Shown: positions 1 to 64,000 of the stretch, piece by piece
Position numbering within the stretch: the first letter of the stretch is position 1
Layout of the letters: every line of letters begins with the position of its first letter
Assembly: GCA_009773355.1 (NCBI GenBank)
Contig: WRPG01000007.1
Location: 62,001-126,000 of the forward strand
DNA length: 64,000 bases
Direction: 5' to 3'
From: Limisphaerales bacterium
GTDB taxonomy: Bacteria > Verrucomicrobiota > Verrucomicrobiia > Limisphaerales > SXTU01
Translations under genes and position numbers: made by a program
Notes under the pieces: model-generated
The model's input: only the letters and a program-made list of their open reading frames with translations
Told to the model about the DNA's origin: nothing
Databases searched by the model: none

Positions 1-2
1 CC

Positions 3-536
3 GACCCGCTCAAGGCGCGCTACGCCCGCGAGTGCCTGCTGGCGCGGCGGTTGGTGGAGCGCGGCGTGCGGTTCGTCGAGGTCAGCGCGGTGAGCGGCAT
101 CCGCTTCGTGTCGCCGTGGGATCAGCACGGGAACATGAAGAAGGACCACGCGCGGAATGCCTTCATCGTGGACCAGCCCATCGCGGCGCTGCTGAAGGAC
201 TTGAAGGCGCGCGGCTTGCTGGATGACACGCTGGTATTGTGGGGCGGTGAGTTTGGCCGCACGCCGTTCGCACAGGGCAACGACGGGCGCGATCACAATC
301 CGCAGGGCTTCACGATGTGGCTGGCAGGCGGCGGCGTGCGCGGTGGGATGACTTACGGCGCGACGGACGAGTTTGGCTACCGCGCGGTGGAGAACGTCGT
401 GGAGATGCACGACCTGCACGCGACAATGCTGCACCTGCTGGGTGTGGACCACGAGCGGCTGACCTTCCTGCACGGCGGGCGCTTTCACCGGCTGACGGAC
501 GTGTTTGGGCACGTCCTCCGGGAAGTGCTGGTGTGA
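3..536 (+). CDS. DUF1501 family protein, C-terminal part
   Basis: The reading frame is open from the left edge, so the N-terminus lies outside the window; 177 residues are visible. DUF1501 proteins belong to the alkaline phosphatase/sulfatase-like superfamily and are abundant in Planctomycetes and Verrucomicrobia, where most are exported and many sit next to DUF1553 cytochrome-type genes. Seen here are the family's conserved C-terminal motifs: [20 protein letters not shown] near the start, GGEFGRTPF in the middle, GRDHNPQGF, and a final [11 protein letters not shown] stretch. The substrate is unknown for the family. It converges on the uppS gene with only 28 bases between them. Confidence 0.9.
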
Positions 537-564
537 ATGGAAGCGGGACCAGCCGGGGCCGCAA

Positions 565-1302
565 CTACAGCCCGCCGAAGCGCCGGTGGCGGCGGGTGTA
601 TTCCTCCAGCGCCTCGTAGAGCTGCGGCTTGCGGAAGTCCGGCCAGAGCGTGGGCGTGACCACGAACTCCGCGTAGGAGATCTGCCAGAGGAGGAAGTTG
701 CTCACGCGCAGCTCGCCGCTGGTGCGGATGAGCAGGTCGGGGTCGGGGTAGGCGTGGGTGTAGAGGTTCTGCGCGATGACCTGCTCGTTGATCTCCGCCG
801 GGTCGAGCTTCCCGGCCTTCACCTGTTGCGCGATGGCGCGCGTGGCCTCGACAAGTTCCGTGCGCCCGCCGTAGCTGAGGGCGAGGATGAGCGTGAGGCC
901 GGTGTTCTTCGCCAGCGCGGCCTTGGTCTTCGCGAGCTGCTCCTGCACGAACTCCGGCAGGCGGTAAATCTGCCCGACGGCCTCAAGGCGGACGTTGTTC
1001 TTGTTCAGCTCGCCGATCTCGTTCTTGAGGAAGCGCGCGAGGTATTTCATCAGCGTGTCCACCTCGTCCTTGGGGCGGTTCCAGTTCTCGACGGAGAAGG
1101 CGTAGAGGGTGAGATACTTCACGCCCAGCTCGCCGCAGGTGCGGACGGTGCTGCGCACGGACTCGACGCCGTTGCGGTGGCCCTCGACGCGCGGGAGGCC
1201 GCGGGTCTTGGCCCAGCGCCCGTTGCCATCCATGATGATGGCGATGTGCGTGGGGATGTTGGCCTTGGCCGAAGGGCTGAGTTGCGGCGCGTGACTGCTC
1301 AT
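565..1302 (-). CDS. uppS: Isoprenyl transferase (undecaprenyl diphosphate synthase)
   Basis: A 245-residue cis-prenyltransferase that condenses isopentenyl diphosphate onto farnesyl diphosphate to make the C55 lipid carrier for peptidoglycan and surface glycans; it acts at the cytoplasmic face of the membrane. The diphosphate-binding motif HIAIIMDGNGRWA lies at about residues 20-32 with the catalytic Asp. The SVENWNRP, SYGGR and RTSGELRVSNFLLWQ motifs follow in the normal order, and the length is typical. The frame stays open upstream to 1920, but that extension is antisense to the PQQ gene and has no family similarity. The ATG at 1302 gives the normal MSSHAPQL start just before the first conserved strand. 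Confidence 0.96.
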   Translation of the reverse strand: MSSHAPQLSPSAKANIPTHIAIIMDGNGRWAKTRGLPRVEGHRNGVESVRSTVRTCGELGVKYLTLYAFSVENWNRPKDEVDTLMKYLARFLKNEIGELNKNNVRLEAVGQIYRLPEFVQEQLAKTKAALAKNTGLTLILALSYGGRTELVEATRAIAQQVKAGKLDPAEINEQVIAQNLYTHAYPDPDLLIRTSGELRVSNFLLWQISYAEFVVTPTLWPDFRKPQLYEALEEYTRRHRRFGGL

Positions 1303-1440
1303 GTCGAGGGCGGGAGAGTATTTCCGCCGCGCGGTTGCGTCCACGCGCAAGTGTGAGGCGGTGGATGCCCGTGATTCGGGCCGATGAAGATTGTTTCCCT
1401 GAACCTCGCCGCCCGTCGCCGCGTCTGCCTCTCTGTTGCC

Positions 1441-2760
1441 ATGAAAACTCAACCTCGCCTCACTCCTCAGTTGCTTGCCGCCTTCTTGTTCCTCTTTGCC
1501 TTCCAAGCCTCCGCCGCCAACTGGCCCGCCTGGCGCGGCGCCAACGCGGACGGCATCTCCACCGAGAAGAATCTCCCCGTGAAATGGAGCAAGGATGAAA
1601 ACGTCCGCTGGCGCGTGCCGCTGCCTGAGGCCGGCAACTCCACGCCCATCGTCTGGGGCGACCGCATCTTCGTCACGCAGCCCCTGGGCGACCGCCGAAC
1701 GCTCATGTGCCTCAACCGCGCCGACGGCAAGCTGCTCTGGCAGCAAGGCGTCACCACAAAGGAGAAGGAGCCGACGCACGGGACGAACCCGTTTTGCTCG
1801 GCGTCGCCGGTGACGGACGGCGAGCGCGTCATTGTGTCCTTCGCGAGCGACGGACTGTATTGCTACGACTTCAGCGGCAAGGAGCTGTGGAAACGCACGG
1901 ACCTCGGCCGGCAGATTCACATCTGGGGCAACGCCGCTTCGCCGGTGATCTACAAGAACCTGTGCTTCCTTGATTTCGGTCCCGGGGAGACGACTTATCT
2001 AATCGCCGTGGACAAGAAGACCGGCAAAACCATCTGGAAGAACGAGGAGCCGGGCGGCGACTCCGGCAATCCGCCCGCCGCCCCGAAGGATGCGCCCAAG
2101 GACGCGCCGGGAGAAAAGAAAGCCGCCCCGCGCGGCAAGTGGCTCGGCTCCTGGACGACCCCGCCCATCATCAACGAAGGCGGGCGCGACTCGCTCCTCA
2201 TGTCCTGGCCGGGCCGCCTCTGCGCGCTCGATCCGATGACCGGCAAGGAACGTTGGAACTCCACGGGCCTGACCCCGCTCGTTTATACCTCACCCATTCA
2301 TGCGAACGGCATCGTGGTGGCGATGAGCGGCTTCGGTGGTTCGGCGCTGGCGGTTCGCGCCGGTGGTTCCGGTGACGTGACCACCTCGCACCGCCTCTGG
2401 CATCACCCGCGCTCGCCCCAGCGCATCGGCTCCGGCGTGATTCACGAGGGCCACATCTACATCCACAACGACCCTGGCACCGCCATGTGCCTGAACCTCG
2501 AAACCGGCAAGGAAGTCTGGAACGAGCGCCTGACCAGCCCCGCCGCCACCGGCGCAAACTGGAGCAGCGTTCTGCTCGCTGACGGCAAGTGCTACACGAT
2601 CAACCGAGGCGGCACCTGCTTTGTCTTCAAGCCCAGCCCAAAGTTTGAGTTGCTGGCGACCAACCCGCTTGGGGAACCCTCGAACAGCTCCATCGTCCCC
2701 TCCAACGGCGACCTGCTCATCCGCACGCACAAGGCGCTCTGGTGCATCGGCGGGAAATAG
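1441..2760 (+). CDS. Secreted PQQ-type beta-propeller repeat protein
   Basis: A 439-residue exported protein of the PQQ-like eight-bladed propeller family, related in fold to BamB and quinoprotein dehydrogenases. The ATG at 1441 starts a clear signal peptide (basic MKTQPR, a hydrophobic run, cleavage near ASA-AN). It is followed by the PAWRGANADGISTEKNLPV segment typical of planctomycete/verrucomicrobial propeller proteins and then repeated blades such as ADGKLLWQ, KTGKTIWK, MTGKERWN and ETGKEVWN. An Ala/Pro/Lys-rich insert occupies about residues 215-238. The quinone ligands and catalytic residues of dehydrogenases are not evident, so it may be a scaffold or binding protein. An in-frame ATG at 1384 is less likely because it would bury the signal peptide. 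Confidence 0.88.
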   Translation: MKTQPRLTPQLLAAFLFLFAFQASAANWPAWRGANADGISTEKNLPVKWSKDENVRWRVPLPEAGNSTPIVWGDRIFVTQPLGDRRTLMCLNRADGKLLWQQGVTTKEKEPTHGTNPFCSASPVTDGERVIVSFASDGLYCYDFSGKELWKRTDLGRQIHIWGNAASPVIYKNLCFLDFGPGETTYLIAVDKKTGKTIWKNEEPGGDSGNPPAAPKDAPKDAPGEKKAAPRGKWLGSWTTPPIINEGGRDSLLMSWPGRLCALDPMTGKERWNSTGLTPLVYTSPIHANGIVVAMSGFGGSALAVRAGGSGDVTTSHRLWHHPRSPQRIGSGVIHEGHIYIHNDPGTAMCLNLETGKEVWNERLTSPAATGANWSSVLLADGKCYTINRGGTCFVFKPSPKFELLATNPLGEPSNSSIVPSNGDLLIRTHKALWCIGGK

Positions 2761-2767
2761 TCGCAAG

Positions 2768-2851
2768 GTAGGGCGGGGTGTCCTCACCCCGCCGTCTGCC
2801 GCCCAGACGCCCCAAGACTCCGGCGGCGCGCTGAGGACAGCGCGCCCTACC
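2768..2851. repeat. Twin-hairpin element, family F (GTAG arms)
   Basis: Two inverted arms (2768-2794 and about 2825-2850) flank a short spacer between the convergent ends of the propeller gene and its neighbour. Each arm is GTAG followed by a hairpin with the loop GTCCTC. The stems differ: GGCGGGGT/ACCCCGCC on the left and, read on the other strand, GGCGCGCT/AGCGCGCC on the right. Every stem difference is compensated, which points to selection for the hairpin. It could also act as a bidirectional terminator, but there is no T-run. Confidence 0.85.
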
Positions 2852-2860
2852 AACGTCGGT

Positions 2861-3997
2861 TCAGCGCACCACGAAAGGAAGCTTGGTTTCCGCCTCGGCA
2901 GCGGGCAGCGGGCGATTCACCAGCCGTTGCAGGTTCACCTCGAAGGGCCGCGCAAGGCTGTTCCCGGCGTGATCTTCAATCGCCGTGGCGATGCGCAACT
3001 CGTGCGGGCCGGCGGCCCACGGCTTCTCCGGCACAAATTGCCATTCCTGCTCGCCGCGTGTGACGGTGATCGCTCCGGCGATTTCACCAGACTTCCCAGT
3101 CACGTGCAGCAGGCGATGCAGCGTAGCCCAGTCGAGCGGTTGCGGGAACGTGACGCGCAGCACGTCGCGCGTGCCGGCGGCGGGCGCGTGGACTTGCCAG
3201 CTTCGCGCGCGGAAGGATTTGGTCATGTTGGCACCGAGCGGGACGCCGCGCGCGGAAGGCCAGCGGCCGTCAATCACCAGCCGGTAATCGCCGCCCTCGC
3301 GCAGCACGGGGCCAAACTCGACGTTGAGGTTCACGCCCGTCTTCTGCCGGCCGGGATGGAACCACAGCGTCAGCCGCCGCCCATCCGGCGACCACAGCTC
3401 CGTCTCGCGGAACGGGGCTTCCACGGCCTGCCCGCGCGCGTTCACGAGCCGGCAGTGTTGCAGGAACACGCCGCTCTCCATCGGCTCCGAGAAGACGAGG
3501 TAGAACTTGAGGTGGTTCGCCGGCAGGCGGTCGCTGGTCGGGTAAATCGCAAGCAGCTTCGGCGCGGCGGCCGGCGCGGGTGCGGCGGTGCGGTGCTCGG
3601 CGCGCAGGCTGAGGCCGGGGCGGTCGAGCCGCGCGGTGTAAGTCTGGCCGGGCAGGAGCGGCAGGCTGGGGCGGAACCGGAGTTGCGCGCCGGCATGCGA
3701 ATATGTCCCTGCGAGAGGGACGCTGCCGGGTTTGCCTTCTCCGAGCCACAAGCCAAACCACGGCTGCGCGGCGCGGGTGAGTTCGGCCACGGCGTCCGCC
3801 GGCCAACTGGAATTCGCCGGAGCCTCGACGATGAGCGTGACCGCGAGCGGGTTGTTGCGGTCGGCCTCGAAGCGGATGGCTGCGGCAGCATCCGTCGCAG
3901 CCAACAACCAGCCGAGCAAGCCGATGGCAGCCAGCCGGCGGGCGATTCTCGAACCGGAGCGCAGGTGTCCGACCTGCGCGGCCTGGAGGGCAGACAT
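2861..3997 (-). CDS. Exported protein with SbsA-type Ig-like domain
   Basis: A 378-residue hypothetical protein with a hydrophobic N-terminal export segment (AAIGLLGWLLAATDAAAA). The stretch LLAIYPTSDRLPANHLKFYL followed by FSEPM is the hallmark start of an SbsA-like bacterial Ig-like domain. Its second half (VLRVTFPQPLDWATL, then VTRGEQEWQFVPE) looks like another Ig-like sandwich domain. No catalytic motif is seen. The only upstream ATG (3997) lies inside a twin-hairpin element, so the first 20 or so residues are element-encoded and the native start may have been displaced. It lies just downstream of another secreted-protein gene on the same strand. Confidence 0.65.
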   Translation of the reverse strand: MSALQAAQVGHLRSGSRIARRLAAIGLLGWLLAATDAAAAIRFEADRNNPLAVTLIVEAPANSSWPADAVAELTRAAQPWFGLWLGEGKPGSVPLAGTYSHAGAQLRFRPSLPLLPGQTYTARLDRPGLSLRAEHRTAAPAPAAAPKLLAIYPTSDRLPANHLKFYLVFSEPMESGVFLQHCRLVNARGQAVEAPFRETELWSPDGRRLTLWFHPGRQKTGVNLNVEFGPVLREGGDYRLVIDGRWPSARGVPLGANMTKSFRARSWQVHAPAAGTRDVLRVTFPQPLDWATLHRLLHVTGKSGEIAGAITVTRGEQEWQFVPEKPWAAGPHELRIATAIEDHAGNSLARPFEVNLQRLVNRPLPAAEAETKLPFVVR

Positions 3998-4057
3998 TGC
4001 GCCGGTTGGACACCGGCGCTCCGGCCTGGGTTGGAGCCTCCTCACGTCGGCTGCTAC
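3955..4057. repeat. Twin-hairpin element, family A, plus a lone family M arm
   Basis: Arms at 3955-3979 and 4000-4024 begin with GGAGCGC and contain CAGGTGTCCGACCTG on the left and CCGGTTGGACACCGG on the right. The two stems differ in their base pairs but keep the TCC-type loop. A single arm of family M (4034-4057, loop TCCTCACGTC) follows immediately. The pair lies at the junction of two minus-strand genes and encodes the first residues of the downstream one. Confidence 0.85.
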
Positions 4058-4065
4058 CGGCTCGC

Positions 4066-5190
4066 TCACGGCAACGGCGCAATCTCCAGTGCGAGGGCGG
4101 TGCCCTGCTCGCGCAGAACGACCACCTCGGTGTTGCTGAGTTTGTCCACATGCACCGCGCCGAAGAGGCTGTCCACGATTTCGATGCCATCCGGTCCCTT
4201 CGGCTGCTTCACGTCGCGGCGCACGGCCTTCTGGTTGATCTTCGCCTCGTCGCGGACCTTGACGTGCGACATGTCCACGCGCGCGCCCCAGTATTTGCTC
4301 GGCCCAAAAAGGTTTTGATGGAAACGCTGCGTGTGCGTGACGAGCCACTGCTTGCCGTCCTTCTCGTAGGTGAACATGTCGAGCGGGCGGTTGCCGGAGC
4401 CAAGCTCGACGACGCTGGTGCCCTTGACCTGTGCGTTGGGCTTGAGGTCGTTCAGCTCGAACTTCGCGATGGGCGTGCAGGCGAACGAACCGACGACGTA
4501 GTGCTTCCCGTTCTCCTCCATCGGCACGAAGCTCGTGATCGGGGCCTTGGTTTCCCATTTGCCGTGCGCGACGTGATACGTCTCCGCACTGACCGGCACC
4601 GCGCTGCCGCCGTGCGCGAGCGGGAGCGACAGGGTGAAAATCTTGCTGGAGAACTCCTCGTTCGAAGAACCGGCGGCGAGCACGCGGTCGCCGGCGAAGG
4701 CGACATCGGAGACGTTGCCAACGCGCGCGGTGTCGGCGGCGGGCAGCGAGACGCGCGCGTGCTTGGCCTTCGCGTAATCCAGCGGCGCGGCCTGACCGTC
4801 AGCGGTCACGACGACGATGAGCGAGGCGTTGTCCGGCTTGCGCGTGACGGAGAGATAGATTTTGCCACTGGCCGGGTTCACCGCCATGTCGGCGATGGTC
4901 ACGCCGCCTTCGGGCGCGCCGAGGCGGGCGGCGAGCAGCGCACCGACGTTGTCCACGCGCTGCTTGAGCTTCTGCACGGGGCCGGTGTCGCCGGTCTCAA
5001 TCGCCACGATGGCGGCATGGCGCGGCTCCGTGACGAGCAGCAGGCCGCCTGGTCCGAAGGACATCGCACCGACGGAGCGGAGCTTCGGGTCCCCGGTGGC
5101 GGCGTCCTTGAGATGGCTGGCGGCGGTGAGGTTGGTGGACAGCGCGGCAACGAAGGCCGCGCCCGTGAGCAACAGGGGGAATGAGCGCAT
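4066..5190 (-). CDS. Exported protein of unknown function, propeller-like
   Basis: A 374-residue protein starting with a signal peptide (MRSFPLLLTGAAFVAALSTN, cleavage near the following TAA). The rest alternates short hydrophobic strands with turns, for example GAMSFGPGGLLLVTE, DMAVNPASGKIYLSVTR and NVSDVAFAGDRVLAAG, which suggests a beta-propeller of the NHL/SMP-30 kind. No metal or catalytic signature could be assigned. Phrases such as ASGKIYLSV recur in verrucomicrobial and planctomycete secreted proteins of unknown role. It is transcribed away from the small gene at 5399, with a perfect twin-hairpin element between the two starts. Confidence 0.7.
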   Translation of the reverse strand: MRSFPLLLTGAAFVAALSTNLTAASHLKDAATGDPKLRSVGAMSFGPGGLLLVTEPRHAAIVAIETGDTGPVQKLKQRVDNVGALLAARLGAPEGGVTIADMAVNPASGKIYLSVTRKPDNASLIVVVTADGQAAPLDYAKAKHARVSLPAADTARVGNVSDVAFAGDRVLAAGSSNEEFSSKIFTLSLPLAHGGSAVPVSAETYHVAHGKWETKAPITSFVPMEENGKHYVVGSFACTPIAKFELNDLKPNAQVKGTSVVELGSGNRPLDMFTYEKDGKQWLVTHTQRFHQNLFGPSKYWGARVDMSHVKVRDEAKINQKAVRRDVKQPKGPDGIEIVDSLFGAVHVDKLSNTEVVVLREQGTALALEIAPLP

Positions 5191-5269
5191 GGAGACTTAG
5201 GCGAAGGCGGGCGGGGTGGCATTCAAGGCGGGTAGGGAACGACATGCAGCCCTTTGCCAAACCAAGAAC

Positions 5270-5336
5270 GGAGCGCAGGTGTCCAACCTGCGTGTCACCA
5301 ACCATCACGAACGCGCAGGTTGGACACCTGCGCTCC
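5270..5336. repeat. Perfect twin-hairpin element, family A
   Basis: Two perfectly inverted 23-base arms (5270-5292 and 5314-5336). Each arm starts GGAGCG and contains a 7-bp hairpin, CGCAGGT/ACCTGCG around the loop GTCCA. The spacer is unrelated sequence. It lies between two divergently transcribed genes, so it sits in or near their promoters. Confidence 0.92.
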
Positions 5337-5398
5337 ACTGGCACGGGCGAATCGCGAGTTGTCATCCAAGCGGCGGTGCGGTTAATTGGCTCCACGCT

Positions 5399-5662
5399 AT
5401 GACTCGCCAACAAGTGCTCGACCAATACTTCATGGACGCACGGCATAAGCTCATCGAAGTCGCCGCCTTCCTCGACCGCGTGGACCGCTCCGAGGGCGAC
5501 GCCGACTTCCGCCTCGCCGCCTTCCGCACCGCGCTGAAGCACCTGGCCGAGAAGAAGCCCCACCGCGCCAAACGCGTCCTCCTCTCCTTCAGCGACCCGA
5601 CGATGAAGCCGATTGCGAAAGCACCGGGTAAGGGAGCTTGTGGCGCGTGGAAAGCTCTTTGA
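5399..5662 (+). CDS. Small conserved-looking protein, 87 aa
   Basis: A short soluble protein with no signal or membrane segment. It opens MTRQQVLDQYFMDARHKLIE and continues with an amphipathic, charged helical region (AAFLDRVDRSEGDADFRLAA, then FRTALKHLAEKKPHRAKRVL). The regular spacing of hydrophobic residues and normal codon use support a real gene. I do not recognise a named domain; all-helical folding is likely. The ATG at 5399 is preferred to an in-frame start at 5216 because the extension runs through the twin-hairpin element. Confidence 0.65.
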   Translation: MTRQQVLDQYFMDARHKLIEVAAFLDRVDRSEGDADFRLAAFRTALKHLAEKKPHRAKRVLLSFSDPTMKPIAKAPGKGACGAWKAL

Positions 5663-5926
5663 TTCTGCAAGGTGGCGTATGGAATGGCGCAAACTGAACC
5701 CAAGAAACAATACCGAGGAGGAGCTGCAATCGTCTCTCAAAGCGATGCCCCGGATTTGGTTTCTGTTTGCACTGCCCATGCTTCCTTCTCTGCTGCTACA
5801 GCCATGGGAGGGCTTGGGTTGGTCGAATCCGGTTTGTTTCAGTTTGATTTCCGCCCAGTGTGGTTGGGGCTGGTGGGCGTGCAAGCGAGAGCTCAGCCGT
5901 CGCACTCAAGCGAGCCAAAAGAATAC

Positions 5927-6346
5927 ATGAAGCTCCACCTTCTCCGCCTGACGCTCGTCTTCTCCTCTCTCGCATGGGGAGTCTCCGTGTTCGGCGTATT
6001 TGCGAGCTGGCCTGCGGCGGAAGCGGTGTTTCAAGAGCTTGGCGCGAAGAGCATTTCTCACGACCCGATGCTGGACTACTGGCTACGAATGGCGGCTGGA
6101 CTATTTACGCTCGTAGGCGGCCTGTTCTTGCTGCTAGCCCTGCATCCTATGAAGCACAGAGCCATCATCCCGTGGTTCGGCGGCTTGATGCTGGCCGAAG
6201 GCGTTGTGCTGCTCGTCCACGGATTGCGGTTGCAGTTGCCGCCCATTCCTTTCGCCGCCGATACACTTGCCTGCCTAGGTGCTGGCGCGGCCATTCTTTA
6301 CCTGTCGCACGGCGCGCTTCCGCCGTCTGCTGCGACTGAGCACTAA
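5927..6346 (+). CDS. Small integral membrane protein, four TM helices
   Basis: A 139-residue protein with four hydrophobic segments at about residues 7-28, 52-72, 81-101 and 110-130, in the pattern of DUF4345/DoxX-like four-helix membrane proteins. Motifs such as YWLRMAAGLFTLVGGLF and WFGGLMLAEGVVLLVHG are visible. No function can be assigned. The ATG at 5927 places the start at the first membrane helix; the frame is open further upstream but that part is non-conserved in character. The 264 bases between 5663 and 5926 hold nothing I can identify. Confidence 0.65.
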   Translation: MKLHLLRLTLVFSSLAWGVSVFGVFASWPAAEAVFQELGAKSISHDPMLDYWLRMAAGLFTLVGGLFLLLALHPMKHRAIIPWFGGLMLAEGVVLLVHGLRLQLPPIPFAADTLACLGAGAAILYLSHGALPPSAATEH

Positions 6347-6369
6347 TCACTAATTACTTTTTCCACTCC

Positions 6370-7173
6370 ATGCGCTACATCGAACCCCACGGCCACATGG
6401 TCAGCCGCACGACTGACGATTACCAGGACATGGTCACCGCCGGGTGCGCCGCCGTGTGCGAGCCGGCTTTCTGGGCGGGCTTTGACCGCTCGTCCGTCAA
6501 TGGCTTCCACGACTATTTCTGCCAGCTCACCGACTACGAGCCAAAGCGCGCGGCGAAGTTCGGCCTGCCGCATTTCTCGTGGCTCTGCATCAACCCGAAG
6601 GAATCCGAAGACGTCGCGCTGGCCACGGATGTCATCGGCCTCATCCCGAAGTTCCTCGACCGCCCCAACGTGCTGGGCATCGGCGAGATCGGGCTGAACA
6701 AGAATTCGCGCAACGAGATGAAGGTGCTCGAAATGCACGTGGACCTCGCCGCGCGGCACGACCAGCTCATCCTCGTCCACACGCCGCACCTGGAGGACAA
6801 GCTCAAGGGCACGCGCCTCATCCTCGATGTGCTGCGCAGCGACAAGCGCATCCGCCCGGAGCGCTGCATCATTGACCATGTCGAGGAGCACACCATCCAA
6901 CTCGTGCTGGACGCGGGCTTCTGGGCGGGCATGACGCTTTACCCGGAGAGCAAGTGCTCGCCCGCGCGCGCGGTGGACATGCTGGACCTGTATTCGCACG
7001 AGCGCATCTGGATGAACTCCGCGTGCGACTGGGGCGTGAGCATCCCGCTGGCCGTCCCGCGCACCGCGCTGGAGATGAAGCGCCGCGGCTGGCCCGCCGA
7101 CCTGATTGACAAGGTGATTTACCGGAACCCGATCCAGTTCCTCAGCCAATGCCCGAAGTTCAAGCTGCCGTGA
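6370..7173 (+). CDS. eboB: TatD-like metal-dependent hydrolase, EboB-like
   Basis: A 267-residue TIM-barrel hydrolase of the amidohydrolase/TatD superfamily. Metal ligands are visible as EPHGHM near the N-terminus, GIGEIGLN at about residue 100, a mid-protein VHTPH, and DHVEEHT at about residue 175. The sequence matches the style of EboB, the TatD-like member of the ebo cluster, more than housekeeping TatD: see VTAGCAAVCEPAFWAGFDRS and MNSACDWGVSIPLAVP. In ebo clusters it accompanies EboA, a UbiA-type prenyltransferase and a sugar-phosphate cyclase in transport or assembly of a metabolite; none of these partners is next to it here. The assignment to EboB is by remembered sequence resemblance. 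Confidence 0.75.
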   Translation: MRYIEPHGHMVSRTTDDYQDMVTAGCAAVCEPAFWAGFDRSSVNGFHDYFCQLTDYEPKRAAKFGLPHFSWLCINPKESEDVALATDVIGLIPKFLDRPNVLGIGEIGLNKNSRNEMKVLEMHVDLAARHDQLILVHTPHLEDKLKGTRLILDVLRSDKRIRPERCIIDHVEEHTIQLVLDAGFWAGMTLYPESKCSPARAVDMLDLYSHERIWMNSACDWGVSIPLAVPRTALEMKRRGWPADLIDKVIYRNPIQFLSQCPKFKLP

Positions 7174-7250
7174 GGAACCCTTCCGCCACCACGCTCGTAT
7201 TTCCATACTTGATCCCGCTCCTCGTTCGAGACTTCTATTTCAACACACCC

Positions 7251-8189
7251 ATGCAAATCAAAGTCTTCCTCTTCTGCGCCCTGCTCGCCTGCTCTGGAAT
7301 TGCCTGCCGCACCCACTCGGCGACATCCACCCGCTCCGCAGCACCGGCCAGCACGCCAGCTCCCCTGCCCCTCTGGCCCAAGCAAGTGCCCGGCGAGACC
7401 GCGCCCCTCGGCGAGGAGAAGGACACTTCCACCGAGAAGAGCAACAAGGTCGCTGGCAAGCCGCTCATCCGCCTGGGCAACGTCTCGCAACCCACCCTCA
7501 CCGTCTTCCGCCCCGCGAAGGACAAGGACACGGGCGCGGCGGTCATCGTCTGCCCCGGCGGCGGCTACAACATCCTCGCCTACGACCTCGAAGGCTCGGA
7601 GATTTGCGAGTGGCTCAACTCCATCGGCGTCACTGGTGTGCTGCTCAAGTATCGCGTGCCCAAGCGCCCCGGACTGGAGAAGCACACGGCGGCCTTGCAG
7701 GACGCGCAGCGCGCCGTCGGCCTCGTGCGCTCGCGCGCGACGGAGCTTGGCCTCGACCCGAAGCGCATCGGCATCCTGGGCTTCTCGGCGGGCGGGCATC
7801 TGGCGGCAACGGCCTGCAACAACTACGAGAAGCGCACTTACGAACCGGTGGATGACGCGGACAAAATCAGTTGCCGACCCGACTTCGCCATTTTGATTTA
7901 CCCGGCCTACCTCACGGTGAAGGAGCAGGGCGACAAGGTTTCGCCCGAGCTGCCTGTGACCGCGAACACGCCGCAGACTTTCCTGGTGATGACGCAGGAC
8001 GACGGCGTGCGCGTCGAGTCCGCGCTCTTCTACTATCTCGCGCTGAAGCAGGTGAAGGTGCCCGCTGAACTGCATCTCTATCCGACCGGCGGCCACGGCT
8101 ACGGCCTGCGTCCGAGCGCGCACGGGGTCACCACCTGGCCCAAACGCGCGGCGGAATGGATGCAGACGCGCGGGCTGCTGGCGAAGTAA
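7251..8189 (+). CDS. Alpha/beta-hydrolase lipoprotein, acetyl-esterase-like
   Basis: A 312-residue predicted lipoprotein. The start has a lipobox (LFCALLAC, Cys14), so it is probably anchored in a membrane facing the periplasm. The hydrolase core shows the oxyanion-hole loop VIVCPGGGYNILAYD and the nucleophile elbow GFSAGG at about residue 180. A C-terminal acid/histidine pair is suggested by MTQDDGVRVE and GGHGYG. This is the pattern of acetyl-xylan-esterase-like and BD-FAE-like carbohydrate esterases that de-acylate plant polysaccharides. The start was chosen at 7251 because it gives the lipobox; the frame is open back to 7149. Confidence 0.85.
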   Translation: MQIKVFLFCALLACSGIACRTHSATSTRSAAPASTPAPLPLWPKQVPGETAPLGEEKDTSTEKSNKVAGKPLIRLGNVSQPTLTVFRPAKDKDTGAAVIVCPGGGYNILAYDLEGSEICEWLNSIGVTGVLLKYRVPKRPGLEKHTAALQDAQRAVGLVRSRATELGLDPKRIGILGFSAGGHLAATACNNYEKRTYEPVDDADKISCRPDFAILIYPAYLTVKEQGDKVSPELPVTANTPQTFLVMTQDDGVRVESALFYYLALKQVKVPAELHLYPTGGHGYGLRPSAHGVTTWPKRAAEWMQTRGLLAK

Positions 8190-8193
8190 TCCC

Positions 8194-8260
8194 CTGCCGG
8201 CGACTTCCAGTCGCCGCCCGAGACGCTTCCCTCCGACGGCGACTGCAAGTCCGCCGGCAC
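8194..8260. repeat. Twin-hairpin element, family E
   Basis: Arms at 8194-8216 and 8238-8260 start with TGCCGGCG-type sequence and each contains a GGCGACT.../...GTCGCC hairpin. It fills the whole gap between the convergent ends of the esterase and CehA-like genes. A close relative sits in frame inside the giant gene at 20530. Confidence 0.82.
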
Positions 8261-8261
8261 G

Positions 8262-10310
8262 TCACCGCACCGTCCCGGCGTAGTTCACCCAGCCGTGCTG
8301 CACCTGCCGGGCCGCGCCGCGCATCGCGTGCTGAAACTCCACCGCCCGCAGGTTCTTCCCCGCCGCGTGGCACAGGCTGGCGGCCTGCACGGCGACGGCC
8401 TCGTCGTAGGCGGCCAGCGCGGGGAACAGTTTCGCCGCATCCGTGCCGTGGCGTTTCACCAGCTCCTCGGCGTAGGCCCGGGCGGGCGTGAACTTCCCAT
8501 CCCCATCGGCATCCACCCAGACCGGGTTCGTCGCGCCCAGCACGCGCGGCGTGAAGACCTTCGAACTCGGCTGATACGGGCGCGGCGTCTCCCAAAACGG
8601 CGCGGCCACGCCCGGCCCGCTGGCGATGGCGACCAGGTGGTAGTCATGCTTGAAGCGCGGGAGCTTGAAGGCCAGGCGCAGCTTCGTGACTCCGCGCACC
8701 GGCGCGATTTTCTGCCCGGCCACCCGCACGCCGTTGGCAAACAGCTCCACCTGGTCCGCCTGCACCCACGTCGGGCCAAGCACCGTCACGACCGCCGTCA
8801 CGCCGCGCTGCCCGCGCAGCGCGAGATCGCCGACGCCAAAGCGGTCATTCACCACGAGGTCCGCCAGCAGGCCGAAGCTCACCAGCGCGCGGCCTTCGCG
8901 CAGGCTGCGGCAGGCCGCGTCCACGTTGATGGCGGCGGGATTCGTGTCCGCGCAGCGCACGTAGGTCCGGCCCTGGCCGAGGATGAAGCGGCTCACGTCG
9001 TGCGTGTCGCTGGAGCCGAGCGCGGTGAGGCGGTGGCCGTGGTTCAGCAGCGCGAACCAGTCGCGGAACAGCAGCATGATGTCCGACTGCATTGCGGCGG
9101 AAGTGATGACCTCCAGCCCATCGAAGGAAAACTCCTGGCCGCGCACCGCCGCGCCGGAGACCGCGTTGAAGTTCGCGGGTCCAAGCGGGACGAAGCCGCT
9201 GTGCAGATCGCGCGGGTGGTTCAACGTGATGACCTGGACGCCGGGCGTGGCGCGGATGCCGGGGAGCAGCGCGGCCCAGTTGGTCACGCTGAAGTCGGGC
9301 ACCGCCGCGCCGGACGCGATGGGAAACGCGTTGAAGTGGCCGGCCTTGGTTGTGACTTCGTTGCCAATGACAGACGTGAAGCGCTCGGCCATCCGCGTGC
9401 GCTGCGACGCCTCGGCGTAGTCGGCGTGGACGTTATGGTCGGTGGCCACGGCCAGTTCGATGCCTTCGCCCGCGATGGTGAGCATCCGCTCGTCCTCGGT
9501 CGCGTCGCCATGCCGGCTCTTGGTGAACGTGTGAATGTGCGTGTCCGTCGCGACCCAGCCGTGCGTCGGCACGGCCCGGCGGAGGTTCAGCGCGATGGAT
9601 TGCGTTTGTCCGGCGACCAGCGTGACGGCTTGCGTGGCGACGCTGAACTCGAAGCCGCGCGAGGCAAAAATCTTGTAAGCGCCGGGCAGCAAGCCCGCGC
9701 TCGCCGTGCCATCGCGCGTGTAGAGCACCCCGGGCCGCGCGGCGAGTTCGGTCTGGTTCGTCGTGCCGGGCAGCAAGGCTGCGAGCGCGCCCTCGGCATC
9801 CACAATGGTCAGGCGGCACGGCAGGCCTGACTTCGTGTCAGAATCGGTGACACGCATGGCAAGCGTCGCCTGTGAGAGCGCCTCTTTGAGCGGAGCGGGC
9901 ACAAGCCGGAAGTCGCCGACCACGATGTCATCCACCGCCGTGGGCGGCAGGATGGCGAGCGTGTTCGTGCCCTCGCGCAACGCGCCCGGCGGCACGGCCA
10001 GCGCGTGGACGAGCGGGGTTTCCTGCGCGACGAGGCTGCCGAGGCGGCGGCCATTGAGTTGCACCTGCCAGCCTTGCTTCACGTCACGCTGGCGGATCAG
10101 GAGCGTCTGCTCGGCCTCGTTGCGTTGCGCCTCGAAGTGGATTTCCAAACGGCGCCCGTGCGGTTTCTTGCCGACGAACTCCTGCCACTCGGGAAATCCC
10201 TCCGTGCCGAGGTGGTAGCGGGCGGCATCCAGCACCCGCGTTTGCGCGCGCGCGGAAGGCGCTGTGAACAGCAGCACCAGCGACATCGTGAGCGGGAAGC
10301 CACGCAGCAT
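8262..10310 (-). CDS. Exported CehA/McbA-family metallohydrolase
   Basis: A 682-residue exported protein with a signal peptide (TMSLVLLFTAPSARA). The N-terminal 170 residues look like a carbohydrate-binding-type sandwich (RLEIHFEAQ, QGWQVQLNGRRLG), and a carboxypeptidase-regulatory-like stretch follows. The PHP-like catalytic domain of the CehA/McbA family starts at about residue 250 with the metal motif DTHIHTF, then AVATDHNVHADY at about residue 295, ITLNHPRD at about residue 355 and SSDTHD at about residue 435. Family members include carbaryl and other hydrolases, but most verrucomicrobial copies have unknown substrates. It ends two bases from the family E element. Confidence 0.85.
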   Translation of the reverse strand: MLRGFPLTMSLVLLFTAPSARAQTRVLDAARYHLGTEGFPEWQEFVGKKPHGRRLEIHFEAQRNEAEQTLLIRQRDVKQGWQVQLNGRRLGSLVAQETPLVHALAVPPGALREGTNTLAILPPTAVDDIVVGDFRLVPAPLKEALSQATLAMRVTDSDTKSGLPCRLTIVDAEGALAALLPGTTNQTELAARPGVLYTRDGTASAGLLPGAYKIFASRGFEFSVATQAVTLVAGQTQSIALNLRRAVPTHGWVATDTHIHTFTKSRHGDATEDERMLTIAGEGIELAVATDHNVHADYAEASQRTRMAERFTSVIGNEVTTKAGHFNAFPIASGAAVPDFSVTNWAALLPGIRATPGVQVITLNHPRDLHSGFVPLGPANFNAVSGAAVRGQEFSFDGLEVITSAAMQSDIMLLFRDWFALLNHGHRLTALGSSDTHDVSRFILGQGRTYVRCADTNPAAINVDAACRSLREGRALVSFGLLADLVVNDRFGVGDLALRGQRGVTAVVTVLGPTWVQADQVELFANGVRVAGQKIAPVRGVTKLRLAFKLPRFKHDYHLVAIASGPGVAAPFWETPRPYQPSSKVFTPRVLGATNPVWVDADGDGKFTPARAYAEELVKRHGTDAAKLFPALAAYDEAVAVQAASLCHAAGKNLRAVEFQHAMRGAARQVQHGWVNYAGTVR

Positions 10311-10364
10311 GGCGAAGTGTAGCCGCAGGGCCGCTTGCCCGGCAAGGCGGCGGACCGAAAACCT

Positions 10365-12095
10365 TCAGTTCAACTTCGCCAGCTCGCTCCGGGTCAGCGC
10401 CACCAGCGGCCGCACCGTCTCTGCGCTGAAGTCGAAGCGGCATCCCGCTGCGGCGAAGAGTTCCGGCAACGGACGCGCGCCGCCAAGGGCGAGGCCGGCC
10501 TTGTAGTCGCGCAGCGCCTTCACCGGGTCGCGATGGGAGTTGGCCCAGACTTGCAGCGCGCCAAGCTGCGCGATGCCGTATTCCACGTAGTAGAACGGGT
10601 GCAGGAAGATATGGAGCTGGCGGTGCCAGAGGTTCGCCCGTGCGGACTCGTGGCCGGTCCAGTCCACGTCGCCGCCGAAGCGGTCCATCAGCGCGAGCCA
10701 CGCGGCGGTGCGCTCGGCGCGCGTGTGGCCGGGGTGCGAGTAAATCCAGTGCTGGAACGCGTCCACCGTCGCCATCCACGGGAAGAAGCCGATGATGCCT
10801 TCGAGGTGCGTCTTGCGCGCCCGGTTCGCCTCGGCGGGGGCGTAGAATTCTTCGAGGTGCTGGTTGCCGAGGAGTTCCATCGCCATCGAGGCGACTTCGC
10901 AGAACTCAATCGGCGCGCCGCGATAGGCGTAGAGATCCTCGCCCTTCGCCGCGAGCGTGTGGAAGGCGTGGCCGGCCTCGTGGAGCATCGTCTCCACGTC
11001 GCGTTGCACGCCCACCGAGTTCATGAAGATGAACGGCAGCCGCGCCTCCGCGAGCGTGGACTGGTAGCCGCCGGGGGCCTTGCCCTTGCGGTTCGCGAGG
11101 TCAAGCAGCTTGAGATCACGCATCTGCGCGAAGCCGCCGGCGAGTTCCGCGTCGAGCTTATCGAAGACTCGTTGAGTGCGCGTGACCATCTCGTCCACCT
11201 CGGCGAAGGGCCGGAGCGGCGCGCGGTTCAGCGGGTCCACGGCGGTGTCCCAGGGGCGCAGCGAGGCGACGCCGAGCTGGCGCTTACGCTCGGCCTGCAG
11301 GTGGCGCACGACCGGCATGAACTCCGTGTCCACGGCGGAGTGGAACTTGACGCAATCCTCCGGAGCGTAGTCGAAGCGGCCCTTCGCCCGGAAGGCGTAG
11401 GCAAGGTAGTTGGGGAAGCCGGCGTTGCGGGCGATCTGCTCGCGGACCTTGAGCATCGCCTCGAACTGCTCCTCGAACTTGTCCGCCTCCTGCAAGCGGC
11501 GCTGGGCCACGAGCGTCCACGCCTCCTCGCGGAGCGCGCGGTCCGGCTCCTCCAAGTAGCGGCCCATCTGGACAAGCGTCTTCTCCTCGCCCCGGAAGTT
11601 CACCGTCAGCGAGCCGGAGAGCTTCTGGTATTGCTGGCCGAGCTTGGACTCCTCCGTTTGCAACGGGACATTCTCCTCGCGGAACAGCTCGACGAGCAAC
11701 GCGGTGTCGCGGTCGAAGACTTCGTAACGCCGTTTGTCCAACTGCGACCGCAGCGGGTGCGCGAGGAACAGCTTCGCCAGGTTAAACTGCCGGGGTTTCA
11801 GCTCCGGCTCGATCTGCTCGACGAAGTGCAGGTAGGCCGCCTCCGCCTCCGGGCTGTCCGTGTGGCAGGTCATGGCGATGTAGCGCTGGCTGCCCTCCTG
11901 ATCGAGCGCGGCGGCCAGTTCGCCCTGGTCGAGAATCCAGCGCTCGAACTCGGCGGGCGTGGCGCACTGCGCGGCGCGGGCGTCGAGCTGGTCGAACAGC
12001 GGCGCGATCTGGCTCCAGTCGCCGAGGTCAATCTGGGCGGGCACGAACCGGCGCGGGGCATGAGCGGGCAAACCGGAGAAGGGCAGCAAATTCAT
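10365..12095 (-). CDS. pepF: M3-family oligoendopeptidase (PepF-like)
   Basis: A 576-residue cytosolic zinc peptidase that cleaves short peptides. The zinc-binding motif HEAGHAFH is at about residue 370 and is followed by the third ligand region PIEFCEVASMAMELL. The N-terminal helical domain and overall length fit the M3B/PepF family. The ATG at 12095 gives MNLLPFSGLPAHAPRRF; the frame continues upstream across the antisense strand of the tRNA gene and is not coding there. It is transcribed away from the tRNA and mutM. A small GC hairpin lies in the gap between its 3' end and the start of the CehA-like gene. Confidence 0.92.
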   Translation of the reverse strand: MNLLPFSGLPAHAPRRFVPAQIDLGDWSQIAPLFDQLDARAAQCATPAEFERWILDQGELAAALDQEGSQRYIAMTCHTDSPEAEAAYLHFVEQIEPELKPRQFNLAKLFLAHPLRSQLDKRRYEVFDRDTALLVELFREENVPLQTEESKLGQQYQKLSGSLTVNFRGEEKTLVQMGRYLEEPDRALREEAWTLVAQRRLQEADKFEEQFEAMLKVREQIARNAGFPNYLAYAFRAKGRFDYAPEDCVKFHSAVDTEFMPVVRHLQAERKRQLGVASLRPWDTAVDPLNRAPLRPFAEVDEMVTRTQRVFDKLDAELAGGFAQMRDLKLLDLANRKGKAPGGYQSTLAEARLPFIFMNSVGVQRDVETMLHEAGHAFHTLAAKGEDLYAYRGAPIEFCEVASMAMELLGNQHLEEFYAPAEANRARKTHLEGIIGFFPWMATVDAFQHWIYSHPGHTRAERTAAWLALMDRFGGDVDWTGHESARANLWHRQLHIFLHPFYYVEYGIAQLGALQVWANSHRDPVKALRDYKAGLALGGARPLPELFAAAGCRFDFSAETVRPLVALTRSELAKLN

Positions 12096-12222
12096 CGCAG
12101 CGGAGGATGGGACAAGCCGGCGGGACGGCAATGGAAAAGTGCCGGGACAAACGATTTGCGGAGCCGCGCGATAATAGAACTTGCGGGCGCGACGGATTTC
12201 CCTATCTTCCGCGAACCTTGAT

Positions 12223-12299
<77 letters not shown>

Positions 12300-12427
12300 A
12301 TCTCGTCCCCCTGGGTCCGAAACGGATTCAGGGGGATTTTCCTTTCTCCCGACACTTCAACGCCTGCTGCCCGGACGGGTTGAGGAACTGACAGACAACA
12401 CGCTCCACTTCCGGCAGGATTTTCCCC

Positions 12428-13279
12428 GTGCCAGAACTGCCGGAAGTCGAAGTGCTCGTGCGACATCTGACGCCACTGTTGCGGGGCAAGGTGGTGCGCG
12501 GCGTCGTGGTGCGAAAGGCGAAGGTTGCCCGCCCCACGACAGAGCGCGCCTTGCGGGGCGCCCTGGTCGAAGCGCTATTCATCGGACTGACGCGACGCGG
12601 GAAGTATCTCATTTTCACTCTCGAACGAATGGGAAAGCGCGGCGATGTCACGGTCACCGGGCATCTGGGCATGACGGGGCGGATGTTTCTCCAGCCGAAA
12701 GCCGCGCCGTTGCCGAAGCACGCGGTCGTGGTGCTGGACTTGGGCCGGCACGCGTTCGTTTATGAAGACCCGCGCCAGTTCGGGCGGTTCACGTTGGACG
12801 ACTCGGCGGTGCGGCAACTCGGGCCGGAGCCGCTGAATGGGGAGTTCACCGTGAACTCATTCGCCAGTTCACTCCGGCGCTCCGCGCAGGCGATCAAGGT
12901 GAAGCTGCTCGACCAGTCGCTCGTGGCGGGCATCGGGAACATTTACGCGAGCGAGGCGCTCTTCCGCGCAGGCGTGTCGCCGAGACGGGCGGCACGGCGC
13001 GTGAAGGCGGAGGAAGTCGCGCGGCTGCACGCGGCCATCCGCGAGGTGCTGGCGGAGGCCATCGAGTGCGGCAGCACGATACCGCTGGACTTCGCGGGCG
13101 GTAGGAAGCGCGACGGGCTGTTTTACTACGGCACGGTGGAGGGCAACTCGGAGTTCTATCAGGAGCGGCTGCTGGTTTATGACCGCGCGGGGAAGCCGTG
13201 TGTGAAGTGCGCCGCGCCCATCAAGCGCCTCGTGCAGGCGGCCCGGAGCACATTCTACTGTCCGGGGTGTCAGCGGTGA
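12428..13279 (+). CDS. mutM: Formamidopyrimidine-DNA glycosylase
   Basis: A 283-residue base-excision-repair enzyme that removes oxidised purines such as 8-oxoguanine and nicks the strand. After the GTG start at 12428 comes the invariant PELPEVE, giving the catalytic Pro and Glu. The conserved Lys is in TRRGKYLIF at about residue 58, the helix-two-turn-helix signature is in KVKLLDQSLVAGIGNIYASE, and the C-terminal zinc finger has the spacing C-x2-C-x16-C-x2-C. Length is typical. A start at GTG is required because the processed N-terminal Pro is the nucleophile. It lies downstream of the initiator tRNA on the same strand. Confidence 0.97.
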   Translation: MPELPEVEVLVRHLTPLLRGKVVRGVVVRKAKVARPTTERALRGALVEALFIGLTRRGKYLIFTLERMGKRGDVTVTGHLGMTGRMFLQPKAAPLPKHAVVVLDLGRHAFVYEDPRQFGRFTLDDSAVRQLGPEPLNGEFTVNSFASSLRRSAQAIKVKLLDQSLVAGIGNIYASEALFRAGVSPRRAARRVKAEEVARLHAAIREVLAEAIECGSTIPLDFAGGRKRDGLFYYGTVEGNSEFYQERLLVYDRAGKPCVKCAAPIKRLVQAARSTFYCPGCQR

Positions 13280-13283
13280 CAAA

Positions 13284-13385
13284 GTAGGACAGTGCGTCTC
13301 GCCTGTCCTCTGACTTTCAGATTCCTTCAGATTCCGCTTGAGCGGGGCGTTTGAATGGAGAGGCAGGCTGGAAGCACTGCCCTAC
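13284..13385. repeat. Twin-hairpin element, family Q (GTAG arms)
   Basis: Arms at 13284-13310 and 13360-13385 both begin GTAGG and contain a CAGTGC...GCCTG core with the T-C loop. They are inverted and imperfect. The element lies between mutM and the convergent end of the giant gene, whose stop codon is 3 bases past the right arm. Confidence 0.75.
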
Positions 13386-13388
13386 TCG

Positions 13389-16300
13389 TCACGCTTCGCG
13401 CCGCTGCGCGAAGGCGGCCACCGCCACCCACAGCGCGAGGAAGGCGGCGAGCGTCAGCACGATGGGCTTGAACCAGCCGCCGGCCTTGAGGTTGCGGGCG
13501 GTGAACTCAACGGTCATGGGCTTGTTGACCTCGGTCTGAAGGACCTGCGTGAAGGCGTGGCGCTGGCCACGCAAGGGCAGGTTCACGCGCAGCGGCTGCA
13601 CGGTTGCGACGGTCACTTCCTGCGCCTTCTGGAGCTTCTCCAACTGCTGCTCGGCGGCCTGCTCGTCGTAGAGCAACAACTGCTGGCCGGCCTGCGCCTG
13701 CGCGCCTTTCGCATCGCCGCCCGCGGCGAAGTAGCCATCCACGTTCACGCCCAGCTTCGTCGCGTTGTCCAGCGTGTAGGCCTGCTGCGCCTGCACGAGG
13801 TTGCTCGCCTGCGAGCGGCGGAGCTGGACCTCGACTTCCTTCAACTGCCGCGCTCCCTCCGCGTCCATGTCCTTGCCGGCCTGGCCGCCTTGGCCGCCCT
13901 GCGGGTTGTTCACGCTGCGCTTGTAGTTGAACCACTCGTTGTTCGCCTCGCTCAATTTGCCAGACGAGAGCAGGCTGCGCAGGTTGCCCAGCGCGTTGGC
14001 CCGGCTCGACTCAAAGGTGTCACGGGCTTTCGCCTCCTGCCGGGAATACTCCGTGGCCGAGTAGTTCACCGTCACCACCGGCGCGCCGCTGAGGTCGCGG
14101 CCCATCGTGCCGCCGAAGTCGGTGTATTCGTAGTCGGGAGGCAGAAGCAGCTCCCAGCGCGCGTTCTTGAGCGGCACGTCGAGCTTCGGCGACGCGAAGG
14201 CCACGTTGCCCTTGCGCTTCGGGAACTTGTCGGCGGCAACGTAGGTGAACTCCACGGCCATCGCGGTATCGCGGGCGTTCTGCTCCAGCGGCAGCAGCAG
14301 CTTGCCGCCCTGCTTCGTCGGGCGCACCGGCGTGCCCGCGACGAACGCGCTCCAGACCATCGCCCCCGGCGGTAGCTCCACCTCGAGGAACTGCCGGCCG
14401 TTGTTGCGCACGGACAGCGAGACTTCGGTCATCATCTGCCCGTCATCGGACACCACGGTCGTGAGCCGCGCGCTGTCCACCAGCGCCTGCAACACCGCCG
14501 CCTCGGCGAAGCGCTGCGGCGTGACCGCCAGCTTCCAGCCGGGCCGCAGGTAACGCCACGCGAGGACAACCTGCTCGCCCTTCGCGCCGCTCGCGTAGCC
14601 CGCCGCCCACTCGGGCAACTCGCGCGGGTCCACGGTGAGCAGTTCGCCGGTCTTCGCTTTCTCCGACACTTGCAACGGCGGCTTCGCAAGAATCGCCACC
14701 GACCCCGTCTCGCGCTCGACGCCCACGGCCTCGACCGCCGGCATGTCCACGGGCGCGTTGGTCTTCGCGGCGCGGGCCTGCTCCCACGTCACCATGAACG
14801 TGTGCTGGCCGCGCAGCTTGTTCTGCAACTCCACGCGCCACACCTCGCCGGTCTGGTCGCGGCGGCGAATGTTCGGCCCAGTGATGTCCACGTTCGTGAC
14901 CGTCAGCGGAATCTTCAGCCGGAACTCCTTCACCGGCGCGTTGGCGATGTCCAGCCGCACCAGCGCGCGCCCGCTCACGAGCGTCTCGGTCACGCTGATG
15001 AGGTTCACCACCTCGGCGCGCACCCACGACTCAAGCTGCTCCGCCGCGATGCCCAGCCGCCACGTCGCCGTCGCGCTCGGCTCGGTGGCGAGGAACTTGA
15101 AGGCCAGCGTCGGCTGCTCGCTCAGGCCCCGGTAAATGCCCGTCGGCATCGTCGCGGCAGGAATCTCGCTCAAGCCGTCGAAGCTCTCCGTCTTCACCGA
15201 CAGGCCCGCCTCGGTGCTCACCGCGACAAAGCCGTTCAGCTTGTCCACGCCCAGCGGATGCACCGCCGGCCCGGCGAGTGCCTTGGGTGGTTCCTTCAAC
15301 GTCTGCACGAGGATGACCAGCAGCGAGACCGCGCCCTGCGTGCGCTCGCGCAGCGGAACCTCCAGCACGCGCACGCCGGCCTCGGTCTTCTCGGTCCAGT
15401 TGTTGATGGGCATGAGCGCGCTGCCCCGCTGGCGCAAGGCGGCGTCCACGTAGGCGACGGTTTCAATCCGCCAGCCCGCCGGAATCTGCGCGCGCAACTG
15501 AAAGATGCCGGCCTTCTTCACGTTGTAAGTCACCTCCGCCGCGAGCCGCAGCTCCTCCGCGCCCACGCGCAGCCGCTGCATCACCGTCGCGTCAACCTGC
15601 GGCTGCACGGCCTCGGCCTTCACCGCGAAGGCGAACGTGTTGCGCAGGTAGCGGAAGGCGCTGACGAGGTCGGTGTGGTTGAGCTTGCTGGCGCGGTTGA
15701 ACTCTGCGAGGTCCACGCGCTGGAGGTCCGTGGCCGTCTCGACCGCGAGGCTCGTCTCCTCCGCGCCGCGCACCGCGACGAGGCCGGACTCGCGCCGCAC
15801 GTCCTGCACGATGGGCACCTCCACGCGCACCGTCGCGGGCAGCGCGCCGAGGGACTTCTCGGTCTCGATGGTCAGCCGCCAGTTCGCGGTCACGCCCTTG
15901 AGCAGGTCCACGACGAGCGTTTCCGCGCCGGCCTCGGTGAGCAGTTCCCACGTCCGCACGCCCTCGCCCTCCACGCGCAAGAGCCGTTGCCCGGCGGGCA
16001 GGCGCACCTTCGCCTGGCGCAATTCGCCCTGCGCGATTTGGTAATCCACCACCGCGCGCGAGTTCACCACGCCGCCGCCCACGGTCACGAGCGTCGCGGT
16101 CTGCGCGAAGATGGTCGCGTCCATCTCGGCGATGCGTTTGAGGCGCGGCGTCCACGCGAGATCCACGCGGTCGGTCGAGCCGATGATGGCCTCGACGCGC
16201 GTCTGCTTGCCGGCGGGCGTGCGCTTGAAGGCGACGGCGCTGGGGAACTCGACATCCGCATCCGCCTCCTCGATGACGGCGGTGAACTGGCTCGCCAGCG

Positions 16301-19300
16301 CAGGCGGCAGGCCGAACGCGAGCCGGCGCTTGGTCACGTCGCCTTCGAGGCGCGCGAGGAGTTTCAACTCCACCGTGACCGCGCCCGCCTTGGGCAGCCA
16401 GACGCGGGCCGTCGCGCCCTCGCGCACCAGCCGCGCCTCGCCGGACTTGGCGGTGAAGCTCTGAATGGCCACGTCGCCGCCGAACAGGGTGAAGGTTTGG
16501 TTCGTGGAAGTGGAACTGAGCACCAGCGTGGCGGTGAACTCGGCGGACTTCTCGCGGAGCGTGCCGGTGTAGGTGGCGGACTGGAGGGTGACTGCCGATT
16601 GCCGATTGCCGATTGCCGATTGGTCCTGGCCGAACGCGCTCGCCGTGAGAAACGCGAAGAGCAGCAGTGTGGCAGCCGGTGGCACCGGGCCGATGTCGCT
16701 ATCTCCCTTCATCGGCTTCTTTTCCACAGTCTCTGCGCCCGAAGTTTTGTCCTTCGTAATCACATACGACGCATCGCTCTCGTAGTCGCGGACCACACCG
16801 ACGCGTTGTTCAGCGGGGTTACTACCTCCAGACGCGTTGGCACCGGTAGCAGTGTTTTTCGGCCAGAATCGCCAAGCGAGCCAGCAGAGAACAGTCACCG
16901 CGACAGTCGGCACTGTCGCGATAAGAACCCAGTGAAGCGTTCGCGCTGAAAGCCCCAGCCACACCACGCCCGCCAGCGCCAGCGCCACGCCCAGCGCGAT
17001 GCCGAAGCTGCTGCGCTCCGCGCTGCGCCAGCACAGGAGCGCCCACAGCAGCCCGCCGACGAACAGCGCGAGCTGCCCGGCGGACTGCGCCGCGCGGAAC
17101 TTGCCCAGCGGCATCAGCGACAGCTCGATTCCCAACGGCTCCTGCCGGAGGTTGAGCACCTTGGTGAACGTGAACGCCTGTCCGCTGCGCGGGATGTCAA
17201 TGCGGATGGACCGCATCCCCGCCGCCACCTGTGCCGCCTCACCCGCAGCGTTGGCGTAGCCGCCGCCCGGCGCTCCGCCCCCGCCCACGCCGCCAAAGCC
17301 GCCAACGGCGAGCGCGCCGAGTTGGAAGGCTCCGTGGGCGCCGCCGGAGCGAGCGGTGCTGAAGTGAACATCACCGTTAACCGTCGTGACCGAGTCGAAG
17401 TTAACGGCCGCCGTCTGGTTTGTCACCATAGCGCCGAAGGCAAAGGTGCTTCCGGGGGCGATGGGGTTGCCCTGCGGCTCCAAGACGGGAGCTGACGGGG
17501 GCATCGCCATTGGCGGCGGCGTCATCGGCACCGGGCCGGAGGCGGCCTTCGCTTCCGCTCCACGGTAGGACCGGCCGGCCAGTTGCCGCTCGGTGGCTGC
17601 CCCGGCCTCCGTCCTGGCCTTGAACTCGTCCGCTGCCACGCCGGACCGGTCCAGCTTCCGGGCGCTGTCCGCAAGGGCGAGTGATTCCGACTTCTCGCGC
17701 TGGGCCAGTTTCTTGTCCACTTCGGCCAGACGTTCCGATTCAGCCCCACGAGATTGCGGCTTCCCCGCTTTCGCCGGTGCGTTCGCCTGCTGCGGTAATT
17801 CGAGACTATAAACAGTCGTGACGTTCTTCGGAGTGCGAGCTTCGGGCAACATCGCCCGGAGTTGCTCGGCCTGTTCTTGCGCGAGGGCCGTCTCCATCAC
17901 GACGGTTGAGTCGCTGCCCGTTGCTGCGGCTCCCACTTGGCGGCTGTCAGAAGGGTCGCCTCCGAGGCTGTCCATCATTCTGATTTGCAACTCGGGCAGT
18001 TGCGGAACAATGAGCGCAACGACGATGACCAGTGCAGCGACAATGCCGCAGAGCTTCACCGCCGAGCGCCAGCCGCCGCGCCGGGTGCACATGATTCCGC
18101 CGGCGACCAAGGTGGCGACGAACAGCCACGCAACGATGGTGGAGCCGATGTTCCGCAGGATTGACCCGTAGTAGCTGAGGAAGAGCGTCCATGCCTCACG
18201 CAGTTCGTAAGTCGTCCCGCGCGCCACGGTCATGGAGCCGCCGAAGCTGGACACGCGCTTGGTGGCGGGGACGAAGAGCTGCCACTCCGCGTAGGTGTTG
18301 GGCACGTCGGTGGCCGGCGCGGTGAGGGCGACGGACTGCGGCAGCCACTTGTCCAGCGCCGCGAGCTTCTGCGCATACACGATGTCCACGGCGAAGGCCT
18401 CGTCGCGGTTCGCGCCGCGCGGCAGCGGGACGACCAGCCACTCGCCGTCGCGCTCGGCCTTGCTCGGCTCGTTGTTGACGTAGCAGCCCCAGAAGTTCGC
18501 GCCCGCCGGCAGCTTGAACTTCTGAAACTGCTTCTCGTTGTTCTTCACCATGAAGCTGGCCTGCGTGAGCATCTCGCCCGCCTCGGTCACGACGCTCGTG
18601 AGCTGCGTGCGGTCGGCCACGGCGTCGAGCACGCGCTCCTCGTCGAAGCGCGCCGCGTCCGCCGTGAGCGCGAACCCACTGCCGGTGTAGCGCCACGCCA
18701 GCAGCACGGGCCGCGTGCAGAGCGCGCGGTCGGTCTCGGCCAGCTCGCCGGGGTCAATGGCGCGCAGCGGCTCGGCGGCGGGCTTGGGCTGGAGTTTGAG
18801 GTTCGCCGCGGCGGTCACGGCCACGGAACCGGTCTCGCGCTCGACGCCGTCGCAATGCGCGCCCGCGAGGTCGAGCGCGGCCTTCTTCGGGTCGAACTGG
18901 TAGTCGTAGGTGACGACCAGCGTGTAACCGCCCCAGGCTTTGTCCTGGAGAGAGATGGTCCAATTGGATGACAAATCTACGGCACCGACCGAAGCAGCGT
19001 TGGTAATCGCTCTGCCGCCTTGGAAGGTGACGAAAACACCGCCAATCACCACGTTTGTCGGCCCCTGCTCCTTCCGTCGGATGTTCGGCCCGGTGAACTC
19101 GACGTTCTTCCAGTGCGCCGGGAGCCGCACTTTGAACTCCTGCACGCCCTGGTTCAGGATGCCGAAGCGGATGGTCGCGCTGCCGCCCACGAGGCCGTCG
19201 CCGACCGTGACGAGGTTGAAGACCTCGGCCACGACGCGCGCGGGCAGGCGCTCCGTGGCGAGGGCGAGCTTCCAGTCCGGCGCATCGGCGGTGAAGGCAA

Positions 19301-21497
19301 GCGCCTCGTCACCGGCGCGCTGCAAAAGTTGTGTTACCGGGATTTCCCGCGCGCTGGTGAGTGTTTCCGTCTTGAGCCGGATGCCCGCCGCCGAGGCCGC
19401 GCCGATGAAGGCCGTCTCCTTCGTCGCGCCCGTCGCACGCACCGCACCGACAGTGATTTGCGCGGGGAAGGTCTTGTGGGCTTGCTCCAACACGAGGTCG
19501 AGCCGATGCACGCCGAGCACGCGCTGGGTGAAGTTGACCTTCAGCTTGCCGGCGGTGGCCTTCCAATCCTCCACGTTCCCGCCGCGCACGTCCGTCACGT
19601 TGAAGTTGGTCGGGTAGCTGAACTCGGCGGTGTAGATGCCGGCCTTGAGCACGCTGAGGTTCACCGCGTGGCTCACGACGAGCCGCGACTCCTCCAGCCG
19701 CGCCGTGACGCGCGCCGCCGTTTCCAGCACCGGCTCGATGCGCTTGAGCCGGGCCGCGACACTGAAGGGCCGGGCGTTGAAGCGCCACGCGAAGAGCGTG
19801 CCCGTGCTGGCGTTGACCTGCCGCAGGCCGGGCGCGGCATCCACCTCGACCACGGTGTCGTCCGCGCTGACGGCGAAGGTGCCGGCCTCGCGCTCGATGT
19901 CCAGCGGCTGCGGCACGGCGAGCGTGACGGCCAGCGGCGTGGACTCGACGGGCTGCTCGGTGTAGAGCGTGAGCGAGTAGTTTTTTTCCACGGGCTTGGC
20001 GAAATCCACGGTGAGCAACTGCCAGCCCGCCGGCAGGCCCGGCGCGGTCTTCGCGGCGGACCAGTCGCGGATGCCGTCGCCTTGCACGCGCGTGAGCGTG
20101 TGGCCCGGCGGCAGGCCGACGGTGAGCCGCGAGACGCTGGCCTGGAGCAGCTCGTAGCGCAGCGCGGTGGTGAACTTGATGACCGTGGGCGAGACCTGCG
20201 CGGCGGCGGCGGTGTCCACCGTTATGAGGGACTTGCGCGCAATCTCGGTGGTCTTGCTCTGCCAGCGCAGCGACACGACGCGGTCCGCGCCGACGACGCC
20301 CGCGATGGCGGAACCGGCCTTCGCCGGGCCACCCTCGATGAGCGCGCCGCTGAGAAGCTCGACTTCCACGCCGGTGTTGCCCTCGGCCTTGAGGCTGGCG
20401 GTGGCAGCGGGCGGGCCGGTGAAGGCGATGTTGTTCCACGGCTCGGCCTTGGTGATGCGCGCGATGACTTCGAGCTTGAGCGAGTGGACACCGGGCTTGG
20501 CGCAGTGGAGGCGATAGGAACCCGCGCGCGTGCCGGCGACTTGCAGTCGCCGGCCGAGGGCTCCGTTCGCAACCGACGGCGACTGCAAGTCGCCGGCACG
20601 GGTCAAGCGCACGCCCGCCGGCAGTTCCGGTGCGAAGACCGCGATGTCGCCCTGAAAGAGGATCGCGCTGACCTCGTTGGTCGTGAGCGACTCGACCTCC
20701 ACCGTCGCCGTGAAGCGCGCCTCGGTGTCGGTGACCTTCCCGTCGTAGCGCACCTCGCGGACGATGAGGTTGGTGTAGGTCGCGGGCGCGACGGGCGCGG
20801 GCTGGGCGAAAACTTTCGGCGGACTCGTGCCGCGCGAGAGGATTTGCAGGCCGTTGAGCACCGCCACGCCGCCGGGCCCGGGCGCGACCGTGATGACGAC
20901 GGGTTCACCCGCGAGCACCGGCACATCGCGGAAGACCACGAACTGCCGGCCTTCCTGCCAGTCTTGCGAAACTTTCCAGCCGGGCGCGGAGCCGGGGCCG
21001 AGCGGGCCGAGAACGTTCGTGCCGGAGCGGAGTTGGAAGAGGGAATTTTGCGCCGGGCCGGAATCGGCGTCAGCGTGGCCGTAGAGGTAGAACTGGTAGC
21101 TGCCGGGTTCGAGACCGCGCAGGGTCAGTGAGATGTTCGAGCCGTTGTGGGGGAAGATGAAGTGGTCGAACATCGCGTCGCCGGAGGAGTTGCCCCAGGT
21201 GCCGGGGGCGTTGGTGACGCCGAGGCTGACGGCGGACTCGGAGCGGTCGGAGAGCTTGAGTTTGTCGAGGAAGCCGTTGGTTTGATAGGGCTTCCCGGGC
21301 AAATGGCGCGGGCTGTAGTGGCTGTAAACATTCCAAAAGTCATTCGTGCCGAGACCAGTGGCGGCGAGGCCGGTCTTCGGGCTGGCCATGCCGACGCCGA
21401 AATCCACGTTGATGAGGAGCTGGGCGTGGGCAGGGGAGAGGAGTATGAGCAGGAGGAAGAGTAGGAGCGGGAGAGGGAGGGGAGGGCGGTTTTTCAT
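13389..21497 (-). CDS. Giant duplicated envelope protein, 2702 aa
   Basis: A very large exported membrane protein of unknown function. A signal peptide (about residues 1-25) is followed by an LLINVDFGVG segment of the malectin-like/lectin-fold kind common in verrucomicrobial surface proteins, then long beta-rich regions. Predicted membrane helices lie at about 1112-1140, 1146-1166, 1472-1488, 1497-1517, 1520-1544 and 1606-1622, with one at the C-terminus (about 2672-2697). A Gly-rich stretch precedes the third. The two halves are paralogous: GPNIRRKEQ near 803 matches GPNIRRRDQ near 2205, and GVERETGSVAV near 885 matches GVERETGSVAI near 2258. At about residue 1596 a Met is followed by a second signal-peptide-like segment, so this looks like two tandem genes fused without a stop. 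Two twin-hairpin or tandem-repeat elements are translated in frame (residues 300-323 and 1626-1636). Confidence 0.85.
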   Translation of the reverse strand: MKNRPPLPLPLLLFLLLILLSPAHAQLLINVDFGVGMASPKTGLAATGLGTNDFWNVYSHYSPRHLPGKPYQTNGFLDKLKLSDRSESAVSLGVTNAPGTWGNSSGDAMFDHFIFPHNGSNISLTLRGLEPGSYQFYLYGHADADSGPAQNSLFQLRSGTNVLGPLGPGSAPGWKVSQDWQEGRQFVVFRDVPVLAGEPVVITVAPGPGGVAVLNGLQILSRGTSPPKVFAQPAPVAPATYTNLIVREVRYDGKVTDTEARFTATVEVESLTTNEVSAILFQGDIAVFAPELPAGVRLTRAGDLQSPSVANGALGRRLQVAGTRAGSYRLHCAKPGVHSLKLEVIARITKAEPWNNIAFTGPPAATASLKAEGNTGVEVELLSGALIEGGPAKAGSAIAGVVGADRVVSLRWQSKTTEIARKSLITVDTAAAAQVSPTVIKFTTALRYELLQASVSRLTVGLPPGHTLTRVQGDGIRDWSAAKTAPGLPAGWQLLTVDFAKPVEKNYSLTLYTEQPVESTPLAVTLAVPQPLDIEREAGTFAVSADDTVVEVDAAPGLRQVNASTGTLFAWRFNARPFSVAARLKRIEPVLETAARVTARLEESRLVVSHAVNLSVLKAGIYTAEFSYPTNFNVTDVRGGNVEDWKATAGKLKVNFTQRVLGVHRLDLVLEQAHKTFPAQITVGAVRATGATKETAFIGAASAAGIRLKTETLTSAREIPVTQLLQRAGDEALAFTADAPDWKLALATERLPARVVAEVFNLVTVGDGLVGGSATIRFGILNQGVQEFKVRLPAHWKNVEFTGPNIRRKEQGPTNVVIGGVFVTFQGGRAITNAASVGAVDLSSNWTISLQDKAWGGYTLVVTYDYQFDPKKAALDLAGAHCDGVERETGSVAVTAAANLKLQPKPAAEPLRAIDPGELAETDRALCTRPVLLAWRYTGSGFALTADAARFDEERVLDAVADRTQLTSVVTEAGEMLTQASFMVKNNEKQFQKFKLPAGANFWGCYVNNEPSKAERDGEWLVVPLPRGANRDEAFAVDIVYAQKLAALDKWLPQSVALTAPATDVPNTYAEWQLFVPATKRVSSFGGSMTVARGTTYELREAWTLFLSYYGSILRNIGSTIVAWLFVATLVAGGIMCTRRGGWRSAVKLCGIVAALVIVVALIVPQLPELQIRMMDSLGGDPSDSRQVGAAATGSDSTVVMETALAQEQAEQLRAMLPEARTPKNVTTVYSLELPQQANAPAKAGKPQSRGAESERLAEVDKKLAQREKSESLALADSARKLDRSGVAADEFKARTEAGAATERQLAGRSYRGAEAKAASGPVPMTPPPMAMPPSAPVLEPQGNPIAPGSTFAFGAMVTNQTAAVNFDSVTTVNGDVHFSTARSGGAHGAFQLGALAVGGFGGVGGGGAPGGGYANAAGEAAQVAAGMRSIRIDIPRSGQAFTFTKVLNLRQEPLGIELSLMPLGKFRAAQSAGQLALFVGGLLWALLCWRSAERSSFGIALGVALALAGVVWLGLSARTLHWVLIATVPTVAVTVLCWLAWRFWPKNTATGANASGGSNPAEQRVGVVRDYESDASYVITKDKTSGAETVEKKPMKGDSDIGPVPPAATLLLFAFLTASAFGQDQSAIGNRQSAVTLQSATYTGTLREKSAEFTATLVLSSTSTNQTFTLFGGDVAIQSFTAKSGEARLVREGATARVWLPKAGAVTVELKLLARLEGDVTKRRLAFGLPPALASQFTAVIEEADADVEFPSAVAFKRTPAGKQTRVEAIIGSTDRVDLAWTPRLKRIAEMDATIFAQTATLVTVGGGVVNSRAVVDYQIAQGELRQAKVRLPAGQRLLRVEGEGVRTWELLTEAGAETLVVDLLKGVTANWRLTIETEKSLGALPATVRVEVPIVQDVRRESGLVAVRGAEETSLAVETATDLQRVDLAEFNRASKLNHTDLVSAFRYLRNTFAFAVKAEAVQPQVDATVMQRLRVGAEELRLAAEVTYNVKKAGIFQLRAQIPAGWRIETVAYVDAALRQRGSALMPINNWTEKTEAGVRVLEVPLRERTQGAVSLLVILVQTLKEPPKALAGPAVHPLGVDKLNGFVAVSTEAGLSVKTESFDGLSEIPAATMPTGIYRGLSEQPTLAFKFLATEPSATATWRLGIAAEQLESWVRAEVVNLISVTETLVSGRALVRLDIANAPVKEFRLKIPLTVTNVDITGPNIRRRDQTGEVWRVELQNKLRGQHTFMVTWEQARAAKTNAPVDMPAVEAVGVERETGSVAILAKPPLQVSEKAKTGELLTVDPRELPEWAAGYASGAKGEQVVLAWRYLRPGWKLAVTPQRFAEAAVLQALVDSARLTTVVSDDGQMMTEVSLSVRNNGRQFLEVELPPGAMVWSAFVAGTPVRPTKQGGKLLLPLEQNARDTAMAVEFTYVAADKFPKRKGNVAFASPKLDVPLKNARWELLLPPDYEYTDFGGTMGRDLSGAPVVTVNYSATEYSRQEAKARDTFESSRANALGNLRSLLSSGKLSEANNEWFNYKRSVNNPQGGQGGQAGKDMDAEGARQLKEVEVQLRRSQASNLVQAQQAYTLDNATKLGVNVDGYFAAGGDAKGAQAQAGQQLLLYDEQAAEQQLEKLQKAQEVTVATVQPLRVNLPLRGQRHAFTQVLQTEVNKPMTVEFTARNLKAGGWFKPIVLTLAAFLALWVAVAAFAQRREA
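16590..16623. repeat. Family K 8-base tandem repeat, in frame
   Basis: About four head-to-tail copies of an 8-base unit (GCCGATTG on the plus strand) inside the giant gene. Read on the coding strand they give the peptide SAIGNRQSA just after the internal signal-peptide-like segment. The same unit recurs at 38865 inside the pseG-pseH gene, so it is a dispersed repeat and not only a local slippage product. Confidence 0.85.
20530..20599. repeat. Twin-hairpin element, family E, in frame inside giant gene
   Basis: Arms at 20530-20552 and 20577-20599 are perfectly inverted. Each is GTGC followed by a 9-bp hairpin, CCGGCGACT/AGTCGCCGG around TGC. The element is translated as AGDLQSPS...RRLQVAGT, an insertion of about 24 residues in an otherwise beta-rich domain. 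The peptide parallels the one encoded by the family L element in pseG (AGGLQPPS...RRLQTAGT). Confidence 0.92.
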
Positions 21498-21746
21498 GGC
21501 GGCGGTTGGTTGGAAGGTTGCGGACTGTGGGCAGGGCGGTTGCCAGCGGGTAGTAAAAGAGTTGTCAGAAAAGTGTGCGGCGGACACGGGTGGGCGGCGG
21601 GCGCTCATGGGAGATTGGCTGGCAGCGTAGCGGTTCACGGGCCGGAATGTCATCGGGTGAAACACGGAGGGCGGAGCTTGGTTGCGGCGCGCATGGGGCG
21701 TTGGACGGGAACGACCAACAGATGCTCCCGCTGCACCGCCCGGAAA

Positions 21747-22826
21747 TCAGGCGAAGAGCGCACCCGACCGCCCCGAGATGGTCAGGTCGGCGGGAACTTC
21801 AGGCAGCGTCACGCGACGCCCACCTTGGATCGAGGACCACACAATGGCGAACAACAGGTCACACCCGAGCGCGATTTCCTCCGGCGCGATGCCGAGCGCG
21901 CAATGACCTCGGACGGCTGCGGCCAACTCCGAGAAGGCGCGCTGCGTGCCGCTCATGACAGCGGGCGGCACATGATGCTCACGCGCCAGTGGATAGGCCG
22001 CGTCCGGCGTTACCTTGCGATTCCATTCCAGCCAGGAGCCGTCCGCGCCGACAGTCAGCGTGCCGTGCTCACCAGCGAGATGCGTGTGCAGTCCGCCGGC
22101 GCAGGTGAGCGTCGCGCGCACGCCGTTGGCAAACTGGATGAAGGCGCTCTCCACCTTGGGATCGGCGTCCACGAAATGGCCTTGGACGGCTTCCGTTGGG
22201 ATGGCGCATGTGGCCTGGACGAACTGAACTTCACGCGCGCCGCTGAAGAAGACTGCGAGGTCCACCGAGTGCGGATGCGTCCAGAGCAGCGCACTATGGC
22301 CGAACTCAATGGTGACCTGCTGAAGCGCGCCGAAGCTGCCCTCGGCGAACCGCAGCTTCGCCTCGCGATACGCGTCCATGTAACGCCGCGTCGTGCCGTA
22401 GCTGAGTTTCACGCCGTGCGCCGCGACTGCCCGGAGCGCGCGCTGGCATTCTTCGCGCGAACGGCCCAGCGGCTTCTCGGCGTGGATGCCGCGCACGCCA
22501 TGCGCCGCCGCGAACTCGATGATGTCGCAGCGTCCGGCGGTGCGCGTGGCGATGGAGAGCAGGTCGGGGCGGACTTCCTCGATGAGCTTCCGGTAGTCGG
22601 TGAACCAGCGGGCAGCGCTAAATTCCTTGGCCGTCGCCTCGGCTCGTGCTGCGTCTGTGTCGCAGACGGCAACCAGCTCAAGTCCCGGTGTCGTGGTGAT
22701 GGCCTCAGCGTGGTTGAGCGGCAGCCAGCCGGGCGGACACGCCGCGCGAACGTGTGGGGGAGTGTGCGCGCCGATGCGACCGCAACCGACGAGTGCCACG
22801 CGAAGTTTGTCCGGGGCGGCGCTCAT
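21747..22826 (-). CDS. Gfo/Idh/MocA-family oxidoreductase
   Basis: A 359-residue NAD(P)-dependent sugar oxidoreductase-like protein. The Rossmann motif VALVGCGRIGAHT is at about residues 10-22, an acidic second strand (LVAVCDTD) follows, and the family signature HAEKPLGRS is at about residue 120 with the catalytic-type Lys. The C-terminal Gfo/Idh domain follows. It is the last gene of the minus-strand surface-sugar cluster. The ATG at 22826 follows GGAAG at good spacing and lies 5 bases after the previous stop; an ATG at 22841 would overlap that gene. Substrate not predictable. Confidence 0.88.
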   Translation of the reverse strand: MSAAPDKLRVALVGCGRIGAHTPPHVRAACPPGWLPLNHAEAITTTPGLELVAVCDTDAARAEATAKEFSAARWFTDYRKLIEEVRPDLLSIATRTAGRCDIIEFAAAHGVRGIHAEKPLGRSREECQRALRAVAAHGVKLSYGTTRRYMDAYREAKLRFAEGSFGALQQVTIEFGHSALLWTHPHSVDLAVFFSGAREVQFVQATCAIPTEAVQGHFVDADPKVESAFIQFANGVRATLTCAGGLHTHLAGEHGTLTVGADGSWLEWNRKVTPDAAYPLAREHHVPPAVMSGTQRAFSELAAAVRGHCALGIAPEEIALGCDLLFAIVWSSIQGGRRVTLPEVPADLTISGRSGALFA

Positions 22827-22831
22827 TTCAT

Positions 22832-23857
22832 TTACTTCCATTGCAGCACGCTGGTCAGCCCGTGACCGGTGCGATGCGCGAGTTGGTCGTAGATCTCCGG
22901 CAGCTTTTCCCACGGATGGACGGAGCCGATGAGCCGGCGGGCAGGAAGTTTTCCGGCGACGATCTGGTGCAGGAGGAACTCGCAGTTGCGCTTCACGGTG
23001 AACCGCAGGTCGTGCGCCGACACATCCAAATCCGGCGACTGGCCGCAGGCGTGGATGGTCAACTGCCGGTCGTAGAAAAACTGGGAGTCGAGCGGGTTGA
23101 ACGGCGGCGCGGGCTGTGTGCGGCCGGGGAAGCCCAGCACGCAGATCGTCCCGCCCTTGCGCGCCAAGCGCAGCGCGAGCGCCCAGTCTTCCCAGCGATT
23201 CGACGTGGTGACGACGAGGTCAAGCCCCGCGCCACCGGCCTTCGCGGTGACGGCCTTGGGCGTGTCGGTAAGGTCCTTGTGCCACGCGTCGAGTGCGCCG
23301 AGATCGAGTGCGAGGTTGCGCCCGTCCACCTGATCGGAGAAGGCGTGGACATTGCCGCCGAAGCTCACCGCCTGCGAGACGGTGGCGAGGCCAATCGTGC
23401 CCAGACCGATGACGCCGATGTGATGACCGGCCGTGAAATCACCACGCAACAGCGCGCTGTAGCCGAGGTGAAACAGGTAAGTGACGGATGCCGGAACGGG
23501 CGCGGTGCCGACGGGCAGCGTGACGATGACTTCGTCCTCACGGCAGACGAACGCACTGCGGTGCGACTGGAAGGTGAGAATGCGCGCGCCGGGCTTGAAG
23601 CGCGTCACGCCCGATCCGCAAGCGACGACTTCAGCGACGTTGCAGTAGCCGACGAGGCGCGGATAGACGGGACCGGGGCGCAACGGCGGGTCGCCGCGCC
23701 ACGCGGCCACCTCGGTTCCGGAAGAAATCGCGGAGCACACAGTCTCGGCAAGCAGCTCGTTGTCCTTGAGCGCGCTGGCGGACAAAGCCTGTTCGCGGAA
23801 GACCAACTGACGCGGGCCGGTCAGTTCAGCGATGCGGCTGGTGAGGGTCGCGCTCAA
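22832..23857 (-). CDS. Zinc-type medium-chain dehydrogenase
   Basis: A 341-residue MDR-superfamily protein. The GroES-like N-terminal part includes SAISSGTEVAAWRGDPP and PRLVGYCNVAEVVACGSGV, typical of the bacteriochlorophyllide/threonine-dehydrogenase-like branch common in sugar clusters. The nucleotide-binding motif HIGVIGLGTIGLATV is at about residue 150. The classical structural-zinc cysteines are not evident. The start is set at a TTG (23857) that overlaps the stop of the preceding gene by 4 bases (TTGA), giving LSATLTSRIAEL. It probably acts with the adjacent Gfo/Idh protein on a surface-sugar precursor; this is inference from position. Confidence 0.82.
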   Translation of the reverse strand: MSATLTSRIAELTGPRQLVFREQALSASALKDNELLAETVCSAISSGTEVAAWRGDPPLRPGPVYPRLVGYCNVAEVVACGSGVTRFKPGARILTFQSHRSAFVCREDEVIVTLPVGTAPVPASVTYLFHLGYSALLRGDFTAGHHIGVIGLGTIGLATVSQAVSFGGNVHAFSDQVDGRNLALDLGALDAWHKDLTDTPKAVTAKAGGAGLDLVVTTSNRWEDWALALRLARKGGTICVLGFPGRTQPAPPFNPLDSQFFYDRQLTIHACGQSPDLDVSAHDLRFTVKRNCEFLLHQIVAGKLPARRLIGSVHPWEKLPEIYDQLAHRTGHGLTSVLQWK

Positions 23858-25230
23858 TTTACGAGGGGAACATCCTGCTGGCTCGCGTGGATGCGCGCAC
23901 GCATCTCGGCCACGTCCGCCGGGCGGATGGACTTGCTGTAGGCGAAGGTCTTCACAGCGTATTTTTGCGGACGGAGGAAGCGCTTGAGCGGGAGGAACGG
24001 GTTGAAATGATACGGCAGGCCGACGGACTGAAGGCTCTTGAGCTTGAGGCCGCGACGTTTGTCGGCGGCGGTGAGCTTGGACCAGTCCGGCTCTGGCGCG
24101 GCCTTCACGGCGTCGGCGATCATCCCGGCGAGCGTCCGGCAGGACTGGCCGTCGGTGCGGTCGCACCACTTCTTCAGGTGAGCCACGCGCGCGGCGGGCA
24201 AATTCGCCGGGTCAAACTCGCGCAGGAGCTTCCGCACCAGCGGCACAAGCGCCTTCGGCTCGCCGCACAATTCGTTCGCCGCGCCGTGGTCGTGGTGAAA
24301 CCAGAGCGGATACTTTTCAAACGTCAGCTCCACCGTCGGCTTGCCCGCCATCCACGCCTCCAGCGCGGTCGTGCAGGTTTCGCAGGAGATTTCCAAGTCG
24401 CAGTCGAGGATTTGCGTCGTGATGTTGGTCACGAGATCGAGGTGGACGTGGCGCTTGCGCTGCGCGTCCAGCTTGCCAAACCACGCGTGGTGAAGCGACT
24501 GCTCCTCGTTCGGGTGCGGGCGCAGAATGATGTCGAACTCGTCCGCCGCGACCAGTTCGTCCAGAAACTCGAAGGCCCGCGCACGCGCGCGGTGCTGCGC
24601 GCCGATGGCCGTCCAGTAGTCGCGGTGCAGCGGGATGCGGTCCTTCCACGCGGCGAAGAACTTGTCGCCCTCCTCCTTGGGCAGCTCGTGGAACTTGGCG
24701 CAGACAAAGTTCGTGCAGACCAATACCTTTGGCCGCTCGCGCTTGTCAGATGGGTCGCGGCGGTAGAAGACGCGCGACCACGGCTCCTTGTAGAAGTCGA
24801 AGCGCGGCACGCCGATGACCTCGATGCGCGTGTTCTTGTCGAAGCCCTCGGCCCGGAGCGCCTGCGCGTGCGGCTCGTTCCAGCAGAAGTAGTAGTCAAT
24901 GTGCGCGTCGTTATGGAAACGGCCCGCGTTGTATTTCATCTCGCCCTCGTCGTAGAGGATGCCCTCGTTGAGGAGGACGGCGGTGCGGACCCCCATCTGG
25001 CCAAGCCGTTGGGAATACTTCTCGAGATGGCTCGCGAGAATGTGGTTGAAGACGATGAGATGCGGGCGATGCGCCGCCAGCACGCCGCGATAGGCCTCCA
25101 GCGGCTCCAGAAAACATTGCAGGCCCAGTTCCTCCAACTGGTGCGCGATGAGCGCGGCCACCGGCAGATCGCGGCGCCGGCTGTCCACGAGGAGCACCAC
25201 GCGCTTGGCTGCGGACTTGGCCTGGCTCAT
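23854..25230 (-). CDS. Surface carbohydrate biosynthesis protein, GT-B-like
   Basis: A 458-residue protein resembling the family annotated as surface carbohydrate biosynthesis protein, which looks like a GT-B glycosyltransferase or glycerophosphotransferase fold. It starts VVLLVDSRRRDLPVAALIAH. The C-terminal half carries DIILRPHPNEEQSLHH and a donor-site-like segment (CDLEISCETCTTALEAWMAG, then KPTVEL). It contains no membrane segment and is likely cytosolic or membrane-associated. Its ATG overlaps the stop of the aminotransferase gene by 4 bases (ATGA), so the two are translationally coupled. The transferred group cannot be read from the sequence. Confidence 0.82.
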   Translation of the reverse strand: MSQAKSAAKRVVLLVDSRRRDLPVAALIAHQLEELGLQCFLEPLEAYRGVLAAHRPHLIVFNHILASHLEKYSQRLGQMGVRTAVLLNEGILYDEGEMKYNAGRFHNDAHIDYYFCWNEPHAQALRAEGFDKNTRIEVIGVPRFDFYKEPWSRVFYRRDPSDKRERPKVLVCTNFVCAKFHELPKEEGDKFFAAWKDRIPLHRDYWTAIGAQHRARARAFEFLDELVAADEFDIILRPHPNEEQSLHHAWFGKLDAQRKRHVHLDLVTNITTQILDCDLEISCETCTTALEAWMAGKPTVELTFEKYPLWFHHDHGAANELCGEPKALVPLVRKLLREFDPANLPAARVAHLKKWCDRTDGQSCRTLAGMIADAVKAAPEPDWSKLTAADKRRGLKLKSLQSVGLPYHFNPFLPLKRFLRPQKYAVKTFAYSKSIRPADVAEMRARIHASQQDVPLVN

Positions 25231-26507
25231 TTCAACTGGGAGATGTTCGCGATGACCTTCTCCACGGCAAGCGCCACGTCCTCGACATCGGCGCGCGACA
25301 GGTGCGCGTGGATTAGCGGCGTGTAGAAAAGGCGGCTGAAGTGCATCAGTTCGGTGGTCGGGCACAGGCCGCGCGCGTAGCTGACCTCGCCGGAATAGCC
25401 GCGACACGTCGGGCCGCAGTTCATCACGCGTTGCTGGTAGATCGGCTGCAAGTAAAGCGGCTCGACGTATCCGCCGGCCAGCGCCACGCCCTCGGCCTTC
25501 ACCGCCTCAAGGAACTTCGTGCGCGGCACGCCGTGGAGCGCCTCGTCGTATTGCGTGGCGAAGACGTAATAGACATGGCGGCAGTCGCGCTGGCAGGTCG
25601 CTGGCTGGAGGCCGGGGATTTTTCCCCAGCGCTCCTGGAGAATTCCGGCGTATTCGATGCGCGGCGCGGTCAACGCTTCGAGTTTCTTCAACTGCTCGCT
25701 GGCGATGGCTGCGTGCAGTTCCGTCATGCGATAGTTGAACCCGATCAAGCCGAAGTTCCGCGCGTCGCCCTGCGCCGCAACCACGGTCTCCGCGTGATTG
25801 CGGATGAGCCGCAGCCGCTCGGCGAGATGGTCGTCGTTCGTCACCGCCACTCCGCCTTCGCCGCAGTGGATGGTCTTGTGGTAGTTCAGGCTGAAGATGC
25901 CAATGTCGCCGAGCGCACCAGCCCAACGGCCCTTGTATTTGCCGCCGGGGATTTGCGCCGCGTCCTCGATAAGCCCGAGCTTGTGCTCCTTCGCGATGGC
26001 GCGCAGCTCGTCCCACTCCGCCGGGTGACCGAAGATGTCCACGGCGAGAATCGCCTTTATGCGCGGCGTGATGCGCGCCCGGACGCTCGCGGGCGAGAGG
26101 CAATAGGTGACGGGGTCAATGTCCGCGAAGACCGGCGTAGCGCCATACACGAGCGGCGCGATGGCGGACGCGGACATCGTGTAAGGCGACACGATGACCT
26201 CGTCGCCCGGCCCGATGCCCAGCGCGCCGATGGCGGCGAAGAGGCCGGAGGTGTTCGAGTTGATGGTGACGGCGTGCTTCACGCCGAAGTAGTCCGCCCA
26301 CTCGCGCTCCAGCCCCCGCACGCGCGGTCCGCCGTTGAAATGGTCGCCCCACACGCCGACGAACTCCGAGAGCACACCGGTCTCCATCACCTCGGCCACG
26401 GCGCGCTTCTCCTCCGCGCCGATGGTGTTGCAGTGCGCGAACGGCTTCGTGCGCACCGGCTGTCCGCCAAGCAACGCCAGTTTGGACTTCTCAAGAATTG
26501 CAGCCAT
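25227..26507 (-). CDS. DegT/DnrJ/EryC1/StrS-family sugar aminotransferase
   Basis: A 426-residue PLP-dependent aminotransferase acting on nucleotide-linked keto-sugars. Seen: TINSNTSGLFAAIGALGIGP (cofactor phosphate site), DIDPVTYCLSP, GLIEDAAQIPGG with the PLP-ring Asp, and the Schiff-base Lys in SLNYHKTIHCGEGG at about residue 215. Length is somewhat above the usual 370-400. It is distinct from the PseC-type aminotransferase at 40220, so the cluster probably aminates two different sugars. It overlaps the preceding gene slightly (26491-26507). Confidence 0.93.
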   Translation of the reverse strand: MAAILEKSKLALLGGQPVRTKPFAHCNTIGAEEKRAVAEVMETGVLSEFVGVWGDHFNGGPRVRGLEREWADYFGVKHAVTINSNTSGLFAAIGALGIGPGDEVIVSPYTMSASAIAPLVYGATPVFADIDPVTYCLSPASVRARITPRIKAILAVDIFGHPAEWDELRAIAKEHKLGLIEDAAQIPGGKYKGRWAGALGDIGIFSLNYHKTIHCGEGGVAVTNDDHLAERLRLIRNHAETVVAAQGDARNFGLIGFNYRMTELHAAIASEQLKKLEALTAPRIEYAGILQERWGKIPGLQPATCQRDCRHVYYVFATQYDEALHGVPRTKFLEAVKAEGVALAGGYVEPLYLQPIYQQRVMNCGPTCRGYSGEVSYARGLCPTTELMHFSRLFYTPLIHAHLSRADVEDVALAVEKVIANISQLK

Positions 26508-27759
26508 GGGAATCGAGCAACAACCGCATCACGCGCTCCGCCGCGCCGGACGGGCGGGGCAGCGAGCGCAGCAATTCTTTCCTGCTCCGGCGGCGACTGT
26601 CATCAAAGATTTCCTCCGCCACCGCGGGCGCGAGCGCGTCACGCGTCGTCACTGCGCGGCTCCAGCCAAGGCGGTTGCTCGGCAGCGGGTCGGGGCGGAG
26701 CAGGCCCGGCTGGTAGCTGACGACGGGCTTGCCGAGCAGGCAGGCTTCGAGCAGCAGGTTGGAATTCATGCCGAGGACGAAGTCACTGGCGGCAACCAGT
26801 TCGCGGTAATCGCCGAGCGAGTCATCCACGACGTGAGTCGAAAGCGCAGCGGTCTTTGGCAATGTCAGTTCACTCATCTCGCGCGGATGTCGCTTCACGA
26901 GCAGCACAGCTTGCTGGCCTTGCCCTCGCAAAGTTGCGTCTAGTGCCGCGATGATGTCGGACAGCACCAGATGCTCATCGAAGCCCCAGCTCGCGCCGTC
27001 GGCCATTTGGGAGATTGGCTGGGATGCGAAGAGGAGGAGGAGCGGGTGCAAGTTCGCGCCCTCTGCATTGGGTGGCCGTTCTCCCTCACCCCGGCCCTCT
27101 CCCGCTGGGAGAGGGAGAATCGTATCCAGCGTTGGAGCAGAGCCAGCGCGTGTGGTGCCTCGACGAACGTGCGTGGCTGTTCCCTCTCCCAGCGGGAGAG
27201 GGCTAGGGTGAGGGAGAACAGCTCCTTGCGCCGTCTGACTTCCATCTAGCCCCAGCGCCTGAGTCACCTTCTTTCTCGCGGCGGCTTGTGCTTCCGAAGA
27301 GTGAAACCGCTCCAACTCATCGAAGCCGGGATGACCAGTGACGGCCAGTTGCTCCGTCGGAAAGCCTTCCCCCACCATTTCCGTCCGCGCGGATTCATCC
27401 ATCACGGCGATGGCGTCCGGCAGCACGAACTCGCCCCACCGATTGTGGAAGCGCACGCGGTAGTTCACCCAACTGTCCAGCACGCTCACGCTGCGGATGC
27501 CGGCCTGGCGCGCGGCGGCGATGGCTTCCAGTTCCCATTGCTCCGGCTGCCAGCTCGTGCCGAGCAGCAGGCGGTCGCACGACGCCACAGCAGAAACATC
27601 CACCGGCGCGACCGGCCAGCCTTCGCGCCGCCAAATCTCCACGGCGGCGGCGTAGGCTTGAACTTGAAGCGTGATGCCTGGCTGCGACGTGAGCCGTTTC
27701 AGGACTGGCGACAGCGCCCGCGCCCCGCCCGCATCGCCTGCTAGTGCCAGCACCTTCAT
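26491..27759 (-). CDS. GT-B glycosyltransferase-like protein with element insertion
   Basis: A 422-residue protein with a Rossmann-like start (MKVLALAGDAGGARALSPVL) and a second Rossmann-like half containing LLVKRHPRE and ASDFVLGMNSNLLLEACLLG followed by KPVVSYQPG. This is the donor-domain pattern of UDP-GlcNAc epimerase/GT-B proteins. About residues 181-227 are encoded by a family H repeat element and have a very different, Pro/Gly/Glu-rich composition (LPLGEG, LPLPAGEGRGEGERPP). Removing them would leave a protein of about 375 residues, closer to a normal GT-B length. Its ATG overlaps the upstream stop by 4 bases. Function unproven. Confidence 0.72.
   Translation of the reverse strand: MKVLALAGDAGGARALSPVLKRLTSQPGITLQVQAYAAAVEIWRREGWPVAPVDVSAVASCDRLLLGTSWQPEQWELEAIAAARQAGIRSVSVLDSWVNYRVRFHNRWGEFVLPDAIAVMDESARTEMVGEGFPTEQLAVTGHPGFDELERFHSSEAQAAARKKVTQALGLDGSQTAQGAVLPHPSPLPLGEGTATHVRRGTTRAGSAPTLDTILPLPAGEGRGEGERPPNAEGANLHPLLLLFASQPISQMADGASWGFDEHLVLSDIIAALDATLRGQGQQAVLLVKRHPREMSELTLPKTAALSTHVVDDSLGDYRELVAASDFVLGMNSNLLLEACLLGKPVVSYQPGLLRPDPLPSNRLGWSRAVTTRDALAPAVAEEIFDDSRRRSRKELLRSLPRPSGAAERVMRLLLDSHGCNS
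27081..27218. repeat. Family H twin-hairpin element, in frame
   Basis: Inverted arms at about 27081-27117 and 27180-27218. Each has a CCCTCTCCC(A/G)GC(G/T)GGGAGAGGG hairpin next to a CCCTCACCC-type tract. It is translated without a stop as part of the glycosyltransferase-like gene. The same arm recurs singly at 39042 in the pseG-pseH gene. Confidence 0.88.
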
Positions 27760-28727
27760 GCCAGAAGCTTCTCGGTCTGGCGCAGCACGGCCACGCCATC
27801 CTCGCCGGAGCAGAGCAGGGGATCGCCGCGCTCGATGTGGAGCACGAGGTTGTCCACGGCGTTCGAGAGGCAGTCCTTCAGCGGCGAGGCGAAGAGCTTC
27901 GCGTGGTCGCGGCGCGGCGTCTCGACGTAGTTGGTGTAGCCCTTGAACATCGCCGACTGCTTCGCGAAGAACCGCCACTGCGCGCCGCCGAGGGCGAACT
28001 GCCAGCGGCTCTTCTCGCAGAGGAAGTCGCCCTCGAACACGGTCGCGACGGATTCAGGGAAGCACGTCAGCACCGCGCGCCCGCCCCACGGGTAGCGCAA
28101 CTCGGCGTCGTAGGCGCGCTGGCCGTCCGGATCGCGCGTGGTGGAGGTGACGCGCAGCGACGCCGGCTCGCCGAACCAGAAGCGCAGCAGGTCGAGCGCG
28201 TGGCTGCCGTTGTGGACGAGGCCCTTGCCGTAGGTGAAACGGGCGAGCACGAGTTTGCCGTGTTTGCCCGCGCGGAGTTCGTCGCGGATCTGCTGGAAGG
28301 CGGGCGAGAAGCGGCGGAGGTAGTTCACCCCGAGCGCGACTTTGTGCCGGCGGCAGAGGCGGACCAGTTCGGCGGCTTCGCTGGACTTCAGCGCGAGCGG
28401 CTTTTCCACCAGGAGCGCACGGAGGCCGCCTTGCTTCACCAAGTCGCGGGCGAGCGGGAAGTGCGTTTCGTCCGGTGTGCAGAGGGTGACGAGGTCGGGC
28501 TCGAATTCGCGGGCGGCTTGGAGCGGGTCGGTGGCGGAGGGGACGCTCCAGAGGCGGCCTGCGGCGCGGGCCTTATGCGCGTCGGCGTCCACGACGGCGA
28601 CGAGTTCGGTGCGCGGGTGGCGGGCGTAGGCCTCCGCGTGCGAGTGGATGCCGGGCAGCTTCGCGAGCCGGCTGAACTCGCTGCCGATGCGGCCACAACC
28701 GATGACGAAGGCGCGGAGTTTGGGCAT
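27756..28727 (-). CDS. Gfo/Idh/MocA-family oxidoreductase
   Basis: A 323-residue NAD(P)-dependent oxidoreductase-like protein, second of its family in the cluster. Rossmann motif AFVIGCGRIGSEFSRL at the N-terminus, VAVVDADAHKA second strand, and the signature LLVEKPLALKS at about residue 105 with the conserved EKP. The substrate-domain element HALDLLRFWFG follows GKGLVHNGS. It is probably involved in oxidising or reducing a nucleotide sugar in the surface-glycan pathway; which step is not known. Its stop overlaps the start of the downstream gene (ATGA). Confidence 0.9.
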   Translation of the reverse strand: MPKLRAFVIGCGRIGSEFSRLAKLPGIHSHAEAYARHPRTELVAVVDADAHKARAAGRLWSVPSATDPLQAAREFEPDLVTLCTPDETHFPLARDLVKQGGLRALLVEKPLALKSSEAAELVRLCRRHKVALGVNYLRRFSPAFQQIRDELRAGKHGKLVLARFTYGKGLVHNGSHALDLLRFWFGEPASLRVTSTTRDPDGQRAYDAELRYPWGGRAVLTCFPESVATVFEGDFLCEKSRWQFALGGAQWRFFAKQSAMFKGYTNYVETPRRDHAKLFASPLKDCLSNAVDNLVLHIERGDPLLCSGEDGVAVLRQTEKLLA

Positions 28728-28749
28728 GGGCGAGGTTAGGAAACTCTTT

Positions 28750-28823
28750 CCGTAGGAGACGACGTGAGGAGTCTCACTTGTTTCTGAAAGGAAGTTAGAG
28801 ACTCCTCACGTCGTCTCCTACGG
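28750..28823. repeat. Twin-hairpin element, family B (GTAG arms)
   Basis: Two inverted arms, 28750-28775 and 28798-28823, effectively perfect over 25 bases. Each is GTAG followed by the stem GAGAC/GTCTC around the loop GACGTGAGGA. It lies between two co-directional cluster genes, downstream of the formyltransferase stop. A near-identical copy is at 36879. Confidence 0.92.
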
Positions 28824-28901
28824 AGGTTGGGGGTGCGTCGGGCGAACTGTCTCAGCGGCATGAGCATGGGCGAAAGCTTTTCACGACTCTGCCCGACTCG
28901 C

Positions 28902-29609
28902 TCACTTAGCGCACTTGTATTCTCCGGCGTCGAGCTTGCGTTTCACGGCGGCGAGCAGGTCGTCGGGGATGGGCTTGAAGGCTTCGCCGGGCGGCTGGGG
29001 CGGGAGCTTGGCGGGGGACAAGTCGTTCGCGAAGACGGCTTGCACGGCCTCGGCGGCGGTCTGGAGGGCGTGGCGGTAGAGCGCGACGCGGACGGCGGAG
29101 TAATCCATGCCCTTTCGGATGGGCAGCTCGCGCGGGAACAGAATCGGGCCGCTGTCCAGGCCCTCGTCCATGAAGTGCGCAGTGACGCCGACGGGTTCGT
29201 CGTTGTGGATGGCCCACTCGCAGCAGGTCGCGCCGCGATACTTGGGGAGGATGCCGGGATGGGCGTTGAGCACGCCGCGCGGGGCGGCGCGGAGCAGGTC
29301 CGGGCCGACGCGCCGGGGCGTGCCGCCGTTGAGGAGCAGGTCTATCTGCCGCGCGCGGACGAGGTCGAGGCACTGCGGGTCGTTGTGGTTGGGCACGTCC
29401 ACGCAGGCGCAGCGGGCGAAGAGCGGCGCGGTGTCACGCGGCGGGAACGCGCCCTGGGTGCGGTCGGCGAAGATGGCGCGGTCCTTGTCGGAAAAGTCCT
29501 TCGCGTCGAAGAGCAGCGTGACCTGCAAGCCGGGCACCGCCGCCAGCTCGTCGAGGAGATACGGCAGCGTCGGATGCGAGCGGGAGGTGAGGATGCCGAG
29601 GTGGGGCAT
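28902..29609 (-). CDS. Methionyl-tRNA-formyltransferase-like sugar formyltransferase
   Basis: A 235-residue protein of the formyltransferase fold, which uses N10-formyltetrahydrofolate to formylate an amino group. The catalytic signature is visible: Asn and His in GVLNAHPGILPKYRGA and the Asp in FMDEGLDSGPILF. It is shorter than Fmt and lacks the C-terminal tRNA domain, as in sugar N-formyltransferases. With two sugar aminotransferases in the cluster, formylation of an amino-sugar is the likely role, but this is inference. The ATG at 29609 (MPHLGILTSR) is chosen over 29666, whose extension is non-conserved in character. Confidence 0.85.
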   Translation of the reverse strand: MPHLGILTSRSHPTLPYLLDELAAVPGLQVTLLFDAKDFSDKDRAIFADRTQGAFPPRDTAPLFARCACVDVPNHNDPQCLDLVRARQIDLLLNGGTPRRVGPDLLRAAPRGVLNAHPGILPKYRGATCCEWAIHNDEPVGVTAHFMDEGLDSGPILFPRELPIRKGMDYSAVRVALYRHALQTAAEAVQAVFANDLSPAKLPPQPPGEAFKPIPDDLLAAVKRKLDAGEYKCAK

Positions 29610-29625
29610 GGGAGTGCGTGTCGGT

Positions 29626-30048
29626 TCAAGCCACTCGCTGTGCTGAATCGGAAGTGGCAGAGTCACTCTGAAACTCCACGCTTGCTACGCCCGCGATAGT
29701 CGGCACGGCTACATAAGTAACTGGCGAACCCAAACCGGGAGCAAAAGCCGGCTGAACAGGCTCGTTGCCGACGAAAATGCCGATGGCATCAAGCGCACTC
29801 TTGTCGTGGTCGTAGAGACCTTCTGCGTAAAGGTCAGTGCCCTTAACACGCAGCAAAATCATTGGCTGCACCATGTCCGGTGTGATGTCAGGGGACGAGA
29901 TGAGCGGACGCATCCAAGTCTCGTCCCCGCCCATCGGGCCATCGTCTTCCTCAGGAAGTCCAAGCGTGAGGCACCAGAGCCAGATGGGGTGTGCCTTCAT
30001 GTCCTCCAAGCTTATCTCAGTGTTCGCTTTGGCCTCTCCGTATTTCAT
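29626..30048 (-). CDS. Hypothetical protein, 140 aa
   Basis: A small acidic protein without signal or membrane segments. It starts MKYGEAKANTEISLEDMKAH and contains LGLPEEDDGPMGGDETWMRP and a hydrophobic core VQPMILLRVKGTDLYAEGLY. I do not recognise the family. Its base composition is less GC-rich than the flanking sugar genes, and it sits inside the sugar cluster with no obvious link to it, so it may be a later insertion. The next gene upstream encodes a ribbon-helix-helix-like protein 28 bases away. Confidence 0.6.
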   Translation of the reverse strand: MKYGEAKANTEISLEDMKAHPIWLWCLTLGLPEEDDGPMGGDETWMRPLISSPDITPDMVQPMILLRVKGTDLYAEGLYDHDKSALDAIGIFVGNEPVQPAFAPGLGSPVTYVAVPTIAGVASVEFQSDSATSDSAQRVA

Positions 30049-30075
30049 GCGTCCGGGTTGGTTGTCCTGCTCAGG

Positions 30076-30288
30076 CTAGATGGCAGGGATTTTGGCAAGG
30101 ATGGCGGCAATGTCCACTTTCTTGCCGCGTCTGGCTCGCTCACGCAGGTAGCGCTCGGTGTCGAGTGCGGACAGCTTCTCTGCGACCGCGCTGCTGACTA
30201 GTTGATTTACCGAGATGCCCTCGGTGCGCGCGAGACGCCTGGCATGACGGTGGATGGAGTTTGGAAGTTGGATGCTAAGTTTGCTCAT
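30076..30288 (-). CDS. Small ribbon-helix-helix/HicB-like protein
   Basis: A 70-residue protein beginning MSKLSIQLPNSIHRHARRLA and continuing ARTEGISVNQLVSSAVAEKL. This is the strand-helix-helix pattern of Arc/CopG/HicB-type DNA-binding antitoxins. The C-terminal half (RYLRERARRGKKVDIAAIL) is basic and probably helical. The ATG at 30288 follows AAGGA at a suitable distance; an ATG at 30303 is also in frame. Such proteins usually repress their own operon with a toxin partner, but no toxin is recognisable beside it, so it may be an orphan. Confidence 0.7.
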   Translation of the reverse strand: MSKLSIQLPNSIHRHARRLARTEGISVNQLVSSAVAEKLSALDTERYLRERARRGKKVDIAAILAKIPAI

Positions 30289-30304
30289 CGGAGCGTCCTT
30301 CATC

Positions 30305-31501
30305 TCATTTCCCCGCCCGTTTCCTCGCCTCCGCGTCCCAGATGGTGTCCTTGAGCCAGTGGCCCTCGGCAGTGCGCGTCCAGACGCGCGGGTCGCGGAA
30401 GCGGTCGGCCTCGCGGTCGAGCTGGCTGCGCTTCCAGCCGGTGTATTCGAGCCAGCGCGGGATGTCGCTGGGGATGACGTGGTCGTATTCGCGGACCAGC
30501 TCGATGCCGTCGGCGCGCGGGATGACGCCGTCGCGGATGTCGCGGCAGGCGTGGTCGGTGGCGCGGCCGTAGCCGAACTTCACGAACTTCATGTAGTCGT
30601 GGATGCCGTTGTCGTGGATGTCATTGAGGTTCGAGTCGCGGCGCCAGGTGCGGTCGAAGGGCTGGTCATAAAGCTCGAAGCCGTAAAGCTCGACCATCTT
30701 CTTGAGGTGCTCGCTCTGCCGCCAGCCGAAGTAGTTCGAGATGAAGATGCCGCGCAGGCCGATGCGCTCGATCTCCTCGTCGGTCGGATACTTCGCCCAG
30801 AGGAAGTCCTGCGCGGTGAGGCCCTCCTTCCACTCGGGATGGCCCATCTTCGCGAGGCCGTCGTCGGTGAAATCGAACCAGTCGTAGCCGCGGCACATGT
30901 GCTCGGTGCGATATTTGCGGGTGAACTCGACGAGGTCGTTGTAGGAGTGCATCCCGCCGAGGTTCATGAAGCCGTGCTCTCCGTAGTTGAAGAGCTTCAC
31001 GCCGAACTTCGCCGCGACGAGAATCGGCAGCGTCATGATGCCGATGTGCGTGTGCCAGTTCGGGTCGCCCATGACGGACATGCCGAGGCGGTTGAGCTTC
31101 TTGAGCACGTCCACCTCGGGCGTGAAGTGGAGGAAGTCGCCCTTGAAGCACTCCTTCATGCGCTGGATGTTGCGCAGGCCGACGGCGGTGTGGTTGTTCT
31201 CGGCGTAGCAGACGAAGAGCACTTTCAGGCCATAAACCTTGGTGAAGAGGTGCGCCTGCCAGAAGCTGTCCTTGCCGCCGCTGACGCCGATGACACAGTC
31301 GTAGGTGCTGCCGTCCTTGCAGCGATACTGGTCAATGAGGTCCTCGAACATGCGCTTGCGGCGATCCCAGTTGACCTTCTGCTGCTCGTCGTAGGTGAGG
31401 CAGCCGCTGCACACGCCCTGGTCGTTGATGGTCAGGGGCGTGGCCGCGATGATGGGATACACGCAGCGCGTGCAATAGGTCATTGGTTTCACTTCACTCA
31501 T
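30305..31501 (-). CDS. N-acetyl sugar amidotransferase (PseA/WbpG family)
   Basis: A 398-residue PP-loop ATPase of the N-acetyl sugar amidotransferase family (PseA, WbpG, LegG-type), which converts an N-acetyl group on a surface sugar into an acetamidino group using ammonia. An N-terminal zinc-binding cysteine set (CTRCVYP, CSGC) precedes the PP-loop VIGVSGGKDSFWQAHLF at about residue 75. The family segment GMSVMGDPNWHTHIGIMTLP follows, then FNYGEHGFMN. In Pseudomonas and Campylobacter this enzyme works with dedicated HisH and HisF homologues that supply ammonia; both are present at 35512 and 33847. Length is typical. Confidence 0.93.
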   Translation of the reverse strand: MSEVKPMTYCTRCVYPIIAATPLTINDQGVCSGCLTYDEQQKVNWDRRKRMFEDLIDQYRCKDGSTYDCVIGVSGGKDSFWQAHLFTKVYGLKVLFVCYAENNHTAVGLRNIQRMKECFKGDFLHFTPEVDVLKKLNRLGMSVMGDPNWHTHIGIMTLPILVAAKFGVKLFNYGEHGFMNLGGMHSYNDLVEFTRKYRTEHMCRGYDWFDFTDDGLAKMGHPEWKEGLTAQDFLWAKYPTDEEIERIGLRGIFISNYFGWRQSEHLKKMVELYGFELYDQPFDRTWRRDSNLNDIHDNGIHDYMKFVKFGYGRATDHACRDIRDGVIPRADGIELVREYDHVIPSDIPRWLEYTGWKRSQLDREADRFRDPRVWTRTAEGHWLKDTIWDAEARKRAGK

Positions 31502-31558
31502 GCGCGGCGAAACTGAACGAACGAGGAAGTCGCGGCAAGACTGGAGGCGGGTTTGCCG

Positions 31559-31721
31559 CTCTCATTAGCACCGGGCTTCAGCCCGGTGAAACACGGCGGC
31601 AAGTGGCAGAGCCGTTTCAACGGCTTAGTCCTGCCTTGCTGCGGTCAGGCAGAAACCGTTGAAACGGTTTCTCCCCCTCATCGTGCCTCCACACCCGGCT
31701 GAAGCCGGGTGCTAATGAGAG
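31559..31721. repeat. Nested twin-hairpin element, family D
   Basis: Outer arms at 31559-31594 and 31690-31721 carry ATTAGCACC followed by a CCGGGCTTCAGCCCGG-type or CCCGGCTTCAGCCGGG hairpin. Inside them is a second inverted pair (31610-31627 and 31652-31671) with AGCCGTTTCAACGGCT and AAACCGTTGAAACGGTTT hairpins. It fills the gap between the amidotransferase start and the tandem amidohydrolase, and its TAG is the amidohydrolase stop codon (31712-31714). Confidence 0.92.
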
Positions 31722-33271
31722 GCGCGACCCGTTACGCCGGAGAGTTGGCTTTTCGCCTTCGGAAACACCACTTCCGCATTCCGCCGGAGAATCAAATCCA
31801 GGTCACCATCGCTCAGGCCGCAGTCGAGGAGCTTCGCCAGTGACCATGCGGGGGAAACGAGCTGGCCGTCCGAGCCAAAGAAAATCCGTTGCGCGCCGGT
31901 CTCACGGATGAAGCGCGCGAGCTGCGTCTCCTCGGCCAGCGCGTGGCTGGTGGAGAAGTCGAACCACACGTTCGGCAGCGCGCGGAGACGGTGCGTGCGG
32001 CCCCAGTTGCCATGCGCGCCGACGAAACGGACGGTTGGGAACTTCCGCGCCGCGCCTTCCAGCCCGGTGAGGTGCGCGAGCACAGGCAGGTTGCGCTTCG
32101 CCGCCTCGGCCAGCAGCGGCTCATAGGCCGCGTGGTCGAGACCGAGGCCGTAGTTGTCCTGAATGGTCTTCACGCCGACGAAGCGCGGGTGTGCGGCGAG
32201 GCGCTCGATCTGCGCGAGGCTCGCCTGCGGCTGGAGCGGGTTCACCACGATGAGGCCGACGGCGCGCGGGTCGGCAGCCAGCACGCGCTCGGTCTGGCGG
32301 TTGCCGGCGTCGAGGTCGTAGTTGATGGCCTCGATGGAGAAGACCAGCACGCGCTCGACTCCAAAATCCGTCCAAGTTCGCTGCTGCGACGCGAAGTCAG
32401 TGGCCGGTTCGCCGAGGTTCCAATGGTCGGGATGCCAGTGCGTGTCGAACTTGGGCCATGATTTTAGTTTGGCCCAAAGCTGCTGGCGCGACGTGGCGGC
32501 GGGGGAAGGTGCTTGAGGAGTGGCGGTGAAGTTCAGGAGCTTCGCGAGCGTGCCGCCGGCTATGGCGGCGCGGTTCTTGGCGGACAACTCTGCCTCAGCC
32601 AGAACCGCGTGAGGCGAGGCGGGCAGGTTGTGCGGCGTGTTGCTAGCGAAGAAAAGCCGATCTGGGCCGATGGTCTCCGCGAGCCGCGCGATGGCTCCGG
32701 TCGAACAGGCGTTGCCGACATCGAAGAAGAAGTTCGGACAGGCTCGCGCGGCGGCTTGCTCGTGGCCGTGCATCCGGTAGCGATGTCCAGCCATCCAGCG
32801 GATGAGCACCGGCGACTTCAGCCCGCCCCAAGCCCGGCCCACGGCGGCAAGTTCCACGTCGTCGCGGATGCCGGCTTGCAGCACGACGTCGAGGCTCTCG
32901 GCAGCGCGCCCGAGTTCCATCATCCACAGCGAATCCCAGACAACAGGGTAATAGGACGGCAAGCTAAAGAGCGCGGCGACACGGATGCCCAGCTCTTGCT
33001 TGAGCCACATGAGCTGCTGCTCGGGCGTCTCGTCGTAGCGCGCGGGATGGAGAATGCCCAGCGGGAGAATGCGTTGCGGATGCTTCGCGGCGAGCTGGGC
33101 CATCTCGCGGTTACCCGCCTTCACGTCGTAGTAGAGCGAGCGATACGAGCCGACCAGCGCGGTGCTGACACGGTTCTCATCCAGCGAGCGGAGCAGGTCA
33201 TCCGCCGTGAAGGACGCCGCCTCGCCCATCGCTTGGCCGACAAAGCAACCGCCATCGAACAAGGCTGGCAT
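31712..33271 (-). CDS. Tandem amidohydrolase-2 domain protein
   Basis: A 519-residue protein of two consecutive TIM-barrel amidohydrolase-2 domains (about residues 1-255 and 265-515). They are internally homologous: SYRSLYYDVKAGNREM in the first aligns with SIEAINYDLDAGNRQT in the second. The second domain keeps the metal motif FDTHWHPDHW and the later VGAHGNWGR and FFGSDGQ ligands. The first has FDGGCFVGQ in place of HxH and SNTPHN in place of SDG, so it is probably not catalytic. The last codons and stop come from the family D element. No substrate can be named; position suggests a link to the nonulosonate pathway. Confidence 0.82.
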   Translation of the reverse strand: MPALFDGGCFVGQAMGEAASFTADDLLRSLDENRVSTALVGSYRSLYYDVKAGNREMAQLAAKHPQRILPLGILHPARYDETPEQQLMWLKQELGIRVAALFSLPSYYPVVWDSLWMMELGRAAESLDVVLQAGIRDDVELAAVGRAWGGLKSPVLIRWMAGHRYRMHGHEQAAARACPNFFFDVGNACSTGAIARLAETIGPDRLFFASNTPHNLPASPHAVLAEAELSAKNRAAIAGGTLAKLLNFTATPQAPSPAATSRQQLWAKLKSWPKFDTHWHPDHWNLGEPATDFASQQRTWTDFGVERVLVFSIEAINYDLDAGNRQTERVLAADPRAVGLIVVNPLQPQASLAQIERLAAHPRFVGVKTIQDNYGLGLDHAAYEPLLAEAAKRNLPVLAHLTGLEGAARKFPTVRFVGAHGNWGRTHRLRALPNVWFDFSTSHALAEETQLARFIRETGAQRIFFGSDGQLVSPAWSLAKLLDCGLSDGDLDLILRRNAEVVFPKAKSQLSGVTGRASH

Positions 33272-33273
33272 GG

Positions 33274-33837
33274 TCAGAGCGCCGGGTTGAACTCCGCTGC
33301 GAGCAGGCCCCAGCACGCGATGTCCACGAACGCGCCGTCCACGAGCAGTGCCTGGCGCTTGGTGCCTTCGTGCTTCCAGCCGAGTGCCTTCACCGCCGCG
33401 TTGAAGCCGGGATTGGGCGACTCCGCCCAGAGGCGGTTCAGACCCATGCTGCCGAAGGCGTGCTTGGTGACCGCACGGATGATCTCGCGGCCGTAGCCTT
33501 TGCCCCAGCAGCTCTTCTCGCCGATCATGATGCTGAGTTCCGCCGAGCGATGGACCCAGAGAATGGTGTTCAGCGCCACGTTGCCGATGTGCTCGCCGGT
33601 ATCGCGGCGGATGATGGCCAGCACGAGGTCGCCGCGTCCAGGGATGCTGGCGATGAACGCCTTGAGGCTTTCGTAGTTGCTCGGAAACGCCTTCGGCCCC
33701 CGGAAGCGCAGCACGTCCGGATCGTTCAGCCACGCGAGATAACGCGCCGAGGCATCGGCTGGTTCCAGCGCGCGGAGCGTGAGGCGCTCGGTGGTGAGGA
33801 AGGCCGGCGAGAGCGCGTTCGCAGCTTTGGTGTCCAT
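33274..33837 (-). CDS. GNAT-family N-acetyltransferase (RimJ/RimL type)
   Basis: A 187-residue acetyl-CoA-dependent acetyltransferase. Seen: LTTERLTLRALEPADASAR at the N-terminus, ELSIMIGEKSCWGKGYGREI with the acetyl-CoA-binding R/Q-x-x-G-x-G/A-type turn, and AFGSMGLNRLWAESPNPGFN followed by a C-terminal strand. Typical length. It lies 2 bases from the amidohydrolase start and 9 bases from the HisF-like stop, so it is in the same transcription unit and may N-acetylate an amino-sugar. A separate acetyltransferase domain (PseH) is fused to PseG at 38001. Confidence 0.9.
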   Translation of the reverse strand: MDTKAANALSPAFLTTERLTLRALEPADASARYLAWLNDPDVLRFRGPKAFPSNYESLKAFIASIPGRGDLVLAIIRRDTGEHIGNVALNTILWVHRSAELSIMIGEKSCWGKGYGREIIRAVTKHAFGSMGLNRLWAESPNPGFNAAVKALGWKHEGTKRQALLVDGAFVDIACWGLLAAEFNPAL

Positions 33838-33846
33838 GCGGAGTTT

Positions 33847-34635
33847 TTAGCGGACGTTCGCGCCCGCGTCGCGCAGAAATTTCTTGGCCCGGCGGTAGGC
33901 GTTCTCGGTGAAGTTGAAGATGTTTCCCGCCGCGATGGCCGAGGCGGGCGTCTTCGCCAGCACCTCCGCGAAGTCCTCGAACACGCCCGCGCCACCGCAG
34001 GCGATGACCGGCACGTCCGCCCACTCGCAGACGCGATTGACGATGTCGAGGTCGTAGCCGTTCGCCGTGCCGTCGCGGTCAATCGAGTTGAGGAAGATTT
34101 CCCCCGCACCGCGCTGCTGGACTTCCGCAAGCCACTCGCGCAACGGTTTGGCGAGACGTTCGCGGCCGTTGTGCGAGTAACAGGCGTAGCTGCCATCGGC
34201 CTCGCGCTTCACGTCCATCGCCACGACCATCGCCTGCGAGCCGTATTTCTCCGCGACCTGCGTGATGAGGTCCGGGTTCAGCACGACGCCGGTGTTGATG
34301 ACGACCTTGTCCGCGCCGTTGGCGATGAAGGCGTCCACCGTCTCCAAGTCGCGGATGCGCCCGCCGAAGGACAGCGGCATGAAGCAGTGCCGCGAGATGT
34401 CGCGCAGGATGGAGAGCACGTCGGAGCGGGAGGCGGTCTTGAGGTCATCGCGCTTGAGGTCGTAGGCACCGTCGCGCGTGATGTCCACATAGACCAGCTC
34501 GTCCGCGTCCCAGTCGTTGAGCCGCTCAAGCTGCGCGGTGGGGTTGCCAAGCTGCTTGAACTGCGTGAACTCCTGGCTCCGCACGATCAGGCCGTTCTGG
34601 AGGAACAGGCACGGGATGAGGCGGCGTTTCAGCAT
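33847..34635 (-). CDS. hisF: HisF-like subunit for sugar amidotransferase
   Basis: A 262-residue TIM barrel of the imidazole-glycerol-phosphate synthase cyclase family. It has the phosphate-binding loops LSFGGRIRDLETV and IACGGAGVFEDF and the mid-barrel AMVVAMDVKREADG with an Asp equivalent to the second catalytic acid. The first catalytic Asp (Asp11 in HisF, context CLDV) is replaced: the sequence reads RLIPCLFLQNG. This substitution is expected of HisF2 homologues that serve as ammonia conduits for PseA/WbpG enzymes and not in histidine synthesis. Partner HisH lies at 35512. The start at 34635 gives the normal MLKRRLIPC. Confidence 0.9.
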   Translation of the reverse strand: MLKRRLIPCLFLQNGLIVRSQEFTQFKQLGNPTAQLERLNDWDADELVYVDITRDGAYDLKRDDLKTASRSDVLSILRDISRHCFMPLSFGGRIRDLETVDAFIANGADKVVINTGVVLNPDLITQVAEKYGSQAMVVAMDVKREADGSYACYSHNGRERLAKPLREWLAEVQQRGAGEIFLNSIDRDGTANGYDLDIVNRVCEWADVPVIACGGAGVFEDFAEVLAKTPASAIAAGNIFNFTENAYRRAKKFLRDAGANVR

Positions 34636-34651
34636 GGGGAGAAACATGCTG

Positions 34652-34715
34652 CGTGTTGCGTGTTCCGTGATCTGCAACGGGCGCGTCCTGACTGAATCAC
34701 GCAACACGCAACACG
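34652..34715. repeat. Inverted 7-base-unit repeat, family G
   Basis: Arms at 34652-34670 and 34697-34715 are made of the unit GTGTTGC repeated about 2.5 times and inverted. It sits in the gap between the cytidylyltransferase stop and the HisF-like start. A longer copy with more units is at 46870. Confidence 0.82.
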
Positions 34716-34768
34716 GAGCCTGCGGTCTGCTCTACAAGTTGGGTGGGTGGCTCTCATCGTGTTCGCGG

Positions 34769-35500
34769 TCACACTGACTTTTGCTTCACATGCGAGTTGA
34801 TGGCGCGCAGCTCGGGATGTTCGCGCATGAGCTTCAAGATGTCCGCGAGGCGGAAGCGCGGGTTCGTCGGGTAGAGGCGTTGGAAGATTTCACTGACCAG
34901 CTTGAAGTCGTCCGGCGTGTCCACGGTGAGGCGCAAGTCGGCGTCCTCGGGCGAGAGCGAACTCGTCACGTTGTGCAGGCGGAAGCGCTCCGGGTGCGTG
35001 TAGATGTAGATCGAGACGTGCTCGCGGTCGGACGGGTTGTTGGTCAGCTCGGCCGCCTGCGCAAGCACCTTGGTCGGGAACACCTGCACATCCATGCCGC
35101 GCGGGTGCGTGCGCTGAAGGACGTTTGCGCAGTAGTCCACATCGCGGCTGCGAAACTCACGGATGACCTCGCTGACCAAGTCCGGGTCAATCAGCGGACA
35201 ATCGCCGGTCAGTTCGACAATCAAGTCCGCCTGCGCGGATTGCGCGGAACGGAGCACGCGATCGAGCACATCGTCCTCGCCGCCGCGAAAGCAGCCGACG
35301 CTCAGCCGTTTCGCCAAGTCCTCAATCGGCTGGCAGCTCGGGTCGGCCGTGGTGGCGATGACGATGCCGTCCAGCTCCGGCACCTGGCGAAGGCGCTCGA
35401 TCATGAGTTCCAGCAGCGGCTTGCCGCAGACGGGCAAAAGCACCTTGCCCGGCAGCCGGGAAGACTTCATGCGCGCTTCGATGGTGCAGACAATTTTCAC
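34769..35500 (-). CDS. SpsF/PseF-type cytidylyltransferase, copy 1
   Basis: A 243-residue nucleotidyltransferase that probably activates a nonulosonate or similar acid with CTP. The nucleotide-binding start CTIEARMKSSRLPGKVLLPV has the R-x-x-S-x-R-L-P-G-K signature; GKPLLELMIERL and ELTGDCPLIDP (metal-binding Asp) follow. Such genes are annotated as acylneuraminate cytidylyltransferase or SpsF glycosyltransferase. A paralogue lies at 36150, with the HisH gene between them. Which of the two is the CMP-pseudaminate synthetase (PseF) cannot be decided here. Confidence 0.88.
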   Translation of the reverse strand: MKIVCTIEARMKSSRLPGKVLLPVCGKPLLELMIERLRQVPELDGIVIATTADPSCQPIEDLAKRLSVGCFRGGEDDVLDRVLRSAQSAQADLIVELTGDCPLIDPDLVSEVIREFRSRDVDYCANVLQRTHPRGMDVQVFPTKVLAQAAELTNNPSDREHVSIYIYTHPERFRLHNVTSSLSPEDADLRLTVDTPDDFKLVSEIFQRLYPTNPRFRLADILKLMREHPELRAINSHVKQKSV

Positions 35501-35511
35501 AGGGGATCAGG

Positions 35512-36129
35512 TCAGGCGGTTCGTTCGACAAATCGCTTCAGCAAGTTCAGGCCGGCGGCATGGGACTTCTCCGGGTGAAACTGCACACCCATCACATTGC
35601 CGCGCTCGACACCGGCGACGAACTCGCCGCCGTAGTCGCTCGTCAGCGCCACGTCCGCCGCGTCCGCCGGCGCGAAGTGGTAGCTGTGGACGTAGTAGAA
35701 GCAGTCCTTCGCCCCCGCGTCCCCGAGCAGCGAGCCGGTGCGGCGCGACACGGTGTCGTTCCAGCCGATGTGTGGCACGCGCAGGCCGGGCGCGTTGAAA
35801 CGCACCACGCGGCCAGGAATCAGGTTCAGCCCGGCGGTCAGTTCGTGCTCCTCGCCCTCGGTCGCAAGCAGTTGCATCCCGAGGCAAATACCGAGTATCA
35901 GCCTTCCCTGCCCCACCAGCCGACGCACCGCATCCTCGAAACCGAGCGTCCGAAGCTGGTGCATCCCCTGCGGGAACGCGCCGACGCCGGGCAGCACGAT
36001 GTGCGTGGCCGGCTCCAGTTCGGCGGGTGTGACGGCGATGCACACATCCGCACCCACCTTCGCGAACGCGTTGTGGAGCGACGCGAGGTTGCCCATGCCG
36101 TAACCGATGATGGCGATTTTTGGTTTCAC
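35512..36129 (-). CDS. hisH: HisH-like glutamine amidotransferase subunit
   Basis: A 205-residue class I glutamine amidotransferase that releases ammonia from glutamine. The nucleophile is in LGICLGMQLLATEG (Cys at about residue 82) and the His-Glu pair in VMGVQFHPEKSHAAG. The N-terminal IIGYGMGNLASLHNAF and oxyanion loop LPGVGAFPQGM are typical of HisH. No other histidine-biosynthesis gene is nearby, whereas the sugar amidotransferase (30305) and the Asp11-less HisF homologue (33847) are, so it most likely feeds ammonia to sugar amidation. Confidence 0.93.
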   Translation of the reverse strand: MKPKIAIIGYGMGNLASLHNAFAKVGADVCIAVTPAELEPATHIVLPGVGAFPQGMHQLRTLGFEDAVRRLVGQGRLILGICLGMQLLATEGEEHELTAGLNLIPGRVVRFNAPGLRVPHIGWNDTVSRRTGSLLGDAGAKDCFYYVHSYHFAPADAADVALTSDYGGEFVAGVERGNVMGVQFHPEKSHAAGLNLLKRFVERTA

Positions 36130-36149
36130 GCTGCTCGTGACGGAGGCCG

Positions 36150-36875
36150 CTACGCACCGAGCTTCTTTTGCTCGACGTGCGCGTTGAGCGTGGCCAATTC
36201 AGGCTTGGCCTTCAACAGTTTCAACACGTCCGCCGTGGTGAAGTCCGCGCCCAGCGCGGCATAGACGGCCTCGACGAACTGCCAGTCCTCCGGCGTGTCG
36301 AGCGTCCAGCGGTGCGCGGACAAGTCTTCGGTGCCAAGGAAGGTGTTCACCCGGAACAGCTCGGGGTGCTGGTAGAAATAGGGCGTGACATGCTCGCGTT
36401 CGTGCTGCCGCGTCGCCTCGCGATGCGCGCGGGTCAGCGCGGCCAAGGTGAAAATCTCCGCGTCAAGTCCGCGCGGATAGCAGCGCACCTGCACGTTGCT
36501 CAGGTAGTCAAGCCCTCGGATTGCGGGGAAAGCTGCGAGCATCTCGTCCAGCAATGCGCCGTCGAAGAGCGGGCAATCCGACGTGACGCGCACGATGACA
36601 TTCGCGCCGCTGGCTTGGGCCGCGCCGAAGTAGCGGTCGAGCACATCCTGCTCGCTGCCGCGCCAGCAGCTCACGCCCAGCCGCGCGGCCTCGGCGACAA
36701 TCGGCTCATCGGCGGGCGATTCGGTCGTGGCGATGCAGATGCCGTCGAGCCGCTTCGCCAGCCGCACGCGGCGCACGACGTGGCCGAGCACGGTGTCGCC
36801 CGCGAGGTGCTTCAGCACCTTGCCCGGCAGCCGCGTGGAACCCACGCGGGCCTGGATGATGGCGATGGTTTTCAT
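36150..36875 (-). CDS. SpsF/PseF-type cytidylyltransferase, copy 2
   Basis: A 241-residue paralogue of the gene at 34769. It begins IAIIQARVGSTRLPGKVLKHL, keeps RVTSDCPLFDG for metal binding, and contains GLDYLSNVQVRCYPRGLDAE, which aligns with the DVDYCANVLQRTHPRGMD segment of copy 1. It is the gene immediately downstream of the pseI-like gene, so it is the better positional candidate for CMP-pseudaminate synthetase (PseF). The intervening gap is occupied by a perfect family B element whose left arm ends about 4 bases upstream of this ATG, within the normal ribosome-binding region. Confidence 0.88.
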   Translation of the reverse strand: MKTIAIIQARVGSTRLPGKVLKHLAGDTVLGHVVRRVRLAKRLDGICIATTESPADEPIVAEAARLGVSCWRGSEQDVLDRYFGAAQASGANVIVRVTSDCPLFDGALLDEMLAAFPAIRGLDYLSNVQVRCYPRGLDAEIFTLAALTRAHREATRQHEREHVTPYFYQHPELFRVNTFLGTEDLSAHRWTLDTPEDWQFVEAVYAALGADFTTADVLKLLKAKPELATLNAHVEQKKLGA

Positions 36876-36878
36876 CTC

Positions 36879-36965
36879 AACTCGTAGGAGACGACGTGAG
36901 GAGTCTCACTTTTGGATTCGGAAGCAGGTTCAATCAGAGACTCCTCACGTCGTCTCCTACGAGTT
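36879..36965. repeat. Perfect twin-hairpin element, family B, overlapping pseI end
   Basis: Inverted arms of 29 bases (36879-36907 and 36937-36965) without mismatch; core GTAG, stem GAGAC/GTCTC and loop GACGTGAGGA. The right arm encodes the last residues of PseI (VGDDVRSL) and the stop codon follows directly in the spacer. The left arm occupies the 5' leader of the cytidylyltransferase gene. Confidence 0.95.
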
Positions 36966-38004
36966 CCCAACTCAGCGGCGTGCCGCGCTTCGCATCGTGC
37001 TTCGCCTTCCGGCCGAGCACCTCGCCCAGATGCCGCGTGTGCAGGCCGTGGCCGGGGCGGATGCTGCGGACGTTCTGCGCGGTGAACGGCTCGCCGGCCT
37101 TCACATCGGCGACGACGAAAAGCGAGCGGCGGAACTGCCGGCTCTTTGCCTCGTTTGCGCTGACCTCGTAGTTCACGCGGCCCAGCGCCTTCTCCGTTGT
37201 GCGGATGGCGGCGACCATCGCTTTGAACTCGTCCGGCTCCAGCGAGAAGGTGCTGTCCGGGCCGGGCGTGGCGCGCGAGAGGGTGAAGTGCTTCTCGACG
37301 ATGCACGCGCCCAGCGCGACCGCCGCGACGGGCACGGTGTGGCCCATCGTGTGGTCGCTCAAGCCGACGGGCACGCCGAAACACGCCGCCATGTCCGCGA
37401 TGGTGCGCAGGTGCATCTCCTCGGGCAGCGCGGGATAGGCGCTGGTGCATTTGAGGAGCGCGAGCTGTGTGCAGCCACCGTCGCGCAGCGTCTTCACGGC
37501 CTCTGCGATTTCCTCCTGCGTGGCCATGCCGGTCGAGGCGATGATCGGTTTGCGCGTGGTGGCGATTTTGCGCAGCAGCGGCAGGTCCACCAACTCGAAG
37601 GACGCGACCTTGTGGCACGGGACGTTCATCGCTTCGAGGAAGTCCACGGCGCTCGCATCGAAGGGCGTGGAGAAGAAGTCGAGGCCGAGTTCGGTCGCCA
37701 CGGCTTGGAGCTTGGGCTGCCAATCCCACGGCATGAAGGCTTCCTGATAGAGATCGTGCAGCGTGCGCCCGTCCCAGAGCGTGCCGCCGCCGATGCGGAA
37801 AAACTCGTTGTCGCAGGGGATGGTGAGCGTGTCGGCGGTGTAGGTCTGGACCTTTACGGCGTCGGCACCGGCTGCGGCCATCGCGCGCACAATGCGGACG
37901 GCTTGGTCGAAGTCCTGCCCGTGGTTGGCGGACAGCTCGGCGATGAGGTAGGCCGGGTGGCCGGGGCCGACCTTGCGCGAGCCGATGGTGAGTTCGGGAG
38001 TCAT
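36934..38004 (-). CDS. pseI: Pseudaminic acid synthase (NeuB family)
   Basis: A 356-residue NeuB-family enzyme that condenses phosphoenolpyruvate with a 2,4-diacetamido-trideoxy-altrose to give pseudaminic acid. Seen: LIAELSANHGQDFDQAVRIV at the N-terminus, DAVKVQTYTADTLT, FFSTPFDASAVDFLE, and GLSDHTMGHTVPVAAVALGA. PEP- and metal-binding His/Glu follow in CIVEKHFTLSRATPGPDSTF. The C-terminal antifreeze-like SAF domain includes VRSIRPGHGLHTRHLGEVLG. PseI is preferred over NeuB/LegI from the EKHFTLSRATPGPDSTFS region. Its C-terminal tail is encoded by the family B element. It overlaps the upstream pseG-pseH gene by 4 bases (ATGA). Confidence 0.92.
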   Translation of the reverse strand: MTPELTIGSRKVGPGHPAYLIAELSANHGQDFDQAVRIVRAMAAAGADAVKVQTYTADTLTIPCDNEFFRIGGGTLWDGRTLHDLYQEAFMPWDWQPKLQAVATELGLDFFSTPFDASAVDFLEAMNVPCHKVASFELVDLPLLRKIATTRKPIIASTGMATQEEIAEAVKTLRDGGCTQLALLKCTSAYPALPEEMHLRTIADMAACFGVPVGLSDHTMGHTVPVAAVALGACIVEKHFTLSRATPGPDSTFSLEPDEFKAMVAAIRTTEKALGRVNYEVSANEAKSRQFRRSLFVVADVKAGEPFTAQNVRSIRPGHGLHTRHLGEVLGRKAKHDAKRGTPLSWELVGDDVRSL

Positions 38005-39665
38005 GGTTCAGCCGCGCTTCGCTTGAGTTCAAAGCGCAGCGCGGCGCAGCCTTTTACCTCGGTTTGGCCTGCCGGTTCAAACCCGGCTTTCTCGAAGGCG
38101 CGGATGGAGGCGGCGTTGTCCGGCTTGATGAAGGCGTGGATGGCTTCCACGGCAGACTCGCGGAAAAGCTTCTGGCAGGCCGTCCAGATGAGCAGCGCGC
38201 CGAGGTTTTTGCCGCGCCGTGAAGCGTCGAGGCTCACGGAGATCGTGGCGATGCAGCCTTCGAGGTCGAAGCGGACTTGGCCGAGAGGTGGAGCGCCGGT
38301 TTCCAAACCGGCCCGCAGCCATTCGCCAGAACCTAAAGCCGGTTCGGAGACCGGCGCTCCGGCTTGCTCGGCAATCCACAGGCGCGTGTTTGCGTCGGCG
38401 AGCTTGCGGGTGAACCATGCGGTGTGCTGCTCCCACAGGATCGGGTCGGACGTGAAGGAGACGGCGCGGACGGCGGGGTCGTTGGCCCATTGCCAGACGC
38501 GGCGGCAATCGTCGGTGGTGGCGGGGCGGAGGTGGAGCGAGTCCTCGTTCATGCGCAGCCAGACGCGGAAGGTGCCGAGGCCGTCCACAAGCGCGCGGGC
38601 GCGGCGGGACATCTCGGCGCGGCGCGGGGCGTCGGCGAGGAGGGAGCGGAGATCGGCGGAGAGCGATGCGATGGTCGTGTGGATGGCCGCGCCGGTCTGG
38701 GCGAGGCGCTCGGCGTTGGGGCGCTGGTTCTCGGCGAGGACGAGCACGAGCATGGGGACGCCGAGGAAGGAGAGTTCCCACGCGGTCGTGCCGCCGGCGC
38801 AGATGGCGAGGTCGGCGCGGGACATGAGCTGCGGGAGATCCGGTGGGTTCTGGTGAAGGGTGATAGCCGATGGCCGATTGCCAATCGCCGATTGCAGTGA
38901 GGCGGCGTGCGGGTTGGCGGGGCCGAGGATGATGTCGGCGGTGAGGTTCGGGATGGTTTGGAGAATCGAGAGGACTTGGGCGGTGACATTGTCAGGGTCG
39001 CTGCCACCGAGGGTGACGAGGAGGTGTGGTGTGGGCGAAGCCCCCTCACCCCGGCCCTCTCCCCCGGTGGGGGCGAGGGAGGGGAGGCGCGCGGTGCTCG
39101 TTTGCGCGGCTCCGCGGGTGAACTCGCCGCGCAACTGGACGAAGCGGGGGCCGAGGAGGAGGTGCGTGGTTGGGTCGCGGTGCGGGTAGAGGGCGGCGGT
39201 CGCGCCGAGATTTTGGTTCAGGATGAAGTCGGCGGAGTAGCGGGCGGCTTGGGCGGTGTCGTCGAAGACGAGGAGGCGGATGCGGGCGGCTTTCACGGCG
39301 CGCTGGAAGGCGGCGTCGAAGTGGTAGCCGTCGAGGACGAGCCAGGTGGCGCGGAGGGATTGCGCAAGGGCGATGGTCTCGGCGGCGTCGGCGGGCGAGC
39401 CGGGCGGGGCGGAGAGTTCGCGGAGGGAGACGCTGAGGGATTCGGCACGGGCGCGGAGGGCGTCTGTGCCGGCGGTTTGTAACCGCCGCTCCGTGGGGTT
39501 GTCGGAGCCGGCGGACGGCGGTTGCAAACCGCCGGCACGGGGGGCGGTGAGCAGCGTCACGGTGCTGCCGGCCTGCAACCACGGCTCCGCCAGCGCGAGG
39601 CAGCGCATCACATGGCCCATGCCGATTTGCGGGCCGGCGTCAGCGCGGAGGAGGAGGGTGGACAT
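38001..39665 (-). CDS. pseG: PseG-PseH fusion with four in-frame repeat insertions
   Basis: A 554-residue bifunctional protein. Residues 1 to about 345 are a PseG-type GT-B-fold UDP-sugar hydrolase (LLLRADAGPQIGMGHVMRCL at the start, LLVTLGGSDPDNVT, and AICAGGTTAWELSFLGVPML). Residues about 372-554 are a PseH-type GNAT acetyltransferase (LHLRPATTDDCRRVWQWAND, then VSLDASRRGKNLGALLI). The two act consecutively with PseC in making the pseudaminate precursor. Four dispersed repeat elements are translated inside it: family L at residues 43-67, H at 194-208, K at 257-267 and A at 436-459. They are rich in Gly/Pro/Arg and presumably form surface loops. Without them the hydrolase part would be close to a normal PseG in length. 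Confidence 0.9.
   Translation of the reverse strand: MSTLLLRADAGPQIGMGHVMRCLALAEPWLQAGSTVTLLTAPRAGGLQPPSAGSDNPTERRLQTAGTDALRARAESLSVSLRELSAPPGSPADAAETIALAQSLRATWLVLDGYHFDAAFQRAVKAARIRLLVFDDTAQAARYSADFILNQNLGATAALYPHRDPTTHLLLGPRFVQLRGEFTRGAAQTSTARLPSLAPTGGEGRGEGASPTPHLLVTLGGSDPDNVTAQVLSILQTIPNLTADIILGPANPHAASLQSAIGNRPSAITLHQNPPDLPQLMSRADLAICAGGTTAWELSFLGVPMLVLVLAENQRPNAERLAQTGAAIHTTIASLSADLRSLLADAPRRAEMSRRARALVDGLGTFRVWLRMNEDSLHLRPATTDDCRRVWQWANDPAVRAVSFTSDPILWEQHTAWFTRKLADANTRLWIAEQAGAPVSEPALGSGEWLRAGLETGAPPLGQVRFDLEGCIATISVSLDASRRGKNLGALLIWTACQKLFRESAVEAIHAFIKPDNAASIRAFEKAGFEPAGQTEVKGCAALRFELKRSAAEP
38290..38360. repeat. Twin-hairpin element, family A, in frame
   Basis: Arms at 38290-38312 and 38338-38360, each GGAGCGCCGG followed by a hairpin with a TCC-type loop (CCGGTTTCCAAACCGG, and CCGGTCTCCGAACCGG on the other strand). 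It is translated as the segment APVSEP...LETGAP within the PseH domain. Confidence 0.9.
38865..38896. repeat. Family K tandem repeat, in frame
   Basis: Degenerate copies of the 8-base GCCGATTG-type unit (GCCGATGGCCGATTGCCAAT and following). On the coding strand it gives LQSAIGNRPSA within the PseG domain, close to the SAIGNRQSA peptide made by the copy at 16590. Confidence 0.82.
39042..39084. repeat. Family H single arm, in frame
   Basis: One arm of the family H element (CCCTCACCCCGGCCCTCTCC followed by CCCGGTGGGGG). It is translated as LAPTGGEGRGEGASPTP in the PseG domain; compare LPAGEGRGEGERPP from the copy at 27081. Confidence 0.85.
39466..39538. repeat. Twin-hairpin element, family L, in frame
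   Basis: Arms at 39466-39488 and 39516-39538, inverted with a single mismatch. Each is GTGC followed by CGGCGGTT/AACCGCCG around a 3-base loop (TGT or TGC). It is translated as AGGLQPPS...RRLQTAGT near the N-terminus of PseG. It is the stem-variant counterpart of family E. Confidence 0.92.
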
Positions 39666-39676
39666 CGGCGACGGCT

Positions 39677-39828
39677 CCTCTTATTAGCACCCGGCTTCAG
39701 CCGGGTGTTGCGTAGCGGCGGGGAGCCGAACCGTTTCAACGGTTTGGCGGGGCGGGACAAAACCGTTGAAACGGTTTTGTTCTCTCACCGTGCCTTTCAC
39801 CCGGGTGAAGCCGGGTGCTAATGAGAGG
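39677..39828. repeat. Nested twin-hairpin element, family D
   Basis: Outer arms at 39677-39707 and 39798-39828 carry ATTAGCACCCGGCTTCAGCC hairpins. An inner inverted pair (about 39730-39747 and 39759-39778) has AACCGTTTCAACGGTT and AAACCGTTGAAACGGTTT hairpins. It fills the gap between the pseG-pseH start and the next upstream gene. Same plan as the element at 31559. Confidence 0.92.
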
Positions 39829-39837
39829 GCGATTCGA

Positions 39838-40218
39838 TCAACGAAAGACCGGTGGTCGGTAGTGTTCCATCGCATAGTCATTGATGGCCTTCATCTCCTC
39901 ACGAGTGACTTCGTCCCTAAAGTAGCAGCCATCTTTGTCGCACCGAAGGAACTCGTTCAGCGCGGGCACTGCGGCTACAAACTCAGTTAGTTCCTCGAAG
40001 ATCTTCGCAGGTTCTTTGAACCAAATGTAGGGATGCCTGCTGTTCATCAGCGTTCCGCGGTTCCACCAACTCGCAAGTTGGATGCACATTAGCCGTATCC
40101 TTAACCCGTCGAAAGCTCCGACTGCGCCAGCGAAGGTCGGACCCACTGTCCAGTCTTGAAGATAGGAAATAACGTCCTTCACGACTTGGCGAACGGCCGG
40201 ACTATCGGAGAGCGACAT
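39838..40218 (-). CDS. Hypothetical protein, 126 aa
   Basis: A small soluble protein starting MSLSDSPAVRQVVKDVISYL, with LMCIQLASWWNRGTLMNSRH and a C-terminal REEMKAINDYAMEHYRPP. No family is recognised. Its composition is clearly less GC-rich than the neighbouring pse genes and its codon use differs, which suggests a later insertion between pseC and pseG-pseH. The ATG at 40218 sits 1 base after the pseC stop; the frame is open to 40269 but would overlap pseC. Confidence 0.62.
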   Translation of the reverse strand: MSLSDSPAVRQVVKDVISYLQDWTVGPTFAGAVGAFDGLRIRLMCIQLASWWNRGTLMNSRHPYIWFKEPAKIFEELTEFVAAVPALNEFLRCDKDGCYFRDEVTREEMKAINDYAMEHYRPPVFR

Positions 40219-40219
40219 G

Positions 40220-41383
40220 TCAGCGAAGGATTCGTGTGAGCGTCTCCACCACCCGCTCTTGTTCCCCATCCGTCAGCCCCGCGAACATCGGCAGGCTGAT
40301 GGTCTCGGCGTAGTAGCGTTCCGCTTCGGGGAAGTCGCCGTCCTTGAAGCCGAGGCGGCGGTAGTAGGGCTGGGTGTGGACGGGGATGTAGTGGATTTGC
40401 ACGCCGATGCCGGCGGCGCGGAGCTCCTCGACGATCTGGCGGCGGGTCTTCTGGAGCCGGTCGAGGCGCAGGCGGATGACGTAGAGGTGCCAGGCGTTGG
40501 CGGTGTCCGGGTGCTGCCAGGGCGTGAGGAGCGGGAGGTCGCGGAGGAGTTCGTCGTAGCGGCGGGCGAGGGCGCGGCGGCGGGCCACGAACGCGTCGAG
40601 CTTGTTCATCTGGCTCTCGCCGAGCGCGGCCTGAAGGTCGGTGAGTCGGTAGTTCCAGCCGAGTTCGGTCTGCTGGTAATACCACGGGCCGTGGCTCTCG
40701 CCTTCCATGAGCTTCGGGTCGCGTGTGATGCCGTGGCTGCGGAAGAGGAGCAGGCGCTCGTGAAGGTCGGTGCGGTTCGTGACGACCATGCCGCCCTCGG
40801 CGGTGGTGATAATCTTGACTGGGTGGAAGCTGAAGATGGCGAGGTCGCTGTGCGCGCAGGAGCCGACGGGCCGCCCGCGATAGCTCGCGCCGATGGCGTG
40901 CGCGGCGTCTTCGAGGACGAGGATGCCGTGGCGCTTCGCGAGTGCGGCGATGGCTTCCATCTCGCAGGACTGGCCGGAGAAGTGGACGGGGACGAGGGCT
41001 TTTGGGAGCCGACCGGTCTTTGCGGCGGCGGCAAGTTTCTCCTCCAGCCGCGTGACGCTCATGTTGTAAGTGCGCGGGTCAATGTCCACGAAGTCCACGT
41101 CCGCGCCGAGGTAGCGGGCGCAGTTGGCGGAGGCGACGAAGGTGTTGGGCGAAGTCCAGAGACTGTCGCTAGGTTGGAGATCGAGCGCGGCGGCGGCGAT
41201 GTGGAGGGCGGCGGTGCCGTTGGCGACGGCGACGGCGTATTTCACGCCGCAGTAGGCAGCGACCTTGCGCTCGAAGCGTTCGATGGCCGGGCCTTGCGTG
41301 AGCCAGTCGGAGCGGAGGACGGCGACGACGGCGGCGATGTCGTCCTCGTCAATGAGCTGGCGGCCGTAGGGGATGACCTTCAT
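40220..41383 (-). CDS. pseC: UDP-sugar 4-aminotransferase, PseC-type
   Basis: A 387-residue DegT-family PLP aminotransferase that adds the 4-amino group in the pseudaminate pathway. Seen: IPYGRQLIDEDDIAAVVAVL at the start as in PseC, AVANGTAALHIAAAAL (cofactor site), VLEDAAHAIGASYRG, and the Schiff-base Lys in FSFHPVKIITTAEGGM at about residue 190. The C-terminal GIGVQIHYIPVHTQPYYRRL is also typical of PseC. It is 17 bases downstream of pseB. The ATG at 41383 gives the standard family start. Confidence 0.94.
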   Translation of the reverse strand: MKVIPYGRQLIDEDDIAAVVAVLRSDWLTQGPAIERFERKVAAYCGVKYAVAVANGTAALHIAAAALDLQPSDSLWTSPNTFVASANCARYLGADVDFVDIDPRTYNMSVTRLEEKLAAAAKTGRLPKALVPVHFSGQSCEMEAIAALAKRHGILVLEDAAHAIGASYRGRPVGSCAHSDLAIFSFHPVKIITTAEGGMVVTNRTDLHERLLLFRSHGITRDPKLMEGESHGPWYYQQTELGWNYRLTDLQAALGESQMNKLDAFVARRRALARRYDELLRDLPLLTPWQHPDTANAWHLYVIRLRLDRLQKTRRQIVEELRAAGIGVQIHYIPVHTQPYYRRLGFKDGDFPEAERYYAETISLPMFAGLTDGEQERVVETLTRILR

Positions 41384-41400
41384 GGCGCAGGCGGGCGCGG

Positions 41401-42426
41401 CTAGGCGAGGTCGAACGACGCGTCCACATGCTGGCGGATGAGGGCGCGGATCTGCGGGACGTTGAGCCAGTCGGTGTTGCGGCCGGAGTTGAAGGAGAAG
41501 CCCTCGGGCACGGGCGCGCCGGCGTGGTGCTGGCAATACTCGGCCATGACCTCGGCCTGGTCGCGCAGGTGCGGCATGGGCACGATGACGTATTGGTGCG
41601 CGGTGGCGATGGTCTGGAGCGCATCTGTCTCAGTGACCATTTCCTCGTGGATTTTCTCGCCGGCGCGGATGCCGACGACGGGCTTGGCGCAGTCCGGCCC
41701 GATGGCTTCGGCGACATCGGTGATGCGGTAGCTGGGAATCTTGGGCACGAAAATCTCGCCGCCCAGCGCGGTGGTGGCGGCGTCAATGACCATCTTCACG
41801 CCTTCATCGAGCGTGATGTTGAAGCGGGTCATGCGCGGGTCGGTGATGGGCAGCGTGCCGGTCTTGCGGCGGTCGAGGAAGAACGGGATGACGGAGCCGC
41901 GCGAGCCCATGACGTTGCCGTAGCGGACGACGGAGAAGCGGATGTCGTGGTTGCCGCGGATGTTGTTGGCGGCGATGAAGAGCTTGTCGCTGCACAGCTT
42001 GGTCGCGCCGTAGAGGTTGATGGGCGCAGCGGCCTTGTCGGTGGAGAGGGCCACGACGTGACGCACGCCGGCGGCGAGGCTGGCCTCGACGAGGTTTTCC
42101 GCGCCGAGGACGTTGGTCTTGATGCACTCGAAGGGGTTGTATTCGGCCGTGGGCACCTGCTTGAGCGCGGCGGCGTGGACCACCACGTCAATGCCCTCGA
42201 GCGCGCGGGTGAGGCGGTCGCGGTCGCGGACATCGCCGATGAAGAAGCGCACTTGGGGGTGCCTGGCGAAGGGAAAGTGCTGCGCCATCTCGAACTGTTT
42301 AAGCTCGTCGCGCGAGAAGATGACGAGCTTGCGGGGGGCGTGATGCTTCAGGAGGGTTTCCGTCAACCGCTTGCCAAAGGAGCCGGTGCCCCCCGTGATG
42401 AGCACCGAAGAGTTTTGCCAATTCAC
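41401..42426 (-). CDS. pseB: UDP-GlcNAc 4,6-dehydratase (inverting), PseB-type
   Basis: A 341-residue short-chain-dehydrogenase-type enzyme for the first step of pseudaminate synthesis, combined 4,6-dehydration and C5 inversion of UDP-GlcNAc. The NAD(P) motif ITGGTGSFGKRL is at the N-terminus. GDVRDRDRL, HAAALKQVPTAEYNPFE, the catalytic STDKAAAPINLYGATK segment and SRGSVIPFF follow in PseB order. First gene of the minus-strand cluster; the promoter should lie in the 122-base divergent region to 42549, where I see no twin-hairpin element. Confidence 0.95.
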   Translation of the reverse strand: MNWQNSSVLITGGTGSFGKRLTETLLKHHAPRKLVIFSRDELKQFEMAQHFPFARHPQVRFFIGDVRDRDRLTRALEGIDVVVHAAALKQVPTAEYNPFECIKTNVLGAENLVEASLAAGVRHVVALSTDKAAAPINLYGATKLCSDKLFIAANNIRGNHDIRFSVVRYGNVMGSRGSVIPFFLDRRKTGTLPITDPRMTRFNITLDEGVKMVIDAATTALGGEIFVPKIPSYRITDVAEAIGPDCAKPVVGIRAGEKIHEEMVTETDALQTIATAHQYVIVPMPHLRDQAEVMAEYCQHHAGAPVPEGFSFNSGRNTDWLNVPQIRALIRQHVDASFDLA

Positions 42427-42548
42427 GCGGCGAGGCTAGCAACAAGGCGCGCCGGTATGCCATAAGAAGTTCCACTGCGGGATGCAGGTGAAACCCCGGC
42501 TTAAATCGGATTGCCAAAAACCGCGTCCTGTTCCTAAGCTTCCCGACC

Positions 42549-44336
42549 ATGAAGCACGTTTCCTTGCTCCTGTTCGCAGCGTGTCTGGTGCTGGCCTGCC
42601 CCAGCGCCAGGGCGGCGGCGGCGGATGAGCTTTACGTCAAGGTGTTCAACACGGTCCTGCAGGGGGATTCCCTCCGCGAGGCCGGCCAGGGCAAGCAGGC
42701 CCTGGAAAAATACCTGACCGCGCAGGATGAGCTCAAAAAGCTCCAGGCCGCCTACAAGACGTGGGAGCCAAAGCTGGTCGCGTTCCGTCTGCAATACCTC
42801 AACGACTGGGTGACGCGGTTAAGCGTGCAGTTCCCCGGCACCACCGCGCCGAAGCCGATCATCCCGACGAGCCAGACCGGCGACGAGGCCGGCTCGGAGA
42901 AACTGACCGGTCTCGAGAAGCAAATCCGCGACCTGAACAACGAGCTGGTCAAGGCCCGCGCGGAGGCAAGCGGCGCCCAGCAGCGGCTCAAGGAAGCCCT
43001 CGCCGCCCGCCCCAAGGACGTGGACCCCGCCGAACTGGCCAAGGCCCAGCAACGCGCGCGCGACCTGCAAAAGGCCGCCGACCTCAAGCAAATCGAACTG
43101 GAGGACGCGACCAAAGCCCGCACCGCCCTGATCAAGGAGCGCGACGACTTGCAGAAGCGCGTCGCCGTCCTCACCGACAAGGCCGAGGTGCCCGTGCTCA
43201 AGAAGGAAAACACCGCGCTCAAGATGAAGATTGACGAGCTGACCAAGCGCGCCGCCGCCGGTGACAAGTCCGAGGCGCTGGCGGGCGAACTCGCCGCCGC
43301 CAAGGCCCAGCTCAAGGCCGAGCAGGCCCGCGCCGCCGAACTCGCCAAGGCCAACCAGAAGATGGAGGCGATTCTCACCGACCCGAACAACGCCACGGGC
43401 ATCACCGTGGATCAGTTCAAGTCGCTCGAGAAGAAGAACAAGGACTTGGAGTCGGCCGTCAAGGCGCTTGAATCCCAGGTCCAGAAGGGGGCTGCGGACG
43501 GTGGCAAGCTCCGGCAAATGGAGAAGGAACGCGAGAACCTGCAGAAGCAGCTCAACGAACTGCAAAAGCAGTTGAACGAGAAGAAGAAGGTTTCCAGCAA
43601 CGCGACGGACAAAGTCGAACAGGAACTGGCCGCCGCCCAGGCCAGGGTGGCGGCACTGGAGGCCCGAAAAACACCCTACACGGCGGAGGAGCTCGCCTTG
43701 TTGAAAGGCTCCTCCGCTCCGGTCGCGGCTCCCGCGCCGGTCGCCAAGTCGGCAAAGAAAAACTCTGCCGACCTGCCGCCCGGTGCCGCGAGCGTGGCCC
43801 TCGAAGCCCAGCGCGCCTACGCCGCCCAGCGCTTCGATGACGCGGAGAAGAAATACCTCGAAGTCCTCACGCTCGATCCGGACAACGTCTACACGCTCGC
43901 CAACCTCGGCGCGGCGCAGATGGAGCTGAACAAGCTCGCCGAGGCCGAATCGCACCTCAAACGCGCGCTCGCGCTCGAGGCCGACGACGCCTTTTCCCTC
44001 GCCCTGCTCGGCCTGCTCAAGTTCCGCCAGCAGAAGCCCGACGACGCCTTCGACGCCCTCAGCCGCGCCGCCAAGCTGGACCCGGACAACGCGCAGACGC
44101 AGAACTACCTTGGGCTGGTGTTGAGCATGAAAGGCCAGCGCGAGCCTGCCGAGGCCGCCTTCCGCAAGGCCATCCAGCTCGCGCCCGGCTACGCCGTCGC
44201 GCACTACAACCTCGCGGTCTATTACGCCACCCAGCAGCCGCCCACCCGTGAACTGGCCCGCTGGCACTATCAGAAAGCCGTCTCCGTCGGCCACCCCAAG
44301 AGCGACGAACTGGAGAAGCTCCTCGCGCGGAATTGA
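42549..44336 (+). CDS. Exported coiled-coil and TPR protein
   Basis: A 595-residue exported protein. A signal peptide (LLLFAACLVLACPSARA) is followed by a long Ala/Lys/Glu-rich coiled coil from about residue 115 to 375 (KQIRDLNNELVKARAEASG, KERENLQKQLNELQKQLNEK). A Pro/Ala-rich linker and about four TPR units then occupy residues 415-590 (AQRFDDAEKKYLEVLTLDPD, LAEAESHLKRALALEADDAF, GQREPAEAAFRKAIQLAPGY). The layout resembles periplasmic scaffold proteins. The stop codon lies inside the left arm of the family I element. Confidence 0.85.
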   Translation: MKHVSLLLFAACLVLACPSARAAAADELYVKVFNTVLQGDSLREAGQGKQALEKYLTAQDELKKLQAAYKTWEPKLVAFRLQYLNDWVTRLSVQFPGTTAPKPIIPTSQTGDEAGSEKLTGLEKQIRDLNNELVKARAEASGAQQRLKEALAARPKDVDPAELAKAQQRARDLQKAADLKQIELEDATKARTALIKERDDLQKRVAVLTDKAEVPVLKKENTALKMKIDELTKRAAAGDKSEALAGELAAAKAQLKAEQARAAELAKANQKMEAILTDPNNATGITVDQFKSLEKKNKDLESAVKALESQVQKGAADGGKLRQMEKERENLQKQLNELQKQLNEKKKVSSNATDKVEQELAAAQARVAALEARKTPYTAEELALLKGSSAPVAAPAPVAKSAKKNSADLPPGAASVALEAQRAYAAQRFDDAEKKYLEVLTLDPDNVYTLANLGAAQMELNKLAEAESHLKRALALEADDAFSLALLGLLKFRQQKPDDAFDALSRAAKLDPDNAQTQNYLGLVLSMKGQREPAEAAFRKAIQLAPGYAVAHYNLAVYYATQQPPTRELARWHYQKAVSVGHPKSDELEKLLARN

Positions 44337-44447
44337 ATGGCCGCGAAAGGGCGCAGAGGTCGCAAAGCAAAGCTGAAAGTGGTGGCTGTTCGTTGTTGGT
44401 TCGGTTTGACCCCTTTGTGATCTTTGCGCCCTTTCGCGGCCAATTCA
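44333..44447. repeat. Twin-arm element, family I
   Basis: Inverted arms of about 35 bases (44333-44367 and 44413-44447) share GGCCGCGAAAGGGCGCA-type sequence with few mismatches. The left arm contains the TGA of the upstream TPR gene; the right arm ends 5 bases before the YjbQ start codon. A related but diverged copy is at 57531. Confidence 0.88.
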
Positions 44448-44452
44448 TTCCC

Positions 44453-44875
44453 ATGCTCCGCCAAAGCACCCACGAACTCGTCGTCCCGACGCGTGGTCGT
44501 GGTTTCACCGAGATCACCCACGAAATCGTGACGCTCGTCCGCCAGGCCGGCCTGCAAGCCGGCCTCGCCACGCTGCACCTCCGCCACACCTCCGCCTCGT
44601 TGCTCATCCAGGAAAACGCGGACCCCGAAGTCCGCCGCGACCTGGAGCGCTTCTTCGCCCGCCTCGCGCCCGACGGCGACCCGCTCTTCCAGCACACCTG
44701 CGAGGGCGACGACGACATGCCCGCGCATGTCCGCACCGCGCTGACCACCGTGAACCTCAGCATCCCCATCGCGCGTGGGGAGCTGGTCCTCGGCACCTGG
44801 CAGGGCATCTACCTCTGGGAACACCGCACCGTGCCGCATCGCCGGCAGCTTGTGCTGCACCTGTTGGGCGAGTGA
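44453..44875 (+). CDS. yjbQ: YjbQ/UPF0047 family protein
   Basis: A 140-residue single-domain protein of the YjbQ family (secondary thiamine-phosphate synthase-like). Family hallmarks: GLATLHLRHTSASLLIQENA, then DPEVRRDLERFF. The metal-site histidines and acids are in FQHTCEGDDDMPAHVRTAL, and GTWQGIYLWEHR is near the C-terminus. The physiological role in bacteria is uncertain; weak thiamine-phosphate synthase activity is known for the family. The ATG at 44453 matches the usual length. Confidence 0.95.
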   Translation: MLRQSTHELVVPTRGRGFTEITHEIVTLVRQAGLQAGLATLHLRHTSASLLIQENADPEVRRDLERFFARLAPDGDPLFQHTCEGDDDMPAHVRTALTTVNLSIPIARGELVLGTWQGIYLWEHRTVPHRRQLVLHLLGE

Positions 44876-44889
44876 CGCTCCAATCGCAA

Positions 44890-44913
44890 CTCGACATTGG
44901 AATGTCGAGCTGC
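44890..44913. repeat. Family C single hairpin arm
   Basis: A single arm with a 9-bp hairpin, CTCGACATT/AATGTCGAG around GG, and a GCTGC tail in place of GCTAC. It lies in the 49-base gap between convergent yjbQ and the GT-C/TPR gene and could act as a bidirectional transcription stop. The partner arm is not recognisable. Confidence 0.75.
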
Positions 44914-44924
44914 GCCGGGACGCT

Positions 44925-46862
44925 TCACCGCTGTTCAGCCGCCTTCCGCAATCGCTCCGCTTCCGCCGCATGCTGCCGCGCCTCGTCGGACTTGCCCTGC
45001 TTCGCCAGCACTCCTGCCAACTGCGCGTGCGCGTCGGCGGTCTGCGGGTTGAGTTGCAGTGCGCGATTGAGACTCTCCACCGCGCGGCTCAAGTCGCCTT
45101 TGCTGGTGAGCGCGATGCCGTAATTCAAGTGTGTAGCCGCGCTGTCCGGCTTGAAGCGCAGCGCCTCGTCAAACTGCGCGAAGGCGGCGTCGAACTTCCC
45201 CTGCCGCGCCAGCGCAATGCCGTAATTGTTCCGCGCGGCCAGGTGGCGTGGTGCCATCGCGACGGCCTTGGCGTAGGCGGCTTCGGCCTCGGCCCAGCGC
45301 CCTTGGCGCGCCAGCACGTTGCCGAAGTTGAAGGGCAGTTGCACGAAGGCGGTGTCCGGGTTGATGGCCAGCGCCTCCCGGTAGCACGCCTCGGCCTTCG
45401 TGTCCGCATCCGCGTCGGCATGGGCGTTGCCGAGCTTGAGCAAGGCCACCGAGCGGTAATGGCTGGTGGGCGGCAGGCGGCGGAGCAACTCCTCAAAAAA
45501 CACGAAGTCGTTCTCCCACACGCGCGCCTGGCGCTGGCTGGCGACCACGCAGAGGGCAGCCAGGATCCCGGCCATCACCAATGCGGGCCGTCGCCAGGGA
45601 CCATTGCGCCAGTGCCAAAGCAGCGCTGCGGCAGCGACCGCGACCAGCACGCCGTTCACGATGGCGTAGCGGTCGTGCGGATAGTGCGGCCGCTCCGTGA
45701 GACCGAGCATGGGCACGAGCAGGCCCAGATGCGCGAGCCATAACGCCAGCGCCGCCGGCCACCGCCGCCAGCGTGCCAGCAGCAGCCCGGTGACGCCGAC
45801 CACGGCGATGGCACTGGCGGTGAACGCGGGGTCGAACGGGTGGTTCCCCAGCAGCGTGGTGTAGAATGGCCCAAGGTCCAGCGGCAGGAGGGATTTCCAA
45901 ACGTAGTAAGCCCACAGGTAGAAGGCCTGCATCGCGCGCGCCGCGAGCGTGAACTCGCCCAGGCTCGTCGGCTTGGACCAGTCACCGGTGACGAAGAACC
46001 GGCCATAGACCGTGCCGGCCACGAGCAGGAGCGAGAGCGCGAGGAAGGGGAGCTTGTCCCGGAGCGCCGGTGTCCAACCGACGTTGGCCGCGGCTTCACC
46101 TTCGCGCCGGTTGGACACCGGCGCTCCGCCAAGCCGACGCAGCGGGTAGAAATCCAGCGCCAGCAGCGCCGCGATGAACCCAAGCACGATGGGATACGAC
46201 AGCACCGCCAGCGCGAACGCGGCGACGGACAGCCAGTAGTCCCGCTTGCGCGCGGCCGGCCCGCCCTCCGGCGCGTTGGCCCGCAGGTAAAGCAGCGCGG
46301 CCACCAGCGCAAACAACAGCGCCAGCCCGTAAGGCAGCCCTGTTACCCACGCCACCGGCTCCACGCGCAGCGGGTGCACGGCCCACAGCAATGCGCCCAG
46401 CGCGGCGCAAGCGTCCAGCGTAGCAGCCGACGTGAGGAGGCTCTGATCTTCTTTCCGCGCTCTGCGTTCCGCGTTCCGCATTTCAGATGGAGCCTCCTCA
46501 CGTCGGCTGCTACCGGGAGTTGCGAGTTGTAGCAGCCGCCGGATGAGCAGGAAGACAAGCACCGCGTTCACGCAATGCAGCAGCACGTTGGCGAGGTGGT
46601 AGCCGAAGGGGTTCAGTCCAAAGACTTCATGCACCAGCGCCCACGCCAGCCACGAGAGCGGTTTGTAGCGGATGGCCTGCTCGAAGTCGGTGAACATCCA
46701 GCGCAGGTTCTCCGCCGTCAGCCCTTGCACATGCGGGTTCTCGAAGACGTTGATATCGTCGTCCCAGCGCAGAAAGCCTGACTCCAGCGTGCGGAAGAAG
46801 ACGCCGAAGACCACCGCGATAAGCGTGAAGACAATGGCCGTGGTGCGGTGGTGCGGGCGCAT
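44925..46862 (-). CDS. GT-C-like membrane protein with TPR repeats
   Basis: A 645-residue protein with about ten membrane helices in the first 430 residues and roughly four TPR units at the C-terminus (AEAEAAYAKAVAMAPRHLAA, LSRAVESLNRALQLNPQTAD). The N-terminal segment FLRWDDDINVFENPHV followed by NPFGYHLANVLLHCVNAV is the pattern of TMTC/PMT-type lipid-dependent O-mannosyltransferases, with the Asp pair in the first external loop. Two dispersed elements are translated in frame: family M (about residues 117-148) and family A (about residues 246-268), both in loops between membrane helices. The start at 46862 gives MRPHHRTTAIVF just before the first helix. Confidence 0.82.
   Translation of the reverse strand: MRPHHRTTAIVFTLIAVVFGVFFRTLESGFLRWDDDINVFENPHVQGLTAENLRWMFTDFEQAIRYKPLSWLAWALVHEVFGLNPFGYHLANVLLHCVNAVLVFLLIRRLLQLATPGSSRREEAPSEMRNAERRARKEDQSLLTSAATLDACAALGALLWAVHPLRVEPVAWVTGLPYGLALLFALVAALLYLRANAPEGGPAARKRDYWLSVAAFALAVLSYPIVLGFIAALLALDFYPLRRLGGAPVSNRREGEAAANVGWTPALRDKLPFLALSLLLVAGTVYGRFFVTGDWSKPTSLGEFTLAARAMQAFYLWAYYVWKSLLPLDLGPFYTTLLGNHPFDPAFTASAIAVVGVTGLLLARWRRWPAALALWLAHLGLLVPMLGLTERPHYPHDRYAIVNGVLVAVAAAALLWHWRNGPWRRPALVMAGILAALCVVASQRQARVWENDFVFFEELLRRLPPTSHYRSVALLKLGNAHADADADTKAEACYREALAINPDTAFVQLPFNFGNVLARQGRWAEAEAAYAKAVAMAPRHLAARNNYGIALARQGKFDAAFAQFDEALRFKPDSAATHLNYGIALTSKGDLSRAVESLNRALQLNPQTADAHAQLAGVLAKQGKSDEARQHAAEAERLRKAAEQR
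46061..46127. repeat. Twin-hairpin element, family A, in frame
   Basis: Arms at 46061-46083 and 46104-46127, with GGAGCGCCGGTGTCCAACCG on the left and its inverse on the right. It is translated as GGAPVSNRR...VGWTPALRD inside a loop of the GT-C/TPR protein. Confidence 0.9.
46420..46513. repeat. Perfect twin-hairpin element, family M, in frame
   Basis: Perfectly inverted 24-base arms (46420-46443 and 46490-46513). Each is GTAGC, then stem AGCC/GGCT around the loop GACGTGAGGA. It is translated as SSRREEAPSEMRNAER and ARKEDQSLLTSAATL within the GT-C/TPR protein. Confidence 0.93.
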
Positions 46863-46869
46863 GGTCAGG

Positions 46870-46946
46870 CGTGTTGCGTGTTGCGTGTTGCGTGAAAAGG
46901 ACCGTCGCGGCCGTGTGCCCGCACGCAACACGCAACACGCAACACG
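46870..46946. repeat. Inverted 7-base-unit repeat, family G
   Basis: Arms at 46870-46894 and 46922-46946, perfectly inverted, each built of about 3.5 copies of GTGTTGC. It lies in the leader of the GT-C/TPR gene, downstream of the enolase-superfamily gene. Confidence 0.9.
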
Positions 46947-46994
46947 CGCCATCTCGCGAATGAAAGCCTCGTATTCATCGCCACTTTCCCCCGC

Positions 46995-48431
46995 TCACTC
47001 CCACTCCCACGCGTCTGCGGGCGTGAATTGCCCGGTGTTCAGCAGGAACTTCACGCCGAACGCCGCCTCGTTCACGGAGCCGAGCGCGATGCGCCCGCGC
47101 TCAATCGTCAGCGTCGGCCAGCCGGCGGGGCTGGGGTGGTAGAGGTCGAAGTGCGCGCGGAGGATGTCCTCCTGCACGGCGCGCGGGAACTGCGAGAGGC
47201 CGGCGTTGTAGTGGTGGCCATTGCGCTCGACGCTCTTGATGCCCAGCGCCGCGCAGACCGCGAGGTCCTGCAGCAGCGCCACCGGGCCGACGTTGCACAA
47301 GTCCTCGCCGCTCATCAGGAACGGCCGCGTGGGCGACTGCTGCTGCCGGTGCGCGAGCAGGCAGCGGTTCGCCACGCCCTTGATGACGCCCTTGCAGTTC
47401 TTGTGGCTCGTGCCGTCGTAGCCGAGCGCGAGCGCGGCGGGCAGGCTGTCCAGTTCGCCGTCCGACTCATCAATGATGAAGGGCGGGCGCTCCGGCCAGT
47501 CCGCGAGCGCGGCGGCGGCGTCCTTGTGCAGCGCGAGCGAGCGATGCAACGGCTGCTCGACGAACAGGAGCTTCGTCAGAAACGGCTTCAGTGATTCGTC
47601 CGCGCGCAGGGTTTCCCAGAACTGCCGGAACCCGGCGAAGGACTTGAACTGCTCGTTGCCGTCGAGCGTGAAGGCGAAGTCCTCCCCGCACTCCGCCTGC
47701 AAGACCCGCGCGATTTGCCGCAGCCGCTCCGTGTCGCGCGCGAGGTCGCCGTTCACCTTGAGCTTGAAGTGGCGCAGGCCATACACGCGGATGCTGGCGA
47801 CGAGCGACTGCGGCAGGCCGTCGTTCAAGTGCTCGCCCGTCGCGATGTCAGCGTCCGTCAGTGGATCGCTCAACCCGACGGTGTGGCGTGCGATGACTTC
47901 CCCGTGCGGACGTGCCGGCAGCCACTTTGCGGGCGAGAACCCTTCGAGTTCGGAGCGCAGTTCGCCGAGGCGGATGCCGAAGTCATTGTCGAGCAAAGCG
48001 CGGTGAAAAGGCTTCGCAATGGCCCGGCAAAAGGCGTCCATCACCGCGCGCTCGACGAGCGACGTGCCGAAGTGCGCGAGCAGCGGCGGCTTGTTCTCCG
48101 CCGTCGCCCACGCCGTTTGCGAATCGTAGAGTTGCAGCCACAGGTCAAACACACTCGGGGCGTTCTGCTCCTCCGCCGTCTCCATCGCCGTCTCAATTAC
48201 ATCCAGCATCTCGTGGATTTCGTCCAACACCTCGCGCGCGGGGTCCTTCGTGAACCACTTCGGCGGCAGCAGGTCCGCCGCCACGCCCAGCGTCGTGCGC
48301 CCGTTGACCTCCAGCGCCACGCGCACGAAGGCCATCGGCATGTGCGTCATCGTCGCGATGCCGTATTTGAACGGCATCCGCGTGTGCAGATTGTGCAGAT
48401 GCAAGTCGCCTTCGCAGACCCGGATGTTCAC
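46995..48431 (-). CDS. Enolase-superfamily enzyme (mandelate racemase-like)
   Basis: A protein of about 478 residues with the enolase-superfamily layout. The barrel's general base Lys is in HFKLKVNGD, the metal ligands are Asp in FTLDGNEQF, Glu in FVEQPLH and Asp/Glu in IIDESDGE, and a second Lys lies in TSHKNCKGVIKG. The C-terminal GPVALLQDLAVCAALGIKSV is typical of the capping region. Substrate unknown; these enzymes abstract an alpha-proton from a carboxylate. No ATG is well placed: I use a GTG at 48431 (VNIRVCEGDL); a TTG at 48467 is an alternative. It is divergent from the gene at 48619. Confidence 0.82.
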   Translation of the reverse strand: MNIRVCEGDLHLHNLHTRMPFKYGIATMTHMPMAFVRVALEVNGRTTLGVAADLLPPKWFTKDPAREVLDEIHEMLDVIETAMETAEEQNAPSVFDLWLQLYDSQTAWATAENKPPLLAHFGTSLVERAVMDAFCRAIAKPFHRALLDNDFGIRLGELRSELEGFSPAKWLPARPHGEVIARHTVGLSDPLTDADIATGEHLNDGLPQSLVASIRVYGLRHFKLKVNGDLARDTERLRQIARVLQAECGEDFAFTLDGNEQFKSFAGFRQFWETLRADESLKPFLTKLLFVEQPLHRSLALHKDAAAALADWPERPPFIIDESDGELDSLPAALALGYDGTSHKNCKGVIKGVANRCLLAHRQQQSPTRPFLMSGEDLCNVGPVALLQDLAVCAALGIKSVERNGHHYNAGLSQFPRAVQEDILRAHFDLYHPSPAGWPTLTIERGRIALGSVNEAAFGVKFLLNTGQFTPADAWEWE

Positions 48432-48475
48432 GAGCGGAGTGTAGCGGCGGCTGCACGCAGTTTCCAAGGCGGAGT

Positions 48476-48550
48476 GTTTAGTTTTCAGTGTTCAGTCACG
48501 GCAGCGCTCCGTTTACCCCGACTGAATACTGGTTACTGAACACTGAATAC
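48476..48550. repeat. Inverted repeat element, family J
   Basis: Arms at 48476-48496 and about 48530-48550 share CAGTGTTCAGT and its inverse ACTGAACACTG, with a partial extra copy at 48521. It lies between two divergently transcribed genes, close to their starts. Confidence 0.8.
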
Positions 48551-48618
48551 TCAGTCCTCCTCCGAATTTCCCGCGCCGCCGCACTGTCGAAGCTCCCGCA
48601 TCCGACAACCTACTCAAC

Positions 48619-49593
48619 ATGAACCGCAAATCATTCCTCACCCTCGGCCTGCTGGCCTTCACCGCCGTCTGCTCTGCGTCCGCTGCTGAGTTGCGCATCG
48701 GCATGATCGGCCTCGACACCTCGCATGTGCCGGCCTTCACGGACATTCTCAACAACCCGCAGAACAAGGCCCATGTGCCCGGCGCGAAGGTCGTCGGGGC
48801 CGTCAAGGGCGGCAGCATGGACATCCCGTCCAGCCGCGACCGCGTGGAGGGCTTCACCAAGACGCTCGTCGAGAAATACAACGTGAAGCTCTACGACACC
48901 GTCGAGGAGCTGGTGAAGAACGTGGACGCCGTGTTCATTGAGAGCGTGGACGGCCGCCCGCATCTCGCGCAGGCCATCCCGGTCATCAAGGCGGGCAAGC
49001 CCCTCTTCATTGACAAGCCCATGGCCGGCTCCTTGAAGGACGCCTTGGAAATCTTCCGCCTCGCCAAGGCAGCCAAGGTGCCCGTCTGGAGTTCTTCGTC
49101 CCTTCGCTACGGCAAGGCCGCTCAAGCCGTCCGCGCCGGCTCCCTCGGCAAGGTGACTTACGCCGAGACCACCAGCCCTGCGGGCCTCGAGGAACACCAT
49201 CCCGACCTCTACTGGTATGGCGTCCACGGCTGCGAGACGCTCTTCACCGTCATGGGCACCGGCTGCGAGAGCGTGAAGCGCGGCAAGACCGCCGACGGGA
49301 AGATCGAAGTCACCGGCAAGTGGAAAGGCGGGCGCACCGGCATCTTCCGCGAGGCGAAGGGCTACACCGGTCTGGCCAAGGGCGAGAAAGGCGAGGCTCC
49401 CATCGGCGCCTACGACGGCTATGCGCCGCTCGTGGTCGAGGCCATCAAGGCTTTCCAGACCGGCGTCGTGCCGGTGAAGCCCGAGGAGACCATCGAAATC
49501 CTCGCCTTCATGGAAGCCGCCGACGAGAGCAAGCGCCGCGGCGGCGCGGAGGTGACGCTCGCTGAAGTGCTCAAGAAGGCGGGCGGAAAGTAG
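48619..49593 (+). CDS. Exported Gfo/Idh/MocA-family protein
   Basis: A 324-residue member of the Gfo/Idh/MocA oxidoreductase family with an N-terminal signal peptide (FLTLGLLAFTAVCSASA). The Rossmann start is atypical (LRIGMIGLDTSHVPAFTDI), with DTSH in place of a GxGxxG loop, so cofactor binding may be altered. The family signature is retained as LFIDKPMAGSLKDA. Exported Gfo/Idh proteins of this type are common in Verrucomicrobia and Planctomycetes. The last codon and stop run into a family C element: AAG TAG, with the TAG belonging to GTAG. Confidence 0.85.
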   Translation: MNRKSFLTLGLLAFTAVCSASAAELRIGMIGLDTSHVPAFTDILNNPQNKAHVPGAKVVGAVKGGSMDIPSSRDRVEGFTKTLVEKYNVKLYDTVEELVKNVDAVFIESVDGRPHLAQAIPVIKAGKPLFIDKPMAGSLKDALEIFRLAKAAKVPVWSSSSLRYGKAAQAVRAGSLGKVTYAETTSPAGLEEHHPDLYWYGVHGCETLFTVMGTGCESVKRGKTADGKIEVTGKWKGGRTGIFREAKGYTGLAKGEKGEAPIGAYDGYAPLVVEAIKAFQTGVVPVKPEETIEILAFMEAADESKRRGGAEVTLAEVLKKAGGK

Positions 49594-49670
49594 CTCGCCA
49601 TTCCAGTGGCGAGTCGCTCTCCGGCCTTGGAGTGATGCGAACCAGTCACGACATTGGAATGCCGTGCTAC
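49590..49670. repeat. Twin-hairpin element, family C (GTAG arms)
   Basis: Arms at 49590-49613 and 49647-49670. The left arm has GTAG and stem CTCGCCA/TGGCGAG around TTCCAG; the right arm has the ATTGGAAT-type loop and GCTAC end. Compared with the copy at 57458 the left stem has an A-to-C change matched by T-to-G on the other side. It lies between convergent genes and supplies the stop codon of the left one. Confidence 0.85.
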
Positions 49671-49671
49671 T

Positions 49672-51177
49672 TCACCGGCTGCGGCTGGCCTTGATCTTCC
49701 TAATGGCCGCTTCGGCGGCCTCGCGGACGAAGATGTGTTCGTCGGTCAGCATCCGCCGCAGCACGGGGAGCGCAGTTTTCGCCTGGCTGCCCAACAGGCC
49801 CAGCACCGTCGCCATGCGCGCGCGGACGCGCTCGGCGGGATCTTTCTCCGCCACCTCCATCAGCCGAGGAACCACGTCTTCATGACCGGCTCCGTGTTGT
49901 GCCAGGAGACCCAAGGCTCCCCATCGGGAATTTTCGGAAGGCGCGGTGAGCGTGGCGAGGATATGCGGCATGAAGAGCCGGGCGTCCCCGCTCAACCGGA
50001 GCACTGCGTAGGCCTGATGAAACTGCGCGGGCGCGTTGGTTTCGACCGAGTGCAGCGCACGCAACTGTGGCTCGGCCTCTGCCATCTCCATCCCGAGCGC
50101 GCCGACCGTGTGCGCCGCACCGGCCCGCACGCCGGGTTGCGGATGGGCCAGTGCCTCCAGCAGCGCGGACTTCACCAGCGGCGAGCGCGGGTGGAGGCGC
50201 ACGAGCGCACGCGCAGCCTCGCCGTGAAAGTGGTTCGGCAGCTTTAGCCCGCCATCGAGCGGCGTCCCGACTGAATTGCCGGCGTTGGTCGCACCAAGAC
50301 TTGCGACCAGTGCGGCCACCGCGATTTCAAAGTGGTTGGTCACATTGCCAAGGTAGGCGGCGGCATTGTTCGCGTTGGCGCCTGACTCGGAGACGCTGGC
50401 GCGGGCGAGGGCGAGCAGGGCGGAACGCTCGGTGAGCCCGTATTTCCCCAGCAGCCCCAAGGCGACGGAACGGACATTTTGGTTGGGGCTGGTGGTTGCC
50501 CGCACCAGTTCCGGCAACGCTTTGCGGGTGGCAATCGTCCAGTCTGCTCGTTGTGGCATGGCCCCGAAGAAAAAATCAGCCCGGGGACTCTTGGCCACTT
50601 CCAGAACCGCAAACAACGGCTCGGGCCGGTCTGAACCGATGGCAGCAAGGGTGTTGGCCGCCTGGTAGCGGAGCGACTCGTTGGACAGGTATATCGAAGT
50701 GAGACCGCCGGGCACGATGCGGTTGGGCAGCTTGACGAAACGCAGCGGTCCCCCTGGCGTCACCGAATTGGTTGGAGGCGTCACGAGCACGGAACACACG
50801 GCTGGAACGGCGGCTCCTGCCATCGGCCCGAGTTCGCCCAGCAATCCCATCGCGAGCAGCGCGTTTTCAGCCGTGGCCGGCGGTGGCGGGAGCTTGGTGC
50901 GCCAGGCTGGCTTCACCTTTTGCCAGAGCGTCACATACCAGCGCTCCGCCTGGCTGGATTGGGTGTGAAGCCGGTGGATGAGGAAGGGAACCGCATTGGT
51001 GCCCATCTGCCGAAATGCGGTGAGCGCGTTGGTGTCGCCGCCTCTGAACTGCTCGAACCACTCTGCCGCCGCAAGTCCGCGATAGGACGGCTCCGCAGGC
51101 TGAACCAGCGCCAACACTCCAACGCCTACCGCGAGTGCGAAGAACAAGCCAACCGCCGTCAACGCCATGCGCTTCAT
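49672..51177 (-). CDS. Membrane-anchored HEAT-repeat protein
   Basis: A 501-residue protein with one N-terminal hydrophobic segment (ALTAVGLFFALAVGVGVLAL), probably a signal anchor. The rest is helical repeats of the HEAT/PBS-lyase kind, for example NALLAMGLLGELGPMAGAAV, PELVRATTSPNQNVRSVALG, VRAGAAHTVGALGMEMAEAE and ARMATVLGLLGSQAKTALPV. Such proteins are protein-interaction scaffolds; no enzyme motif is present. The ATG at 51177 (MKRMALTAV) places the start directly before the hydrophobic segment. The stop is 2 bases from the family C element. Confidence 0.82.
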   Translation of the reverse strand: MKRMALTAVGLFFALAVGVGVLALVQPAEPSYRGLAAAEWFEQFRGGDTNALTAFRQMGTNAVPFLIHRLHTQSSQAERWYVTLWQKVKPAWRTKLPPPPATAENALLAMGLLGELGPMAGAAVPAVCSVLVTPPTNSVTPGGPLRFVKLPNRIVPGGLTSIYLSNESLRYQAANTLAAIGSDRPEPLFAVLEVAKSPRADFFFGAMPQRADWTIATRKALPELVRATTSPNQNVRSVALGLLGKYGLTERSALLALARASVSESGANANNAAAYLGNVTNHFEIAVAALVASLGATNAGNSVGTPLDGGLKLPNHFHGEAARALVRLHPRSPLVKSALLEALAHPQPGVRAGAAHTVGALGMEMAEAEPQLRALHSVETNAPAQFHQAYAVLRLSGDARLFMPHILATLTAPSENSRWGALGLLAQHGAGHEDVVPRLMEVAEKDPAERVRARMATVLGLLGSQAKTALPVLRRMLTDEHIFVREAAEAAIRKIKASRSR

Positions 51178-51187
51178 GGCGGGGCGG

Positions 51188-52459
51188 TTATTTCGCCGCC
51201 ACCGGCTGCGGCTGGGCCTTCTCCCACTCGGCCTTGGACACTTTCTTCGCCTGGTGCAGGAAGACGGAGAGGCCCTTCTTGTTGCCGGACACCACGTCAG
51301 GCAGCCCGTCGCCATTGATGTCGCCGGCGGTGATCTGCGTGCCGACGCCGGAGTTGTCATCAATCAGGTGCGGGATGAAGTCCACGGTCTTGTCCGCGCG
51401 GCGCTGGAGCTTGAACCAGTAGAGCACGGCGGGCGCGTTCGGCTCGGCGTCGCCGGCGGGGCCGTGCGCCCAGAAGCGCTTGCCGGTGACGAGGTCTTTC
51501 ACGCCGTCGCCGTCCATGTCCACGAGCGTCTGCGAGTGGAGCTGGCTGAACTTGATGCCGTAGCGGTTGTGCTCGGGCTTGTTGTTCATGATGAGGTGCT
51601 CACGGAACTTCACCGCGCCGCCTTCGCGCTGGCCCTCATACCAAGCAAGACCGTAGCCATGCGCGTCCCAGCTCGTGATGACATCGGCGAGGCCGTCGGC
51701 GTTCACGTCATAGACCAGCATCTGGCCGCCGCCGCGCAGGCCGGCGGGCGCGAAGGGCACGGCGTGAAACTGCCACTGCCCGCCGGCGCGGTAGTCCTTG
51801 GGCTGCTCCCACCAGCCGTCGCGGTCGAGAATGTCCGCGTGGCCGTCGCCGTTCACGTCGCCGAAGCCGTAGCCGTGCGTGTAGCGGAAGTATTTCTTCG
51901 CGTCGGTCGGCGAGATGGCCCAGAACTTCGCGGGCTTGGTCGGGTCTTTCCAGTCCAGTTCCGCGAAGCCGAGCTGGCCGCCGGTGTGGAAAATCAGCTC
52001 GGGCTTGCCGTCGCCGTTCATGTCGCCGAGCTGCGGCGACTCGTTGTCGGTCACGGCGAAGACGACGTGGCGCGGCCAGTGGCCGGCGACGCCCCTGGGG
52101 TTTTCATACCACGCGGTCTCCTTGCCCGGCCACGAATAGACCAGGATGTCCGGCCAGCCGTCGCTGTTGAAGTCGTGGGTGAAGGTGAGGAAGTAGTCGG
52201 AGTAGCCCTTCGCAGGGTCGTAGGGCTTGGCGGCGGGCGGCGTGTATTCCACGCGCTGCTTGAAGTCCGGCCCGAGGAAGAGAAACGGCCCGGCGACCAC
52301 GTCCTTCTTCCCGTCCTTGTTGAAGTCCGCGAAGTCCGCGCCCTCGCAGAGGAAGTTCGTGGTCACGAGGATTTTCTGGAACGAGTGCAGGGTGTAGTCG
52401 GCGGCAGACGCGGCGGAGAGCGACAGGCCGACGGCGAGACCGGTAAGGAGCTTGTTCAT
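51188..52459 (-). CDS. Exported FG-GAP/VCBS repeat protein
   Basis: A 423-residue exported protein with a signal peptide (LLTGLAVGLSLSAASA) and at least seven calcium-binding-type D-x-N/D-x-D-G loops: DFNKDGKKDV, DFNSDGWPDI, DMNGDGKPEL, DVNGDGHADI, DVNADGLADV, DMDGDGVKDL and DINGDGLPDV. This is an integrin-alpha-like FG-GAP propeller, probably extracellular. No catalytic domain is attached. It lies 10 bases upstream of the HEAT-repeat gene on the same strand, so the two may be co-expressed. Confidence 0.88.
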   Translation of the reverse strand: MNKLLTGLAVGLSLSAASAADYTLHSFQKILVTTNFLCEGADFADFNKDGKKDVVAGPFLFLGPDFKQRVEYTPPAAKPYDPAKGYSDYFLTFTHDFNSDGWPDILVYSWPGKETAWYENPRGVAGHWPRHVVFAVTDNESPQLGDMNGDGKPELIFHTGGQLGFAELDWKDPTKPAKFWAISPTDAKKYFRYTHGYGFGDVNGDGHADILDRDGWWEQPKDYRAGGQWQFHAVPFAPAGLRGGGQMLVYDVNADGLADVITSWDAHGYGLAWYEGQREGGAVKFREHLIMNNKPEHNRYGIKFSQLHSQTLVDMDGDGVKDLVTGKRFWAHGPAGDAEPNAPAVLYWFKLQRRADKTVDFIPHLIDDNSGVGTQITAGDINGDGLPDVVSGNKKGLSVFLHQAKKVSKAEWEKAQPQPVAAK

Positions 52460-52555
52460 GCGGACATCATTCGGCTTGCGGGCTGACGGGTCAAGCTGCG
52501 GAGTGCGTCGCGCTTTTCGCTGCCCAATCGCCCGCCAGCAGGTTAAGACTGCGCC

Positions 52556-53272
52556 ATGAAAATGTTCCTCACCCTCACCGTTGCATCCCTCACCGCCATC
52601 ATCGCTTCCGCCGCCGAGCCGGCCGGCTATTACAGCCGCACGATTTTCACCGACGACTTTTCTGCCAACGGCTTCGGCCCGCGCTGGGGCCACTACAAGA
52701 GCAGCAGCGTGGTGAAGGATGGCATCCTCATCGGCATCACCGCGCCGACCTCCGACCACTCCGCCGTGGACAACATCAGGTTCCCCGGCGAGCGCGACCT
52801 CGAGGTGTCGGTGAAGTTCCGCTTCACCAGCGGCAAGGCCAAGAGCTTCAACGTCTGGTTCGACGACAAGGATTACAAAGGCTCGCACGCCGGGCACATT
52901 TGCAGCGTCAGCGTCAGCCCGACGGCCGTGAACATCGCCGACGCCAAGACCGGTGGCTTCGACCTCACCGGCGGCCTCTACGATCGCAAGAAAGCCAACC
53001 AGCTCACCGACGCGGAGAAGAAGATGCTCGCAACGAAGGCCAAGCGCATCCCCACGACCGTGAGCCTCCAAGACTGGCACACCCTCGTCGTGCGGACGAA
53101 GGGTGCCGAAGTGAGCGTGCTGATTGACGGCAAGCTCATCGGCACGTTCGAGTCCGACGGCATCAACCACGCCACCAAATCCCTCGTGAGCCTTACCACG
53201 AACCCGGTGGACGTGCATTACGACGACTTCAGCCTCAAGGGCACCGGAGCCGGCAAAGTGGCGGCGAAGTAG
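52556..53272 (+). CDS. Exported DUF1080/LamG-like domain protein
   Basis: A 238-residue exported protein. A signal peptide (FLTLTVASLTAIIASA) is followed by a concanavalin-like jelly roll resembling the DUF1080/3-keto-disaccharide hydrolase or LamG fold: TIFTDDFSANGFGPRWGHY at the start, FNVWFDDKDYKGSHAGHI, SLQDWHTLVVRTKGAEVSVL and a closing VDVHYDDFSLKGTG. It is probably a carbohydrate-binding or -cleaving surface protein; the specific activity is not evident. A twin-arm element separates it from the next gene. Confidence 0.78.
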   Translation: MKMFLTLTVASLTAIIASAAEPAGYYSRTIFTDDFSANGFGPRWGHYKSSSVVKDGILIGITAPTSDHSAVDNIRFPGERDLEVSVKFRFTSGKAKSFNVWFDDKDYKGSHAGHICSVSVSPTAVNIADAKTGGFDLTGGLYDRKKANQLTDAEKKMLATKAKRIPTTVSLQDWHTLVVRTKGAEVSVLIDGKLIGTFESDGINHATKSLVSLTTNPVDVHYDDFSLKGTGAGKVAAK

Positions 53273-53284
53273 TGAAGCGCTGCC

Positions 53285-53365
53285 GTCAAGCGAATGGGGA
53301 CAGACGAATTGAACAAGACCATGAATCCCCGCCCGACTTCATTCGCTTGTCCCCATTCGTTTGAC
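53285..53365. repeat. Inverted repeat element, family N
   Basis: Arms at 53285-53309 and 53341-53365 share GCGAATGGGGACA and its inverse. The start codon of the next gene (53321) is in the spacer, and the right arm encodes residues 7-15 or so, just ahead of the twin-arginine motif. Confidence 0.85.
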
Positions 53366-54661
53366 ATTACCCGGCGGAAGTTCCTCTGCGCCACCGTGAC
53401 TGCTGGGGCTGGTTTCGCGGCTCTGTCTCCCGCGTTTGCCGCAACGCGCACTGCCGCAGCCGCAGCCGAGCAGGCGCACGCGGAGATTTGGCGGCGCTTC
53501 ATTGACCGGCATGGGGTGATGATTGACTTCGCGGCGATGGACGGCTCGGTGTCGCTGCCCACGCCGGAGGAGTGCCGCGCGGGGAAGCCCAACGCCCTCG
53601 GCTGGTGGAGTCCCATCGAGAACGGCCCGATGTTCAACGGCCTCTACATGGACGCCGCCGTGAACCGCTGGCGGCACACGCGCGCGGACGCCGATGCGGC
53701 GAAGGCCCGGCGCTTGATTGAGGGCCTGCTCCTACTCGCGTCGGTCAGCGAGGTGCGGGGCATGGTCGCGCGCGGTGTGAGCACCGATGGCAAAGCTCAT
53801 TATCCAATGGGCTCGAACGACCAAATGTCGCCGTGGTTCCTCGGCCTGTGGCGCTACCTCGACGCAGGCCTCGCCACGCCGACAGAACGCGCCCGCATCA
53901 CCGCCAAGCTCGTCGAGGTCGCGGACGCCATCGTGAAGCTGAACTGGGCCATTCCGGCGGAACCGCCCTTCAACAAGCGCGGCTCGTTCGCCGGATTCGA
54001 GTTCGACAGCGCCCCGCGCCTGCTCTTCGTCTGCAAGCTGATGCACGCCCTCACCGGCGACGCGCAGTGGGACACGCGTTATCGCACCGCGCTCGCCGAG
54101 ACGGGCGGCCCGGACAAGCTTACTCGGCTGCAAATCTGCGAGCACGGCATGGTCTTCCACTACGCCAGGTATCACTCGTGGACCTCCTGCACCTGCGTCG
54201 GCGCGGTGCGGGCCTTGTGGGAGATGGAAAAGGACGCGGCCACGCGCGCCGCGTATGCCCGCGGCCTGCAAGCCAGCGCCGACCTCGCGCTCAAGAGCCT
54301 GCCGTTGGCCGAGCGGTTCGACAACGCGGACACCAGCCGCTTCGAGATGAACTGGCGCGTGATGAACGCGCTGTGGAAGCCGCAGCAGACGGAGAAGGAG
54401 GCTCAAGACCTCGCCCACGCACAGTTGCGGGAGTTCCTGAAAGTCGCGCCACGCCGCGCGAAGGAAACCGAGTTCATCCGCGAGCCAACCGCCGCCGCGT
54501 GGGTCGTCACGTTGGCCCCGGACGCAACCGTCCTGAAGCAGCGCGCTCCCGCCGTCGAGCGCGTCATCGCGCACTACGACTACGCCAAGCTCTACTACTC
54601 GCAGTTTTTTTGGGTGGAAGCGGCTTGGTGGCGACTGACGAATGTCGCAAAGGGCCAATGA
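53321..54661 (+). CDS. Tat-exported protein of unknown function
   Basis: A 446-residue protein with a twin-arginine signal (ITRRKFLCATVTAGAGFAAL). The mature part is mostly helical with conserved-looking aromatic/acid clusters (NGPMFNGLYMDAAVNRWRHT, AHYPMGSNDQMSPWFLGLWR, CEHGMVFHYARYHSWTSCTC), suggestive of an alpha/alpha-toroid as in glycoside hydrolase or lyase families. I cannot assign a family with confidence. The region upstream of the Tat motif is encoded by a family N element, so the native n-region may have been replaced. Its stop overlaps the next start (ATGA). Confidence 0.75.
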   Translation: MNPRPTSFACPHSFDITRRKFLCATVTAGAGFAALSPAFAATRTAAAAAEQAHAEIWRRFIDRHGVMIDFAAMDGSVSLPTPEECRAGKPNALGWWSPIENGPMFNGLYMDAAVNRWRHTRADADAAKARRLIEGLLLLASVSEVRGMVARGVSTDGKAHYPMGSNDQMSPWFLGLWRYLDAGLATPTERARITAKLVEVADAIVKLNWAIPAEPPFNKRGSFAGFEFDSAPRLLFVCKLMHALTGDAQWDTRYRTALAETGGPDKLTRLQICEHGMVFHYARYHSWTSCTCVGAVRALWEMEKDAATRAAYARGLQASADLALKSLPLAERFDNADTSRFEMNWRVMNALWKPQQTEKEAQDLAHAQLREFLKVAPRRAKETEFIREPTAAAWVVTLAPDATVLKQRAPAVERVIAHYDYAKLYYSQFFWVEAAWWRLTNVAKGQ

Positions 54662-55722
54662 ACATGGAGAAGCATCATCGCCTTGTTGGAAAGGCCGTCG
54701 CTTTGAAAAAGGCGTGGATTTGTGCGGTTGTGATGGCCGGTTTCGGAAGACGTTTGGAGCAGAATCATTTTGAAGTTCCGAGCTACTCAGCGTGGGAGAA
54801 CAAGGCGTTGAAACGGCATGTCGATGAAATTGAGGACGATTTCAGGGATGTCGTGTGTCGGTTGCTGCACAGCAAGGATAGGATGCAGTTGCCTCGTCTC
54901 GCTGAATGGTTCGCCAGTCGCTATGATGGGTGGCGTGACACTCGCTTCGGCATCTACGAGATGGGTAGGGTTGGCGAAGTTGAGAATGCTATTGGCAGAT
55001 TGGCCTTCCGGGACTTCATGGATTGTCCTCCCTACGCTCAACTCCTCCTTCAAGGACTCAACGAGCCAGCACTACGGCATCCTGAGTATCACCTTGGTTC
55101 TGACCTTGCGCTCTTGTTCAACTTGTTCTTGGACAATGAAGCCATTCTTGCCGAGGCAGCCAAGCGGCGAGAGTTGCATTCCTCCGAGCATAGTCAGTCG
55201 TTGGGGCGGAGCGTCATTTTGACATGCTTTAACCTGCTTGAAGCCTTTGTGAGCGGACTGGCTGTTGCCTGGCTAATGGAGAATCCATCTGCCTCGGCAG
55301 AGATAGTCAAGCGGTTGGAGGATAAAAACCTCCCGCTCCGACGTCGGCTTATCGAACTTCCAGGCGTCATCGTTGGACGCCCGGGTGTAATCGACGGGAA
55401 AAAGCCCCCGATGGAACCACTACTTGGCGAGTGCAAAAGGCGGAGGGATTCATTCGTTCACTGTGAGCCTGGCTCAAAACCGACGAGCTGGGGCTACGTG
55501 AAGGAACATGAATTCCACTCGGTTGATGCGTTTGCGGTTCGCAAGACGCTGGAATTGACACTCGAAAGCATTTCGCTTGTTTGGAAAGTTGTTCACGGTC
55601 GTGAACGTCCGTCTTGGCTTCCTCAACTAAATACTGCCGGGCGATTCGAGCGAATCACCGTGGTCTTGACACCAGTCTCAAACAAACTTCCTGTTCGGAA
55701 TGCACCGACGCTTGCTACCTAG
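54658..55722 (+). CDS. Hypothetical protein with atypical composition, 354 aa
   Basis: A soluble, probably helical protein. It starts [20 protein letters not shown] and contains LARFSLAF-like but unassigned helices, a hydrophobic stretch [20 protein letters not shown] near residue 190, and C-terminal [20 protein letters not shown] recognise no family. The region is clearly lower in GC than its neighbours and uses A/T-ending codons freely, which suggests horizontal acquisition. Even so its ATG overlaps the preceding stop by 4 bases, as in a coupled operon. Confidence 0.65.
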
Positions 55723-55759
55723 CGCAGGGACGCATACCTGCTCCGAAATCACGCCTTCT

Positions 55760-57028
55760 ATGAAAACCATAAACCGCCGCCACTTCCTCCAAACCACCCT
55801 CACCGCCGCCCTCGCCGCCTCCGCGCGCGCTGCTGACAAACGCCCCGCGCGCCTATTGCTCCGCTCGTCGTGGCAGACGGTGAACATCGGGGACATCGCG
55901 CACACGCCGGGGGTGCTCGCGCTCATCGAGAAGCACCTGCCCGGCGTCGAGGTGCGGCTGTGGCCGAGCAAGGTGGACAACGGCGTCGAAGAGATGTTGC
56001 TCGCGCGCTTTCCGAAGCTGCGGCTCGTGAAAGGACCGGAGGCGCTCAAGGCCGCTTTCGCCGAGTGCGACTTTTTGCTGCACGGCTCCGGGCCGTCGCT
56101 CGTGGCGCAGAACGACGTGGCGCGCTGGGCCAAGGAAACCGGCAAGCCCTACGGCGTCTATGGCATCACGCTGCCGCTGCAAGGCTCCACGGCCACTTCG
56201 CCCGCGTCGGACAAGACCATCGCCGCGACGGTTGCGGTGTTGAGCGGCGCGAAGTTCGCCTACTTCCGCGATTCGAGGTCATTGGAGTTCGCGAAGCAGC
56301 GCGGTTGCACCAGCCCGGTGATGGAGTTCGGGCCAGACGGCGCGTTCGCCACGGACTTGCGCGACGACGCGAAGGCCACGGCCTTTCTCAAGGCGAACGG
56401 CCTGGAGGACGGCCAGTTCCTCTGCTGCATCCCGCGCCTGCGCTTCACGCCCTACTGGACCATTCACAAGGAGCGCGCGATGGACCCGGTGAAGCACGCA
56501 CGCAACGAGGCTTTGAAGGAGCAGGACCACGCGCCGCACCGACAGGCCATCATCGAGGTGTTGCGCCAGACGAAGCTCAAGGTGCTCATCTGCCCTGAGG
56601 ACCAGACGCAGATGGCCGTGGGCAAGGAGTTGCTCTACGACCCGCTGCCCGCCGACGTGAAGCCGCGCGCGGTGTGGCGGCCGAACTACTGGCTCACCGG
56701 CGAGGCCATCTCGGTTTACACGCGCAGCGCGGGGCTGTTCGGCAACGAGATGCACTCGCCCATCATGTGCGTGGGCAACGGCATCCCGGCCATCGTCTGC
56801 CGCTGGGCCGAGCAGACGACCAAGGGCCTCATGTGGCGCGACATCGGCCTCGGCGACTGGCTCTTCGACTTCGACCAAGAAGCCGACCGCGCGCGTCTCG
56901 TGCCCACCGTGCTGGCGATGGCGAAGGACCCGGCGGCGGCGAAGGCGAAGGCGGCGAAAGGCCGCGAGTTCGTGATGAACAAATTCGCCGCGAGCATGGC
57001 GGTGGTGAAGAGGCAGTTGCCGGGTTGA
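55760..57028 (+). CDS. Tat-exported polysaccharide pyruvyl transferase-like protein
   Basis: A 422-residue protein with a twin-arginine signal ([19 protein letters not shown]). It then resembles the polysaccharide pyruvyl transferase family: [20 protein letters not shown] as the GDI-type start, [45 protein letters not shown], and the late [20 protein letters not shown] with H-S-P. The family normally transfers pyruvate to surface glycans in the cytosol, so Tat export is unusual but is seen in planctomycete/verrucomicrobial homologues as far as I recall. The ATG at 55760 is required for the Tat signal. Confidence 0.82.
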
Positions 57029-57065
57029 TTCGCCACAAATCTTTAACCGCAGCACAACACAACCC

Positions 57066-57461
57066 ATGAAAATCGCCGCCCATGTCGTCGCCGCCCTCTT
57101 CGGTGCCATGTTTCTTTTCGGAGGCTTCTTCTTTTTCTTCGGCACCATGCCGCCGGGGCCGCCGGAGGATTCTTTGCCCGGCAAGTTCATGGCCGCGTTC
57201 GGTCCGACCGGCTACATGGCCTTCGTGAAGGTGTGCGAAATCATCGGCGGCGCGCTCGTCGTGGTGCCCCAGACGCGCAACCTCGGCCTGCTCATCCTCG
57301 GCCCCATCGTCATCAACATCCTGTGCTTCCACGCGTTCGTGGCGAAGGGCGGCTGGGGTGGCGCGCACGCGTTCATCACGGTGGCCGCGCTGTTCCTCCT
57401 CTGGACGGAGCGCAAGGCCTTCGCTGTGCTGGTGAACCGCCCGCCTGAGCCGACACCGTAG
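57066..57461 (+). CDS. DoxX-like small membrane protein
   Basis: A 131-residue four-helix membrane protein of the DoxX/DoxD-like kind. Hydrophobic segments lie at about residues 4-26, 47-68, 73-93 and 100-117; MAFVKVCEIIGGALVVVPQT is the family-like second helix. Function is unknown; DoxX-like proteins are often linked to redox or quinone chemistry. The stop codon TAG at 57459-57461 is the TAG of a family C element's GTAG. Confidence 0.8.
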   Translation: MKIAAHVVAALFGAMFLFGGFFFFFGTMPPGPPEDSLPGKFMAAFGPTGYMAFVKVCEIIGGALVVVPQTRNLGLLILGPIVINILCFHAFVAKGGWGGAHAFITVAALFLLWTERKAFAVLVNRPPEPTP

Positions 57462-57735
57462 CTCGACATTCCAATGTCGAGACTCCCGTGTGTTGAGCCG
57501 GAGCGAAGCAGTGAAACTGAAGCGGTCCACTTAAACGCGGAGATGCAGAGGACGCAAAGTTCCGCAGAGCTGAGACCGGCGAAGCCCAGCAGATGGCGAC
57601 CGCTTTTGGATTGCCCAACCTCTGCGTTCCTCCGCGTTCTTTGCGCCTCTGCGTTGAAGCGATAGCCACCATCTGCCGCACCGCTCCGTATAGGCTGAGA
57701 GCGCTTCAGCACTCGACATTGGAATGTCGAGCTAC
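57458..57735. repeat. Family C twin-hairpin element enclosing a family I element
   Basis: This fills the gene-free stretch between the DoxX-like gene and nagB. Outer perfect arms (57458-57481 and 57712-57735) are GTAG followed by a 9-bp hairpin, CTCGACATT/AATGTCGAG around CC. Between them is a second inverted pair (about 57531-57569 and 57619-57659) rich in GCAGAGG, ACGCAAAG and CGCGGAG words, a diverged family I element. The first arm supplies the stop codon of the preceding gene. I see no coding sequence or RNA gene in the interval. Confidence 0.9.
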
Positions 57736-57801
57736 GCGCGCGGCGCTGCGGGCGTGATTTTCTAGTGGAGCCATCCGCATCCCTTGCGCCAAGCTCCCGC
57801 C

Positions 57802-58602
57802 GTGGAAGTCATCATCCAATCCACTCCCGAAGCCGCCGCCGGGCTGCTCGCGCGGCTCATCGCCCACGACCTGCACGCCAACCCGCGCCTCGTGCTCGGC
57901 CTCGCCACCGGCCGCACGATGGAGAGCGTCTATGACCGCCTCGCACGGATGCACCGCGAGGCCGGCCTGAGCTTCGCCGGCACGCGCACGTTCAACCTCG
58001 ACGAATACGTCGGCCTGCCGGCCAGCGACCCGCACTCGTATCGCCACTACATGCAGGAGCACCTGTTCCGGCATGTGGACGTGGACCTGCGCAACACCCA
58101 CCTCCCGCATGGCGACGCCCCCGACCTTGACGCCGAGTGCCGCCGCTACGAGGAACTCATCCGGCAGTGCGGCGGCATTGACCTCCAGCTCCTCGGCATC
58201 GGGCAGACCGGCCACATCGGCTTCAACGAGCCGCTCTCCGCGCTGCATTCGCGCACGCGGGTGAAGGCGCTTTCGCCCGTGACCGTCGCGCAAAACTCCT
58301 CGCTCTTCGCCGACCCGGCCAAGATGCCGCGCCGCGCCATCACGATGGGCGTGGGCACCATCCTCGAAGCCCGCCGCGTCGTGTTGCTGGCCACCGGCGC
58401 GGGCAAAGCGGAGATTATTGCCAAGGCCGTCGAAGGCCCCATCACCTCGATGATTTCCGCCACGGCGCTCCAGATGCACGCCCGCTGCACGGTCATCGTG
58501 GACGAAGCCGCCGCCGCGAGGCTGCAAGGCGTGGACTACTACCGCTGGATTTTCGCGAATGAACCGGAGTGGGAGGCGTATCGCGGCCCGACGAACGGCT
58601 AG
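57802..58602 (+). CDS. nagB: Glucosamine-6-phosphate deaminase
   Basis: A 266-residue enzyme converting glucosamine 6-phosphate to fructose 6-phosphate and ammonia. Family motifs in order: LVLGLATGRTMESVYDRL (phosphate loop), TFNLDEYVGL with the catalytic Asp, LLGIGQTGHIGFNEP with the His-Glu pair, and ITMGVGTILEARRVVLLATG. The GTG at 57802 (VEVIIQSTPEAAA) gives the normal start; a TTG at 57784 is possible. Its 3' end overlaps the convergent HEPN gene by 4 bases. Confidence 0.95.
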   Translation: MEVIIQSTPEAAAGLLARLIAHDLHANPRLVLGLATGRTMESVYDRLARMHREAGLSFAGTRTFNLDEYVGLPASDPHSYRHYMQEHLFRHVDVDLRNTHLPHGDAPDLDAECRRYEELIRQCGGIDLQLLGIGQTGHIGFNEPLSALHSRTRVKALSPVTVAQNSSLFADPAKMPRRAITMGVGTILEARRVVLLATGAGKAEIIAKAVEGPITSMISATALQMHARCTVIVDEAAAARLQGVDYYRWIFANEPEWEAYRGPTNG

Positions 58603-59000
58603 GTGGCGAGTCGCGCCTTCACTGCCGCCAGCAATTCCTCCACTCGTTGAAGCTGCCCGCGTAGCTTGGGCCAGTCCGGGTCTTCCAGATCGAAGCCGGG
58701 GTAGCGGTCAGTGAAGTAGGCTTGGGCGAGTTCGAGGCACGCGGACGCGGCGAGTGGTTCGAGTTCCGACTTCCATTCGACCATGCGGTCGTGCAGGCGG
58801 ACCAGATCGTGCGTCTTCTCCAACGGCCAGCCGAGGTGAATGAGTTCGGCTTTGATGATTTTCTCCAGCACTTCGGCGAGCTTGCTTCGGCACATCTCAA
58901 AGCTCAACTCGTGGGCGACGCCATGGCGCAGCAGTCCCATGTCCGACTCCACGATCAGCAGCCAGTCTGCCGGGTTGTTGCTGTCAGTTTTCCGCTGCAA
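58599..59000 (-). CDS. HEPN-domain protein
   Basis: A 133-residue helical protein with the layout of HEPN-domain proteins, many of which are RNA-targeting toxins or, when paired with MNT proteins, their targets. DWLLIVESDMGLLRHGV opens the first helix, CRSKLAEVLEKIIKAELIHL is the second, and YFTDRYPGFD near the C-terminus is the usual HEPN closing motif. It overlaps the MNT gene by 17 bases. The start is a TTG at 59000 (LQRKTDSNNPADW); a later start would remove the first helix. Confidence 0.8.
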   Translation of the reverse strand: MQRKTDSNNPADWLLIVESDMGLLRHGVAHELSFEMCRSKLAEVLEKIIKAELIHLGWPLEKTHDLVRLHDRMVEWKSELEPLAASACLELAQAYFTDRYPGFDLEDPDWPKLRGQLQRVEELLAAVKARLAT

Positions 59001-59343
59001 GCAGGACTCCTTCCTTGAGGACGGTCTGGAAAAAGTAGTCGCTGATGGCCTGTTTTTCCTGAAGGCGCTCGGGAGTGACAGGTATGAGCGTGAACGACGG
59101 CTTGGGGCGGAGATTCCAGACGGCGCGGAGCCAGGTCGTCGCCGTATCGTATTGCTTTTCCGCCCCGTCCGCCACGAGGCATAAGTCCACGTCGCTGTCC
59201 GGCCGGGCCTCGCCCCGCGCGTGGGAGCCGAAGAGGATCACCTGCCGCAACGGGTGCGCCGCGTGCATGGCTTCGAGGCACTGGGCCAGCGTCTCTCGCT
59301 GGGCGGCGAGCGAGGGTGGCAGGTTTTCCAAATGCAGCTTCAC
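58984..59343 (-). CDS. MNT-type nucleotidyltransferase domain protein
   Basis: A 119-residue minimal nucleotidyltransferase. The signature GSHARGEARPDSDVDLCLV holds the G-S motif and the metal-binding D-x-D. In characterised HEPN/MNT modules the MNT protein adds AMP to the HEPN toxin and so neutralises it. The gene order MNT-HEPN with overlap fits this. The GTG at 59343 (VKLHLENLPPSLAA) is preferred; a TTG at 59379 is also in frame. Confidence 0.85.
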   Translation of the reverse strand: MKLHLENLPPSLAAQRETLAQCLEAMHAAHPLRQVILFGSHARGEARPDSDVDLCLVADGAEKQYDTATTWLRAVWNLRPKPSFTLIPVTPERLQEKQAISDYFFQTVLKEGVLLAAEN

Positions 59344-59420
59344 TGAAGCCACGCTACGAAACTGCCCGACGTGTGGCAAGCGTTGCCCCCGGCTAAGTTT
59401 CGCAGGCCTACGGGCCGCTG

Positions 59421-59481
59421 GGCAGGAAGATTGGGGGCAGGAAAATTAAAGAGAAACCTTCCTGCCCGTCATTTTCCTGCC
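59421..59481. repeat. Inverted repeat element, family O
   Basis: Arms at 59421-59447 and 59455-59481 (GGCAGGAAGATTGGGGGCAG on the left; CCTTCCTGCCCGTCATTTTC on the right) pair with an offset, since each arm holds two GGCAGGAA words. It lies between the divergent starts of the MNT and sulfatase genes, 19 bases before the sulfatase ATG. Confidence 0.8.
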
Positions 59482-59499
59482 AATTCTCTCCCTGACATC

Positions 59500-60906
59500 A
59501 TGCGTTGCCTTGCCCTTCTCCTCGCTCTGCTCGGGGCGCCGGTCTTCGCCGCCGCGCCGGCCAAGCCCAACTTCATCGTCATCTTCGTGGACAACTTCGG
59601 GAATGGCGACCTGCGGTGCTTCAACCCCGCCACGCCGCATCGCACGCCGCAGGTGGACCGGCTCGCGGCGGAGGGGACGAAGTTCACCAGCTTCTACGTC
59701 GCCAGCGGCGTCTGCACGCCCAGCCGCGCGGCGTTGATGACCGGCTGCTACCCGCGCCGTGTGAACCTGCATGTGAGCGACAAGAACACCGCCGTGCTCC
59801 AGCCCGTGTCGCCCAAGGGCCTGAACCCCGACGAGACGACCCTCGCCGAGGCGCTCAAGCCCGCCGGCTACGCCACCGCGTGCATCGGCAAGTGGCACCT
59901 TGGCGACCAGCCGCCGTTCCTGCCCACGCGGCAGGGCTTCGACGAGTTCTTCGGCCTCCCCTACAGCGACGACATGACGCGCGACAAGCAGCCGGACAAG
60001 TGGCCCGAGCTGCCGCTCATGCGCGGCGAGCGCGTCATCGAAGCGCCCGCCAATCGCGACCTGCTCGTCAAGCGCTGCACCGAGGAGGCCGTCGCGTTCA
60101 TCGAGCGGAACCGCGCGCGCCCCTTCTTCCTCTACCTGCCGCACACGATGCCCGGCTCGACCGCGCATCCCTTCTCCAGCCCGGCCTTTCGCGGCAAGTC
60201 GAAGAATGGCGACTACGGCGACAGCGTCGAGGAACTGGATTGGAGCACCGGCGAAATCATCGCCGCGCTGCGCCGCCTCAAGCTCGACACGAACACGCTG
60301 GTCGTCTGGACCTCCGACAACGGCGCGGTGCAGCGCAACCCACGCCAGGGCAGCTCCGCGCCGTATCGCGGCTTCGGCTACGACACTTCCGAAGGCGCGA
60401 TGCGGATGCCGTGCGTGATGTGGTGGCCCGGCCGCATCCCAGCGGGTCGCGTGTGCGAAGACCTCTGCTCCACGATGGATCTGCTGCCGACCTTCGCCCG
60501 CCTCGCCGGCACGCCACTGCCCGCGAAGCCGATTGACGGCCACGACATCCGCCCGCTGCTGTTCGCCGAGGCGGGCGCAAAGTCGCCGTGGGATGCGAAG
60601 GGCTTTGGTTACTACCGTCTGGAGCAGTTGCAAGCCGTCCGCGCGGGCGAGTGGAAACTCTATCTCCCGCTGCCAAACAAGTTCACCACCCTCGCCCGCA
60701 AGACCGCACCCGCGAAACTCGAACTCTACGACGTGCGCCGCGACGTGAGCGAAGAGCGCGAAGTCTCCGCCCAGCACCCCGACGTGGTGAAGCGCCTCCT
60801 CGCCCTCGCCGACGGCATCCGCGCTGAGATTGGAGACATGGACAAACCCGGTGCCGGCCAGCGCGCGGCGGGACAGGTTGAAAATCCGAAACCGATCGTC
60901 CCGTAG
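59500..60906 (+). CDS. Exported sulfatase (formylglycine type)
   Basis: A 468-residue exported arylsulfatase-family enzyme. A signal peptide (LALLLALLGAPVFAAA) is followed by PNFIVIFVDNFGNGDLRCF with the metal-binding Asp, though the usual DD is DN here. The formylglycine site is CTPSRAALMTG (Cys about residue 73), GKWHLG is the conserved Lys/His segment, and VVWTSDNGAV is the late metal site. It likely removes sulfate from polysaccharides in the periplasm. Cys-type activation needs a formylglycine-generating enzyme encoded elsewhere. It is transcribed divergently from the HEPN/MNT pair. Confidence 0.93.
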   Translation: MRCLALLLALLGAPVFAAAPAKPNFIVIFVDNFGNGDLRCFNPATPHRTPQVDRLAAEGTKFTSFYVASGVCTPSRAALMTGCYPRRVNLHVSDKNTAVLQPVSPKGLNPDETTLAEALKPAGYATACIGKWHLGDQPPFLPTRQGFDEFFGLPYSDDMTRDKQPDKWPELPLMRGERVIEAPANRDLLVKRCTEEAVAFIERNRARPFFLYLPHTMPGSTAHPFSSPAFRGKSKNGDYGDSVEELDWSTGEIIAALRRLKLDTNTLVVWTSDNGAVQRNPRQGSSAPYRGFGYDTSEGAMRMPCVMWWPGRIPAGRVCEDLCSTMDLLPTFARLAGTPLPAKPIDGHDIRPLLFAEAGAKSPWDAKGFGYYRLEQLQAVRAGEWKLYLPLPNKFTTLARKTAPAKLELYDVRRDVSEEREVSAQHPDVVKRLLALADGIRAEIGDMDKPGAGQRAAGQVENPKPIVP

Positions 60907-60916
60907 TCGCACCGGT

Positions 60917-60935
60917 CGGCGGTCACAGACCGCCG
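60917..60935. repeat. Family L-like single hairpin
   Basis: A single hairpin, CGGCGGTC/GACCGCCG around ACA, lying 10 bases after the sulfatase stop. Its stem is another variant of the family L/E hairpin. It may help end transcription; no T-run follows. Confidence 0.65.
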
Positions 60936-61075
60936 CCACAGGTTCACGAGGAGGGACGGAGCTTGCGCCGAAGATCGCCCTGCTTTGCCCACCGCGCCGC
61001 GTCCGCATCCCGGCCTTGCGGGCGGCAACCACGCGGACGACGACCCAACGCCTCGCTGCCCACGCCAGGCGCCCG

Positions 61076-62470
61076 CTAGCGCCGGCCCAGCCGCTCCAGC
61101 AGGCGCGCGTGGATGTTGCCGAAGCCGCCGTTGGTGAAGACGCAGACCACGTCGCCGCCCTGCGCGTGCTGGCCGAGGTGATGCACGATCGTGTCCACGT
61201 CGGGCAGGAAGCGCGCGTCCTTGCCGTGCGCCTTGAGGTCGGCCTCCAGCCTGGCGGTGTTCAGTCGCTCCTCCGGCGTGAGCGCGCTGGCGAAGGCGAC
61301 TTCCGCGATGATGACGACATCCGCCTCGCCGAACGCGGTGGGGAAGTCGCTTTGAAACACATTGCGGCGCGTGCTCTGCGTGCGCGGCTCGAAGACGGCC
61401 CAGACCTTCTGCCCCGGATACTTGATGCGCAGCGCCTTGAGCGTCTCGCGGATGGCGGTGGGGTGATGCCCGAAGTCGTCCACCACCGTCACGCCCCCGC
61501 CGATGCCGCGCACCTCCATCCGGCGCTTCACGCCCTTGAACGTGTCGAAGCCGGCCTGAATCTGCTTGTTCGAGAGGCCGCAGTGCTTCGCCGCACCGAC
61601 GACGGCCAGCGCGTTGCGCACGTTCAGCTCGCCGACGAGGTTGATATGAAACTTGCAGCTCGGCAGCTCGAACTCGCTGGCGGTCGCGCCGAGGCGGAGG
61701 TTGGTGGCGCGCACGGCGTTGGTGTCGCCGAGGCCGAAGCGCTTCACCGGGCAGTGCGTGACGTTGAGCAACGGCGCGAGGTTCGGCTCGTCGCCGTTGG
61801 CGAGCAACAGGCCGTTGCGCGGCACAAGGCGGATGAAGTGGCTGAAGGCCTTCTGCACGGACGCCACATCGGGGAAGATGTCGGCGTGGTCGAGCTCGAG
61901 GTTGTTGACGATGGCGACCTCGGGCAGGTAGTGGACGAACTTGCTGCGCTTGTCGAAGAAGGCGGTGTCGTATTCGTCGCCCTCGATGATGAACCACTCG
62001 CTGTCGGTGAAGCGTGCGCCCGCGCCGAGGTTGCCCGGGATGCCACCGATGAGGTAGCTGGGGTTCAGGCCCGCACACTCGAAGACCCACGTGAGCAGCG
62101 AGGTGGTGGTGGTCTTCCCATGCGTGCCGCTGACGACGAGCGAGCGCCTGCCGCGAATGAAGAACTCCTTGAGCAGCTCCGGCAGCGAGCAGTAGCGCAG
62201 CTTGCGGTCCAGCACGGCCTCGACCTCCGGGTTGCCGCGCGACATGGCGTTGCCGATGACGACGAGGTCGGGCTGGTGCGCGAGGTTCTGCTCCGCGTAG
62301 CCGGAGATGACCTCGACCTTCCGCTCGGCGAGGAAGGTGGACATGGGCGGATAGACGTTGGTGTCCGAGCCGGTGACGGCGAAGCTGCGGTCGCGCATCG
62401 CCGCCGCCGCGCTGGCCATCGCCGTGCCGCAAATTCCGACAAAGTGAACCGACCGGATGTCCGAAAGCAT
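61076..62470 (-). CDS. mpl: UDP-MurNAc:tripeptide ligase (Mpl)
   Basis: A 464-residue Mur-ligase-family enzyme that reattaches the recycled murein tripeptide L-Ala-D-Glu-mesoDAP to UDP-MurNAc. Seen: VHFVGICGTAMASAAAAM at the start, the ATP loop VVSGTHGKTTTTSLL, EGDEYDTAFFDKRSKFVHY, NNLELDHADIFP, and GVTVVDDFGHHPTAIRETL followed by VFEPRTQSTRRNVFQ, all as in Mpl. Its presence implies peptidoglycan recycling. Length typical; the ATG at 62470 gives the normal MLSDIRSVHFVGI. Confidence 0.95.
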   Translation of the reverse strand: MLSDIRSVHFVGICGTAMASAAAAMRDRSFAVTGSDTNVYPPMSTFLAERKVEVISGYAEQNLAHQPDLVVIGNAMSRGNPEVEAVLDRKLRYCSLPELLKEFFIRGRRSLVVSGTHGKTTTTSLLTWVFECAGLNPSYLIGGIPGNLGAGARFTDSEWFIIEGDEYDTAFFDKRSKFVHYLPEVAIVNNLELDHADIFPDVASVQKAFSHFIRLVPRNGLLLANGDEPNLAPLLNVTHCPVKRFGLGDTNAVRATNLRLGATASEFELPSCKFHINLVGELNVRNALAVVGAAKHCGLSNKQIQAGFDTFKGVKRRMEVRGIGGGVTVVDDFGHHPTAIRETLKALRIKYPGQKVWAVFEPRTQSTRRNVFQSDFPTAFGEADVVIIAEVAFASALTPEERLNTARLEADLKAHGKDARFLPDVDTIVHHLGQHAQGGDVVCVFTNGGFGNIHARLLERLGRR

Positions 62471-62553
62471 GGCGCGATGATGCGAGAAGGCGGCGGCGTG
62501 GAAAGGAGGAATTCGCGGGTGGAGGAGATTCTTCGCTTGCGCAGGGGAAACGC

Positions 62554-62570
62554 GCCGGCCAGACGCCGGC
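62554..62570. repeat. Small GC hairpin
   Basis: GCCGGC copies separated by CAGAC form a short hairpin in the 133-base gap between the response-regulator stop and the mpl start. The rest of the gap holds nothing I recognise. It may be a single arm of another element family. Confidence 0.45.
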
Positions 62571-62603
62571 CTGCGTCAGGTTCGAGCGCGTCCGGCGACC
62601 GGG

Positions 62604-62978
62604 CTATGCCCCCTCGGCGAGCAGCTCGGCGATGGTGCTGCGCAAGTCCTCCATGGAAAACGGTTTGGCCATGGTGCGGTGCGCGCCAAGGCGGGTGGCC
62701 ATCTCCAGGAAGGACATGCCGTGCGTCGGATTGCCGCCGGACACGGCGATGATCTTGAGCTCAGGGCAGGTCTTGCGGAGCTGCATGATGGTCTCCAGCC
62801 CCTCCTTGCGCGGCATGAACAGGTCAATCAGCGCGACCGCCGGCTTCTCCGTGCGGATTTTGCGGATCGCCTCCTCGCCATCGCGCGCCTCGATGACTTC
62901 ATGCCCGTCCACGGCCAGGATGCGTTTCACGACTTCCAGCACTGACTCCTCGTCGTCGGCGATCAAAATCTTTGCCAT
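62604..62978 (-). CDS. Single-domain response regulator (CheY-like)
   Basis: A 124-residue stand-alone receiver domain. The acid pair is in ILIADDEESVLEVV, the phospho-acceptor Asp in PAVALIDLFMPRKEG at about residue 53, the switch Ser in IIAVSGGNP, and the conserved Lys in RTMAKPFSMEDL. No output domain is attached, so it probably works by phospho-relay or protein contact. No histidine kinase is nearby. The gene precedes mpl on the same strand. Confidence 0.93.
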   Translation of the reverse strand: MAKILIADDEESVLEVVKRILAVDGHEVIEARDGEEAIRKIRTEKPAVALIDLFMPRKEGLETIMQLRKTCPELKIIAVSGGNPTHGMSFLEMATRLGAHRTMAKPFSMEDLRSTIAELLAEGA

Positions 62979-63070
62979 GCCGTCGGGATGGTTGGGGGAG
63001 GGACGGGAGCGGCACAAGGTTAAACTGGCCGGCGGGTGCCCAGGCGCGCGGAGCGCGGTGAAAACGCCGG

Positions 63071-64000
63071 CTACCGCAAGTCGCGGCTGTGACGCTCCCA
63101 CTTGCCGCGCAGTTCGGCGAGCAACGTGGTGTGCTTGGGGTCGTTGAGCAGGTTGTGCTCCTCCAACGGGTCGGTCTGGAGGTCGTAGAGTTCCTCCTTC
63201 ACGGGGGTCTCGGCGATCCACCGGAGATACTTCCAGCGCTCGGTGCGCACGCCCTCGCTCTTCGGGATGCGGGCGGCGACGCTGTGATGCTCGTAGAAGA
63301 ACTCGGTGCGCCAGTCCTTCGGCGGCTCCCCCTTGAGATGCGGCACGAGGCTGCGGCCTTGCATCACCGGCGGCACGGGCACGCCGGCCAGCGCCAGCAT
63401 CGTCGGCGCAAAGTCCACGTTCAGGATCATCGCCTTCGAGCGGCGGCCTGGCGCAGCCTTCGGCATCCGCGGGTCGAAGACGAAAGCCGGCACCCGGATG
63501 TCCTCCTCATACATGAACCACTTGTCCGCCAGGCCCCGGTCGCCGAGCGCGAAGCCGTTGTCCGCCGTGAACACGATGACCGTGTTGGCCGCCAGCCCGC
63601 GCATTTCCAATTCCGCCACGATGCGCCCGACCTCGCGGTCCACGCCGGTGATGAGCCGGTAGTAGTCGCGCAGGATTTGCTGCGTCTTCTCCGGCGTGTC
63701 GAAGCGCCAGCCCCAGCGCTTGCGGCCCTCGGACTTCTGCACGGACTCGGGCAGACGCTTGAACGCCTCGTCCGTCGCCAGCTTGGGCACGGGGATGGTC
63801 ACGTTGGCATAAAGATCCTCGTCGCGCGGGTCCGGCTCGAACTCGCGCGGCTTGCCGTCGCGGGCGTGGACGGCGTTGAAGCTGAGAGACAGGCAGAAGG
63901 GCTTGTCCTTCGTGCAGCCAGCAAGGAACTCCAGCGCCTCGTTGCCAAAGCGCGCGGTCTTGTGCGTGCGCGTCGGATCATTCTTCTCGATGAACTCGCC
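63071..64000 (-). CDS. Sulfatase (iduronate-sulfatase-like), C-terminal part
   Basis: The frame is open to the right edge, so the N-terminus with the formylglycine site is outside the window; about 309 residues are visible. FCLSLSFNAVHARDGKP near the left of the visible part, TVIVFTADNGFALGDRGLAD with the late Asp-Asn metal site, then KWFMYEEDIRVP and NVDFAPTMLALAGVPVPPVM are typical of iduronate-2-sulfatase-like members of the formylglycine sulfatases. The C-terminus ELYDLQTDPLEEHNLL is the family's closing motif. It is read on the strand opposite to the sulfatase at 59500. Confidence 0.92.
   Translation of the reverse strand, partial: GEFIEKNDPTRTHKTARFGNEALEFLAGCTKDKPFCLSLSFNAVHARDGKPREFEPDPRDEDLYANVTIPVPKLATDEAFKRLPESVQKSEGRKRWGWRFDTPEKTQQILRDYYRLITGVDREVGRIVAELEMRGLAANTVIVFTADNGFALGDRGLADKWFMYEEDIRVPAFVFDPRMPKAAPGRRSKAMILNVDFAPTMLALAGVPVPPVMQGRSLVPHLKGEPPKDWRTEFFYEHHSVAARIPKSEGVRTERWKYLRWIAETPVKEELYDLQTDPLEEHNLLNDPKHTTLLAELRGKWERHSRDLR

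Follow-up and report, generated by a model that had tools for sequence, protein, structure and literature searches.

Recent in-frame insertions of REP-doublet-like palindromes in a PseG–acetyltransferase gene of a Limisphaerales bacterium, with empty sites in close relatives

The insertion of palindromic repeats in frame into bacterial protein genes has been described before, and the closest case comes from the same phylum. In the verrucomicrobium Opitutus terrae, Di Nocera et al. (2013, PMC3733652) described intragenic, in-frame REP dimers with variable spacers of 20–100 bp. More than half of the intragenic inserts in that study are dimers or groups, encoding 20–30 residues; uvrA genes carry double insertions, and recB of two Xanthomonas species has different REPs at about one site. 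For REPINs, Bertels and Rainey (2011, PMC3116915) found that the mobile unit consists of two inverted REPs with a less conserved spacer, and that the genes for REP-associated tyrosine transposases (RAYTs) lie near the repeats. REP tag variants on record are GYAG, GTRG and GTGG. Rickettsia palindromic elements (Ogata et al. 2000, 2002, reviewed in PMC10969869) are about 150 bp long, sit in frame in unrelated genes and encode a conserved peptide.

The DNA analysed here is a stretch of 64,000 nucleotides (the window; contig WRPG01000007.1, positions 62,001 to 126,000) from the 6.16 Mb genome of a lake bacterium (G000). Among named relatives, those nearest to it are metagenome-assembled genomes of Verrucomicrobiota. 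The window contains a gene whose single, stop-free frame of 554 codons holds tracts from four dispersed repeat families. The gene, its neighbours and the four tracts are as follows.

36934–38004, minus strand: PseI, pseudaminic acid synthase (TIGR03586, E 3e-146), cluster context
38001–39665, minus strand: fusion of PseG and a PseH-like GNAT domain, 554 aa (TIGR03590, Acetyltransf_3, Foldseek 3hbm)
38290–38360, minus strand: element L, GGAG-tagged inverted repeat pair with 23-nt arms and a 25-nt unique spacer, about residues 436–459
38862–38889, minus strand: tract A, heptamer array (GGCNATY)4, about residues 259–268
39038–39088, minus strand: element K, one unit of the GGGGAGAGGGCCGGGGTGAGGGGG type, located in the linker that joins the two PseG domains
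39466–39538, minus strand: element H, GTGC-tagged inverted repeat pair with 23-nt arms and a 27-nt unique spacer, about residues 43–67
40220–41404, minus strand: PseC, aminotransferase (TIGR03588, E 1e-169), cluster context
41401–42426, minus strand: PseB, UDP-GlcNAc 4,6-dehydratase (TIGR03589, E 4e-151), cluster context

Elements H and L share with the Opitutus dimers the phylum, the build of tagged dimers with a variable spacer and the in-frame position. However, those dimers carry GTAG, whereas here GTGC and GGAG mark separate families, and the same gene also holds a heptamer tract and element K. The build of the mobile unit and the proximity of RAYT genes to the repeats match REPINs, but Pseudomonas REPINs are described as extragenic and constrained in spacer length, whereas here the spacers are unique in sequence and differ in length, with many of the copies intragenic. 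Rickettsia palindromic elements, to which an earlier note on this DNA had likened the tracts, are an apt parallel for how the elements work, being palindromic and in frame in unrelated genes (here 32 sampled pairs); membership of that group does not follow, since the pairs here span about 53–103 bp and their spacer peptide is not conserved. In-frame palindromic insertion is thus already known in kind, and what is new here is the other tags and the well-supported empty sites; the case is ordinary in kind and unusually well documented.

The host gene is a member of a pseudaminic-acid cluster, because PseI, PseC and PseB adjoin it. Residues 3–320 match the PseG model TIGR03590 (E 8.5e-60) with 202.7 bits, above the curated cut-off of 153.6, and the best Foldseek match of the predicted structure is the solved Campylobacter PseG 3hbm (TM 0.83 on target). 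The C-terminal half (residues 377–530) is a GNAT acetyltransferase domain (Acetyltransf_3, 1.1e-12). Of the PseG–PseH label first given to the gene, only the PseG part stands as it was: the PseH model TIGR03585 reaches 40.8 bits on the C-terminal half, below its cut-off of 93.1, so that PseH-like GNAT domain is the better name.

The tracts were compared in protein and DNA alignments of the window gene with close orthologues from a congener (L005, 84% identity), from G034, a genome of another family of the same order (L034/L006, 82%), and from a third genome (L035, 79%); distant PseG proteins were compared as well. H and L are recent in-frame insertions, each consisting of an inverted repeat pair that encloses a unique spacer. 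Element H adds a net 69 nt (approximately 23 residues, with AGGLQPPSAG in the translation there), and L005, L034 and L035 all have the empty site. Element L adds a net 66 nt (approximately 22 residues, with PVSEPALGSGEW in the translation), and its site is empty in L005 and L034; the L035 sequence stops short of it. The flanks of both elements are clean and collinear in the orthologues without them, and since this collinearity holds on both sides, misassembly at the repeats is unlikely. A target site duplication, as expected of a MITE moved by a DDE transposase, does not stand out when the empty sites are aligned: there is no added duplicate, just 4–5 nt that overlap the tag, and in L005 and L034 the boundary of the empty L site reads GGAGCG. 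No alternative filling of the H or L site was seen in the PseG orthologues.

Elements K and A have different histories. Element K (approximately 16 residues) is common to the window gene, L005, L034 and L035 and missing from distant PseG proteins, whose linker is approximately 16 residues shorter; K therefore appears as an older insertion in these alignments. At the position of tract A, L005 and L034 show a (TCCCATC)n array of equal length that keeps to the 7-nt register of the window gene, and the absence of any length change rules out an insertion there. The earlier note had read the gene as carrying four in-frame, stop-free elements. The open frame and the tracts are real, but the four do not rank alike as insertions, and the alignments give 23 + 22 + 16, or approximately 61, added residues instead of the roughly 75 proposed. 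The note had also reasoned that the same residues in homologues elsewhere would mark ancestral protein sequence; such sharing is found for K and, as regards length, for A, but not for H and L. That the tracts as a whole are ancestral protein, resembling repeats by coincidence or through codon bias, is a reading to which A, without added length, and K, present in all four close orthologues, lend some support. However, H and L are absent from orthologues of about 75–84% identity with clean flanks, and their arm motifs occur an estimated 200 times or so per genome and hardly at all in shuffled sequence. The empty sites refute this reading for H and L, and overall we regard it as highly improbable.

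Tract A is an oddity in its own right: one length-conserved stretch of PseG (window 38862–38889 and its counterparts in L005 and L034) contains two heptamer families, depending on the species, as if the units had been homogenised. The GGCNATY heptamer triple has 77 matches in the G000 genome, against 0 for a reversed control pattern. Exact tandem arrays of at least 3 units in a 1.52 Mb sample of G000 are mostly of 7-nt units (47; the counts for 5, 6, 8 and 9 nt are 5, 8, 2 and 1), even though 7 nt do not make up a whole number of codons. Cyanobacterial heptamer repeats (STRR) are dispersed arrays of 7-nt units. Tract A is like them in its dispersed 7-nt arrays, with different unit sequences.

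The G034 gene retains its high identity to the window gene despite coming from a different family, and heptamer scars are otherwise almost absent from that genome: its sole (CCCATCT) array genome-wide is the one in the PseG gene, and GGCNATC has 1 match there versus 77 in G000. The G034 gene was probably acquired by horizontal transfer from the repeat-rich genus, which would account for its high identity.

Codon changes on the branch leading to the window gene, which pool the time before and after the H and L insertions in a way that cannot be divided, number 33 synonymous and 30 non-synonymous, against a random-mutation expectation of 1316:3556, indicating that the gene is under purifying selection. 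The opposite view, that this is a decaying pseudogene tolerating anything, could draw on the two insertions on a single branch and on the slightly higher non-synonymous share compared to L005 (30/63 versus 26/67). Yet 554 codons without stop or frameshift, retention of the invariant PseG residues, the purifying pattern and the intact pathway neighbours make decay extremely unlikely, and the enzyme is presumably active.

A predicted structure (mean pLDDT 84, pTM 0.85) places the insertions at the least confident parts of the fold. The pLDDT falls below 50 only at residues 12–14, 45–54, 187–208 and 438–456, the last three corresponding to H, K and L; at H and L, shallow alignment may account for part of the drop. 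H, K and L are thus predicted to lie in disordered loops, with H in a beta-alpha loop, K in the PseG interdomain linker and L in a beta-hairpin of the GNAT domain. Tract A, by contrast, falls in a helix and a strand that are predicted to be folded (pLDDT 79–87). The suggestion that insertions are tolerated in loops is well supported.

To put the tracts in a genomic context, motifs were counted in the 1.52 Mb sample, about a quarter of G000, with codon-shuffled sequence as control. The H, L, K and A motifs occur 56, 63, 9 and 46 times, compared to 0, 6, 0 and 0 in the control. Inverted-arm pairs above the score threshold number 77 in 0.41 Mb and 0 in the control, and the 258 pairs in 1.52 Mb correspond to an estimated 1,050 or so per genome, with GTAG (54), GGAG (56) and GTGC (23) among the outer tags. 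Thirty-two of the 258, or about one in eight, are in frame within genes as judged by a home-made coding score and not by annotation. Arms are near-constant within a family and spacers are unique from copy to copy, so that H and L cannot be traced to a donor copy; one GTAG family and the TTAG family share their spacer in part. Spacers as copied DNA were ruled out, since matches between them are limited to nested or under-extended repeat arms. An Rfam search over window positions 36000–48000 gave zero matches. Two composite elements (window 31559–31721 and 39677–39828) have a TTAG-type outer pair around an inner palindrome, AACCGTTTCAACGGTT. At window 36884–36960, a GTAG pair orthologous to one in L005 has kept its arms, and its mid-spacer is far more diverged than the flanks.

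Further closely spaced pairs are also present in the sample, and a second gene of the window, at 44925–46952, contains two pairs in frame.

46061–46127, minus strand: GGAG-tagged pair in frame; three congeners have the site filled, others have it empty
46420–46513, minus strand: GTAG-tagged pair in frame; some congeners have other repeat families there

Occupancy by several families is therefore also seen outside the PseG gene, and of the four unrelated families said to have hit that gene, two are clear recent insertions, a third is an older one and the fourth is a heptamer tract. Across congeners, a given site in this second gene and in other regions is empty, holds the same family but a different spacer, or is filled by another family. 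At one site (L080:11194), for example, G000 carries a GTAGCAGCC pair, L223 and L224 a GTAGCCGCC pair and L226 a GGAG pair; others are empty. In the equivalents of a further site (L145:15310), which is filled in G000, L235 and L236 have a short remnant like one GTAGCAGCCGACGTGAGGA arm that resembles in-frame decay.

This turnover raises the possibility that the insertions are adaptive, with enzyme loops being refilled because a new loop alters activity or interaction, as the different families held by the same loops of other genes might suggest. However, such sites occur in unrelated genes too and the PseG orthologues offer no alternative filling at H or L, and we consider this very unlikely indeed. 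A broader conjecture is that certain protein loops of the genus are standing sockets in which palindromic families of unrelated origin come, go and are replaced in different species, always in frame, with RAYT-type elements as a continuing generator of loop variants under selection; this we hold to be doubtful. Because eleven genomes of the genus have the same loops empty or variously filled, it becomes possible to test whether such insertions, beyond being tolerated, are put to use. A practical warning follows for annotated Verrucomicrobiota proteins, which include repeat-derived residues that are non-homologous between species.

The reading frame provides a view of what happens after insertion. 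All 10 of the in-frame GTAG pairs have a length of 1 mod 3, versus 19 of the 43 elsewhere (Fisher p = 0.001); at such lengths, taking off the 4-nt tag leaves a number divisible by three. Length differences between congeners, which are not phylogenetically independent, are divisible by three in 54 of 58 cases at in-frame sites, versus 23 of 45 elsewhere (p = 1e-6). Since copies outside genes come in all three lengths mod 3 and the in-frame GTAG pairs in one, the frame is kept by selection and not by the design of the element. For the GGAG and GTGC pairs, in-frame lengths are mixed mod 3, so that GTAG alone shows the minus-4 rule clearly. One could still suppose that the elements are fashioned for coding, with selection on length and frame to yield a useful or neutral peptide anywhere, and every tract in the PseG gene is indeed stop-free. 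But the GTAG lengths outside genes point to a post-insertion filter, no excess of stop-free 1 mod 3 copies is seen there, and spacers, and hence peptides, vary by copy; we regard such shaping as very unlikely.

In their build, H and L match REP doublets or REPINs: each arm consists of a tetranucleotide tag plus a hairpin, and the tags face outward in the pair. The pairs are dispersed at high copy number, and their movement is apparent from filled versus empty sites. The tags are not exact GTAG, being GGAG in L and GTGC in H; degenerate forms of GTAG are allowed in REPs, and GTAG families coexist in G000. A Pfam search had given the impression of too few transposases for so many repeats, an idea that was dropped once model NF047646 yielded three RAYT genes (C27:165 kb, C27:210 kb and C63:33 kb). 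The one at C27:210 kb has GTAGCTCGACATT pairs, of one GTAG family, on either side, and congener RAYTs are bounded on either side by GGAGCGCGGC pairs (L174, L199), GTAGCAGCC pairs (L198) and, elsewhere, others. Because congener RAYTs carry pairs of its tag type on both flanks, the tag type of element L is RAYT-linked in the genus. None of the RAYTs examined in G000 and congeners is flanked by the GTGC family of H, and none in G000 is flanked on both sides by exactly the family of L.

Both the GGAGCG at the empty L sites and the CGGAGCGCC at the boundary of the empty site of the 46061 pair in G002 suggest that the target already brings the tag, which would then serve as the insertion target; the tag at the empty L site could also have been left by precise loss in the relatives. 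We infer that H and L are REP doublets (REPIN-like), inverted copies of tag plus hairpin around a copy-specific spacer, that were most likely mobilised in trans by RAYTs, which are HUH enzymes. With a target that probably holds the tag beforehand, an element would add approximately its own length minus 4 nt, and in a needed gene the survivors would be those that bring a multiple-of-three gain and no stop in the gene's frame to a tolerant loop. Taken together, recent REP doublets moved in trans by RAYTs into tag-bearing targets, followed by a post-insertion filter and with A not an insertion, make up the account that we consider probable. It would make this gene a clear example of mobile palindromes that add loops to an enzyme which probably works, with the empty sites on view in close relatives. 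At L072:109–1905 (G000:C27, about 164–166 kb), a proline racemase-like protein and a RAYT are fused in a single open frame of 599 aa.
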